A program made the position numbers and the translations under genes. The notes below the pieces were generated by a model. It saw nothing but the letters and a program-made list of their open reading frames with translations, made no database searches and had not been told where the DNA came from. From NCBI RefSeq assembly GCF_040712315.1, contig NC_134016.1, positions 21,620,390-21,684,389 of the forward strand: DNA of 64,000 nt, in the 5' to 3' direction. Shown piece by piece: positions 1 through 64,000 of this stretch; the first letter of the stretch is position 1, and each line of letters opens with the position of its first letter. This DNA is from Castanea sativa. Its lineage: Eukaryota; Streptophyta; Magnoliopsida; Fagales; Fagaceae.

Positions 1-225
1 ATACATCACAGCATAATATATTAACAAAGTTCAAATAAATACATGTGCTTTGAAAAGCACCATAGTATAAGTATATAGGATGTACATACTTCAAATATAT
101 ACATGTGTACTATATCATAAGTATATATGATGTACATATTTCAAATATATACATGTGCTTTGAAAAGCACCATATGATAAGTATATATGATGTGCAAAAA
201 GAACCCCAAAATGTTGAATTCTAAT
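1..225. repeat. Short AT-rich tandem repeat with hairpin motif
   Basis: About three units of 50-60 bp share the core ATACATGTG ... CATAAGTATATATGATGTAC. Two of them contain GTGCTTTGAAAAGCAC, a perfect 7-bp stem with a 2-nt loop. The block lies just downstream (minus sense) of the RPA-like pseudogene, so it may be Helitron 3' subterminal sequence. No CTRR terminus was identified, so that link is only inferred. Confidence 0.6.
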
Positions 226-427
226 AATAGGCACATAACGGAGTAATGTATCTAATAGGCACAAAAATGAGGTAATGTTTTGGTCACTTCATTTAGTTAT
301 ATCAAAAGACAAAGTAATATATTATATAAAAATAATGTATCTATTTGTCTTTTGTATGTGCCTATTTTTTTAACACAGTTCCAAAAGGACATGTCTTGCA
401 TTATATAGTTCTTTTTAAACTTCATTT

Positions 428-3400
428 TCATGGATTTTCTTGAGGCGGATCATAAATGGCAATGATGTTGAACTTATAGCGCGGTTTTGCAGGGATGTCC
501 AGCTTTACTGCTCTTACTTGGATGAGAAAGTTCTTATCAAAGGAGAGCTCGATAAAGCTTTCAATATTTTTGATTCCATCCTACAACCAAATAAGTACAC
601 TTAATTAAACTAAAATAAGGATCTAATCAAACTTACATTGACAAGGTGAGGGAAGTGAAGCATCATAATATCACTTTGTAATATCAGTGTTAATAATAAC
701 TAAGAATTCAAAAGATTGCCATCCACCAAATACCAATGGAAAAGCTTCAAGATACATTTAGAGAACCACAAAAATCTCCAGGGAGACAAAAATCACAACT
801 CTCCAAGAAACTCCTCTAATCAATAAATCTCCCCAAAAAAAACTCCTTATTTTGACACAAACCCAAAAGGCCAAATCACATATGATTCCCTTAGTCCATA
901 AAACTTTTTATTCTCATAAAGAGCCAAAAGGTCAGATCATACATAAAAAATACGAAGTTTCTCATATTTTGTTATAAAAAGTAAAAAATTTAGCTTTTAA
1001 ATTTTCTGTCATGCTTGTATGTGAAAGTGAATAAACTATTTATTTAAAGATTAGTTATGATTGTTTAATACCTCTGTAGTCTCCATCATTAGCTTAATTG
1101 CTAAGCATGATAAAAAAATTTCAGCCACATCTCCAAATAGAGTTGCCATTAAATGTCCAGTTGTATTGTCCAACTTAACTTCAACTCGACATCTGGAAGT
1201 TGGATTACGAAATTAATAATCAATTGGATACAAAGATAAATTTAAGATGAACTGATTTTTTTATCCATATCATTAGTATTACAAGGGGCTTTTAGTAATG
1301 TACATACCGTGGATTTGCAACAGCCTTTTCCTTGCAATATAAAAGCATGAAAATTCTTCATTATTGTCTACACCAGTGGCTTTGTGACACTTACTACAAG
1401 CCATGTACCAAAAATGTTGGTCCAACTTTGTAATGCATATTGTTGCATTTATCCAGAAATTGGATCGCTGCATCAATTGATTGTTACACGTTTCCATTGT
1501 TTAGTTGATAGTTTTTTTTTTTTTTTTAATCTAGATGAAAGAAACTACAATAAGAGGTAGAAAAAGATATCACCGTTTGAACCAAAGTTGCTATTAAAGC
1601 AATCTCGGTAATATTTTCTATTATTGGTGCCAGGGAGCTTGATGAAGCTGTGAGATAGTGCTTGCAGTGATTATCTCATTTAGCTGCTATTTCTTTTCAG
1701 TAGCCCTATCAAAAATAAAAATACATATATTGCAAGGATTATAACAGTGGATGAATAGTATTGTTCCAATAACTAAAGTGTTTTAAATTGTGATATTAAT
1801 TTCCATTGTATTCTATATAGAAGAAAAAGTTGTAATCATATATTCATAAGTAATAAAGAATAGTAAAAGGTAAAGGTGTTGAGAAAATTTCAAATATCTT
1901 CATGCTCAAGGACCATATACATGTGATTTCTTTGCAAAGAGTCATCAAAGAATTGACTATATTTGTGAGTTCAATTTATATTATCCAACGTTTAACCAAC
2001 AATGAAGGGAAGAAAAAAAAAGAACAGAGAAAGTATATACATGTATTAAGTGCATTAGTCATACTTCATTGGTTTCTAACATTAATATTTTTTTGAGAAA
2101 CACACACACACACACACACATATATACAGGGAAAGAGGGATGAGATAAGGGAATACACTCACATGCCACTAAGATTAATATTTTTATATAGAAGGTTTTC
2201 ATTATTATCGATAAGCCTCATGGCCTTTAACTGTCATGTGAAGTCAGAGCAACATTATATAATTAGGAATGGCTGAAGATAGCCTTGTAAATGCAAATAA
2301 ATAAATAAAGTAAAGCCAATATATAGCATAATCGGATGATGATTTTCAAATAGTCAGGGATTTTTAAAAATGTGATATACAGAATGTGTTTAGTTGTGTA
2401 TAGAGGTAAAAAAAAAATAAAAAATAAAAGGGAAAAAAAGGAATCTATTTATTTTAGTAGATTGTTGATGCACATGAGTCCTAAAGTCTGCTAAGGCTAA
2501 TGCATTTATAAATTGAATTGAAGTCATTGTGCTGAATGCTTTAAAAAGTGGATATTAATCATTTATATGAAGTAGTAAAGAATATAAAAGAGATGCATAA
2601 TGTACCAAGTTTGTAATGCAGTTGCTTCAGGAATGCGTGGATCAATGATGAAGGAACTTGATGATCTTGTTGAGAGAGATAAACCTGTGACAGATAAAAA
2701 TGTTAGGGTAATGAGCAATTACTAAGCCAATATTTTCTTCTTTTTTGAAAAGACTTTACCATCGTGGGAAACAACTTTTAATCTGATTGCCATAATAACA
2801 GGTCTAGTAGTGATCATCTGTGCAATGGCAGCTGATTCGTTGGTAACAAATTGATCCCACATTGTCAAAATTATTGATTTCAACCTGTAATGTATAAACC
2901 AACTGATAGCGGTCAAAATTTTCTTTTTCCTTATAAAATAATCAAAATTTTAAATGGAATGAAATTATACACATGACATACCATGATTAGTGGAGTATAA
3001 AATGCAAATAAAAAGACAAAATATTTGAATTGATATAATACGAACATCATAATGTATTTCAAAATTTTTTTTTTTTTAATAGATAGATAGTGAGAGAGGA
3101 CAAGGTAAGTTTTGAACCATAGACAAGGTCAATACAAAACATATTATTACCATTGAGCTATCACTTAAATCCCTATAAATGATAAGTACATATGCTGTCA
3201 AAAAAGCTTCCATCTTTGAATCGTGAATCGCTACTCTGTGGCTCTATCTAAAACTTTTTCTTTCCTTATCTTTCCTTTGTGTGTGTGTTTGTATGCAGAT
3301 AATTTGGTGGAAGTAGTGCTACATTAGCAAACCATGTTGCATGCAACTGAAATGAAACTTCTGTTATTTTCTTTATTCACGTCATGATAAACCTTTCTAG

Positions 3401-5960
3401 GAAAAGTCTTGAAACTCAGCATAGCATCATGTGCAAGAGAAAACATCTTCATCTCCGAATTGTTGCTATAGAATATCTTCTTTGTGACAATCCTCTCTAA
3501 CAAGAAAACCAAAAAATAAAATTCTAAGTTTTAACTACTATGCCATGTCTATTAGTTTATCGTCCATCCCCTATCTTGTTGGGTTCTTCAATGGAAGATT
3601 AATTCTCCTAGTATGATAAATTACACACCAAGTAGATTTTGTGAGAACAATTGCACAAAAAAAAGGCATAAGGGTATGCTCATACCATATAACAACAAAG
3701 AAAAAATTAGTCATTCTTATTTTAGTTAAGAAAGATTCTAGCTTTTGTCATTAATTGGAAAAAATTGGAAGCCTAGGGACATCAAAGAGATTCTTGGGTA
3801 AAAATTATAACCTTTGGTGATTACTACCAGTTGTTTGTACACAACTTGTCAAGAGCATCAATCAATATGGTGTTCTCTAATGGTCCAACACACACATGAA
3901 GGTGTGCTATAATAACCCTAATTACTAATCCAATCTAGTCGAAAGTACTTAATAAATTATTGCCTTCGATATGAATCTCCAATTCAATATATCTCTAATC
4001 GTAACATCAAAACTAAATTATACCACACTAACGATGCAACTCTGTCTCATTGTGTAATTTATAGGCAAATGATTTGTGAGCTACAAAGTTTAGGCATAAT
4101 TCCAAGATCACCAAAATCAATGCTAGTGCATCAAACATAAAGAATAAATACAAACTACAAAGTGCCTGAAATCAAGTATTTAGATAATGGCAAGATATCC
4201 ATCATTAGATTATGAAGATAAAAATAAAAAAGATTTTTCTTATCAAGACAAAATAAACAAAATAAACACCAAGAGCCAGAAACATCCCCTTTTATCCTCT
4301 GCTGTGTTGAGAGAGAAAATTCCTTAATTCCCCCATTTATCAATCTTGAAAAAACCCACAAACAATCCTCCATTTATCAATCTGAGTCTTAATTAATTCC
4401 TATATTTCTATATAAATGCAATTGTTGAAAAACCAAAACAACATAAATCTACATACGAACAATGTCCACCAAAAAGGAGAATAAATTCCAACAATGCCAT
4501 GGTTTTCTTTCCAATGAAATAAGATTATGCATGTAGTTCATAATTTTCAAATAAGAAAGTACTTTGGCTTTCAGTTACTTATCAAAAAGAAAAGTGCGCA
4601 CAATTCAATTGCCCTTTCCGACTCACACCTAAACCACCATATGTCATTAATGAACTCTCTAATTCAACATCTTACATAACCCATGGAGTATAAAAGGCAC
4701 ACACTTTTGAAAATTTTGTGATTATAAGTTTTTGTTTTCTTTTGTTTCATATTAATAAGTACTTTGATTTAAAAGTTATAGCATAAAAATAATGGTATTC
4801 CACACTCCAAATATAGAGGCCAATGAATACCCAGTAAACACATTTTGAAAATACTAATTCCCAAGAAAACTGTGATAGCAAAACATTTCCACAAAAGCTT
4901 GGTGGACACATACAAAAGAAGTATGTTTCAACCTTAACCAGAGGTGTGTGTCTATATATATATATATATATATTTATTTATTTATTTATTTATTTATTTA
5001 TTTTTGATAAATTCCTCAACCAGAGGTATATTAAAACCCTCAAAATAAATTTAAAGTTCTTAAATGCATTTTATTTTGTTATTATGTGAAATGACAGTTC
5101 AAAAGTGCTGGTTTATACATATCTTTTTATTAATAACAGTAGTAGTTGATTTAGATTGGCTAGGTATAAAGAATTAAATCAAAAAGAAATCCATTGTGAG
5201 AAAAGATAGAAAAAAATTATTAAATCTTACAATTGGTCTATTAGAATGACTTCGTAGATCATTGATGAGCCATTTCTAGTTTGTAGTTGTCAAGCTGGGC
5301 ACACATCAATTGCAACAACAATAACATCTAGAATAAATAAATGTCATATTATTGTTGTTAATATTAGACTAAAGAAGAGGTATGAGAATTAATCTTGCAA
5401 TTAATTTTTATGATAAATAAATTAAATTAATATTCCAATTCTTACCAACAAGTGCAGAGTAATCCATATGTTTATGGAACTCGGTAAAAGGAACAAAGCT
5501 AAGGTGCTGGGAGTGATAAATCATCATTTGATATTTCTTCAATCAACGTAGTTGGATTGATTATCCATTGATAAATATTATCAATAATTCGATGCTCTGG
5601 TTTGATTGCTTTGACGATTGCATTATGGATGTAGTATGTCCTTGTTATGTGTAACAGATGGTCAAACATGTCAATCTCGCGTTGATTAAAGATAACAGCC
5701 TGTACTTTATTTCCCTATATAAGTAGAATTATTAGATGTGGGAGGGTGAAAATCAGCATCTATATTACAAGCACTATTACATAAAATTTAAAAAATAGAT
5801 TGTTAACTTACTGCTATCAGCCAATATGAGCCTCATATATTTGGTTGGGCTTTGCTGTGATGTTCGTGTCATTGTCTTTGTAGCAACAACAACCTTCACC
5901 TTCCAATTTCTAGTTTTTGGATTAATGTCTTTAATAGAATTATATAGTTTGCGCACCCTA
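428..5960 (-). pseudogene. RPA70-like ssDNA-binding protein, Helitron-borne, decayed
   Basis: Minus-strand exons resemble plant replication protein A large subunit. In order: about 5955-5815 (start of an OB fold, VKVVVATKTMTRTSQQ); about 5715-5530 (DNIYQWIINP); 5500-5455 (FVPFTEFHKHMDYSAL); about 5335-5235 (DVIVVAID); about 2893-2750 (LTMWDQFVTNESAAIAQM, typical RPA OB fold); about 2690-2606 (GLSLSTRSSSSFIIDPRIPE); about 1497-1312, the zinc-ribbon exon (WYMACSKCHKATG); about 1195-1070 (GDVAEIFLS); and a last exon, 580-428, that is 51 codons long and ends in TGA. In the zinc-ribbon exon the second Cys pair (CFYCKEKA) is broken by a 2-nt frame slip near 1350. RPA proteins bind single-stranded DNA, and plant Helitrons often carry such a gene downstream of Rep/helicase on the same strand, as here. 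Exon limits other than the last are approximate. The break and the gaps argue for a pseudogene. Confidence 0.8.
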
Positions 5961-8431
5961 TAGAATTAACAATAAAAATAAGAAAAACAATCATTAGCTA
6001 TAGTTAATAGTACAATATTTAATAAGAATGATTTGAATGTTAATCAAAACGATAAGTACCAAGCAAAAGCATATAAGGACATGCAATTGTAATAAAAGCA
6101 AATTAAGGAAAAACAGAGAGAGAGAGAGAGAGAGGCTAAGCAAATTACTTGGTTTATTTGAAATAGCTTTCAAATATGAAAATCAATTTACCAGCATTAA
6201 TAGTTCTCTATAGACAATGTTCTTAGTGCAACTGTCATTAGAATCATCTATAAAAATTGGTCAAATAAGAACTCTAACAAAATTTGCAATTTTTGCTCTA
6301 GATAATGCTACATAGAGTTGTCCATGAGAAAAAACTGGTTGAGGTAAATATATTCCCACATAATCTAGCATTTGTCCCTGGGCTTTAATTATTGTCATAG
6401 CAAAACTTAGTCTAATGGGAAACTGGGTTCTTTTGAATGGAAATGGTTGCTTTTCATTTTGAAGAGGCAAAAATGGAATCCTTGGCAGAAAAACTGTTTT
6501 ACCTCGATAATGACCTACAACAATTTTTGCATCAATTACATTTGGTTTAAATTGACGACAAATCAATCACTGTTTCTAAGCAATATGACAAGACAATTTG
6601 GTTTAAGCATTAATTCATGTGGAGGGAGTCCATTTGGTGTTAAACCATTTAAGAAGTCTTCTTGAAGACCTTGTTCAGTTCTATCTATGGTCTCATCAAA
6701 GCTATAATATCAGGTAACCTCACCCGGAAACTTTTTTATAAGCAAGTTATTTATCTCATCAACACAATCATATTTAGGTGTTAAAATAGCTCTATTAATC
6801 ATAAGGTGTAAATTTCTTGGATAATCATTTATATTTAAAAATATAGCATCTATCAAAGCAGTTAAAGAGGTCATGTCATCTATGTATGGTATAATCATGG
6901 TAGTTGGGAGATTTATTGTATCATCAGTAACAATTTGTTCTGTTCCATTTCCTACTCGTAACAAGTAATCTGAAAAGGCAAAATCTAATTATGCTCTCAT
7001 GTTTTCATTTAATTTGATCTTTTCTAATGTAGGCCATAAAATGACTTGACTAAGCTAGCATCAATTATTTCTTGTCTTGATGTTTTGGAACAACAGGTAA
7101 GACCTGATGGAAGTCACCTCCAAATACAAATACTTATCCCCCAAATGGTAACTCAGATTCATTTATATCTTGTAGCATCTTATCTAAAGCTTCTATTGTT
7201 TGCCTTCTTGACATTGGTGCTTCATCCCATATAATTAACTTTGAAGCTTGTAGAAGTTTGGCTAGTCCACTTTGCTTGCTACCACAAGAAGTTATACTAT
7301 TCTCAACATCGAGCGGGAGCGGGGATCTTAATTCATGAATGTGTTGTGCGACCCCCAAGTAGCACAGAAGCAGCCACTCCTGATGATGCAGTTGCAAGAG
7401 CCATAAGGTGTTTTGATCTGATTGTGGCCAGAAGAGCTCTATAAAGAAAAGTCTTTCCTGTTCCACCAGGTCCATCAATGAAAAATGCCCCAGCTGTAAT
7501 TGAGAAAACCTTCTCTAATATTCTTTCATATGCATATTTCTGTTTTGCATTTAGCGATTCAGCTACAAGTAGATCTTCTTCTAAAATTGATATCTTTAGT
7601 TCACCATGAATCTCCCTTGATCCCATTTGATCTTCATCAAAAGTAACCTTAAAATCAACCAAGTAATAACTATTTATATCTTTTCCCATTAATTCAAGTG
7701 TGGAAACAATACTTTGCAAGACTCTTGTTCTAACATTGAGTACAACACCATTGAGTTGTCTAAAGTCCTCAAACATCACTTTTTCAAACTTGTTCCATAA
7801 TAATTTGGGGTTGCTAGGATTACAATAGACTAATATTATAGCAAACAAATGCCTCAAACTATATGGCATTTGATGCATAGATGCTTCTTCCAAGCACTTG
7901 TCTAAACTATTGTCACGAAATGTTGAAGCTACAACACCACCAATCCTCTCACATGATTTAACAACAATCGCAAATAATATCTTTCACCCTCAACAGAATT
8001 TGCTGCAACAATTCTAGCAATCACATTTTTCTTTTTTCTTGGAGTCCATATTTTATCTCGTTGATTCCATACAAAATGCTCAGGAAATTCTTTATACAAT
8101 AGCTTACGTGTCATCCATCTTATTTCTACAAAAAAATCCAGTCAGCATTGATCTTAAAGAGGAATCATCTCTCAGAACACGACTAAGATCATCATATTTT
8201 CTAAAAGTAACAGAGTGTTGTCTTTAAGATGTAATTGTAAACTATAGACTGATGGATACATCTCATTTAATGTGAAACCATAAATTCTCCACATTGCTTC
8301 AGGAGGAGTTATCCAACATGCTGATTGAAATCTTTCAATTTCATCTATATCTTTTGAATTATCTTCTGGAGTAACATGGAAAGCAACACAATCATGCCCC
8401 TTATATACATACATACATACATACATATATA

Positions 8432-8949
8432 TGAAGGGGATAAAAATAGGAGACGGGTATTCTCATAAAACTTGAAGGGACGGAAAGAATGAAGACGGAT
8501 CGACACCGTAGGTGACATGACTATAACGGTTAGATTTTGTTGAGTATCCGTCATATATGAATTAATTGCAGATTCCGGGTTGCATGTTATTTGATATGTC
8601 TCGAATGGGCTTTTGCTTTATCCCCACGCAAACGTGCATACTTAGACTTCTTACGACACACGTTTGGGAAGACTCCTATATGGAAAGAAACTTGAGAAGG
8701 AAGTTGTATCCTAAAAGAAAGGCAGTTCCACTTAATATAAATACCCCAGAAACCCTAAATATGAAGGTACGCACAGTATTCTTAACTCTGGCACTCTAGG
8801 GTTAAAGGAACAAGATTCTAACTTGACCTTCGGAGGGTTTTCGGCCGGCACCACACCGGTGCTCTCTCTAGGTCTATTATTTTCTTTTTGTAGGTGTTGC
8901 TTCGGCTCGAGGGGTGCTTGCAACTCACTGGTGATTTTTTCGGCATCAT

Positions 8950-8951
<2 letters not shown>
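8432..8951 (+). mobile_element. Solo LTR (Ty3/gypsy-like) inside the Helitron ORF
   Basis: The 520-bp insert begins TGAAGGGG and ends CATCATCA, and is flanked on both sides by ATATA (8427-8431 and 8952-8956), a 5-bp target duplication. It splits the helicase reading KYIY/KGHD exactly. A TATA-like AATATAAATA lies near 8735, followed by a GGCCGGCACCACACCGG segment like the R/U5 part of plant gypsy LTRs, so transcription would be on the plus strand. No internal retroviral-type domain is present, consistent with LTR-LTR recombination. The flanking sequence is TA-rich, so the duplication carries less weight than usual. Confidence 0.75.

Positions 8952-8990
<39 letters not shown>
8952..8990. repeat. 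(TA)n microsatellite
   Basis: A run of about 19 TA dinucleotides directly abuts the 3' end of the solo LTR, apparently expanded from the ATATA target duplication. Confidence 0.9.
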
Positions 8991-8993
<3 letters not shown>

Positions 8994-10599
8994 ATAGATG
9001 TTTAACCGCTTTGATTGTTGAACATATTTCTACATTTATATGGCAATCAAATTTTGCAAGTAGGTAAGCATTATATGGTACAACCCAACGGTACACTTGT
9101 CCTTGAACCCTGTATGTGTATATGCCCTAGTTTATTTTACAGAAATTTTGGTCATATTTGACACCAAAGGATGTGCATGCAAATGTGTTATTATAAGTGC
9201 AAATATATTTGAGGAACTCTTATTGATTTTTCTGAATTAGAAGTGAACAGCCCATAGAGATCATCGGGAACACCATTGGAGACCAAGAAAATCTCTCCAT
9301 CAAAATAGCAAAATCCTTTAGGCTCATGATAGAACCTTTTTGCTTGACAATATATACATGCCGATACGGATAACAAAGTATCTACTTGGAAGGGTATACT
9401 CTGTAAGACAAATCTAAGATTTTTGCAACTTCAAATTTTTCTGATTGCAAAACAAAGTAGATAGACACCAAAAGTAACAAGAACCTATTAACTCAAGTTT
9501 AGCTGTAAACTAAAAGGAATCTAAAATCTTTAGAAGGACAAGTATCTAAAATGTATAGCCTAGTAGGGGTAGTATTTTTTATCTATGAGGTACCGTACCA
9601 ATACAACCTTGCACAAATTTTGTTGGAATCGAACTGCTTACTCCACTCGTACATGATCCTATTTTGAATGACATTTCATTATTCAAAACTTTAATGCAAA
9701 TCTCATAGAAATATGGAAGACTTAAACTATTTGACTAACACTTACCAACTTCAAAGATGTTGTACTCACTAATTTGCTTCTTTCCTCCATCAGATAAATT
9801 TAGCATCATCATGTGGCAATGTCGGTTTTCTAACAGTTCAAATCATGGGAATAATTGGTATTTCAACATATTAAGATGCCATATCTGTGCTAGAATAATA
9901 TTTTTAGTAGTCAATTCTTACCTATATTCATTTGAGAATCTTCATTGACCAGTATACCATGACTGATAAGACAAACTTTCTACAACTATGACTTTCAGCA
10001 GCACATATCTTAGATTTTTTCTTAAGCATTTGTTCATTTCTATCATCAATTGTTGCAACACATTGCTTTCTTTTCCTCCCACATCCCCATTTACAAATAT
10101 CTTCTTCTACTAAAATGTGCATTCTGGGACTATCAACCTCTTTAGAAGTTCCCATACTTGCAATCGAATTGATTTGAGCATTCTTAATAGCTTCTTTCAC
10201 AAGAGCTGTTCTTTGTGCATATGCTTCCCTCCTTATGTTGCAAATATCTCTTTTTCTCTCCTTAGATAATGCACTATACCAATACCAATGCTCTGCTCTC
10301 TTTTGTTCTCTTAGTACCTTTTCTAATACCTTTATTTATAAAAGGCGACAAAAAATTAGCACCATATTTAAAATTCAATCTAAAAGACTACTGTTTTCAT
10401 ATACTTAAACTTAACTTTTTCTTTTGAGGTAGTAACTAAGGGATCTGCTAGATTTGCAATGATTGTATAATTATTATTATAGTTTATCACTTCATTAGAT
10501 GTTGATTTGCTTTTCCTTTTTGGCTAGAACGATAGGAATTCCTCTTAATTGAGGTATCATCTAAATCTTCACTCTCCATGTAATTCTAGGCTACCATGT

Positions 10600-12930
10600 T
10601 TTGATTCAAAAAAAAAACGTGGGAATTAAAAGGGCTATAGATAATAGCAAAGTTGGGAACAAACAAGAACAACGAAATCAATGAGAAAGATAAAACAAAT
10701 ATCCACAAATTTAGAATAAGAAAACAAAAAAGCAATATACAAAAAGGAAAAAATAACATATAATAGTAAACGATAAACAATAGAATCATTATATATTCCA
10801 AAGAGAAAGTTCACAGATTGAAAACAATTTCATGTAATTTGAAGCCTTAATTGTTGCTTTGGAGATCAAGTACTATCACAATCTACAGAGTAAAGTATTT
10901 GCAACACAAGAGGCAACATTTATGAAGATAACACCATGAACTTCCAAATAAAAAATAAAATAAAATAAAAAGAATGCACACACACATAAACAAAGGATAA
11001 ACAAAACATAACAACCAGAAAAATGCATCATCTAAAAACTGATTATATCTCTTCACAAAAGACTTGCATCATTTTTTAGATTAATCCCAGCAACAAGCAT
11101 TCCTCTACATGTATAAGTCCACCATATGCCATATTCAACCATCTCTTTAGGTAATATAGACTATCTTTCAAACACAACTTTGTTTCCAAAAAACCAAATA
11201 ATCAAAATAAGGCAAGGAATAAGACACCTTTCATCAAAACTACAGGCAAGAAATTATCAAAATCATGTTCAAAATAATTGGTAATCACTAAAAAGTTATT
11301 GAGGTTGCAACAAATCAAACCTTGACGCTACAAGCAAACCACATTGCTCTGGCAATTGAAAATTGAACAAGCAAAAATAAATGATTCAAAGTTTCTTGAT
11401 TCTCTATCTCTATAAAACACAAGTTGAAGATATACTTTGTCTTTTGTATAGTGAGTAGAGCATTTTGAACCAGTTTCAACAAGACCACTAATGGTGAAAT
11501 TGAGAAGGTAGTCAAATTTCATGAATTAGATTGCAAACGGCATAATCAAAACTTATTTTCTATACTGATAAATACATTAACATTGGCCATTTGAGCTTAA
11601 GCCAAAAAATTAAATAATTTTGTTAACTCCATACAATTACTGCTAACGTTCCCATTAAATTTCTCAGTTATAGCCAATTATGTACCTTGTTTACAAGGCA
11701 TAGCAGGTGAAAGTATGACAATATTATCACAAATTGTATTGAAAATTCGACAGGTAGCTAATCTATATTATACACATCAAGAATTAAACTTTCTACAAAT
11801 CCACAAAGGAAAAAAATAAATAAATAATCATACAAAGATCTAGAATGAACCAATAGGCGATACAAAGCATAAAAATTATACACTTGGCAAAATTGTATTT
11901 CTTAAAAAAAATCTTGAAAATCCAAATCAGAATTGAACATAACTTCATTACCTCTGAAAACTCCAAAAAATTCACAATAACAATAGAAAAACAAAATTCT
12001 ACCATATTTACAAACTAAAACAATCAAACCTCTAAAATTAGCCATACAAAGCGCAAATGAAAAAGAGTTCTTTTGTAGGTTATGCTTAAATGTTTCTATT
12101 GTGTCATAGGTTGTTTTCTTGATATATTAAATCATCATTCTCCATATACACTGCCTATTTCACAAAGAATGCTACTAGTTTGGCACTTAAAAAAAATTAT
12201 GAATCAAATTACTTGCAATTAAGACAAACCAAGAAATACACATACAACCAAAGTTTGGCCAAATTAAGGTCATAACAAAGACTAATCTCACACACTATAC
12301 TATTAACACCAAGATTATAATAACAGTTGTAGAAAGCTGTTTATAAAACTTACACACAATAGAAAACTATCACACACAAATCACATGTATAGACAATTTT
12401 CATAGACTTAATGGAATTTGTATGGATTACTCATTAACAATTGTCAAAAATTAATAATCTCTAAGAACTATTCAGCAAAATAATAACATGATGAGTTTAA
12501 ATGACTTTTATAATTGAGTAAAACATGCATATTTCTCTTACATTTTTCACAAATGAGCAAGATTTCCTAATACAGCAAGCTGAGCTCCAATTAGACTGAG
12601 ATCCTTTAACTAGCTATCATACCAGATAGTATATATATATATATATATGAAACAATAGTACAAAATATTTGTTTTTAAAAAAAATCACCAAATTGAAAAC
12701 AATTAAACTGAAGAGAGATATAAAATACCTAAGGTCACTAATTTTTTAATATTGTTAAAAAATGAATTAATATGTTGTAGGCTCCAAATTAATAGAAGAA
12801 GGGGAAAACAAAGTATGATGAATATATACCATTGGTTTTACTCATCCCAATTTGGTCGCTCTACATCCCAAATTCCAAAGCAAACACCATCAGAAAACAA
12901 AGCTGACCTTAATAACATGCATGTATAAAA
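10600..12930. other. AT-rich region with no recognisable gene
   Basis: No convincing coding sequence is present. Short open frames here are low-complexity Ile/Phe/Leu strings. The stretch lies upstream of the Helitron RepHel start and may be the 5' part of that Helitron, but no 5' TC terminus was located. A (TA)n run is at about 12631-12648. Confidence 0.5.
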
Positions 12931-12950
12931 ATAAAATACTCAACAACCAC

Positions 12951-13200
12951 TCCATATTTCTTCATCAAATGTTTAACGGAACTAAAATAGACTGATAATC
13001 AATCTTAAAAAATCAATCAACCCATAGACTCCATATTTCTTCATCAAATATTTAATAAAAAATGAAGCAACGGAACTAAAAGAGAATGATAAATCAGTCT
13101 TTAAGAAATCAATGAACCCATAGAGAAGAGAAAGGAACTAAAAAAGAATGATAAGTCAATCTTAAAAAAATCAATCAAGCCATAGAGAAGAGAACTTTAG
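12951..13200. repeat. Tandem repeat, about 60-95 bp units
   Basis: Three related units carry GGAACTAAAA ... GATAA.TCA.TCTT.A.AAATCAAT.AACCCATAGA. They start near 12977, 13072 and 13135. A companion segment CCATATTTCTTCATCAAAT occurs at about 12951 and 13028. Confidence 0.7.
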
Positions 13201-13378
13201 AGAGGGATACCTATAATGTGATTAGTTGAGAATGCCAAACCACAGAACAGCAAAAAGTTTTATCTGATCCTCTACTTCTCTCTCTCAACTTCCAAGAAAC
13301 CCATACCCACCCACAATCTCTACCAATAATCTCAACTTCCAAGAAAGGCAAAATTTGCCGAACAGAATAATTCTGAAA

Positions 13379-13660
13379 AAAATTTAGGCGGATGACATGC
13401 GTTCAAACTTTATTAATTAATTGGACTCTTTTTTGGAAATCGAGTATAGTAAAATCGACTTCCAGTCAAAATCGCCAAAATCGAATTTAATATACTTGAC
13501 TTCCTATCGAAAATTAGCTCTCAAATGAATAAAAAAGGAAGTGGAGTATAGTAAACTCGATTTTGGCTGGAATTTTGGCTGAAAATCGATTTTGCTGTAC
13601 TCGATTTCCAAAAAACAGTCTAACTAACGCATGCTATCTGCCTAAAATTTTCTCAATATT
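13379..13660. mobile_element. Fold-back MITE with about 75-bp inverted ends
   Basis: The left end (TTTAGGCGGATGACATGCGTT, then TTTTTTGGAAATCGAGTA) matches the reverse complement of the right end (TTTTAGGCAGATAGCATGCG, then TTTTTTGGAAATCGAGTA). The inside repeats the GTATAGTAAA.TCGA motif in both orientations. No clear target duplication was found. Confidence 0.75.
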
Positions 13661-13738
13661 ATACTGTTTGCCAAATTTTGCCTCCAAGAAAAGCACATAA
13701 CCCACTGCCATCCTTTAAAACATACAATCCTCTACCCC

Positions 13739-14403
13739 AGGGGCGGAGCTAGGGGGGTCGAGAGGGGGCAACTGCCCCCCCCTGACTCTTCTAAAACTTT
13801 TTTAGCTATAAGCATATGAGAAAAGTTTGCCCCTCTGATTCATTAAGATGGAAAAAAAATAAAATCACTCAGTAAAACCAAAAACTGATAGTCTTACCCA
13901 AAAAAGCAAAAGAACATGATACCGTAACAAAGTGAACAAGAAGTTTCCTAACATGTCAAAGTTTTTTTTTTTTTTTTTGATCTGGATACACCAAAGTCAA
14001 CAAGTCAAAAGAACTTTTAGCTTTGGCTGATCCTATATTTTCACTGTCTCACTAATATACTTTCACAAACTCATAATACTTTGGCCTTTTATTTTTTATT
14101 TAATTTATTTACATGATAAGAAACACAATAATTTTCACAATATATTAAATTGTGTACGCAAACTAGTTTATCATCCCTCACACATCTCTCTTCAGGATCA
14201 TTTTTTTATGAAAAGAAGGAATGCATTTAAGAATACCAAACCGGTTTAGTGACATTGGAAAGAGAAAGGGGATCTCTTTTTTAAAAAAGAAAAAATCATG
14301 AAAATTACATTAGTTTACAATTGTCTATTTATTTTGTTATAAATATTTATTAATAATTTCAATTTAATTTTTCCCCCCTTAACTAAAATTCTGGCTCCGC
14401 CAT
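13739..14403. mobile_element. MULE-like non-autonomous element with 11-bp TSD
   Basis: The element starts AGGGGCGGAGCTAG and ends CTGGCTCCGCCAT, forming short inverted ends. It is bounded by a perfect 11-bp direct repeat TCCTCTACCCC at 13728-13738 and 14404-14414. Long 9-11 bp duplications are typical of Mutator-like transposition. The 665-bp interior has no coding capacity that I can recognise. Confidence 0.85.
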
Positions 14404-14656
14404 TCCTCTACCCCTACAAACCTACAGCCCTCTGTCTTTGAGCCTTATCTCTCCAAATAAGTACGGATTGCACCGGCAACATACACGTACTCAAGTAAAC
14501 TTATCTCTCTGTCAGAGTCTGCCAGAAGAAGAACATATTTCTTCCACTTTTGACCGCCGAACTTGCTTTTCTTTCCCACGCAAAAGCGTTTGGTGAACTA
14601 TAAGAGATAAGAGATGTGGCTGTGGGTTATGTGCTTTTCTTGTAAATTTAATTTAA

Positions 14657-14805
14657 ACCCATATAAGCCCAAAAAAAACAATGATGAGATACAGACAAAT
14701 CAAATGATGAGATGAAAGCTTTTCTTTTAAGCCCATATAAAACAATGATGAGATACAGATATAAAACAAATGATGAGATGAAACGGTGAATTTTGGGCAC
14801 AGATG
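14657..14805. repeat. Direct tandem duplication, 64-bp period
   Basis: ACAATGATGAGATACAGA occurs at 14678 and 14742. Both copies are preceded by CCCATATAA and followed by AAATGATGAGATGAAA. Confidence 0.8.
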
Positions 14806-14926
14806 GACTAAACCAAAAATTCACAGTAGGTAGAGGCATTCACTCTTTTTATATAGTTAGTAGATTAGTAGATATATAAAGTATGCTGGCAAGCTTCCAC
14901 GTGTCTTTTTTCAATCATGCATTAAT

Positions 14927-15270
14927 GGCCTGTTTGGATGTTTAAAAAATGAAGGAGGGAGAGGGGTTTGAAGGGGCTTCAACTACCTCCAACCTCCTCA
15001 TTTTTAATTCTCCAAAATTGGAGAGATTTGGAGGGAGAGTAGAGCACATAAAATTATTGATAAAGTAAATTACCTAATTTACCCTTATTATATTTATAAA
15101 ATTACAATGTTAAGAACAAAGGGAATGGCTAATTACTCCCTTCCCCCTTACTAATTATAAAACATCCAAACAAGGTGGAGGGTAATCATTCTCCTCTACT
15201 CTCCTCCCCACTACTCCCCTCCCCTCTACTCTCCTCTACCCTCCTCCCTCTCTAAACTCCCAAACAGGCT
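14927..15270. mobile_element. MITE with GGCCTGTTTGG ends
   Basis: The left end GGCCTGTTTGGATG pairs with the right end CCCAAACAGGCT. The inner arms are purine-rich on the left (GAAGGAGGGAGAGGGG) and pyrimidine-rich on the right (CTCCTCTACCCTCCTCCCTC), so it folds back over about 100 bp. The duplication is unclear (ATTAAT versus ATAAAT), so the superfamily is unassigned. Confidence 0.7.
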
Positions 15271-16305
15271 ATAAATGAAAGCAGTTGAGACTTGAGAGTA
15301 ATGACTAATGATGATGGCTTTTTAAGCTTGAATTTATAGGATGAGCACCCATTTCAAAGGGAATTTAAAATGGAGGGTTGGATTTTCTTTACAAACTCTA
15401 TCAACCCTAGTTATCTATGGTCAAACATGATTCTTAGCTAAATAATCATGTAATTTTATATGGTTTGACCAATCTCATATTGAATTGTAAATACAGTATT
15501 AAGTCTCCAAATCAATATTTGTGCCCCACATATGCTTTTTGTTTTTTGGTAGTTCCACATATGCCATTTCTAACTTTAGACAATGCATTGATTAATTTTA
15601 AAAATACATATTTTTAAGAGTCAAAATGGGATGTAGATAATGAGTCTTATCAAACGGGCCAGGTTGCGTAAATTCGAGTCTGACCCAATTGGGTACAAGT
15701 CCAAAAAGAGCTATAAAAAAAATAGTTGCAAAACCAATGACCTTTAATACGTTGTGTCAAGAGCACTAGTCCGTTGATGAAAAAAAATGGTATTTTACAC
15801 CCTAAAAATTTATTTTATCTATTTTACTATCTTATTTTACAACTTAATCTACATCTCAATTTTTATTTTTACATACAACTTAATAAATATATATATATAT
15901 ATAAAAAAAATACAAAACAAATACTGTAAAAAAAACTATTGATTTCTTTCTCATCTCTGTCTCTATCCTTAGCAACCAAACTCACACTGAATCACCAGCA
16001 CCACCAAACCAACCATCCAAAAACACCAAACCAACCAAACAACAACACCACTTCTTATCAAAAAAAAAAACAACACGGCTACCACCACCACCTTTAAAAC
16101 ACGATTGAAACACCAAACCAAACCTCAAACCCACCATTGGAACACCAAACAGAAATCCCAAATCTGAACCCACAGAACTCATCACAGACAAAATACCCAT
16201 CACCTGCAACCAATTTGGAATACCCTCCACCACCATAGCCTTGCTTGCAACTGATTCCATCCCAGCCCCAACCGATTCAACGCAAGCCCCAACTAATTCA
16301 ACCCT

Positions 16306-17030
16306 GTTGGAAAAATAGCATGGAGTGAATAAGAAATTGATATTTCTATGTTCACTTAAAGATTCTATTAAAAGTGGTAAAAATCATGAGTCCCACATAG
16401 AAAAGAAAAGAAATAATATATGAGTTTATATGCTCATGAGTTGGACATTGGGTTGGGCTTTTGGCATATGTAGACTAAGCCTACTTGTCCAAATAATAAT
16501 AGTTGATTATTTTAATTTTTGAGTCAATTAGTCTGTGCACAGCAATTATTACTGAAATAGAGTACCAGTTCAGTAACGTATAATTTTTACATTGTCCCTC
16601 ATTCATAAACACAACTTTTCAGAAAAAACTCTCCAAGTGAGAATTTTTGGTGCATTCATATTGTGTCAAAGAGAGTTCAAGAGACATTGAGTAGTTCGCA
16701 GAGCACGACCTTGTGTGCTTCGTTTTTGTGCTGTAGATCATTTTATCCTGAGAGGCAGACGACCGTGAGTCTCAAAGCACCACAGTGATTGTGTGAGGGG
16801 CGAAATCTACTTTAAGGAGATTGTGTCAAACACAAAACTTTATCTGATTTGTTCATCCCTCATGCATTTGATCTGTGAGTTTTTAATTATTTGCAGGTTT
16901 TTCTTTATATATACATTTAGTATTTGTTTATTACTGTTGTCTTGTACATCTATTTGTGTTATTGCTTTTTTCTTACATCTATTTATATATACATTTGCTT
17001 TTTTCACAAAAATAAATTGTTGAGATTATA
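16306..17030 (+). mobile_element. Probable solo LTR (Ty1/copia-like)
   Basis: The segment begins TGTTGGAAAAATAGCATGG, a typical copia LTR start, and interrupts a continuous CCAACTAATTCAACCC-type tract that resumes at about 17035. No coding domain is inside. The 3' end is eroded (GATTATAGCCAAAAA), so the limit is approximate and no TSD is claimed. Confidence 0.6.
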
Positions 17031-17076
17031 GCCAAAAAACCCAACCAATTCAACCCCAGCCCCAATCTGATCTACA

Positions 17077-17560
17077 TCACTCTCCACACCAAAACTGAAA
17101 CCCAAATGACCAAAGAGGAAGAGACGGAATTGAAACCCAAACCCGATCTCCACCGTGACCCATACTCAAACCTAATCTCCACCGTGATCCAAACTTGATC
17201 TCCACTGTGATCCAAACTTGATCTTCACCGTGAAATCCAGCCAACAACCAAACGAGCACCACTGAAACTCAACCTAGTAACCACCGAATTGCCACCCCTA
17301 AAATCAACCCACCATCATTGAAACCCATCACTAAAATCCATCATAGAGACCAGCCACCAAAACCCAATCACCGATTCAACTCCACCACCAAAACCCACCA
17401 TTGAAACCTAACCCAACAACCACCGAATCACCATCCTTAAAATCCAGCCACCACTGAAACCCACCATCTTCGAAACCCACATCACCAAAACCCACCATTA
17501 GCAAAACCCACTACCATTGAGACCCACCACCAGAACCCAGCCACCAATTCAGACAAGAAG
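17077..17560. repeat. AACCCACC/CACCAAAACCC-rich degenerate repeat
   Basis: Irregular repeats of motifs such as GAAACCCACCA, CACCAAAACCC and ATCTCCACCGTGATCC (several copies at 17145-17240). No gene is supported. Confidence 0.6.
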
Positions 17561-18272
17561 AAATAGATGAGAGTGAAACAAAGAGAATAGAGAGAAAAGG
17601 GTGAGAGGGAGAAGAAAGAGAGACAATGAAGACAAAGACTAGAGAGAAGAGGGTGAGTAAGAGGAGAGAGCAGTTTCTTTGTTCATAAAATTTTAAATTT
17701 TAAATTTACCTCCTATGAACAGTGAGGTACTTATTGCAGTTGATGAGTATAATTTTTTTGCATCTAGCAACCCGGTTGTGACATGCTTTTAATGGTTTGA
17801 GTTGTAAAATAGTAACTTGGAGGGTTTTACAACCAATGCTAGTGCTCTAATCTATTAACTTTGTTTCTCCAAAAAAAAAAAAAAATTAACTCTATTTTTT
17901 TCAAGTACAAAAAAAATGAATATTTTTTTATAAAAAATAATAATAAACTTCAATATATTCTTTTTGTCTTCCTTTTAATACAAATAAGAGAATAAAGAAA
18001 TGAAAACACTCAAAAAAAGAAGTTAAATAATACATACATTCTTAATTTTGCAATGTAAAGTACACTAGTCTAATAATTTCTCAAAATATTAAAAGAAAAA
18101 TGGAATGCCCTATACTAAATATTAACCTTAAGCACATCTATCACACTATGCAAAACATGAAATAATTTTTTTTTTTTTAAATAAAGCCTAAAATTCAAAT
18201 TTTATCCAAAAATATATAATCATAGTAAGATTATGCATGAATTGCGTAGAACAATGTTTGTTTAGCCCAAAT

Positions 18273-18789
18273 TAGGGATGGCAATTCGAGTTCACGTGTC
18301 AAGTTCGTGTCGTGTCAAATTCGACTATATAGGTCAACACTAACCCGACATATTTATTAAACAAGTCAAGATTCATCAACCTTAACACGACCCATTTATT
18401 AAACAGGTCAGTTGTGTTAACCCGTTTATCAGATTTTATCAAAATGAAAAAAAATAAAAAAAATATATATATATATATATCTTTAATATAAATCGCATCA
18501 CAAATAATCATTCAAAACTAAAACATATCCCAATATCACAAATAATCAATCACAATATGTTTAAAAAAAACCACAACAATTAATAAATTTATATACCTAA
18601 AGTTTGAAGAGTATATAGTAAAATGTCATTTAATTAAAATGGTCAAACGAGTTCTATATGTTGAACACTAACCTAACCTATTTATTAAACGGATCAATCA
18701 TGTCAATCCAAATATGACACAAACCTATTAACTATCAACCCATAACCTGCTAATTGCGGGTCGTATTGTGTCCAATTTTGCCACCCCTA
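18273..18789. mobile_element. hAT-like MITE with 8-bp TSD
   Basis: The left end TAGGGATGGCAA and right end TTGCCACCCCTA are inverted. Flanks GCCCAAAT (18265-18272) and GCCTAAAT (18790-18797) match in 7 of 8 positions, the duplication size of hAT elements. The interior of 517 bp has repeated TTTATTAAAC.GGTCA motifs and no transposase. Confidence 0.8.
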
Positions 18790-19593
18790 GCCTAAATAAT
18801 TAAAATAAAATTTATTTGAATTATTACTATATCTCATAGGAAATAATTAAACTACAAACATATTATACACATTTCACAAACAGCAACAAACAAAATGTCA
18901 TATTTAATATTTTTATAAATAATGATTTTTCATAATAAGAAATAAATATTTGGGAGTTTGAAACTTTAAAATAAACAAAGGCAAACTCATGCTAGAAAAT
19001 AAGATTTTTCTCCTTAAAAATAGGTTTAGACGCTTAACCTACTAGTTAATTAGTAATTATTAGATTAACCGGGGTATGGTAATGTGAGATTCTCTCAAGT
19101 TTATAGTAAATTTCACTAATTAAATTTATGATAAAATCTAAAAAAATATATGAAAAGAAGAAAAATCATGTCATCATGTTTGAGGAATAACTAATAATTT
19201 TCCAAGGTTAACATGACACAACATATCATTTTAGTTAAAAAAACTACAGTTTTCAATCTTCTCTCCGTGTTGGTTTTGGGTTTGTTGTAAGAAAATTGGG
19301 TCTAATTGGATCTTGACCCACCCAATGATGCTGGAGCTTAGTGTTGGTTGGATAGAGTTGGAGTTGGACTCTTTGTATGTTGCGTTTTCCTATCAATTTT
19401 AAACACCTTCTTATTTCCTAATGCTTATCGAATTTTATTTTATCTTTAAAAAATAAAAATAAAATAATAAAAAGAGAGAAAGAGAATCGATACCAAAGCC
19501 ATGCTATCTAATTTGTCTATGAGTTTCATTTCATTAATTAGTATTTACCTATTTTTTCTTTTAAGAAACAATATTTACCTTTACCTTAACATT

Positions 19594-19630
<37 letters not shown>

Positions 19631-19749
19631 TAAGTTTAAATTCTGTAAAGATTCTATTATAAAACCTTCTAAATTTACACTATCCATCAAAATATTGCCA
19701 ATGCAACATGATAGTTTTTCTAAATAAATACAAGTATAATACCACTGCT

Positions 19750-19900
19750 CCCCCATGATGCGGTGGTCACTCTGCAAGTATAAATACTTGTGAGGTATGA
19801 GGAGCAAAGGTTAGGGTTCGAGTCTCCAAGAGAGAGTTTCACACACATATACACTTAGATTAGGCTAGAGTATAAATTCTATCTTGTATAAAAAAAATAT
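19750..19900 (+). mobile_element. tRNA-derived SINE
   Basis: A pol III A-box-like segment (GATGCGGTGGTCACTC, about 19756-19771) is followed by a B box (GGGTTCGAGTC, 19814-19824) and an AT-rich tail. The order and spacing fit plant Au-like SINEs. The tail has been duplicated (next feature). Confidence 0.7.
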
Positions 19901-19994
19901 ATACAATTATAATAAATACTCATTAATAACAATCATAATCTTGTATAAAAAAAAATATACAATTATAATAAATACCTATTAATAACAATCATAA
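19881..19994. repeat. 57-bp tandem duplication in SINE tail
   Basis: ATCTTGTATAAAAAAA ... AACAATCATA occurs from 19881 and again from 19938 with few differences. Confidence 0.8.
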
Positions 19995-20194
19995 TTACCA
20001 AACTATTGGCAGTAATATTTCTATATATAAATATCTATTAGTAATTACCAAAATTATCAAATTTTAAATTTAGAGTAAAAAAAAGTAAAATATCATTTTC
20101 ATCCCTAAACTTTCACGAAAGTTATTTTTCGTCACTAAACTCTCAAAAGCTCATTTTTCGTCCTTAAATTTGCAAAATATCTTGTTTTTCGTCA

Positions 20195-20532
20195 TCTATA
20201 CTATTATTTAAGGGGCTTCCCCTATTTGAATTCCTTATTTTTTTAATTCAAAAATGTTCATACATCCTTATGTTTAAGTAAAGACAAAACTAAAGGACAA
20301 TTTGGTAATGTTTAAGTAAAGACAAAACTAAAGGACAATTTGGTAAAAATGCAACTTTAACTTCCACTCAAACATTGCCTAAAAAATAGGACTACTCTCT
20401 TATTAATTTTTAAATTGATTTATTCACTTATAAATTAGATTTTCAAAATAAAAATTATATATATATAATTAAAAATACATTTTTTTTCTACAAAATAAGA
20501 CCACTTAAAAGCATCATCTTGTGCGAGGCTAG
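20195..20532 (+). mobile_element. Non-autonomous Helitron, copy 1
   Basis: It starts TCTATACTATTATTTAA directly after an A (20194), ends GAGGCTAG, and is followed by T (20533), as expected for Helitron insertion between A and T. It is clearly the same family as 28925-29252. Its 3' hairpin is mostly deleted (GCATCATCTTGTGCGAGG remains), so this copy would be a poor transposition substrate. Confidence 0.8.
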
Positions 20533-21433
20533 TTTTGTTTATGTTCGTTAGTTTATGACTTATGTGGCCTAATTAATTGTTGACATGTATTTGACTTGGA
20601 CTAAACTATTTTAGGTTTTTATTTAAAGTACAAAAATACCCCTCTCCCTCTCTTGACATAATCTGAGAAATTCTATTCCCAAACTGAGACCCCAGCCCAA
20701 TTGTTAAACCCATCGGCAACCCCAATTGTTACCGGCGACCCAATCACACCACCACTCTCCACAACCAGCCATGCTCACAAACCCACCACCCTACCAAAAA
20801 ACCCAAACAAAATTCAAACAACGACCAATCCTTTTTAATCGCAGCCGTTCTTTTAAACTCCTCTGCCTTATCCTTGTTCCATCTACACCGTCCATTTGCT
20901 CTCTTAGAAAACACAGTCTTTCTCGTCTCTCTTTCTCTCACCACCGATTCTTGCAATATCACACCGATTTGACTCATTTTCCTGCAAACCTAGAAGCGAA
21001 AAAACAAATACAAACACATGAAAGGTGGACTTGTCCATGTAAATCCCGTGAGTTTTCTTAAAGTACCAGCAAGAAACATTAAAACAGAGAAGCGAAAGTG
21101 ACAAAACATGGTTTGTTGTGTTTGTTTCTAGCAGAAGGTTTGGCCGTTGTTTGGATTTATGGGTTTAGGATTTTTGGTTGGGTGGTGGGTTTGTGAGTGT
21201 GGTTGGTTGTGGAGAGATGGTGCGATTGTTGCCGGTGACAGTTGGGGTCGTTGATGGGTTTGACAGTTGGGCTGGAGATTCAGTTTGGGTATAGAATTTC
21301 TATCATGTTGTGTCGAGAGATGGAGTGAGGGGTATTTTTGTACTTTTCAAAAAATGGTTTTAATGAGTGAATCATTGTGATACCACATCAATACTCCATT
21401 AGATCACATAGAACATAAGTTAACAGATATTAA

Positions 21434-22177
21434 GGGTCCGTCCGATTGGGTGGAAAATATGGAGGATGGAAAATAGAGGAAGGAAACTATGGTGAAAAAT
21501 ACTGTTTTTCACTGTTTGTTTGGAGAAGAAAAATAGGAAAGAGAAAAAACTGGAGAGAAAATTTTCTCTCTAGCCCCACTTTTTTTTTTTTCCTTCCAAA
21601 TCGGAAGGAAAATCTGCAGAGAAAAGTGTTATGGTAGCACTTTTACAAAAATACCATCTTCCCACCTATTTTTTTTTCAACGATTTTTTTTTTCATCTTG
21701 ACCTGAAACAACGTTTTCTTCTCCTTTATTTTTTTTCAATGTGACTTGATCTTCAATGTTTGGTTTTTTTTTTTTGGTTCAACGTTACTTGAACTCTCTT
21801 CTTTTTTCTTTTTTTCTTTTTTTCACGTGACCTGAATGTTTTTTTTTTCAACGTGACCTAATCTAATTTTTACATTATAATAAAAAAAAAAAATTATATA
21901 TATGATGTAATAAATTTTATATTATGTAATGAGTACAAATAAATCTATTTTTTACATATTATGTAACAATGGTATAATAGTCAATTTATATAAATTACAT
22001 TTTTCATCCTTACATTTTTCTCTCCAACCGAACAAAAGAGTTTTCCACCCCCCCACTTTCCATCCCTCCAACCGAACACACAAGAGGGAAAACTAAATAT
22101 TTTCCATCCTCCTATTTTTCCATCCTTCCACAATTTTTTATCCTCCCACTTTTCCACTCCTCCAATCGAATGGACCC
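21434..22177. mobile_element. Tourist-like MITE nested in the fold-back element
   Basis: Ends GGGTCCGTCCGATTGG and CCAATCGAATGGACCC are inverted, and TAA occurs on both sides (21431-21433, 22178-22180), the TWA duplication of PIF/Harbinger elements. The interior is homopolymer-rich and non-coding, 744 bp. Confidence 0.75.
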
Positions 22178-22377
22178 TAATACGCAGACGAAAAGAAAAA
22201 TGTTTTGCAAAGTTTAAGGACAAAAAATGAAAATTTTAAAATTTAGGGACGAAAAACTAACTTTTGTAAAAGTTTAGGGATGAAAATGATATTTTACCCT
22301 AAAAAAAATCAGAGAATTTTCTATTTTGTTGAACTTTCTCATGCATTGCATTTTATACAAGTTACTAACTAGTTATC

Positions 22378-22782
22378 AAATTGCAAATACACCCTTACAT
22401 TTTGAGGAAATTTTGATTTTTCTTCCTAAATTTTGAAAATTTTGATCCACTCCGTCAACATTAAGTATTGTTTGGATTTGCTCCATTTTGTCGATGTGCC
22501 ATGCCTAGTTGTCCATTAAGTGCTAGATTTGTACCTTAATGACACCCTCTATGTTTGTATTTGTTTTGGTTCTACATTCTATACCCTCTATGTTTATGAT
22601 TTTTTTTTTTTTTGGGCACTCTTTATGTTTGGGGTTATTTTGATTAATTTGGCACTTAAGAGATAGTTGTACATAGCACATTGCCAGAATTGAACTACCG
22701 TTAGTGGAATGAATCAAAATTTTGAAACACTAGGGGCAAAATCAAAATTACCCCAAACTTTAGGAGGTGTATTTGTAATTTA
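22378..22782. mobile_element. Fold-back element, about 70-bp inverted ends
   Basis: The left end AAATTGCAAATACACCC ... AATTTTGATTTTTC matches the reverse complement of the right end (AAATTACAAATACACCTCC ... AATTTTGATTTTGC). No transposase and no defined duplication. Confidence 0.65.
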
Positions 22783-23145
22783 GTCTTTAAAAAATTTGGG
22801 TTTTGTAATTTATTTACTCCCTCTATCCTAAATTGTTTGGCCTACTAAAAAAAATAAACTCAATTATTTAGGAGAACATCATTAAATGTATTATCTTTAT
22901 AAAAAAAAAAGTTATAAGTTTCCTAAATTACCCTTAAATAAATTTATAAATAATTTAAATAATTGTGCATATAAAAAATAAAAAAGTTTTACCTTATTTA
23001 ATTTTTAAAGTAATTGTAGATTACAAACTCTATTGGTGTACTACTTCTACAATTACGAACTCTATTGGATGTAGATTACAAACTTATCTTCAAATTTAAA
23101 TTCTATAGTAGCCAAGGCTCATTCAAATTCAATTTTTATATTTAA

Positions 23146-23390
23146 GGGTCCGTTTGGATAAAACTTATTACTGAAAACTGAAAACACTGTAGCAAAATAA
23201 ATTTTAAATGTGTGAATAGTATTGTGAGACCTATTTTTAATAAAAAAAGTTGCTGAAAAAGTGCATGAACAGTGCGCGCAAAGTACGCGCACTGCAAGTT
23301 TTGTCTCCTGCAGCAGGAACGGAAAAAAGAAGAAGGAGAAAACACAAATAAGCAAAACGCAGCCACAATAATTCGTATCCAAACAGATAC
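23146..23390. mobile_element. Tourist-like MITE A
   Basis: Ends GGGTCCGTTTGGATA and TATCCAAACAGATAC are inverted and flanked by TAA (23143-23145; 23391-23393). The inside contains GAAAACTGAAAACACTGTAGC, also found in MITE B 340 bp downstream, so they are one family. Confidence 0.85.
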
Positions 23391-23482
23391 TAAATCAAAT
23401 TTTAATACAAGTATTGATAATTTAAGGGTCATAATGGGAATGTTAATAAAATAATAGGGTTTGACTTTTCAAATAAGATTTA

Positions 23483-23772
23483 GGTTCTGTTTGGATAGAA
23501 CTTATTGCTGAAAACTGAAAATACTGTAGCAAAATAATTTTTAAATGGGTGAATAGTATTGTGGGACCCATTTTTAATATATATATTTTTTCTAAAAAAG
23601 TGTTTGTGGGTCTCATGAACAGTGCGTGAATAGTACCTCTGGTCTCCCACACAGTAACTCCATGTGCATGAACAGTACCCGTTACTATTCACGCGCTGGA
23701 GGAAAAAAAAAAAAAAACTGAAAACGTAGCAGACTTAAAACGCAGCAGTAAAATGTGGATCCAAACACATTC
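23483..23772. mobile_element. Tourist-like MITE B
   Basis: It is flanked by TTA (23480-23482; 23773-23775). Ends are GGTTCTGTTTGGATAG and GATCCAAACACATTC. It shares GTGAATAGTATTGTG and the GAACAGT/ACTGTTC-type core with MITE A. Confidence 0.85.
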
Positions 23773-24127
23773 TTAATTTTGAAATATCTCAAAATGGAAT
23801 AGAGGCCAAACAATTTGGAACAGAGTAAGTATTTATTTATATAGAGTTTAATATCATAGTGTAAATTGATTAGGATTATACTCGTTAACAAATACTAAAT
23901 TGTAACATGTGCTTACACACAAATGCATTCAACAATAGCAATGAACTGATGATGAGGTGGTCTTACCTATGTTAATGAAGTGATCATCTAGACTTTTACC
24001 GTAAGTATTATAACTAGATCACTAGGCCCATGTTGGAAAACCCCTTTAGACCATTTTGTTGATTCCTCCTAAGCCATTACCTGCAAGTACGCATAAAACT
24101 CAAGTTATGATTTTGATTAAAAGTAAT

Positions 24128-24556
24128 TAACTTTAACATGAAAAGTGTATGAATATCATCAACACCACAAAATTTACTTCCAACTTGACGAGGGAAAATG
24201 AACTTTAAGTTGAAAAGTATTTCAATATCATTAACTACACAAAACCCACTTACAATTTAATGGGGAGAAAAAAAATGTTACAAACTTGAAAAGTGTTTAA
24301 ATATTATCAACTACACAAAACTCAGTTACAATTTGATGAAAGAAATTAACTTCAACATGAAAAATGTTTCAATATCATCGACAACACAAAACCCACTTCA
24401 AAATTTCAATGAAAACAATCATAAACTTTAAGTTGAAAAATGTTTCTATTATCAACTAAAAATAAATAAATCCACTTATAATTTGATAAAAAGAAGTAAA
24501 TTTGTATAAATCGAAAAGTGTTTGAATATCATTAACTACATAAAACTCACTTAAAA
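24128..24556. repeat. Degenerate minisatellite, six units of about 75 bp
   Basis: Units begin near 24128, 24200, 24277, 24348, 24422 and 24504 and share ACTTTAA.(A/T)TGAAAAGTGT, AATATCAT.AACTACACAAA and ACCCACTTACAATTTGATG. Divergence between units is considerable. It ends about 0.45 kb before the probable transcription start of the SWIB-Plus3-GYF gene. Confidence 0.8.
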
Positions 24557-24994
24557 TAGCTGGCCGTGGACTCCTTTAGTTCCAGCGTCAAAATTAAGAA
24601 AATTAATTTAACCCAAAATAGAAAACCTCTACAAATAAGCATGGAGAAAGAAAAAAAAAGCAAAAAAATAAAAAATAATAAAAATAAAAATATCAATTGG
24701 TTTGAGAGAAAGAAGCCGGAGGGTTTTTACTGTAGCCGGGGGTTTTTACTGTAACTAATGTAAATGCTCTTTAAGCAATAAAGTTTTATTTTATTTTATA
24801 TTTTATATTATTTAAAATAATAATAAGTATTCCAAGATTCCGAGAATATGAAAATGGAACCATAAGTTAAATGATATTTTATTCCAAACTCTATTACCAC
24901 GCACCAAACGTGACCTTACAATTTACGATGTCTGTAAAACAAAAATCCAAAAGGAAAAAGAAAATGGAATCCGTAACGTAAATTCTTTGGGTTT

Positions 24995-25140
24995 TTTTGG
25001 TTTTAAGGGATTTGCTTCAGCTTCAGCTTCAGCTTCAGCTTCTGCTACTGTGTCTGTGTCTGTGTCTGCGAGGGAAAAATAAGTTTGTTCAGCCAATTTC
25101 TTCACAATCCCAAAAATACTTTCTCGTCTTCTTCTTCAGG

Positions 25141-25181
<41 letters not shown>

Positions 25182-25793
25182 CTTTCAATTTTTTTTTAAG
25201 GTATTATAACATTGAATTTGTGTGTACATATATGTCTATATAACTATTGATATATGTTGTTTTATTTCCTCGGATTGGGGATTGTAGGAGAGGAGTTACA
25301 TAGAAATGTTGCTTAGAATATATAATAGAACACAATAGAATTTGATTTTTTTTTTTTTTAAATTTTTGTACACATGCAACTTTATTATGAACTCTCAATT
25401 AAAGTGCTTACTTTTTTATGGATTTTCATTGAGGCTGTCATTTTGCTTTGCCAGTTTGAGTTTCCCTAAATGACTTACTTTTTGCCATATTGGTGTATTT
25501 TGATTTTACAAAGTCAAATTCACACTACCCATTTTGATTTCTTTTCTTTCTTCTTCTTTTTTTTAGGTTTTTCCTAATGACTGCAGTGCACTGTGTATTC
25601 GGCTTCACAGAAATTGCCTCTCTGTTTTCTTTGGTTGTGAGTTGGGTATATTAGAGGATAATGAAAGATGTTATCAACACTGCATATGTTTAGTTGAAGA
25701 AAGTTGATACCGCACCCCTATATAAGAGCATTCCAATTCCAAGAGACTAAAAGTCGTGTGTGCACGCGTGCATGTGTGTGTGTGTGAGATAAA
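24995..25793 (+). promoter_or_regulatory. Probable 5' UTR with a leader intron
   Basis: A likely non-coding first exon runs to CAG/GTATCT at 25140/25141, and a T-rich acceptor (TTTTTTTTAG, about 25566) opens a second leader exon reaching the ATG at 25794. The first exon carries (TTCAGC)n at about 25015-25041 and (TGTCTG)n just after it; the intron begins with a (TC)n tract at 25143-25175. The true start site cannot be read from sequence. Confidence 0.5.
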
Positions 25794-28700
25794 ATGGATA
25801 AAAGAGTGGAACCTTCACCATTTGAATGGTTAGAGGAATATAATGGGCAGCTATATTCTCCCATGAGAACAAAACGGAAGGTAAGATCAAGGAAAAAGGA
25901 ATTTATTGGTTGGGGATCGAGACAGCTCATCGAATTTCTTGCTTTGATTGGGAAAGATACCAGCCAGCAAATCTCTCAATATGATGTTACTGCCATTATA
26001 AATGACTATGTTAATAAGAACAACCTTCTTCACCCCTCAAAAAAGAAGAGGATTGTTTGCGATGAGAGGCTCCATTTCATTTTTGGAAGGAAAGCAATTA
26101 ACCGAAACAAAATTTATGAATTGCTAGGAGCACACTTTGCCGAGAATCAATACGAATCTGACGATGATTTGTCATGCAGCTCTGATGAAAGGGAGAATGT
26201 TTTTGAGAGCAATGAACGGGAGAATGTTTTGAGTTTTGAGAGGAAAACCCATCAAAAGAAAAAAGTTTATGAAAGTCCAAAAATCGATTTAACTCCAAAA
26301 AGCAATTTTGCAGCCATAAGTTTTCCCAATATTAAGCTCGTCTACCTGAAAAAGACTCTAGTTGAGGATCTTCTCAAGGACCCTGAAACCTCTGAAAGCA
26401 AGCTAGTAGGAAGTTATGTGAGGATCAAATCTGACCCTTACGATTACCTTCAGAAGAACTCTCACCAGCTTGTGCAAGTTACAGGTGATCTGCTAATTTT
26501 TATTCTCTTCTAATTGACAGTAATTTTTATTTACAAAAAATAGTTGTTATGTATTTTCCTTAAATGATCACAATTAAACTTTTATTAATGATCACGTTTC
26601 TTGTCAACAGCACTACAGTCCCTGAATAAAATTCCTTTTTGCGCATTGATACACCATTGATAAATAATCCATCATTCCAACTGCTATTAGTGTGTGGTCA
26701 ATTATGTTTATGTTACTATATACAGAGTTTAATGGGTTTATGTTTTGGTTAGTCCATAATCCATATATGCTATCTTTATTTTGTTAATATATGGTGGTGT
26801 TATTATATATTTTCTAGGTCTAAAGAAGGCATCTGGAACTGGCGATACAAATACGGAAGTCCTCCTCCAACTTTCCAATGTGGTAAAAGACACCTGTGTT
26901 GCCATGCTTTCGGATGATAATTTTTCTGAGGTAAGAGTTTTGCAGATTGATTTAAAGCTATGAGCTTTAAGCTTAATCTTGATAAGCCTAGTTTATCAAG
27001 TTACGTGCTGGTCAGTCAGCATTTGCATGCTTTTTTCTTTATGATATTGAGCCCTTGTTAGGCTCCTAGCCTGTATCAGCACTTTTTTGCACATTAGGGA
27101 AAGGATTTGCTGCAACCTTGTATGTTGCAATTGCTGCATAAAGGGTAAGGTGGCAGTCAAAGAGAAGTGACAAGTGTCCCATTGCCGCATAACTGAATTT
27201 TTTTTTTTCTTCTTCCTTTCTTTTGGTTTCAGCCCACGTCAATCCATGGGCCCCTTTTTTTAAAAAAATATTTTGTGATTTTACAAATAAACTGCTGTAG
27301 ATGTAAATTGTGTGATTTTGTAATACACAACTATTCTGTGATTTATGGTGAGTAATTGTTTTAGTAACGCCTAAGTTCAGAGGCAATAGTCTTCTCGGAG
27401 CCCCAACTCTTATAGGAACTTCGTATCCTATTCATTCCTTTGCTTTTTGGGTTTATTTGTTTTCTTGCTCTTAGCTGCTAAGTTTGAATAAAATAGTTTT
27501 TTTGTGTTAAAAAAAAATGTTATAAAAAACCCATAAAAGTAAAGGTGGTTCTTTAGATGTTAGAAGTGCTAAGATAAATCATTAATAGGCTTTGTAGACT
27601 GAGTTTTGGACCTTTTGTTCATCAATAAACAACATCTTTATAGGTGAGCTGTAATTGTTTCTAAAATTGGGAGACTGGTTAGTTTTGCAGTTTGAAGTTA
27701 TTATTGAAACTGCACTTTTTAACAACTTTTACTGAACGCTCTCAATTTTTTCAAAAAGCCTTACCAAACCCACCCTAAGTCGTAGATTTGAGGCATACGT
27801 ACTCATTGCTGACTTTGGGTGGGATCCATGCCCGCCCAAGTTTTAAAATGTTGGAAGTCTCTGCGAGGCTGCCTTTTCAACGCCCATCAAATTGCTGCTT
27901 TAAATATAGTCCACTTGGTCTTAAGCCTTAGTAGATCTTTCATTGCGCATTTTAGTGAAGGCAGTTACTTTGCCATGGTCATTTTACTGTAAAAACAAAG
28001 AGGGAACTGAAAAAAAAAAAAAAAGGAAAATTTTTTTTTGGTTGGGGGGGGGGGGGGGGGGGGGGGCGGTGGGGGTGTGCAGATCAGAAACCATTTGGAG
28101 TCAATCAGATGGTTGTTTTCTTTCCTCTTTGTCCATCAACATAATGCTCTTGAATAACTGATTCTTGGAGGTTTGTGGTGAGGATAAAGTATGGTAATGG
28201 GTGGGGTAAATGGGATTCTGGATCCTTTTATTTAGGAATCTCATTGGGCAAATGTGTTTAAAGGCGTTGTGATATGGTGGCATATCTTACTGGTATATTG
28301 AACAGCATAACCTTGATCATCATATTAATTATCCTGAGGATGGCGAGCTCTTAGATCCCATGGCTTTAAATTCCCATTTTAGGTTGGTGTCCTTTCAGGT
28401 TTTTCTTTCTTTTTAAGGTAGGAGAAATCCTCTGAGACCTTGAGAAATAGGCTTAAATATGCATGTAATAAGTCGGAGGCTGGTGTCACTACTCTTTATG
28501 GTGTGGACAAAAGATTTGATTTGTTTCACTTGCTGGATGCTGTTCACTGAAAAATGTACTCAAGTACATTTGTGCTATTGATTTTGATTTGGTCTTAAAT
28601 ACATGGATGTTCCTGTGTGCAATATTACAATTTTGGTTGGATGTTGGAATCATATTTCAAGTGGTTTTGAATTCTTCTAAGAAAAAAAAAGTATTTTTTT

Positions 28701-31700
28701 GTTCCTTTTGTGGTCATCATCGTGAACTCAAAGTTTATTTTTCTGATTAATAAATTTGCATTGCTTACCTATCAAAAATAACAACAGAAAAACATTTGTT
28801 CTATTGTGCTTGTATGTGTGGTCTACCTTAGCTTTTTAAAGTTAATTGCAGGAAGAATGTAAGGATTTGCAGCGGAGAATAAAAGATGGCTTGCTCAAAA
28901 GGCCAACTGTTGTAAGTATTCTTATCTATACTATTATTTAATGGTCTTCCTCTGTTTGGATTCCTCATTTTTTAGTTCAAAAATGCCCCTACACCCCTAT
29001 GTTTAAATAGAGACAAAACTAAATGACAATTCAATAATAATGCAACTCTAACTCCCAGTAAAACACTGCCTAAAAAATAGGACCACTCCTATTACTTTTT
29101 AAATTGATTTATTCACTTATAAATTAGATTTTCAAAATAAAAATTATATATATATATATAAAATAAAAAAATACAGTTTTTTTTTTCTACAAAATAAGAC
29201 CACTTAAAAAAAAAGCCTCATCGCACACGCAAAGCGTGTGTGATGAGGCTAGTTGAATTTTGATTTTGATTTTAATTATATATTATTACATTTTGGCTTG
29301 GCTAGAGACATGTATTGAGAACTTTGTGCATGTTTGTGTGGTTATTGTTGCACCCTAAATTCTTGGAGGTAATAGAATAGTTCATGGACAGAGAAGAGAA
29401 AAATTCTCATAATATGCATAACAAAAGCCTATAGCATGTTGGTTTCTTTTGGCATGATTTATGACCCATTTTTGGAGCTTCTGATTTTCTGAAAATATTT
29501 GTGTAGGCATTAGAAAAGGCTTGAACCCTGGTAAGACATCTTAATGTTAAAGCAAATACTTAAGTCTTGCCCTTTGAGGTTTAAAAAAGAAAATATGTAA
29601 GGTTCCGATGTGTAATCATCTTTCTACCTCCCCACAAGCAGTTATTTTATAAATTCCTTGCCTAGGCTTTGAGCTGTGTGTCTTAATTGTGAGTAAAACC
29701 ATCACTAGTGATATTAAGAAATATCATTTTTTTTTAGCTTTGTGCATGCACTCACAATATGAAGGGCCCTCTGTTTTTATTAATAGTGCCACCCCTTCTG
29801 TGATATCATACTTCTGCCATCATCTGCCATCACCACTGTTTGGGGAAATTATAATTTTCATCACTGAGCTTTGGTGTAGGTTCAATTTTGGTCCCTCAAA
29901 TTTGACAACTTTGGATTTGGTCTGTAAAATTACAAATAGGGAAAATTGTGGCCCCTCCATATATATTTTATGTTTATATGACTAATGGGATGCTGAGGTA
30001 CCTCATTTTTTAGGGACCAAATTTGAACTGACAAAATTAAACTGACCATAGACGGAGATGAAATTGTTCCATTTTTTAAATTTTAGAGACCAAAATTGAC
30101 GGACCAAAATTCAAATTTTAAATTTAAATTTGAACTTTTATAAATTTGATGGACCAAAATTGAACTTACTCCAATTTTTAGGGACCAAAATTATAATTTA
30201 CTTGTACTTTTTTTTCTTAGTTTTTATAAGCAAAGATAATTTTTTTTAATTGGAATTTTCTTGCTAAAGTTATAGCAATAGTAAGAAATGTTTTTCAATG
30301 TAAGAAGGCTTCAATGGCTGACCAAATGCATTATGCTAATGGCAACTTTCATATGTTCTGGACATTTTGTACTCCATCAAATTGAGGCAGGATGGAAAGT
30401 TATAGCAATAGTAAGAAATGTTTTTCAATGTAAGAAGGCTTCAATGGCTGACCAAATGCATTATGCTAATGGCAACTTTCATATGTTCTGGACATTTTAT
30501 ACTCCATCAAATTGAGGCAGGATGGAAAAGATATATAGTATCAGATCCCTTCCATAGAGTAAGCATTTGAGGTTAGAACTTTCTGTAAAAGCTTTGTGCT
30601 TTAGTGAAGCTTCCCCTTTCCCTTGGAAGAGTATCCAAAAAACAAAGGCCCCAACTAGAGAAAGTGCCAAATGATTGTTGTAGATTAGGTGCTGTATTTG
30701 TAAGAAGGGTGGGTAAACCACAAATCATTTACTTCTCCAATGTGAAGTAGGCAAAAAACTGGGGGACATGATTCTGTTTTTGTTTGAGATGCTGTGGGCT
30801 ATGACTAGACGAGTTTTGGATTTGTTGTTGACAAGGTCAGTTGGATAGACACCTTAATGTCGGCATATGGAACACTATTCCATTGTGTTTTAAGCAGTGT
30901 ATTTGGATAGAGAAATGCTCAAAGTTTTGGAGATTATGAGGAATCATTCTTAGACTTGAAGCTTGTGCTGATGAAGACCTAATATGATTGGATGGCTGTC
31001 AATGCATGTTTTTATTTCTCTAACTCATTCGAATTATTTGGCCTAGAGCTTTGTAGCTCAACTGGTTGGCATCTTTTTGTGTTTTTAATGGAGACATCCA
31101 AGGTTCAAATCCTCCCTCTCCTATTGTAACTATTGAATATAAAAATTAAAATTAAAAACTTATTTGAATTTTTTGATCTTTTTACTTTTTTTTTTTTGAA
31201 AGTTTTTTGATTGGCAAGTTTCACAACACAATGGGTCTTTTATGTTAAATGGCACCTCTACTAACCATGAAAATAAGGGGTGGTATGTGAGTCACAAGTT
31301 CAATCCCCATTAGGTGTGTAAGTTATAAACCAATAAAAAAAAAAAAAAAATCAAAATCTTATGCTAACAGCAAAAGGATACGTTGCATTTGCAGATTCTT
31401 TATCAGCTTCTTTTTGGCTAAACATTAACATCAGTTGCCTTTTTGATTGTCTCTAGTCTTTTGTTCATTTCTCCTTTTTTTGGTTATATTTGGTGTTTCA
31501 GTTTTTTGCTAATATTCAATATATTAATGTGGTTCTTAAACCTTTTCTATAGGTGGAGCTTCAACAAAAGGTCCAAATATTGCATGAGGATATTACAAAA
31601 CATGTAGGTACTAAGTATTTGAAAAATTAACTATTAGCCATCAGATTTGCTTGCACTTTTCTTTGCTTATGTTCTCATTGTTTTTATTTTATTTTTTGAG

Positions 31701-34700
31701 GTGGGGTCCAAGTTTGTCAATTAAGTGAACGGGGAAAGATATTATCCAGATGGGTAAATAGATTAAACTTCAAACAATAACAATTAATTACTATTGCTAT
31801 GAAGCAAGCTCATATTTATCTTTGTTACCTTTTCTTAATAACGAGAAACAATTTGAAAGAGGTGAGTCAATTGCTAGAACTATAGGTCCTAGAATCAAAA
31901 TGAAATAAGCTTACTTTTCACTTGAAATGTTGATGTGGCAAGAACCCAGAATACTGATATGAGTTATAACAAGCCTATGTGAATGCTAAGTTCTAAAAAA
32001 TATGAACATTTGTGCAAAATGTTGCTGACAACATGGAATTACAATTGATTTTTGTGAAATTATATATAATAGAACTGAATAGAAGAGCTCCTTGCTGCTG
32101 CAATAGAAATTTATAACAAAACAAGTATATCATGTTTGAATGGCAACTCTTTTCATTTGCGAGCATTTACTATGTTCGGAATTCCCTTCAAATGTTGCGT
32201 CTTATGTACATGTTTGTCTGTTTTGAACCTACATGATGTAAACAAGAACATTTGCAGTCATAATTATTAAAAGAGAAAAAGAAGACATTTCACAGAAAAA
32301 AAAAATGGAACTTCACATTGTTCATGAACAAATTTTCTTTATCGAAAAATTTATAATGGATATTGGTTCTATTAGCTTTTCCCTAATGTGGGTGATGTGC
32401 TTAGAGTCCAGGAATATATTAATTTTTAAACTATGCATGATTCTTCATTGTTGGGTGCTTTAATATCAAACTGCACATTTGACAAGCTTTGTCAGTATAT
32501 TACAGTACTGCGTAATACTTTCTTACCTTTAATTAATCTCATGTTGAACTGCAGTTTTTTTTTTTTTTTGGGGCAAACTTTAAGAAATTAATTGTGGTAT
32601 CTTCCATGTAAGGCTACATGCTCATCATTTCAGCTGTGAATTTTGTCTCATACTTTTGGTGCAATTTTGATTGAATTCATCATCAAACTGACACTTTCTC
32701 CATCCTGTCGTGGTTTTGTTCCAGTGGCTTGCAAGAGAAATTCCTATGTTACAAAACCTCATTGATCGAGCCAATGAAAAAGGATGGCGCAGAGAATATC
32801 CTTTTAATGATATTTTTAGATTACACACCATGGTTGAATGTTTTGGCCTATCTTGGTATTATTTCTGAATCTGACTCAACTGATGAATCAAGGGATGTGG
32901 TTCATATATATAACTGAGTCATTTGTTACACTATTGAACCAAAATCATTTATGTGGAATGTGCATTATGTGGGTGGTACATAAAAATGGTTAATAAGAGG
33001 ATTTCATGGCTAGGAAATGAAATATTAGTTTGTTCAATGTATATTATTTTGTCCTCTTTTGAAGCTTTTTTATCGAATGATGGTAACATGTTCATAGAAC
33101 AAAGAGCTTGTATTTTTTTTTCAGGTTAAAATCAAATCCAAGTCTTACACCTATACAGGCCGAATCCATGACCTTGCCCCATCCCTCCCCCCTCCCCCAA
33201 TCAGTTTATGGGGGAAGGATATACCATTTGGTCCAAAGACCGTTGGCTCCAAAATAAAATATCTGAGACTGTCTTTCCTTATTGATATACTTTTTCTTAT
33301 GATTTGATTGATAATACATGAAAGTAACTTTTTCCATGTATCTTAAGACTTTAAATCCGTATTTAGGTTGTAACTAAAACCTAATCTGAAACCTGAGATT
33401 GCTGGTTCAACTAGGATATAATTCAACCCTGTTTTATGGTTTCAACTTATTGTTTGATGCTGTGCTTGGATGTGGGATTTCAAGGTGAGATTTACTCAAA
33501 AGTTGTAATTTGAGAATTCCCTTTTTTTGATTTCCCTTGTTTGGCTTTAGCAGGAAAGTTATTTTAAAAATTCTGTTGAATTTTGAATTTGGCGTTTTAT
33601 GTTTTTGCATTTTTAAGCATTTGAATCTTAATTTAGAATTCCAAGGGGGGATGAGTAATTTACAAATTCTACCAACATTCTCGGACCACCCACCATTACA
33701 GAATTTTGAATTTGAGATATTAAGCATCAAATTGCAAGTTCAAATTCCGAGGGGGAAGGGATCATTTTTAAATTCTACTGACATTATTATTCTCAAACCA
33801 TATACCTATTTACACCATAACTACCATTATCGCGAGTCGTCACCAACACACAACACACCTCCACTACCACTAACACCAACAGAATGTTATCACACACCAC
33901 TATTACCAATTCATTACCATCATTATTGTAGCTACTGTAATGTTCTAATTTTTAAATATGATCATCCAATTGATGGAAACTTAAATTGATGGGATTGAAA
34001 TTCCTGTCAATTTAAAACCTGTCATTTTTTAAATTCTAAAAATTTTACCAGTTCTTCATCCAAACACAGCCTAGGAGTTTCCCAAATTAGATAAGGAAGT
34101 AGCGGTTACTGAAAAAATAGTTGGGGAGATGCACCCAACATTTGAATTTTGGCTATTGAATTTCTTGTGTTAGAGCAGGCATTGTGTTCCTGTAACTCGA
34201 TGGTCTACTACTTCCATCATTTTGAAGTATGCATGTGTTCCCCCGAAGATTATGTTCGTGGTTCATAAATAAGAAAAAGGATGCAGCTAGGCTTGATGGT
34301 ATGACCCACTTACTGAGAAACTTTTTATGATACATTGTATGCTGGAAATGATGCCAAATTTTTGGCCATTACATTGGTATCACTCATCTTTGGAAGCCGA
34401 CAATGATGAGAAGAGGGTGGAAGTAATGATGACATTGTCGGTATTGGTTGTGATTGATCTCTGCCCGTGTGTACTTTTGCATCATTCCTATAAATGATCA
34501 ATAACATGGACAAACAAGGCATGATTGAACCAATACTAGTAACACATGGTTACAAGGAATGTGATATATTCCCCCAGCAGATCCATACCATACACTTTAC
34601 TGACAATGGTCAGAACACATAATTTTATGACTAGATCCATGGTGAGTTTTATATTATTTCTCATCAACGATAGGGTTTTTTATTTTTATTTTTATTATTT

Positions 34701-37564
34701 TTGCATAGGATTGGCATTGTGACTATCTTGGACTCAACCTAATATTTTTCTATTCACCCAAAGCAGTTATGAGCCACAACACAAAGGCTTACGTACTATG
34801 CTTGTTCATGTTATTTGATAAGCGGTCCAATAATTGCCACCCTGGGCTCCTAAATTTGTTCTCTGTTAAAGCAATTAGAAGTGGTGAGTTATAATTTAGT
34901 TAGAAGAAGTAATGCTTTGCAAGATTCCAATTAGAGTTTAGGTCTCTAGGAACTTTTCTCATGAGAGCTCAGGGACTGGAGCAGGGTTTATGATCTATAA
35001 GAGGTGCAATAGTTGGAGGAAAAAGTGATCCTTTAAGGCTAGTATGGGATTCTCTGGCTCCTTGGGTAGAGGTGGCGGCCCCTTGGGTGAGAGAGATGCT
35101 GCACGTAACAGAAACATAATATACTTTTTTCCCTTGGGAGTTTGCATTATTTGGGTTCTAACATTGTCACATTAGAAAATACGTCTGATAGGATAATTTT
35201 CTGCTGCATCTAAAAAAAATCTTCTCACCCATTATTACATTTATTGATACCTTTAGTATTGCTAACCACCAGAGCGTCCTATTTTGAACACTTAATTCAC
35301 TATTTTGACTCTCTCAAAATGGAAGGAAATTTTGTGTCAGACTTTTGTTAAAGTGTCTTAATTGAATCTGCATGGATGGATCCTCTTTTTTCCTCTAATA
35401 CTACTACATTTTTAAGACCATCTTCTCACAGCAATGTCATGAAAATTATCTGGTTTTGCATGCCTGCTGTATGTATGTGGTTTTATGTTGTTGATACCCA
35501 TGCTTTGTTTAATACTTCATCACAAAAAGCAATGTACCATAGGAATGTCGTGTCTTGTATCTTGTAGAGAGAACTTGTGATGGAATTTCGACTTACATAA
35601 CGAAAAAATTGTAAGTAAACTTTCCCATAAAGCATCTTTGATATCCTTAATTGATTTACGCTTGATCAATACCTGGAGAAAAAGCAGCTGCTCCAGAATC
35701 CAGATGAACAGTCACGGCTGTTGCATGAGGTCCCAAAAGTAATTGCTGATGAAATAGGACCAGAAGCTACACCACAGGATACTCCAGAAAATATAAAACA
35801 AGCAAACAGTGGTTCACCTAGGTCAATCCTCAGTGGAGCTTCTAAAATTCCTAATCATGTTATAGCAACAAATGGAACTGCATCAGCTTGGACGTCACAT
35901 AGCACTGATTATGCAGGTGCATCATTTAGATTATTCATTTCTTTCCTTGAAGTGTTTCCCTGAATAGTTGAGGTCTTTTAATCTTGTGTCTGTGTGACAG
36001 TGATCGCCACATTTCTGCAATGTTCATGACTGCATTTTTTTATTTTTTAGTTGGGGGTGGGGGGGGGGGGGGGGGTGTTATTTAACATGGATCTTCAGAA
36101 TTGACTGACCTATTGAGTAAGAAATGGAATTGGTGAAACATAATACTTTATTCTTAAAGTATCTTTGGTTATACTACAATTCATTCAGATGGAATTTGGA
36201 AGTCACTCTTCCAGAATCCGTGAAATAGTTCACTTTTTTGGTTTTCCCACGTTAATAAAAATGACTAGTTTTCCAAAGATCGTGCCTAAGATGACATCAA
36301 GTAATGAGAGAATCCACTTTTATGTCAAAGATTGTGGTGATGCAATGGAAATCATCATTGATTCATTCCATCTGACGTAATTCCCAAACTACCCTCAGCA
36401 TCATGAAGAATGCCTTGCACTTCCTGTTGCACGAGTTCAATTTTGAATGATTCCAGTAACGTAGGATTAAATGAGCACACCAAATACATTGAGGTTGATT
36501 GCAGTTTTGCATAAGATTTGTTTGTGTGGTTGGTTGGAGAAAAAAGGAGGGGATGAAGAGAGAGAGAGAGAGGGACTATCTTGGTGTTTGGTGAATAAAG
36601 GGAATGAAAATTTTGGGAAACCATTACTAAAATTGCATTCCATAAAACCACCAATTTGATGCGTTGCCAAAATAGCTTTTGCAGAGCAATTTTAGCTTGT
36701 TTGGGAAGTTGTAACAATTTTTTGTTACAGGCTGACCATGATGGGCATTCATGTTCCAGTTTTGAGGGCAAGTGTCAAGACTCAAGATAGTGATGTTATG
36801 TTATATCTTTTAATTGCAAGTGATGACATATATAGAGGAGTCAATCAGTCTCTATTCTAGTTCTAGACTACCATTCTGTCTTACTCATATTTCAATTCCA
36901 TAAAAGGGGAAATAAATGTATATCTTCAGGGAATGCCACAAGCCCCTTTTATCACCCGCTTTGGTGATATCTATAATTATATTGTTTCCCATTGTCCCTT
37001 GTTATGGTGCACTTTAAATTTGCAAGGGGCAGACTATAAAACAAACCGTTCCTCCCCCCCGGCCCCCTTCTTTTTTTTCTTGTCATGATTATCCTTTAAA
37101 TTCTGATATCTCAATTATCCTTTAGTCTAATCATTTACTTAATTAATCATGCTTTTGTTGCAGAGTTTAATCACAATGTTATTGAAGAACAGTCAGTTCA
37201 ACCATCACATTTCATAAACAAGAGTAATGGTGAGACACAGCTTGCAAATACAGAGGTGAATAAGTTTGTTGATGAAATGGTGGCAAAGCAGGTAATGACA
37301 TCTCAAGTGATTGATTTGAGTGATGACGAGGAGGTCGAAGAATTAAGTGTTGCCAAGAAAGTTCCTGATGACATGCTGGGAAGCTTGTTATGGCATTACT
37401 TAGATCCCCAAGGAGACATACAGGGGCCCTTTTCTTTAACATCCCTAAAACGTTGGTATGATGCTGATTACTTTCCTCCAGATTTTCAGGTCTGGAGGGC
37501 AGATCGGATCCAAGATGGAGCTGTATTATTGAAAGACATACTTGGCCAGAATTTTCCCAATTGA
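25794..37564 (+). CDS. SWIB-Plus3-GYF domain protein (At5g08430-like)
   Basis: Seven exons: 25794-26484, 26818-26930, 28852-28911, 31553-31603, 32725-32795, 35660-35916 and 37164-37564. Their sum is 1644 nt, exactly 548 codons including TGA, for a 547-residue protein, close to the Arabidopsis homologue as I recall it. Residues about 35-116 form a SWIB/MDM2 domain ([15 protein letters not shown]). Residues about 178-310 match Plus-3 ([40 protein letters not shown]). Residues about 487-541 are a GYF domain ([20 protein letters not shown], then the tryptophan-containing [12 protein letters not shown]), preceded by an acidic stretch ([12 protein letters not shown]). Such proteins are nuclear and are linked to chromatin and transcription (Plus-3 as in Rtf1; GYF binds proline-rich ligands; NERD is a larger relative); the exact role here is inference. 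Six introns: five GT-AG and one AT-AC. No damage was seen, so it looks functional. Confidence 0.93.
28044..28067. repeat. Poly-G tract in intron 2
   Basis: An almost pure run of about 22 G after a poly-A/poly-T pair; similar G or C runs occur at 36055-36075, 50882-50896 and 58320-58333. Lengths in such tracts are prone to sequencing error. Confidence 0.8.
28925..29252 (+). mobile_element. Non-autonomous Helitron, copy 2, with intact 3' hairpin
   Basis: It starts TCTATACTATTATTTAA after A (28924) and ends with the hairpin CACACGC-AAA-GCGTGTG, then TGATGAGGCTAG, then T (29253): all three Helitron hallmarks. At 328 bp it is non-coding. It lies 13 nt downstream of the 5' splice site at 28911/28912 in intron 3 of the SWIB gene. 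Confidence 0.9.
29844..30203. mobile_element. Fold-back MITE in intron 3
   Basis: GGGAAATTATAATTTTCATC ... AGGTTCAATTTTGGTCCCT on the left is mirrored by AGTAAATTATAATTTTGGTC ... AAGTTCAATTTTGGTCCAT on the reversed right end, over about 60 bp. It is non-coding with no settled TSD. Confidence 0.65.
30266..30525. repeat. Recent 130-bp tandem duplication in intron 3
   Basis: Copies 30266-30395 and 30396-30525 differ at essentially one base (ACATTTTGTAC versus ACATTTTATAC). Both start AAAGTTATAGCAATAG and end GAGGCAGGATGG. Confidence 0.95.
30530..31020 (+). pseudogene. LINE reverse-transcriptase C-terminal (zf-RVT) relic
   Basis: Broken plus-strand frames recall the zinc-binding tail of plant L1 ORF2: [15 protein letters not shown] at about 30620, [20 protein letters not shown] near 30700 (family: VDHLLLHC), then an [19 protein letters not shown] stretch and (L)DREMLK near 30910. 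Several stops and shifts are present, so it is a dead fragment. Confidence 0.55.
31045..31155 (+). mobile_element. tRNA-derived SINE in intron 3
   Basis: A box GTAGCTCAACTGGTTGGC (31053-31070) and B box GGTTCAAATCC (31102-31112), then an AT-rich tail. Spacing fits a pol III promoter of a tRNA-derived SINE rather than a foldable tRNA gene. Confidence 0.7.
31235..31349 (+). mobile_element. Second SINE-like fragment with poly-A tail
   Basis: A weak A-box-like TAAATGGCACCTC is followed by CAAGTTCAATCCCC (B-box-like, about 31296-31308) and a 16-nt poly-A ending near 31349. Confidence 0.5.
32796..35659 (+). other. U12-type AT-AC intron of the SWIB-Plus3-GYF gene
   Basis: The exon ends ...AGAGA and the intron opens ATATCCTTTT, the U12 5' splice site consensus. 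It ends TTGATTTAC with a branch-site-like ATCCTTAAT at 35643-35651, about 10 nt from the end. Joining 32795 to 35660 gives [19 protein letters not shown] in frame, the expected family sequence. No GT donor nearby gives this join. Confidence 0.85.
33459..34070. mobile_element. MITE with GCTGTGYTTGGATG ends inside the AT-AC intron
   Basis: The left end GCTGTGCTTGGATG pairs with the right end CATCCAAACACAGC. The interior contains two TTCAAATTC/GAATTTGAA-rich arms and no coding sequence; the 150-residue frame across it is compositional. Confidence 0.6.
35917..37163 (+). other. Intron 6 of the SWIB gene, no feature recognised
   Basis: A GT-AG intron with a poly-G run near 36055-36075 and a short (GA)n at about 36558-36572. 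Open frames on either strand show no domain. Confidence 0.6.
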
Positions 37565-37755
37565 ATGTACTAGAGACTAGACTAGATTTGGTGCTCACTA
37601 AATCAGGGCATAATCTGTAAATTCAGTTTTAGATTTGAAGGCAAATAGTTGATCTCCCAAGATATTGGGAAATTAAAACAAAGTCTATTTCTTTTTCTTT
37701 TTCTTTTTTTACAAGGATTTTTGTTATTTGATGTCCATGAGAATGTGTATCATGA

Positions 37756-37761
37756 AATAAA
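37756..37761 (+). terminator. Polyadenylation signal AATAAA
   Basis: AATAAA lies 192 nt after the TGA of the SWIB-Plus3-GYF gene, in a T-rich 3' UTR with a TTTTTCTTTTTC tract upstream. A cleavage site 15-30 nt later is expected but cannot be seen. Confidence 0.5.
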
Positions 37762-37799
37762 AATGATCCTTTGAAACAGTGTATATCTTCTATTGAGTC

Positions 37800-38970
37800 T
37801 TTCTGAGATAGATCTTCACTTATTTAGCTTGAATTTACATAAGAAGGGTAACTGATTGTTTAAATTAGTAATCCAATGTCAGCCTAATTGATTTTTGTTT
37901 TGGATAACCAGTCAGAATAATTTCTCTTACCTAAACTTATGGTCCTATTATTATCAATATCTTATTTTGAGGCTGAAGTTCAATAAATCTCATATTTTGT
38001 TTTGTTGAAATTACTAGCTTAATTGGTACCAATAGTAGAGGCACCGGTGAGTTGAAGAAGAGATAGCCAACCTAGCCTAGGTGATGGTGTGAGTGAGGGA
38101 GACTGTCTGAGTCTCAGAGCATGAGTTAATTTACCTAAACAAAAGAAGAAGAAAAAAAAAATGAAGATCCTAGTATATCATTGCTCCGTATGCTTGAGTT
38201 TTCCAATATTAGGTTGAATTTTGATTATGCCACCCAACGGCCACTACTATAAATAAAAGTAAAGACTGGGCAATGGATAAAAGTACAGTAGTTGAATTTG
38301 AATTGAATTAATTGATCCATAGTTCATACCCGTGTCCGTGTGATATTATTTGTTCCAAGGTAAAGGTAGTGTGCCTTGAACTTGAAGAAGAGAGAGCCAA
38401 CCTATACTATACATTTTCTGACCAACTTCTAGCCTTCCTCCCTATCTCCATCATGGGTGAAGTGGGCTTTCTTGGACTTGTTTTTCTAAGGAGTTTTGTT
38501 GGGTTTCTTGGCCCATGTCGTGTAGTCTAGTGAGAAAGTATAGTCAATGGGCTTTTGGGTTAAGTATGTTGTGATGGACCTTGAGCCCATATGGGCTAGT
38601 ACTGCAGGCCCAAGGTTTGTTGAGTGATTTATTGAGTTTTGTTAAGCAAAACCCAACCCGTGTGGTGTAACTGTAGAGTGGTTTCAGATGCCTTTGGCCC
38701 TTTTTTTGCTGATTAGCCAAGTACCACCCAATGATATTTTTTCACGTGGTGCTTGTATTAAAAAAAATACATTTTTTCTTAGACATGTAAAAAAAAAAAA
38801 AAAAAGAGAGATCATGTTCAATCGAATACCCACTTAACATGTGAGTCCCTCTCTACTTAACTCTGCTTCTATTTTTTTTTTTTTTTTTAAATTTGGATTG
38901 TTATTAATTATTGAATTGGTGCTTCTACTTTTTTTTTAGAGTTTCAATCTATGGCATCCGCTTCTAATAA
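37800..38970. other. Intergenic, no gene recognised
   Basis: AT-rich spacer with a GGCCCA/GGGCCA-type stretch at 38500-38700 that resembles retrotransposon LTR sequence but has no determinable ends, and poly-A/poly-T runs near 38790-38810 and 38872-38890. Confidence 0.5.
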
Positions 38971-38974
38971 TACT

Positions 38975-39095
38975 CTTTATCATTAGATTAAGACATCAAT
39001 TAGTTTTTTATGTAAGTGAAGATTGAACCCTAAATCCCTTATTCAATCATCAGAGATTTTACCAGTTAAATTAATTGAAACCATATGAGGCTTCT
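38975..39095 (-). mobile_element. SINE-like relic, antisense
   Basis: On the minus strand an A-box-like TTAATTTAACTGGTAAAATC (about 39078-39059) precedes a B-box-like GGGTTCAATCTTC (about 39030-39018). It is old and its ends are not defined. Confidence 0.5.
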
Positions 39096-39539
39096 ACTTG
39101 AAATAATTATTCTTTTACCTTTTTTTTTTAAGGAAAAATTGTTCTTTTACCTTGAATAGCTCTGTCTACAAAATAACGACAATTTATCTCTAACAATCAT
39201 TTCTTAGAAACAAACACACACACATCCACAAAGGAGAGGGAAATAGGTTATAACATAAAAGCACACTATAAACTCCACTCAAAATTCATGATCTTTAACG
39301 ATTTTTTATGTCATGGTAATCAACAAAAGCTAAGGGCAAAATCTAAACAGTGTTAGATTTTAGACCTAAAATGTTTATAAAAAATAACAATGCCAAATAG
39401 GAATAAGAGTACACTAAAAATATACAAAGATGTACTCAACAACCTAGCAAAAGTAAAACTACTTTTTGATGTGTTTTTCCTTCTTTTTTTTTTTTCTTTT
39501 TTTTTTTCCGAAATAGAATTTTACTCTAACCTATATTTA

Positions 39540-41583
39540 AGTGTACGTGTGTGGTGGGCCTTTCTGTATTCTGGGTTGGACTGCTCCCGCCATACTGTGG
39601 CCCAATAGTTTTGGGGTATAAGAGTCGAGATTGGCTCAACTAAAACCCTCCTTAAGCTAGCTTGTGCACAAGCTAAGACCCTTTTATAGAGATCTTGATC
39701 GTGTGTCCACGACAAGGTATGCTGTCATAAAGACATTATGGCAAGAGAGACATATATAACATGATAATAAAAAGAGGTATTCTAACTAAAAAGCTTGCTG
39801 CCAACTAAAGATAACTTTGCAACAGGAAAACATGATAATATGAGTATGGCAGGGATAAGTTAGCAACAATGAGAAGAATAATGTTAATGCTTAAATAGTC
39901 ATGATAAAAGAGGTGAAGTGGATTAGTCTGCTAAACTTGGCTCCTTTGCAAATTTAAGTCCAATAAGAGAACCAATCTCCAATGTGGGCAATCTCACAGG
40001 GAAATCCTACCATAAAAATTGCATACTTTGAAAGAATGGACCTAAGTGACTTAATCTTAAATCCTTTAACTTGCTAGAGAGTATGCTATTGAGAGGGAGA
40101 GAAGGGAGTAGCCTATTGGTGCATGCCCTATCACACTTTTGTTTTCTCGCTTCACTTCCCACTCTCCTATTTTCTTTCTCTTTGTTTATCTTCTTATGTT
40201 TTTTCTCTGTTTTCTATTTCTCTCTTCTTTCTATGTTTATTGTTGTTCTTCCTTGTTCTCCCGTTGTTGTTTACTGTGCACAGCTAAGGCATTTTTATAC
40301 TACCTTTCGTGATAAGATTTATCGTTTTACCCCTCAACTACTTTGGGCCTAGTATGGGTGTCTTTCCCGGGCCACCCACTGGTTTGTTGGCTGCCCAGCC
40401 ACCACCACCACTCTATGCTAGCTGCGCCACATTCCATCCCCAAACAAAGGGAGTTTTGTTTTATCTTCTTTCTTTTCGTGACATTCCCCTCCGAAGAAGG
40501 GTTGGGTATCCTCTCTTACCAACTCCTATGGCATGCACCTAGTGATTTTAACTCATCTTTCCCTTTTTTGGGTGGTATGTTATCCCAGTAGAACATTTCC
40601 CCAAAAAGAGTTTGAATGAGAATCCTATTATAGACTTCCCCCTTCTCCCTACCGCCAAACCATACCCTTTTTTACCTTTGACCCATGGCCCACCGCCTCT
40701 GAATTGGTTGAGTACAAGTGGGTGGTGTCTGAGCTTTGTGCATACTCCACTCCCATATGAGTCTATCACTTGTCTGGTGTTCATGAGTTTACCATTGCCT
40801 ATGGGTTTTTCTAGTCTTACTGTGCGTTCTATTGCTTATTTTTAACTCTTTGTGGCGTGGATGAGTCATTAATCTTTATTCTTTGCATCTCGTTTTTCCT
40901 TTGGGCTGTGTATTGCTTGGGTATGGGCCTTTTCTTCTTTAATTCAGCCTCTGTCTCCTTTTACTTATGGTTTGTGAGTCGACTTGTATTCCTGCCACAC
41001 CACTATATTACTTCTGTCATGATATCGCTTAACTTGTGCTTGATGGGCCTCCTTTGGGCCTACCACGTATTATTCATTTGCTTAGTTCACGCTGCCTAGT
41101 ATTTTTGCTAGGTCAATTCTCATATCATCTTTGGCTTCCTTGGCCCATTTTATTCCTTTGGGAGTCCTCAACCCACTTTATTCGTTTGGGCATCCTTGGC
41201 CCATCTCATTCTTACATTCTCATGGGATTTTGCTAAATCATTCAGGATTTCTTGGCCCAATTATCATGTCCTCTACTTTTGGGGTTTGTTGACCTTTAAA
41301 CCAATCCCATTTACTAATCTCTCTCTTTGGGCTCCTCTGGTCCATCTTTGCTTGCTTGCTTTCTGCTTCTTATGATTCCCATGAGCTTACTACTTCATTT
41401 TCTAGGCTCCCTCAAGCACATTTGCTTTCTTCAGGGCCCTTTTTACATGCCTGTGGACCATTATTCATGCCAATCGGGCTTAGTGGTTTTTCTTACTCTA
41501 CTAATTCTTCTTCCTTCACCCCTTTTATATTGTTGGGCTTCTTCTTGTTATTGGACTCTTTTGCCAAAATTGGGCATCAACAA
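39540..41583. other. GGGCC-rich retrotransposon-like non-coding region
   Basis: Roughly 2 kb with frequent TTGGGCC, TGGCCCA and GGGCTT words and long pyrimidine tracts, ending near TTGGGCATCAACA. Composition and the TG...CA-like limits suggest a long LTR or leader of an LTR retrotransposon, but no matching TSD, primer-binding site or domain was found. Many plus-strand open frames here (60-90 residues) have no domain. Confidence 0.4.
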
Positions 41584-41599
41584 CATGTATGAAGTTCCT

Positions 41600-42440
41600 T
41601 CCTAGGTACTTAAATCTTGTCCCTTTCGTTATTGTTATTGCTAACAAAAACGCAAATTACTTATTACAAAAGAGATTAAATTCAATAAGGATGCAGTGTA
41701 AAATCTTTGGTTTACCCCTCCAATAGCAACATGCCACGTCAGCATTTCACTAATCAATGAATAGGAGAAATCACACGCGATCATTCATGAATTCCTAACC
41801 CTCGAATGGAAAACCCAGTGATTGCCATAGACCCTAACAAATGGAGAGGTCACTGGAAAAATTGTTGTAGTCTAAAAAAGTGTCGAAGCCACTGTTTGGT
41901 GGTGATTATGACCTTCAGGTTTGGATTTTTCTTGATTTGTTAGAATACGCGGAGTATGAAGCCCATGAACCCAAGTTACTCAACCCAACATCAAATTTTC
42001 TTAGTCACCAACATCACAACATCAATTTAATCCCTCTCTCTACCCATTATTCTCTCACTCTCTGTCTCTTTGATTTCTCTTTAATCTGCTCCATACCTAG
42101 ACACCCATGGCCAAAGACACCAAGCTCCAAACGCAGAAACCCATGGCCAAAGACCCCAAGCTCTACATCTCACGATTTCTTTTTAATTTCTCTTTTATTT
42201 AAACGATTTCTCTTCATTAGACCATTTTTTTCATTATTCCATTTTGAACCCGTGGTCTGGGTTTAGAGAGAGAGAGAGAGAACCCGTGATTTGGGTTTAG
42301 AGAGAGAAAGAGAGAGGGAGATAAGGTTGGCGGTGAGTTGGAGTAGATCCAGAGGAAGGAGGCCGGCGGTGATTTAGAGCAGATTAAGGGGAAGAAGGCC
42401 AGCGGTGGTCTAGAGCAGATCAGGTCCCCAGAGGGAGATA
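41600..42440. other. Unassigned spacer with short tandem duplications
   Basis: CCCATGGCCAAAGAC occurs at about 42103 and 42140 (37-bp period) and GAACCCGTG.T.TGGGTTTAGA at 42246 and 42280 (34-bp period), the latter within (GA)n. No gene is supported; this abuts the broken 5' edge of the gypsy element. Confidence 0.5.
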
Positions 42441-42442
42441 AG

Positions 42443-44022
42443 TTGGAATACGCGGCCTGTCTACAATACCAAACCACCAACAACAAAGCTGAGTATAAAG
42501 CCCTCTTTAAAGGATTAGAATTGGCTAAGTCCTTAGGAGCGAAGTCAGTGAATGGAATGAGTGAAGCTAAGGAAGATCGAATGAAGAAATATCTCAACAA
42601 AGTAAAGTGGCTCGTCCAAAAATTTAAAGAGGGTTGTTTTGTTCAACTCCAGAGGGAGAAAAACATGGAAGGGAACGCTTTGGCAAAAGCAGCTTCAACA
42701 GGAGGAGTTATGGACGAGTATGACAAAGTCCAATACATGTCGAGCATAGATCTTCCAGAGGTACAACAAGTAAAAGGGGAAGAAAATTGTATGACTCCAA
42801 TAATAGTTTATCTCAAGGAGGGAAGGCTTTCAAAAGACAAGGACGAGGCTAGAAAATTGAGAATTAGGGCTGCCAAGTATGTCCTCATAGACAAAGTGTT
42901 GTACAAACGAGGTTTCTCTCAGCCTTACTTAAGGTGCCTAGCCCTGGACGAGTTAAACTACGTATTGAGGGAAGTTCATGAATGAGCATGCGGGAATCAC
43001 TCGGGAGCAAGGTCACTAGTCCATAAAGTCGTTCGTGTAGGCTACTACTGGCCAACTATTCAAGCAGACACTAAGGCCTATGTCAAGGTGTGCGACCAAT
43101 GTCAACGCTTCAGCAACATCCCCAGACAACCGTCAAGGTATCTAACCCTGATGATGACCCCGTGGCCTTTTGCGCAATGGAAATTGGATATCTTAGGTCC
43201 CTTTCTACTAGGAACTAGGCAAATGAAATATTTAGTGGTGAGGATCGATTACTTTACTAAGTGGGTGGAAGTCGAACCCTTATCAAAAATTACTCAGCAA
43301 AATGTCAAAAACTTTGTTTGGAAGAACATTGTGTGCAGGTTCGGAGTACTTAGGGTATTAGTGTTTGACAACGGACGACAGTTCGACAACACACCTTTTA
43401 GAGACTTTTGGGAACAACTAGGGATTAGGAATCATTACACCTCACCCTCCCACCCACAGGCAAACGGACAAGCAGAATTTGTAAACCGGTCCTTATTGAA
43501 AATCATCAAGGCCCGGCTTGAAAGGGCAAAGGGAGTATGGCCAAATGAGCTACCAGGTGTTCTATAGGCTTATAGGACAACTGTGAGGACCCCCACAGGG
43601 AAACTCCTTTCAAGTTAGCATATGGAAGCGAAGCAGTGATACCTACAGAAGTACACATGGCAAATCACAGGGTGATGAAGTATCAAGATGAGGATAATGA
43701 AGAGCAACTTTGTCTCAGCCTTGATTTGATAGACGAGATAAGGATGGAAGCAGAACAAAGGGCATCAAGGCACAAAAATCTTATGGCTAGGCAATATGAT
43801 GCGATAGTGAAACCCAGGTGCTTCAACATTGGGGACCTCGTCCTTAAAAGGGTCTCTTTCACAACCAAGAACCCAACTCATGGAAAACTGGGGCCTAATT
43901 GGGAAGGACCCTATAGGGTCATTAATTGCAAAAGACAGGGATCTTATTGCTTGGAAGCCTTGGACAGACGGAAGCTGGAGCACCCTTGGAACGTTGAGCA
44001 TCTGAGAAGGTACTATCAATGA
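42443..44022 (+). pseudogene. Ty3/gypsy polyprotein 3' part: RNase H and integrase
   Basis: An RNase H tail (LEYAACLQYQTTNNKAEYKA, REKNMEGNALAKAAS) leads into integrase. The zinc-binding region is H..H (EVHE, GNHSG) and CDQCQRF, and the catalytic core holds WKLDILGPF, VFDNGRQFD and SHPQANGQAEF, so the three acidic residues are present. The C-terminal part ends near WEGPYRV and a TGA at 44020. Breaks: TGA at 42983 in the zinc region, TAG at 43565 where Trp is expected before AYRTT, and a one-base slip near 43605 after which FKLAYGSEAVIPTEV resumes. Gag, protease and reverse transcriptase are absent; the 5' edge is abrupt near 42443. The domain set resembles the Tat/Retand lineage. Not functional. 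Confidence 0.9.
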
Positions 44023-44099
44023 AGGGCCAGCCTGGACGAGCGGCACCATAGACGAAATTGAAGTGCTTTCCTCGACTTTATCCATGTTTACTACCCTAC

Positions 44100-45060
44100 G
44101 TTTATAACTATTATTGCGTGTTTTAAGTGTTTTTATCTTCTAAGCGTGTTAGACTCTAACTTATGCACTGTCTAAGGACAAGTTTATGGTGGACGAAGTT
44201 ACGTACTTAGTCTATCTGTTTGTATAAGTATTTTCATTTCCCTAAGGCATTGGCTTCTAAGCGTGTGACATGCTTGTGGATGATGTTTTATACTATGTAT
44301 ATGCAGTTTGAATCTCCAATGTATGTGATACATAAGTCTAACTCCCATAAAGTCTTCCGCAAGAGGGCTAATACCCAAGACAAGAAAAAATCCTTGGATG
44401 TGACGTCTATGGGCTTTCCTTAAATGAGGATAAAGCAAAGAAAATAAGCTTAAGGCATACTCGTCCAAAATAATGGACAAGAAGATGCATGCTCGTCCAA
44501 AGGATGAGATAAAACCTTAAGGGTAAGCGTCCAAGAAATGGATGAGGAAAAGCATGCGTATAAGAATACTTGAAATCCATGGATAAATATAACTAGCCAA
44601 AACAGTCCAATCTATGGATGAGTAAATGCTGGAAGTGTGGCACTCAAAGACTAGAGTGAAATGTCCAGCCTATGGATGAGGAAAAAACTAGCTAAGTTTC
44701 TAGACAAATAAAGCTGGAAAATGCAACACCATTCATTGAATATGAATAAATTCCTGAATATAAACGAGCAAAACACCACGAGTGGACAAACCACTTAAAA
44801 ACCAATATAACATGAATGGTGTAAGCAAGAGATGAACTCGTCCATACAATAACAATCAATAATGGATAAAAAAGTAATGGAAACAAACATTCATTCATCA
44901 AAGTTTTAAAAATGGTAGACGACCGCCGTCCAAAAGCCCATAAGGCAATTGTTTGGAAGCTCGTCTTAAAAACTATAGACGAGACAAATGTACTTGAATA
45001 AACTTGGATAGTCCAAAACAACGGACCTTCTACTTAAAAAAAAAAAAAAAGAAGAAAAAA
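44100..45060. repeat. Gypsy spacer with interspersed CGTCCA / TGGATGAG motifs
   Basis: Between pol and the antisense ORF, motifs of the type CTCGTCCA, GTCCAA..ATGGATGAG and TGGACGA recur at irregular 30-60 bp spacing (for example 44460-44700). They are non-coding and also occur in the antisense ORF and LTR. Confidence 0.6.
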
Positions 45061-45078
45061 AATAAACTGATCAAATTT

Positions 45079-46512
45079 TTATACTTTTCTTAAGGAATCC
45101 TCTCCAGTATTGGGCTCGTCTTGAATTGGTTGAGTGGAGGCATCGTCTTCAATATTGACGTCTTTAGAACTCATTTGGAGAAGAGAGCTGGCAGCACCAC
45201 CAAGTTGAAGTTTGATAGAGCTAAAGTCAACTTTAGGAAAGTTTTCCTTAGCATTCATATGAAAATCTTCAAACTTAGCTGTATAGTTGGTGTCTAGCAA
45301 ATCAGTAAATTGCTTGGAAGCTCTAAACTCCTTCAATGCATCCTCTTTGGCCTTCTTAAGGGAACTACTCAGCTCATCATTCCTTTTCTAAAAGTGGTCA
45401 AGACGAGTGTCCTTTTCAATAATATCAGTTTTAAGCTCTTCGACGAGAATTCGCAGCTCCTTGGCTTTGTCCCTAGCCTTAGCTACTACTTCAACCCAGC
45501 CTTTGAAATCGTCCTTGACTTCCTGGATCCTCTTTTCAAGCAAGATCCTCATCTTGTCTAGCTCCATGGCCTGCCTAGACGCAGTGATGAACTTTGCCAT
45601 TACCTACACAAGTGATTAGAAATTTTGTTAAAAAACAAAATGCATGTATGTGCTATAATGATGAAGACGAGGTAAAAAAATAAAATTGACTTACCTTGAA
45701 AAGATCGCGAACACTTGAGTGCTCAAATTCTCTCAAGGACATGTCGTAGCACACAGCCACGTCCTTGCCAGTTACGGCCTTCTCAAATCTTTCCCAGGCC
45801 AAATCCTTGTTCAACAATGTTCATAGGGACCCTTTGAGGAGGCTGAGATGAGGTAGGCATGGTAGTCTTGGACGAAGGAACATTAGCAGGCTCGAATGAG
45901 TCTATGTCCTAGATCTGAATGGACGACTGCTGAAAGGTAGGGGGAATAGGGAGACCAGGCATGACAACCCCAATCTTGAACGACGTATGTTTTGCCCTCT
46001 TTTCCTTACGACGGCTTGGAAGATTCTCCAAGTCAATAGCCTTTGATAAATTTCTTTTATCACTAACGGCTGGACGAGGCTGATTTTGGACCTCCTGCCT
46101 GGTTGCCTCATCCACCACTTCCTTACCTTTGTTCTCTTTCATGGTTGCCATCCCTGAAGGGAAAAACTTTAGTCATCCAAGAAGATAAAAAATAAACTCT
46201 TAAAAAAGAAAGGAAAGGATAGAAAACTTACGTCTGCGGACAGTGAGCTCGTGAGCTAGAGCTTCTTTGGACGGCTCGGGACTAAGTCCCCAGATGGCAA
46301 GACGCTGAAGACTTACTAAAGAGTGAAAAGCCCTGTCAGTGTATAGACGAGCTTTCTGGATGCGTTCAAGATAGAACCTGCTCAAGGTTGGTCATCTAAC
46401 ACCTATAAAAAAAAAAATTAAAAAAAAAAGAGAAAAAAGAAAAGAAAGAAGAACGAAGAATTGTTAGACGACTACAGGCAAAAAATAAAATATATAATAA
46501 TAATAATAATAA

Positions 46513-46555
<43 letters not shown>

Positions 46556-47402
46556 TAATCATAATAAACATACCTTTAGGATGAAGGTTCTCTAACTCTC
46601 TAGTATAGGGGGCAAAAGGATCCCTGCCAACCTCGACAGGGTGTCCAGCCCAAAAACCAGAGACGAAGAAAAACTCCATCTTCTAGTTCCTGTCTGATGT
46701 GACCAAGGATTTTATTAGCCTACAATCTCTCCCTCTGGCTGTAAATTGGTAAAAGCCAAGGGATTGCTTAATTTATGAGGGCTTGTAGCAGTAGAGGAAT
46801 TCGTCCACAGTAAGAGGACGATCCACCTCAAACACCTCCCTCCACAAAATTTGCACAGAGATGACTAGCCTCCATGCATTAGGGTTAAACTGACATATTC
46901 CTAAGCCTAACTTGGAAAGTAACTCCCTAGAGAAGACATTAAGGGGCAATCTCAAACCCCTTAAAAGGTAAGCCTGATAAATACCTACACCAAAACGGGG
47001 TTAACAACACCACTTCCCACGAACACCTAGCCTAGGGTTTAGGTCATCCAGAATTTTGTACCAATTCCTAAGGGATGTCAACCTCTTTTCATTCGTCTTG
47101 GAGTGGATCCCTACAGCACAACTATATATTGTTTCAACCTCGTTTTGAAGGGTAGACGAAGAAGTGCTTGAGGTACCAGCCCTAGACCCAGACGTTGCCC
47201 TCGTCCTAAGCTACTCCTGTAAAACCTCAACGGGAAACCCAGGAACACCTGACGTGTACTTGTCTGTAGTATTACCCCCAGAACTACTGTTACTACCACT
47301 ACTACTATCGGTACTAGAGCCACTAGAACTAATAGTATCGTGATACTCGCCTATAGCCTTGTCAACGTTATTACTAGACGAAGAAAGGATAGTCTCAGAC
47401 AT
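45079..47402 (-). pseudogene. Antisense spliced ORF of the gypsy element (Transposase_28-like)
   Basis: Minus strand from ATG at 47402: a Ser/Gly/Thr-rich N-terminus, then 46955-46773 (LSKLGLGICQFNPNAWRLVI, DRPLTVDEFLYCY) resembling the plant putative gypsy-type transposon domain. The block 46679-46570 (FWAGHPVEVGRDPFAPYTRE) ends at a GTATGT donor. Then comes 46385-46230 ending GCAGAC/GTAAGT, a Lys-rich exon from about 46155 (MATMKENKGKEVVDEATRQE), and a coiled-coil part 45600-45079 (EEKR-rich, stop at 45079). Donor and acceptor signals between the blocks suggest introns; one holds the (TTA)n tract. Stops in several blocks (for example TAG at about 47211) make it a pseudogene. Antisense extra ORFs between pol and the 3' LTR are known in plant Tat-lineage elements; their function is unknown. 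Confidence 0.7.
46491..46559. repeat. (TAA)n microsatellite
   Basis: About 20 imperfect TAA units on the plus strand, inside a presumed intron of the antisense ORF. Confidence 0.9.
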
Positions 47403-47821
47403 GTTGAAATTTGAAGGAAAACCTAATAAGGAGAATGGAGAGAAAACCTGGCTCTAGACGAGTAAGGACTAAGGATGCGTGAATACTTCTAGACGAGGCT
47501 TTGGACAATGAATGTCAAGAAAGAAAATTTAGGAAATGCAAGGGGTAGGAGAGGAATTCTACTATTTATAGGTGTTGAAATTTGGCATCTGAAATGACAT
47601 GCCCAACTAAAGAGCGCCGCGTGGCATTTTTCTTGAAAAACTAAATCGACACGGCAGGTCATCAATGAAATCATGACACGTGGCACAATCTGGGATGATA
47701 AAATTCAACCATAGAAATTGTGAAACATGGGACGACATCCAACTACTAGTGTAAAGGCACATGTCCAAAGACAATAGTAAATTCTCTAGTACTCTGGACG
47801 ACCCTTGGACAAGGGGACAAC

Positions 47822-48440
47822 TGATGGTGAACTAAAAATTAAACCAACTCCAATTTGTCCATAAGAGTCATCCGTGAAGAAAGGTGTCCCAACGTAAGAA
47901 GGTCGTCCATAGTAGGATGACTGTCCATGGGCGTGAGGGTCGTCTGTGAGGAAAGCGCACGGACGACCCCCTAACACTTGGGAAAATTCCAGGGAAATTT
48001 ATCCACACAAACTAGCAAATCGAACCATGTGTCATTATCCCAAGGCGCAAGTAAGACCCTGGTTTGTCACTGTATCTTCTAACTGAGTATTCAACTTCCA
48101 ATGACAGTTATAAAAGATGAAGATAAAATATAATTCCCATAGCAGTTGTGGAAGTTATTATTGAACCCTCTGACCTCCTCAAATACAGGGGAAGTTACAA
48201 ATCATATAACCGTTTCAAGAGCACTCTATATAAATACCCTTTTAGACTAGATGAAGGTAAGTACAAAACAACTCCTGAAAAGTTGGAATTCTAGAATAAA
48301 AGAAAGAAACTAACTTTGGTATCGGAGGATTCTTGGCCGGTCCACCCCGTCACCTTTGATCGTGTGTTCTTTTTTAGGCTTTCCAAGTAATCACTAGTCC
48401 TTTGAAATCCGAAATATCCAGTCTATTGATTTTCCTTACA
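47822..48440 (+). mobile_element. Probable 3' LTR of the gypsy element
   Basis: It starts TGATGGTGAACT after a purine-rich GGACAAGGGGACAA (possible polypurine tract) and ends TTTTCCTTACA. A TATA-like CTATATAAATACC is near 48227 and a GGCCGG-containing U5-like segment near 48330. The 5' LTR is not in the window, so the limits rest on TG...CA and position after the antisense ORF. Confidence 0.6.
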
Positions 48441-49189
48441 CCATTAAAGTCTACAAAATTTTAGTTTAATTGGTTAGAGAAAAGCCTGATTCTGACTGGC
48501 GAGGATTTTTTATTTTTATTTTTTGTTTAGTAACGGGGAGAAGAATTTAGGTAGAGAAATGTGTATGTATTATATTATTTAATTTACTTTGACACCTGAC
48601 AGTCTACGGTCGATTGTATGTATTGTACTATTATTATTATTATTATTATTTTTGGAGATATGTATATATATTTTTAATTTATAAAAGGTATGTATGTCTG
48701 TAATGTATTGTTGTTGTTGTTATAACCTAAACCCACGCGCACTCAATAGACATCATATATAGGCTTTAAAAAAAAAAAAAAATCATATGATATGACATGT
48801 ATAACATAAAATTAAAAAAAAAAATTGCAAGTAATAATACAAAAAGATTTGATTATTTTCTTCCTTCCTTCCATTTATTTATTTATTTTCTCTTTTGCAA
48901 GTCAGTCATAGGCTGTTTTAAGAATTTTCAACTGCTTCTGCTTCTGCTTCTTCTTCTTCCTCTTCCTCCCAGCTTTGAATCCCCAAAACAAAAATCATTG
49001 TTTGTGATTCTGATATTTGATATTTGATATCTGATATTTGGGTTGGTATATTTATCTCTGTCTATCTCTATCTCTATCTCATTTGCTCCATTTCCTTTCA
49101 TATGTATATCTCTCTACTAATTTTGTTTTCTATTTAGGTCATCTTCATTCATTCATTCATTCATTCATACATACTTAAAAAAGAGTAGT

Positions 49190-49261
49190 ATGCCGACCAG
49201 TGTTACTTGTACTATTTTCACTTCCCAACATAGATTCAGGCCAATCGCTTTCGAACCCTAG
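49190..49261 (+). promoter_or_regulatory. Possible 24-codon upstream ORF
   Basis: ATG at 49190 (AGTATGCCG) opens a 23-residue frame ending TAG at 49259-49261, 71 nt before the main ATG at 49333. Just upstream is a (TTCA)n tract (49147-49167) and a possible leader-intron acceptor (TTTCTATTTAG, about 49137). Whether it is in the mature leader is unknown. Confidence 0.4.
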
Positions 49262-49332
49262 CCCTAGACCTAGACCTACCAACACATCTCGAATTCGGTC
49301 TTTCAATTAATTTGAATCTGATTCTTTCGGAC

Positions 49333-52066
49333 ATGGAGAATGGCTACGATGACGTTAAATTGGCCGATAAATTCTCCGGCTTGGCCGTCACCGCCACCAA
49401 CATCGTCGATAATGATCATGATCATGATCGCAACAACAACGACAATTTGTATCAGGTAATAAAAGCCGTGGAAGCCGCCGAAGCTACCATCAAACAACAG
49501 GTTGAAGAGAACACTCGTTTGCGGAACGAGCTCCAAAACAAAATTCTTGAGCTCGACAGATACGTATGTTTTTGTTTTTTTAAAATTCTTTGAACTCTAC
49601 TCTCTGAAAGATAGCACTACGTTACACTACGATTTGACTGATTGCAGCAGAGGGTAGATGAATCAATGGCTCAAAGACATACATGGAATGGGCGGGGTCA
49701 TGAATCTGCTCCCGACGATAGGTTTAGGAACATGAACATGAACATGAACAATGCTTCGATTGCTCCATCGGGTCCAATTATTCTCCATCAAGATTTAAAG
49801 CCCAACACTGAGGCTGCTGCTACTATGCAGAGTCACGCAGAAAGCAACACCGAGACCAGCACCAGCACCAGCACCAGCAGGCCTCCTCCAGATAATGCCT
49901 TCTTCTCTTTGCCATCTACACTACCTTTCTCTCCTGGCAGGTATAATCTTCATTTCCATTTCCAATTTTAACTCAAATGCTTAGTTGCATTAATATATTT
50001 ATCTTCCAAAGATATCTTGTAAAAGATCAAAACAAGAAAGAATTTGATGAAACAAATCTAGAGTATAGTTCACTCTTTTTTTTGTCTATAAAATATGTCA
50101 CTCGGTATTATTAATTAGAATTCGCCAATGTTGTGTGTTTGTCTTAGGTATCAAATGGAAGAACATGATGCGCGGTTCAATTTAACTGGACAAGGGCTGA
50201 TGCCGATAACTGAAGTTAACAATAGTAGCAATCTCTGGAAGCAGGTATAATTCATATAGTTCTAGAAGAATTGGTTTTCTTCTTTTAAGGTAAATATTTA
50301 ATGGACCAGATGTATTTGTGTAGGATCTTGCTGTCAAGATTCGGGAACAAGAAGAGGAGATTATGCAATTACGGAAGCATCTTGCAGATTATTCTGTTAA
50401 GGTAAAAACGGCAAGCGTATATTTCTTCTTCTTTATTGTTTTCACTTATATGCTAATTGAAGTGACTAATATTAAATATGTTATGATAGGAAGCGCAAAT
50501 ACGCAATGAAAAATATGTTCTGGAAAAGCGCATTGCTTATATGCGTCTGGTAGGCAGTATATATGTATATATATATATTTTTTAATTACAAATCTTATTA
50601 CCTTCCTTTCCCCTTATTTCAGTTTGGGGTTTGATGTAAAGTTTTTTGGTTGTCTTGATACTAGGCCTTTGATCAGCAGCAACAAGACCTTGTGGATGCT
50701 GCATCAAAAGCTCTCTCATACAGACAAGACATAATTGAGGAAAATATACGTCTCACTTATGCATTGCAGGTAGTTTTATGATTCTCTTTTCTTATTTTCT
50801 CATACCTGGTGGATATTGATTTTGTGTTTGTATATTCAGCTATATTGTCAACAAAACCATCTGTTATTTTAATTATTCCATCCCCCCCCCCCCCCCACCC
50901 AAAAAAAAACCTTCAGTAGATCGGTTTTCTCAAATAGTTGTGTAAATTTGATGCTACAAATGGTGTTAGGTTGTTAGTCATATTTCCTGATTTTTTATAA
51001 TTTAACCTAAGTATTATGGTTCTATTTTATATCTGTTAGGATGCACAGCAAGAAAGATCAACATTTATTTCGTCTCTGCTGCCTCTTCTATCGGAGTACT
51101 CTCTGCAGCCACCAGTTCCTGATGCCCAGTCTATTGTTAGCAATGTCAAGGTCAAGTTTAAATAATTTTTATGTGTTGTCATTTCTGATATAGACATTAC
51201 TTCTGTCGTATTATAAATATCTTTGAAGTAGACCATAGTATAAGTACTGAACATTCATAAGCTTTCACTACTCGTACCTTTAGCTGGCAAATGAATTATT
51301 ATTACGCATTCATTTACTCCAGATATACAAATTGAAGATTTTTTTTATGTTCTTGTAATTGTGTACCATTTATAATCTTTCTTTGTACAACTCTTTAGGA
51401 GAGTTCTGTTTATACACCCTGTTTACTTAAATTTCCTCCTATTCCAAAAAAAAGCATTATAGGTAAGGAGTTCCATTTATAATCTATCTTGTTAGCGAGA
51501 TAATGAAAACCATTGTCATTAGCAGGGTAATTTCTCATACAGCCTCTCTCTCTCTCTCTTCCTCCAACCTCCTTAAGAAGGGAAGAAAGAAAAGAAAGGG
51601 AATTCTGAGATTAGTTGGATTTCTTCTGTGTCCTTTCACTTGCTTGAGAGAGATTATGGGTAGCATCCGCATCTCATTTACTTAATGTTGTCTCTCTTGT
51701 AACTTCCACTTGTGTTAACTTCTATGCTGAGATTTCTTTTGGGCGACGGTATAAAACCTTGACAATTTGTATGATATTGTAGATTGGCTTTTTCTTATTT
51801 TTCAAATTAAGTAGTCCAACATTGTTCTGGCATTGAAGGGAACAATGAAATCATGTGGAGTGAAAGGGTGGACAGTTATAGCTTGGGTCAATAGATTTGA
51901 AGGCCTTTTTATTTTTTTATTTTTAATATCAATTCAAGGGGTAGTAAGTTTGAATTACTTGCTTCAAGCTCAGATTATACTGGCTTGGTGGCTGAGCATT
52001 ACTTGCTGAAAGTTAATATTTTAAGGAGATGACTGAGGATTTTATGAGAAACTTTACATTGCTTAT

Positions 52067-52118
<52 letters not shown>

Positions 52119-55100
52119 AGATTGTCAGTAATCATTTCATAAAAAAACCTGAACCATTAGATTCTATCTAGATATAAATAGTGACAAATTTATGGCTATG
52201 CTCAGCCTTGATTTTAATTATGCAGCTATAGTCGTGGTCAACTAACTTCATTCCTTGTACATTTATGTAATATTGCATGCTAGCATGTTCCTCTCAAAGG
52301 AGACATGCATTTCAAGAGGGCCACTAAAATATTTACATGTTGGCCATTGGGCCATATTAGATGTGCCTTACTTCAAGGCATACTCTAAGCTCGCTTTAAA
52401 AAAAAATATTTCTCTTGTATGTAAGTTTTAGTATTCTCTCTAGCCTATATTATTTTCAATATAGGGAATGCCGGCATGATGCTTAGACTGTTCCAAAGCA
52501 CACCCCCTCCCCTCAAAATTTGGCTTTCTGTTTAGTTTATTTGGTGGATGGTGGTAAAGGGGATGGAGCACTGTATTTTTCATTTGTTGATGTTATGTAT
52601 ATCTGAAATTATCCTTGCTTCTAGAGGGGTCTCCCCTCCCTTCTCTTTCTCTCTAAAAAAAAGAAAAAAAAGAGCTCTCATGGAGGATAATTTTTCATAT
52701 TTTTAAAATTTGGCTTGTTCTAAAGAAATCCTGATGGAAATTATTAAAATTTCTAAAAAAAGTTTCTGCTTTATTGCAGGTCTTGTTCAAACATTTGCAG
52801 GAGAAGCTCCTTCTTACTGAGGTATGTTCTCTATATTTGAGATTCTTTATGGCTAATCTTCCGGTTCGAGTTTTGAATTGTTGCATCTGGCTTTGATCCT
52901 TAATTGATCAGTAAACTTAAACTTTGTGATGTTAGCTTAAGATATCTTGGATTTGGGTGTTTGCCAAGGAATTGGAAGTTTGAGGTTAGGTCTTACTTCT
53001 GGGCCTTGAGGGGGATGCTTTGATATCAGTTTTATCTTGGAGAAGCATTTGGCAAGCTGAAGTCCCCAGCAAAAGTGTTTTTTATTTCTGGGTTGTGGGG
53101 GTGGGGGGGTGTTGGTTGGACAGCGGCTCAGATGATAACCCTAATGGTGGATAATTTTGGAGAATGTAACAAAATTGTAGCTAATTCTTGCTGTGTGCAA
53201 ATTAAGGAGACTGGACTTTGTCATTGCGCTATTGTGCAGGAATTGTGGTTACCAGTCTTCTCTTTGTTTGGGATTTTGGATGATACCTAGGTTAGTTGTG
53301 GCATTTTTGACTTGCTGGAAAGGTTCCTTCAGTAGATACCAAAATAAAGTGATAGGATAAAGTTTTCCTCCAAACCGGTGCAAAGGAATCTCCTCCAACC
53401 CATTATGTGTCTATTCATAAAACCATCCACATGTATTAAATCACATGACTCATTAAATTATTTAAACAGGTCACATGACTTATAAATAGGTTATGTGACT
53501 AAAAGTACACATAAATGTTTGTTGGAATTACCTTGTAGTGGGATGGACAAATTTTCCTCCAAATTGGTTTGGAGGTAAACCTTGTCCAAAATGATATCAA
53601 ATGCTGACCCCTTACTTCTTATATGGTGCATGGAGAGGAAGAAACCTGAGGACATTTGAAGGCACAAAGTATTCAGTTATTGATTTAGTTGAAGACTATT
53701 TTTCAAAGTCTCTCCTTAATTGGGCGACAATAATTGATCTTACTTCTGTAGTTTCTTTACTTGAGCATTATTTGTTTTTTCTTTTTCCAAAGTTGATTAT
53801 CTTGACCATGTTCATTTTTTTTTTTTTGGTCATAGTCAAAGCTAAAGGAGTCTCAATATCAATTAACACCTTGGCGTTCAGATGTGAACCACCCGAATTT
53901 TGCTCCACAATCACCAGCCCACACCATTGGTGCACCGTTGATGACTTCAGTATGCTCATATGCCTTCTTGTTATTCCTCTACACGTCTCTCTCCCTCTCT
54001 CTCTCCCTCTGTCGCTTTTTCTAATTATATAAATTCTCTGGATCAGAACAAAAATGAACTTGAACTGGTCCCTCAACCAACACATTCCCATGGAAAGATA
54101 CCAATTTCTACTTCTGATGCTCAGACGGTCAGAGATTGGGATCCATTGAGTCACCATCATAGTGGTTTGGGTGGTGTTGCGGTACAAAATCTGGAACCCG
54201 AGGACTTGGGGAGGTATTCACCTCTTGCAAGCAGGTGAGCCTGGTCAAATGGAGACTGCTACTGTGAACTGAATGTACAAATTACAACCATCTGCATTTG
54301 TTGGTGGGTTCTGTTCTCAATGAATTTTTATGTTGAATGGTCATGTATGTGTGATTGTTGTCAAAAATGTGTGTTAATGAGAGCAAGTTGTGAATGCTCT
54401 GTACGAAATCAAATATCTACATATTCTTGTTGATTAATTGACACCTTGTTTATTAGGGCAGCCAGTTTGACTCCACTACCATTCCCTCTGTTGTTACCTT
54501 TATTCTCAAGTTAAAAATTTGATGCAATACTTATAAAAGATTCTGAAACTAATATGATCTTTTAATATTTTTTATTTTTTTATAATTTTAAAAAGAGGTT
54601 TAAAAACCTTAATCTATTTGAAATATATAACAATTGCATTTTGTGAATAAGAAGATAGCTAGGATTCTACAGTATGATTGTTGTTGCATTTTATAAGATA
54701 TCAGCTTAAAACAAACTTAATTTGCATATAAGGTGTACCTCTGCTTCTAATGAATTGTTATTGATCTATCAAAAATGAAAGTGGATAATCTTGGTTAAGT
54801 GTAAGCCCCTAGCAGACTCCCCAAAAGGAGTACTCTAACTCTAGGTGGCTTTGGCACTCAATAAGCTCAAATACATATTGCTTCCATTCTTCTTTAATAA
54901 GTGAAAGAAACAGTCCCATAAAAACCCTTTCATTCTTTGTTCTTTATTAGGTAATATTTGTCTTGATTGTTTTAAGCATGAATGTTTTTAGAGGCTGGAG
55001 GCCATTCATCATAAAAATTTTATGGTGTTGTGTAGCCTTTTATTGAGTATGGTTTTGTAATAAGTTGTCAATGTTACAAGATGTCAAAAAATGAACTTGA

Positions 55101-58100
55101 ACGGTATTCTGTTTAAACTGTCTAGGTAATAAAATGATTGCTTTTGAACAACCTATGATGGATCTTAATATATTGTTATGCAATTTGAATGATTGGATGG
55201 CTGCTTTTAGTTTTCATTCCTTCTCTAAATTTGTTGAATTTTCTTGATTTTTGTAATTATAATGGATTTTATTGGTTGTTGTGCACAACCTTTGCACTTG
55301 GAAGTGCTTTACTTATTAAAAAATAATAATAAGATTGTTTAATTTAGCACCTTTTGTGGTCTCTCCCCCACCTCCCCCCCGCCAATTATTAACTAAATCT
55401 TTTAGTTTCTTTTGATGCAACTGGTGTATCAGTGTATCAATATTTGTGCTAAAATAACAGATGCCAAGAAAAACAAAAGGCCTTGGACACGCAATGAATC
55501 TTGAAGTATAATTTCTGCATCCCCCTGACCAAATCCACAGACATTAGGATTACTTGTTAATGGTTGATCAAGTTGGACTGATTCTCCCTCTGAAACAAGT
55601 TCATGTCCTGGGAGGATAATATCAATCACTTGATGTCCATCCAATGTATCCACTATGGTTATTTCGTATCCTCCTTTTCCTTAGAATTTATAGATAGCTA
55701 AAACTTGAATATCTAAACAAGTTGTATTTTGTATTTCTAGTCCAATAATTTTTATTTATGTAAAAAAAATCAGTGGATTTGTAGTAAAATCATAGTATGG
55801 GCGCTATGTGAAACTTTTAGCCAGGCTAGGCTGGGATTCAAGAACAAAAAGAAGTGGAATGATTTTCTTGTAAAAATTGTATTCTAGTATTTTATGCATA
55901 AAACGGATCGGGCTTGTATCTTTTATTTTTTGAATTTTTTTTGGTAGATAAGCCCTTTAAAAAGGCTCATGTTAAAGGTGTAATGAGAATGATTATATAT
56001 AATATGCGGTGAGAGCTTTGTGTATTTTGACTTATCCTAAACAAAAAAAAGGGGAGAGATAAAAAGAGATTCGCCACTCCCCTGACTTTTTCTGTGTCTC
56101 CCCCCTCCCCACCTCTTTTATTGCTAGATCCAGTGTTTATCTTCACAATCCCCCTCTTCCTTCACTATTGTACTTCTCTCAGTTCTCGAATGAATGAAAC
56201 TGTTTTAGTTCTTTGTAATGTACTAAATGTTTGTTTTATTTTTGGATGTTTCTCTTGTATATATGTCATGTACTAGGGTTGCACACCTTATTTGCTTCTT
56301 GATGAAATTTTTTACTTATAACAAATTGCAATAAAGGTTTGTTTATATCTGGAGGCAGACAAAATTTTAGTTTCTGGGATAGCTTTAGTAGTGACATTCT
56401 GCCTTATATATATTTGATAGATAAGTTAGGCAACTGAGGTTGCAGTAGGTTTGTGACTGGGAAATGGAGCTAATTTTGGCTTTGACAACTTGGTGCTGGA
56501 TGTGTGTTTGTATCTAAGTTTTGTTGATTTTATTTTACATTTTTGCTCGTAGGTTGTCTAATTTCTTTATGGTTCTGATGACTGTTTAAAAGGTTTTGGA
56601 TGATAGTAGGGAGTGTCTTGGAAGGTAACTGATGGTAGTAGGCAGTGGAAGTGGGATTTTAAGTACCAATTTTTTGTCAAAATTCTTCTCATTATTTAGC
56701 AACGATTCAATGTATGCTACCATTTTGGGAATTTTTTCTTTGTGGTCGTTTTTTGGTAAGATGTGTTTTAGTTTGGGTGATATCTTTGACTGTTAGTACA
56801 TCACATAGTAGAGATGGTTTGGATCTCACTTAACAGACTCTCTGTGCTTAAAGATTCAAGTATCTCATTTCTGGAGCTCAAATGTGGATTATTTGGAATT
56901 TCCTGGTTTTCACATAAGAAGATGATGAATGTTCTTGTTTTTATATTCTGAATGTCCAGTGATGGTTTGCTTGAGCTTCTAGATGATTGCTACTTTTTGA
57001 AAATTTATTTTCCATGATTGCAAGATAAAACTGGAAGGTCGAACATTTTTTAGCTTATTAAAGATGGCTTTCTCAGCACATAGTAGCTCATCTTGGCTGT
57101 TCGTTCTTACAAATTTACTTCTGGATAATTAATTCAATTAAGGATGATTTCGATGATGGACCTTGCTGTCCATGTCTCATTGTTCCTTCCACTGTTGTGT
57201 AATCTCTTCCCTTTGTTACCTTCAACAACTAATTTATATTCACCTAGTAAAACAAGCTTGCATTTCTTGGATTTATTGTGAGGTTATGTACTGATTGTCA
57301 GTGCATCATGATGATTGCATGGCAAGTGCTGCATACGTATTTTTTTATCATATAAATGTGTTGTCCTGCTCAAGTGTCTTGTTTGTCTTGCAGGATTCCA
57401 GCAGCCCATGGTATACCTGGTCAGCTTGCTGTTACTCAAAGTGAGGTACATCCAGCACGTTATGGTGAAGAAATTACCAGCAAACAGGTCACATTTCGTG
57501 AACCAGTTAGCAACAGTGAGATGGATGATCCAGAATCAGAGGCAAACCAGAATGAAAGAGAATCTTCAGCAAATTGGAGTTCAGGAAACTCACCTTACAC
57601 AACCACAATTGATGATCCTGGCTCCTCGTATTCTCCATATCTAACGCCCGTACTTGAAGAACCTTCCTCATCGTTTTCTGAGGGTAACCTTATTTTACTT
57701 TCAGTTTTGCTGTTACGTCTCAGCACTGCTGTTGGCTATTTGAAACTGATTATATTTCTATATGCAGCTGCAGATGATGATCCGTTACCAGCGATAGAGG
57801 GCCTTCAAATTTCAGGCGAAGCTGTTCCAGGACGGGAGCTCCAGGCATGCGGATATTCTATTAATGGGACAACCAGTTGTAACTTTGAGGTGCCTTTTCA
57901 GGATCTGTTTGAATCTCTCATCTCATTTTATGGGATTTGGTTACAGAAATTTCCTAAATGCACCATGAAACACATAATATCGTGGAATACCTAGATGTGA
58001 TACAAATACTAATCTATAATCTTGTGATTTTTTCTAATTTTTAATTTTTTTTACTGCCAGTGGGTACGGCACATGGAAGATGGATCTGTTAATTACATTG

Positions 58101-58670
58101 ATGGTATCTTTTTGTTTTCCTTGAGCTCACTGGTTTTGTGTGTGTTTTATTACCATCCTTATCTAGATATGTGGGTCTTATGTTGTTTCCGGTGACAGGA
58201 GCAAAGCAACCAAACTATCTTGTCACAGCTGATGATGTTGAAACATACCTTGCTATTGAAGTGCAGCCTCTGGACAACAGGAAGCGCAAGGTATTGTTTC
58301 TCTTTTTTCCCTTTTGCTCCCCCCCCCCCCCCCACCCCACACACACACACACATTTATGTTGGGACGGAGTGGGTATTGATTATGGTATTCTATCTTATT
58401 CATAATAGTACCTATTTTTAGTTGTTCTCTGTAAAATATGAAGTCAGCCAATGTTCTCTCCCTTGAATATACTTATGCACTCTCCAAACTGGTGTATATT
58501 ACACATCTGGGCATTTGGTGGTTGCAAAAGTTCTACTGCTTGTTTAACTTATAAAAAAAAAGTTCTAGATGTATAGACAATTTTAGTAGATTGATCATAA
58601 CCTTTTTCTTTGTGAATGCAGGGAGAGCTTGTAAAGGTTTTTGCTAATGACAACAAAAGGATCACTTGTG
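49333..58670 (+). CDS. Coiled-coil protein with AIR9-type (A9) repeat, 3' end outside window
   Basis: Fifteen exons: 49333-49563, 49648-49940, 50148-50244, 50324-50401, 50490-50549, 50665-50769, 51040-51150, 52780-52821, 53836-53949, 54047-54234, 57394-57683, 57768-57889, 58061-58103, 58199-58290, 58622-58670. All junctions are GT-AG and keep one frame, giving 638 residues plus one base, then GTAAGT. Residues about 35-77 and 208-345 are coiled-coil-like ([37 protein letters not shown]). Residues 377-545 are low-complexity and acidic. From about 545 an A9-like repeat begins ([58 protein letters not shown]), as in AIR9, a microtubule-associated plant protein. Function of this family is not established; homologues as I recall are At5g08440/At5g23490. 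The next intron holds a LINE. The ORF start at ATG 49333 is preferred because an upstream in-frame TTG is not a start. Confidence 0.9.
51151..52779 (+). other. Intron 7 with (GA)n tract
   Basis: A GT-AG intron of 1.63 kb. It holds (GA)n at 52071-52114 and a short (TC)n at about 51544-51560. No gene or element with defined ends was seen. Confidence 0.7.
52930..53735 (+). pseudogene. LINE ORF2 C-terminal relic in intron 8
   Basis: Fragments recall the last part of plant L1 ORF2: [11 protein letters not shown] near 53060 (family: KAP.KV.FF.W), [20 protein letters not shown] near 53220-53275 (family: C..A..LW..VF..FG), and [17 protein letters not shown] at about 53625-53680 (family: W..WRERN.RTFE). 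Frames are broken and a 53290-53590 stretch looks inserted. The second such relic in a host intron of this window. Confidence 0.6.
54235..57393 (+). other. Intron 10, 3.2 kb
   Basis: A GT-AG intron. Apart from the plastid fragment at 55443-55690, it is AT-rich with no recognisable element; open frames are short and compositional. Confidence 0.7.
55443..55690 (-). pseudogene. petA: Plastid petA (cytochrome f) fragment, NUPT
   Basis: On the minus strand the frame reads [11 protein letters not shown], then [40 protein letters not shown] and [16 protein letters not shown]. That is the C-terminal region of chloroplast cytochrome f up to its membrane anchor. Changes from the usual sequence (for example Cys in the NPNVGG position and a lost residue in the LELLVSEGES stretch) fit decay after transfer to the nucleus. 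It has no start codon of its own, ends before the petA stop, and lies antisense in an intron. Confidence 0.88.
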
Positions 58671-59640
58671 GTAAGTAATTATAATCTGATGAATCAAGTC
58701 TTGCATGGTTCTCCTTTATTTTTTGAACTATGTTTTACTTTTGCACTGCTTTCCCCTGATTCTTTTTATTGGGGTGCTCATCAATTCCTGTGCTTTTGCC
58801 TGGTTTCCTAAATTTTCTAGTACTCCCAGGAAAAGGAAGGGGGAGGGGAGGCATCGTCTGGAGTGTCTTGCCTGTCTAATTTTGTTATTGAGCTTTTCTA
58901 TGTTTTATATTGTAAATTTTTTCCCCTAATAGTTGACATAGGTTTTGTATTCCCGTCACTTGTTTGGTTGCTTAATGATACTTGTTTGTATATGCATACA
59001 GGACCCATTTCTAAATCAATTAAAGAAGTTTAGGAGAATTTCCTCAAACATTTTTGAAACATAGTATTTGTTTACGAAGAAAAAAATGGAACTAGAAAAT
59101 GCATTTTGGGCACATTTGGGAACCATTGGTAATGGAAAATATTGTAGCGCAATAAGTATTCTCATTCCTGTGTTTGATATGACATGACAAATGTTGGAAC
59201 AGGATAATATTTTATTTTAATTTCCTAAAATATCTTTATAAATTTTGTATTCATTAAGATCTTATTAACTTTTGTAGGCCTCAATTTTCATCCCCCCTTT
59301 TAAAAATCGAGAAATCCTTTATTTAAAAGGACATTAATATTTTATCTGATAATTCTAGTTTTTTCTAAATATTAACGATTGAAAAGATTAATATATAATT
59401 AAGTTTGTATGGAATTATCATAAAAAAAAAAAGTTTTCTTTATTCTAGATTGTCATATTGTGAACGTTTTCTATAATGATTTGTTTGAAGTAATTACATT
59501 TAATTCCATAGGTGGTAAGTTCTTTGCTGTGATGTAGGAAGTTTTGTCTTGTAATTATAAAATTTGAATCTGCTTTACCCTTTACTTGAAAGATGGAAAC
59601 GATAGGGAGCAAAAAATTATATGAGATAATGGTTTAAATC
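58671..59640 (+). other. Start of intron 15, no gene
   Basis: AT-rich intron sequence between the last traced exon and the LINE. No exon continuing the A9 repeat (family continues with an Asp-Pro after ITC) was found, so the next exon lies past the LINE. Confidence 0.6.
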
Positions 59641-59775
59641 TTCTGCTTGCACCAGCTCTTACTAATAATTTTGCTAACTGTTGATAGCTTCGAACAATAT
59701 GATTGGAGGCCCGGCTACCTCGAATTAGCCAGAAATCCTGTTTTAGTTTTTTTTTTTTTATCTACTGGGATCAAT

Positions 59776-62076
59776 ATGGGGGGATTCCGAAGTTTCTTTA
59801 TTGAATCTAAGTTATTTCAGTTGGTGGTGGAGGAAGGAGGGAATTTTTTTTCCCTTAAGATCTTTGAACGGGGAAAATTCTACATGCAATCGGTGTTTTT
59901 GGGCAAGAGTGCAGCCCTCTGGTTAGTGAGGAATCTGGAACACTTTGTGATTGGGGTTAGTCCTAAGCAATTTTTCACGCTCAGAGAAGGTGCTACGGCG
60001 TACACCTTGCAACGGGGGTCCAATTCTTTTGGGCAGTACGCATCAGTGACAGAGCTTAAGGTTGGTGGGCGGCGGCGAACTATCATTATTCCTGCCGGTA
60101 AATCACAACACGGATGGAGAATTTTTGGGGCTGAATTACGAAGGATGTTGGAACCTGCTCAATATGCGCTGGGTGGATTGCAGTTTGTACCGTATAGGTC
60201 TAGGCAGATCATCGAACATCATCCTCCCAGGTCTTATGTGGCAGCTGTCAAAGCTCCAGTGCAGCCAAGGTTGAAGCATGTTCAGCAGCCCCTCAACAAA
60301 GATAAGGGTAAGGCTGATTTTGTGAAGAATACTGTGGAGTTTCCTAGTGAAAAGTCTCATACACAGGTTGTAGTTTTTGAAACGCAGACTGGTAGTTCTC
60401 ATCAGGCAGCCGTGGGTGGTGGAGAGGGTGGAGTAGGTGATATTAATGGCAAGAATAAATTTGATGAGAAAATCTTGGAAGGAAATAATTGTAATATTCC
60501 TTTGAAACTCAATTTGAATTCAAAAATGGTTGAGTTTGGAAAGTTGCGTGACAATAGGAAGGGACGTTGGCTGGGGAGAGGGCTGACTGTGAGTGTGAAT
60601 GAATTTGGAAAGAGGCGGGTATTATGGGATGCTGTTAAGGGAGGGCAACAAGCTGGCAAATGGATTCCACGAAATACTGATTATTCTAAGGCAGTGGGTC
60701 TGGGTCCACCCAAGCTGAAGGCCCAAGCCTCGTTGGGTAATGAAGAATCCATGTTGGGCCTGGGATTGCTAAGCCCAACTGACTTTGAGGCTGGAGAAAG
60801 CTCACTTAGTGGATCTAAGAGTCTGGAGCCTTCTTTCCATGAAGGGGTTACGTTGCCAAGTCCAGGTGGAAATAAACATATTGCCATGAAGGAGTTTCGG
60901 CGCTCAGTGGTCAGACCCACCACATCGGAGCAACCAGCGATGCCGTCGAAGGTATCGGCGAACTCACCCATCACATCGGAGCACCCGGTGACATCGCCGA
61001 TAGCTCCGATGGTCACACCCATCATCTCGGAGCAACCTTCGACATTGCGAAGCCGGCTCCGATGGACTTCGCAGCGACGGAGGCTGAACTCGAGGGTGGT
61101 CAGTTCAGCTCGGTTCGTCTAGTCCAGCCACCCACTGAGCCGACAGCACCGGTGGTGGTGGCCCAAGTCTCCCAAGAACAGGTTTCACTAATCGGTGCTC
61201 CGTTTGGGTCGAGGTTGGGGCCGGTGGTGTCATCGGACACAATATCAGAACAAGTAAGGACTCTTGATGACCCGATAGTGTCGGAGTTGGTGCATCTGTC
61301 GTCTTCAGTGGCATCGGAGGATGGGGCTGAGGAACTTGTGGGTTTGGAAGGATTGGTTTATTCTGACTCTGAGGGAGTTCATCTCCCTGGCCCAAATATA
61401 AGGGAATTGGTTGGAGATTTGGATAAGACTTGGGGTAACTCTAAAGACTGGATTTTACAAATGCGTGATGGCCGGCAATTAGTGCTCCCATTGTCACTGT
61501 ATCGTTCTCCTGATTGTTTGTCAGTCTGCTCAAGTATAGAGGGTGAGTGTGTACCAGGCAGTGTTCCTTGTAATAATGAAGGGCAGAGGGTTACTTGGGC
61601 AGATGAGGGGCTAGTAAACTCCTTGGCTGTGGTTCCCGGGTTAGTAAGTGAGCCTTGGGAGTCTGATGAAAGGTTGAGGTCTTCTGAGGGAGGTGTTGAG
61701 CCATTAGTTGTGGTACCTTTGGCTACTGAAGGTCCGTTGGAGTTGGAGTCTAGTCCTATGAAGAAGATTGGGTGTAAGGAGTTTACAGATAACTGTCAAC
61801 TTTCACAATGGGTAACAAATAGGATAAGGGCTTTCAAGAAATCTGTGGGCACTTCACTAGAAGGTTTTGAGGAGCGGTCAGGAGTTGTTATTAGCCATAG
61901 AGGCCGAGAAGAAAGATAGACAGAAACTTGTGGTGGGTGATCAGACGAGGTTGGTTAAGTCCGGACAGAAAGGTCAGCGGGAGTTGAAAAATTTGCGGTC
62001 ATCTTTGAATGTTGAGTATGATACAAATAAAGAAAGGAGTGCAAGTTTTGAGCGGGCGGTTGTGTCTTATCAATGA
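59776..62076 (+). pseudogene. LINE ORF1, atypical
   Basis: The probable start is ATG 59776 (MGGFRSFFIESKLFQLVVEE). The N-terminal region of about 150 residues (FFSLKIFERGKFYMQSVFLG, LREGATAYTLQRGSNSFGQY, GWRIFGAELRRML) is well structured but I do not match it to the usual DUF4283/zinc-knuckle ORF1. The rest is long, Pro/Ser/Glu/Val-rich and low complexity, with a TSEQPAMP/TSEHPVT/ISEQPST repeat near 60925-61045. The frame shifts near 61030 and returns near 61878, giving the C-terminal LLLAIEAEKKDRQKLVVGDQ. Its TGA overlaps the ORF2 start as ATGA. It probably acts as the RNA-binding ORF1 by position; that is inference. Confidence 0.75.
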
Positions 62077-64000
62077 ATGTGAAGATTATTTCTTGGAACG
62101 TTAGAGGGTTGAATGAGCAGGATAAAAGGCTCAGGGTTAGAAACTTGATTAGGAAATGGGGGCCAGATGTGGTTTGTCTTCAAGAAACCAAAATGGGACT
62201 GATTAATAGAGCAGTGATTCGTAGCTTGTGGGGTGGCCAACATGTTGATTGGTCATACTTAGGCTCTTGTGGTGCTTCTGGTGGGGTATTAGTGATGTGG
62301 GACACTCGGGTAGTGAATAAATTGGAGGAGGCAGTGGGGAGATTTTCGGTTTCCTGTAAGTTTACAAGTGTGTCAGATCAGTTTGTATGGGCATTTACGG
62401 GTGTTTATGGTCCTAATTTACACCGAGATAGGAGATTATTATGGGAGGAACTTTGTGGCTTGAATAGCTGGTGGAGTGTCCCATGGTGTGTGGGTGGTGA
62501 CTTTAATGTGGTTAGGTTTCCTTCTGAACGATTGGGGTCTACTTCTTTCACTACTGCTATGAGGGAGTTCTCCAATTTTATCTCAGAACAGGGTCTCATT
62601 GATCTGCCATTGCAAGGAGGTACTTTCACTTGGTCTAATTCTAGAGAAGTTGTTTCGAAGGCTAGGTTGAATGATTTTTGTTCTGCAGATTGGGAGGATA
62701 AGTTCCCAACAATTTCTCAAAGACGGCTATCTAAATTGTGCTCAGATCATTTTCCAATTGTCCTTGAGGGTGGATTTTTTCAGAGAGGGAGTATGCCATT
62801 TAGATTTGAGAATATGTGGCTGAAGGATGAAGGTTTTGCGGATAGGGTTCGGTCATGGTGGGATTCCTACCAGGTTCATGGTGCACCGAGTTATATTTTG
62901 GCCAATAAATTAAAGCTCCTTAAAAATGATCTGAAAAGATGGAATGTGGAGGTGTTTGGTCATGTTGATGTCTGGATTAGAAAATTGTGGAAGGACCTTA
63001 GTGTTCTAGAGAAAAGGGAGGAGAGTCAGGGATTGTCAGCAGAGGAAAGGGTGAAAATGGGAAGAATTCGTGATGAGTTAGAGAAAGCTATCCTGTTGGA
63101 AGAGATTTGTTGGAGGCAGAAATCCAGAGTTCTTTGTGTTAGGGAAGGAGACAGGAATACTAAGTTTTTCCATCGTATAGCTAATTCTCACAGGAGGGTT
63201 AATTCTATTGATAGGCTTATGGTGGATGGGGTGTTGTCATCGGACCCGGCTGCGATAGCAAACTGTATCTCTCAATTTTATAGGCAGCTTTATTTTGAGG
63301 AGGTGGCTCACAGACCTGTTTTAGATGATGTGGATTTTTCTAGCATCTCGGTGGAAGATGCAAGTTGGTTAGATAGGCCTTTTGAGGAAGAAGAGGTGTT
63401 TCAGGTGGTCCATGACTTTAATGGTGATAAGGCACACAGCCGGATGGCTTTTCCATGGCATTCTTCCGGTCTTGTAAGTGTTTTGAAAAATGAAATTATG
63501 GCTGTATTCCACAACTTCCATACTCAGGCGGTGTTTGAGAAGAGTCTTAATGGTTCATTCCTAGCCCTTATTCCTAAGAAAGTGGATGCTGTGGAGGTTA
63601 AGGATTATCGGCCTATTAGCTTAGTTGGTGGGATGTATAAGATTATTTCTAAGGTGTTGGCTAATCGGCTTCGTAGGGTGGCGCATGGACTTATTTCGGA
63701 TTCACAAAATGCTTGTGTGAAGCGGACGAATTTTGGATTCCGTCTTGATTGCTTCTGAATGTATTGATAGTAGATTGAAGTCAGGAGTTCCGGGGGTGCT
63801 ATGTAAGTTGGATGTGGAGAAGGCGTATGACCATGTGAGTTGGGATTTTTTAATGTATATGCTGCGGCGTTGTGGTTTCTCAGAAAAATGGAGAAAATGG
63901 ATAAGGTATTGCATTTCAACTGTGAAGTTTTCCATTCTGATCAATGGTAGCCCTTCTGATTTCTTTGGAAGTTCTAGGGGGCTTCGGCAAGGGGATCCCT
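62073..64000 (+). pseudogene. LINE ORF2: AP endonuclease and reverse transcriptase (partial)
   Basis: ATG 62073 begins MNVKIISWNVRGLNEQDKR, an APE-type endonuclease with SWNVRGLN, CLQETK, GVYGPN, GGDFN and CSDHFPI over about 230 residues. A linker follows (LEKAILLEEICWRQKSRV, GDRNTKFFH), then reverse transcriptase (SFLALIPKK, DYRPISLVGGMYKIISKVLA). Near 63432-63480 two opposing indels garble the conserved PDGFSMAFF stretch, which is readable in another frame. Near 63720 a further slip follows SDSQNAC and ends the frame at 63758; the domain continues as [27 protein letters not shown] and GLRQGDP to the window end. The catalytic FADD box is beyond it. Confidence 0.9.

What the first reader, a model, noticed from the sequence alone, without database searches (positions are those of the whole stretch)
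32796..35659. U12-type AT-AC intron in the SWIB-Plus3-GYF gene
The intron starts ATATCCTTTT and ends in AC with ATCCTTAAT about 10 nt before the end. Splicing 32795 to 35660 yields GWRRELDQYLEKKQLL in frame, and the full gene sums to exactly 548 codons. AT-AC introns spliced by the minor spliceosome are rare, and at 2.9 kb with a MITE inside this one is long. Whether it is described for this family I do not know.
Basis: partly seen in the sequence, partly recalled or inferred. Interest (0 to 1): 0.75.

Follow-up and report, generated by a model that had tools for sequence, protein, structure and literature searches.

The report
Conserved AT-AC intron in plant gene
A rare kind of intron, of the type removed by a second, minor splicing machine, sits at the same spot in four related chromatin-protein genes of this plant and, it seems, widely across flowering plants; it is real and old but of a known kind, and public gene models often read through it.

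Summary
The SWIB-Plus3-GYF gene (seven exons, 548 codons with stop) joins 32795 to 35660 across a 2864-nt intron. It begins ATATCCTTT, the only copy of that 9-mer in 64 kb on either strand, and ends ATCCTTAATTGATTTAC. Of the borders tested, only AT-AC, or a one-base slide to TA-CG, restores the conserved peptide. I read it as a U12-type intron. Three paralogues in the same genome carry the identical donor after the same codon and a 71-nt exon before it, with much shorter introns (375-887 nt; two AT-AC, one AT-AA). Of 322 listed public relatives, 34 models read through the donor (E-Y-P), in both eudicot groups of the family and in monocots. Of 17 read-through 3' ends that I could read by eye, 16 show the threonine expected from AC and one the arginine expected from AG. 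All 42 relatives picked for lying on short, evidently spliced contigs have the joined peptide. The simplest reading is one intron older than the monocot-eudicot split and the paralogue duplication. It is ordinary in kind; its depth, its place in a chromatin family and its effect on annotation are the useful part. RNA reads from this species and minor-spliceosome dependence could not be tested.

The parts
25794..37564 (+). SWIB-Plus3-GYF gene (At5g08430 type), coding exons 25794-26484, 26818-26930, 28852-28911, 31553-31603, 32725-32795, 35660-35916, 37164-37564
   Evidence: Spliced translation 547 aa + stop; Pfam Plus-3 179-278, GYF 491-528, SWIB 53-115; 96% identical to P0001 over 100% of the query
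32725..32795 (+). Exon 5, 71 nt, with a GT-AG intron on its 5' side and the AT-AC intron on its 3' side
   Evidence: exon 5 is also 71 nt in three paralogues
32796..35659 (+). AT-AC intron, 2864 nt, phase 2 (after GA of a GAG codon)
   Evidence: no GT-AG or GC-AG pair tested restores the conserved peptide
32796..32804 (+). 5' splice site ATATCCTTT, 9 of 9 to the U12-type consensus (consensus recalled)
   Evidence: only copy in the window on both strands; same 9 nt in three paralogues
35643..35651 (+). Branch-site element ATCCTTAAT, 8 of 9 to TTCCTTRAY (consensus recalled), adenosines 9 and 10 nt before the intron end
35658..35659 (+). 3' splice site AC
   Evidence: 16 of 17 readable read-through 3' ends of relatives have T (ACN) at this place
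33459..34070 (.). MITE-like element inside the intron, 612 nt, 14-nt terminal inverted repeats 33459-33472 / 34057-34070
   Evidence: 17 further partial, diverged matches in the genome

Best explanation
This is a U12-type AT-AC intron in an At5g08430-type SWIB-Plus3-GYF gene. The U11/U12 di-snRNP would recognise ATATCCTT and the branch element ATCCTTAAT, U6atac would replace U11 at the donor, and the AC 9-10 nt after the branch adenosines would be joined to exon 6, giving E-L across a phase-2 junction. Shown here: borders, motifs, frame, the same donor in three paralogues, and spliced or read-through products in relatives. Inferred from established knowledge of minor introns: that the minor spliceosome does the work in this species. 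The intron was most simply inherited from an ancestor that lived before monocots and eudicots split and before the family duplicated.
For: Restoration of the conserved peptide only by AT-AC, apart from a TA-CG slide that is no known splice pair. Donor 9 of 9, branch element 8 of 9, short branch-to-end distance. The relative P0001 (553 aa on a contig of at most 2317 bases, 96% identical) has the joined GWRRELDQYLEKK; so short a contig cannot hold these introns. Three same-genome paralogues carry GA|ATATCCTTT at the homologous codon, and joining it to their AC, AC and AA ends restores the conserved peptide, which the GT-AG and GC-AG pairs listed there do not. 34 of 322 listed relatives read through the donor as E-Y-P, in both eudicot groups and in monocots; none of the 42 picked short-contig relatives does. 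16 of 17 readable read-through 3' ends show T = AC+N.
Against: No RNA reads from this species. P0001 is a relative, and that its contig comes from RNA is inferred from its length. At protein resolution E-Y-P only says RTAYCC, so AT versus GT in other species is inferred from the 3' threonine. P0207 (Heliosperma) suggests AG at the 3' end in one lineage. The branch-to-end distance is 17 nt in two paralogues, long for the class, and the third ends AA, not AC. The minor spliceosomal RNAs could not be searched in this genome (families RF00007 and RF00619: not completed).
Confidence: 0.95

Rival explanations
1. A GT-AG (or GC-AG) major-spliceosome intron with other borders, the AT-AC motifs being chance.
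For: In-frame GT-AG and GC-AG combinations exist, e.g. donor 32833 or 32770 with last intron bases 35678-35696. Public models of relatives often differ at this junction.
Against: All of the listed combinations lose or add residues at the conserved GWRRE-L..YLE stretch. 42 of 42 picked short-contig relatives keep it (P0284 read). The 9-nt donor is identical in four paralogues.
Confidence: 0.02
2. A major-spliceosome AT-AC intron (the U2-dependent AT-AC class).
For: Such introns exist (stated in PMC7072748, passage); terminal dinucleotides alone do not decide the class.
Against: The donor is ATATCCTTT, not the ATAAGT-like donor of that class (recalled), and a U12-type branch element lies 9-10 nt from the end, with no pyrimidine-rich tract just before the AC by eye.
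Confidence: 0.03
3. On top of being a U12-type intron, its slow removal is a regulatory valve: limiting minor-spliceosome activity sets the output of this chromatin-protein family, with exon-5 skipping as a bypass by the major spliceosome.
For: Position and donor conserved across paralogues and widely in angiosperms. 33 of 322 listed models have no match to the exon-5 peptide (score cut-off; truncated models included), and 7 of these join straight to the tyrosine of exon 6: P0006, P0007, P0008, P0010, P0011, P0051, P0313. In Juglans P0006 and P0007 the loss against P0003 is 27 residues, i.e. 81 nt = exon 5 plus 10 nt of exon 6, in frame.
Against: Conservation alone does not show regulation. 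The skipped models may be prediction artefacts. In this window the codon before the tyrosine is CAA, so the AG that the bypass would need is absent.
Confidence: 0.12

Closest known systems
U12-type AT-AC introns of plants, catalogued by genome-wide surveys (PMC7367187, PMC10639083; passages seen)
   Same: Donor, branch element, short branch-to-end spacing, AT-AC ends, phase other than 0
   Different: 2864 nt with a MITE-like element inside; no passage I saw names this gene family
The same intron in three paralogues of this genome (C1, C5, C12)
   Same: Same codon, 71-nt exon 5, identical 9-nt donor
   Different: 887, 375 and 528 nt; C1 ends AA; C5 and C12 have GACCTTAAC 17 nt from the end and an exon 6 that starts with A
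Conserved U12 intron of plant CBP20 genes (PMC5932401; start of abstract seen in the listings)
   Same: A plant U12 intron held at one place across species
   Different: Other gene; the part seen does not give the terminal dinucleotides
ZMP (AT5G63700) and NERD, PHD-SWIB-Plus3-(GYF) proteins of plant DNA methylation (PMC9699677, passages seen)
   Same: Same protein family; that paper infers a four-domain ancestor (zinc finger, SWIB, Plus-3, GYF)
   Different: A study of protein function; the passages seen do not discuss intron type

Membership tests
U12-type (minor) intron | 5' splice site RTATCCTTT (consensus recalled) | tested here: met
   ATATCCTTT at 32796, only copy in the window
U12-type (minor) intron | Branch element TTCCTTRAY near the 3' end (consensus recalled) | tested here: met
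   ATCCTTAAT 35643-35651, 8 of 9, adenosines 9 and 10 nt from the end
U12-type (minor) intron | AT-AC (or GT-AG) ends that give the conserved protein | tested here: met
   Border test
[quoted passage not shown] a bias, not a requirement | tested here: met
   Phase 2
U12-type (minor) intron | Excised at these borders in RNA | tested here: inconclusive
   Only from relatives: 42 of 42 picked short-contig entries have the joined peptide (P0284); no reads from this species
U12-type (minor) intron | Excision depends on U11/U12/U4atac/U6atac | not testable with these tools
   Needs mutants or snRNA blocking; searches of this genome for the U12 and U6atac RNA families did not complete (RF00007, RF00619)
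U2-dependent AT-AC intron | ATAAGT-like donor without a U12 branch element (recalled) | tested here: not met
   Donor ATATCC, U12-like branch element present
At5g08430-type SWIB-Plus3-GYF gene | SWIB, Plus-3 and GYF domains, no PHD | tested here: met
   Pfam matches SWIB, Plus-3, GYF and no PHD model; the window protein falls in a group of 112 tips without a long N-terminal part (support 0.76; 0.991 for the 111 without its first branch)

The most novel reading that the evidence does not exclude
An AT-AC intron fixed before the monocot-eudicot split has been kept in all four family copies found in this genome, including PHD-type relatives of the methylation factor ZMP. It may act as a shared valve through which minor-spliceosome activity sets the dose or isoform (with or without the exon-5 peptide) of this family, a control so far hidden because gene models often break at this junction.
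Probability: 0.12. Interest if true: 0.55.

Novelty: new member of a known kind. Interest (0 to 1): 0.3.

Why it matters
It is a dated, family-wide case: one minor intron kept in several paralogues and in monocots and eudicots, while intron length (375-2864 nt) and 3' end (AC or AA) changed. It also shows a concrete blind spot: 34 of 322 listed public models run through the donor, as prediction errors or intron-retaining transcripts. That puts intron-coded residues into protein databases, and surveys that start from annotated introns cannot see an intron the annotation missed. The link between minor splicing and a family that includes a methylation factor is easy to test in existing mutants.

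Tried and rejected
GT-AG or GC-AG borders: in-frame options exist but none of those tested restores the conserved peptide (paralogues, where I printed only GT-AG and GC-AG pairs and pairs that use the ATATCCTTT donor). The donor motif alone as genome-wide evidence: rejected, RTATCCTTT is no more frequent than its reversed control. Plasmid collection: no match. Rfam on the window: no match at gathering scores. The fifth pattern hit, C11:29014132 (GTTTCCT, 2 mismatches), was taken as chance because its donor differs and the reversed control also gives one hit. The 17 readable 3' ends were chosen by eye and checked; models where the start of exon 6 could not be placed (e.g. P0107, P0209), or that jump from the donor side into the middle of exon 6 (e.g. 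P0041, P0175, P0179, P0213), were left out. The 42 short-contig entries were picked by eye from the tables (longest contig at most 3.6 kb). In the tree the letter P only means more than 170 residues before the SWIB motif, and G a strict GYF pattern; weak GYF-like ends are missed (C1 has one below the Pfam cut-off, 19.3 against 25.7 bits). 264 of 322 sequences entered the first tree and 30 of the 34 read-through models are among them; P0001, P0266 and P0277 are not. Support values moved when the window protein was added: GYF-type group 0.862 to 0.76, PHD-type 0.977 to 0.946, monocots 1.0 to 0.999. Only the best 120 hits of each protein search are listed, so lower-ranked relatives (of 790, 485 and 542 hits) were not seen.

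Full report
What the window holds. The window lies on C4 of a 716-Mb genome in 13 contigs. The best named relatives of the protein are Juglans and Carpinus, and one exon of the C1 paralogue is 79% identical to a Fagus crenata protein, so I take the plant to be one of the Fagales; that is inference. The gene has seven coding exons, 1644 nt, 548 codons with the stop. Pfam finds SWIB, Plus-3 and GYF.

The intron. Between exon 5 (32725-32795, 71 nt) and exon 6 (35660-35916) lie 2864 nt starting ATATCCTTTT and ending ATCCTTAATTGATTTAC. I tested every first intron base 32726-32899 against every last intron base 35560-35759: the peptide GWRRELDQYLEKKQLLQ arises only with AT-AC at 32796/35659 or with TA-CG one base on, the latter through the synonymous GAA codon. 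TA-CG is no splice pair that I know of. No GT-AG or GC-AG pair works. ATATCCTTT is found once in 64 kb on both strands. RTATCCTTT occurs 19,923 times in the genome on both strands, fewer than its reversed control at 24,484, so only the place makes it meaningful. The consensus sequences for U12-type introns are recalled.

Relatives by protein. Three protein searches listed 322 distinct proteins out of 790, 485 and 542 hits. 34 of 322 read straight through the donor as KGWxxE-Y-P: 11 new from the first search, 15 from the second, 8 from the third (Colocasia, Iris, two Zizania, Lolium, Leersia, Puccinellia, Platanthera). E-Y-P means RTAYCC at protein resolution. Where models instead retain the 3' end, the residue before the exon-6 start is T in 16 and R in 1 (P0207, Heliosperma) of the 17 I could read by eye; T is what AC joined to the exon gives, R is what AG|G gives. 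42 listed proteins, picked by eye, come from contigs of at most 3.6 kb, too short for the introns of such genes and so evidently spliced; all 42 have the joined peptide and none has E-Y-P (P0284 read). P0001, 96% identical to the window protein, is one of them. The contrast suggests that the read-through models are mostly prediction errors, of the kind already described for non-canonical introns (PMC5716242, passages); some may be intron-retaining transcripts.

Paralogues in the same genome. A pattern for the exon-5 end plus donor (up to 2 mismatches) has five hits, against one for the reversed pattern. Besides the window these are C1:90352089, C12:23363541, C5:66909104, and C11:29014132, which I take as chance. 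tblastn shows that the first three lie in SWIB-Plus3 genes more like the PHD-type relatives than the window gene; C1 and C5 show PHD-region matches, while the C12 stretch I fetched begins inside that region. All three have a 71-nt exon 5 and GA|ATATCCTTT. C12 ends AC after 528 nt and C5 ends AC after 375 nt, both with GACCTTAAC 17 nt from the end. C1 ends AA after 887 nt with an element reading ATGCTTAAC about 11 nt from the end (by eye); among the pairs printed, AT-AA with this donor is the one that restores the peptide, and the other two (GT-AG, GC-AG) lose residues. AT-AA is described as the commonest non-canonical minor intron type in plants (PMC10639083, passage).

Age. In a tree of 264 of the 322 proteins, repeated with the window protein added, a clade of 68 tips in which every tip with a named source is a monocot (support 1.0, then 0.999) stands apart from a group of 65 eudicot proteins of PHD type (0.977, then 0.946) and a group of 111 (112 with the window) At5g08430-type proteins (0.862, then 0.76). 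Of the 30 read-through models in the tree, 6 lie in the monocot clade, 11 in the PHD-type group, 11 in the At5g08430-type group and 2 beside them (Thalictrum, Macleaya). The simplest reading is one intron older than the monocot-eudicot split and older than the duplication; independent gains at one place are not excluded by protein data alone. This agrees with the four-domain ancestor proposed for ZMP-like proteins (PMC9699677, passage).

Literature. Searches for At5g08430 (four papers, none with a splicing title or abstract start), for At5g08430 with 'U12-type intron' (none), for U12-type, AT-AC, minor spliceosome, Arabidopsis and SWIB (30 papers, no SWIB in the 20 listed), for SWIB, Plus-3, GYF and intron (seven papers; passages of two seen, no mention of U12 in the second), and for family gene codes with U12 terms (85 papers, no gene code in the 15 listed) showed me no paper on this intron. 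Further searches on AT-AC and minor introns are. The library lacks most subscription papers and supplements could not be searched, so genome-wide tables may well list it. AT-AC is 0.06% of plant splice sites (PMC6310983, abstract passage) and 26% of Arabidopsis U12-type introns (PMC7367187 Table 2).

How it most likely works. U11/U12 recognition of donor and branch element, U6atac exchange, AC joined to exon 6. The sequence steps are shown; the machinery is inferred. A regulatory role is possible but unsupported beyond conservation. A possible bypass is seen in models that join straight to the tyrosine of exon 6 without the exon-5 peptide (7 of 322: Juglans, Carya, Carpinus, Ricinus, Zingiber); in Juglans the loss is 27 residues in frame, as if a major-type acceptor 10 nt inside exon 6 were used. 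In this window that acceptor is absent (CAA before the tyrosine codon).

Verdict. Observation and interpretation confirmed. A known kind of intron in a well-documented place; modest surprise.

Noticed in passing
L021 (G000:C1:90345000-90354999), intron 90352112-90352998: The C1 paralogue has the same minor intron with AT-AA ends; the GT-AG and GC-AG pairs listed there lose conserved residues.
   Followed up: partly
Proteins P0006, P0007, P0008, P0010, P0011, P0051, P0313: Public models in Juglans, Carya, Carpinus, Ricinus and Zingiber join straight to the exon-6 tyrosine without the exon-5 peptide; in Juglans exactly 27 residues (81 nt) are gone in frame, a possible major-spliceosome bypass of the minor intron.
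   Followed up: partly
Protein P0207 (Heliosperma): Its read-through 3' end shows R, as AG|G would give, suggesting a changed 3' splice site in that lineage.
   Followed up: no
Trees: In eudicots the family splits into PHD-type proteins without a strict GYF match and GYF-type proteins without a long N-terminal part. PMC9699677 places GYF loss in the ancestor of rosids; here the PHD-type group also holds asterids such as Solanum. C1 keeps a weak GYF-like C-terminus with a second, stop-containing copy behind it.
   Followed up: partly
window 33459-34070: Old MITE-like element with 14-nt terminal inverted repeats; 17 diverged partial matches in the genome.
   Followed up: partly
window about 30266-30526: Tandem duplication of about 130 nt inside the third intron, seen by eye.
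   Followed up: no
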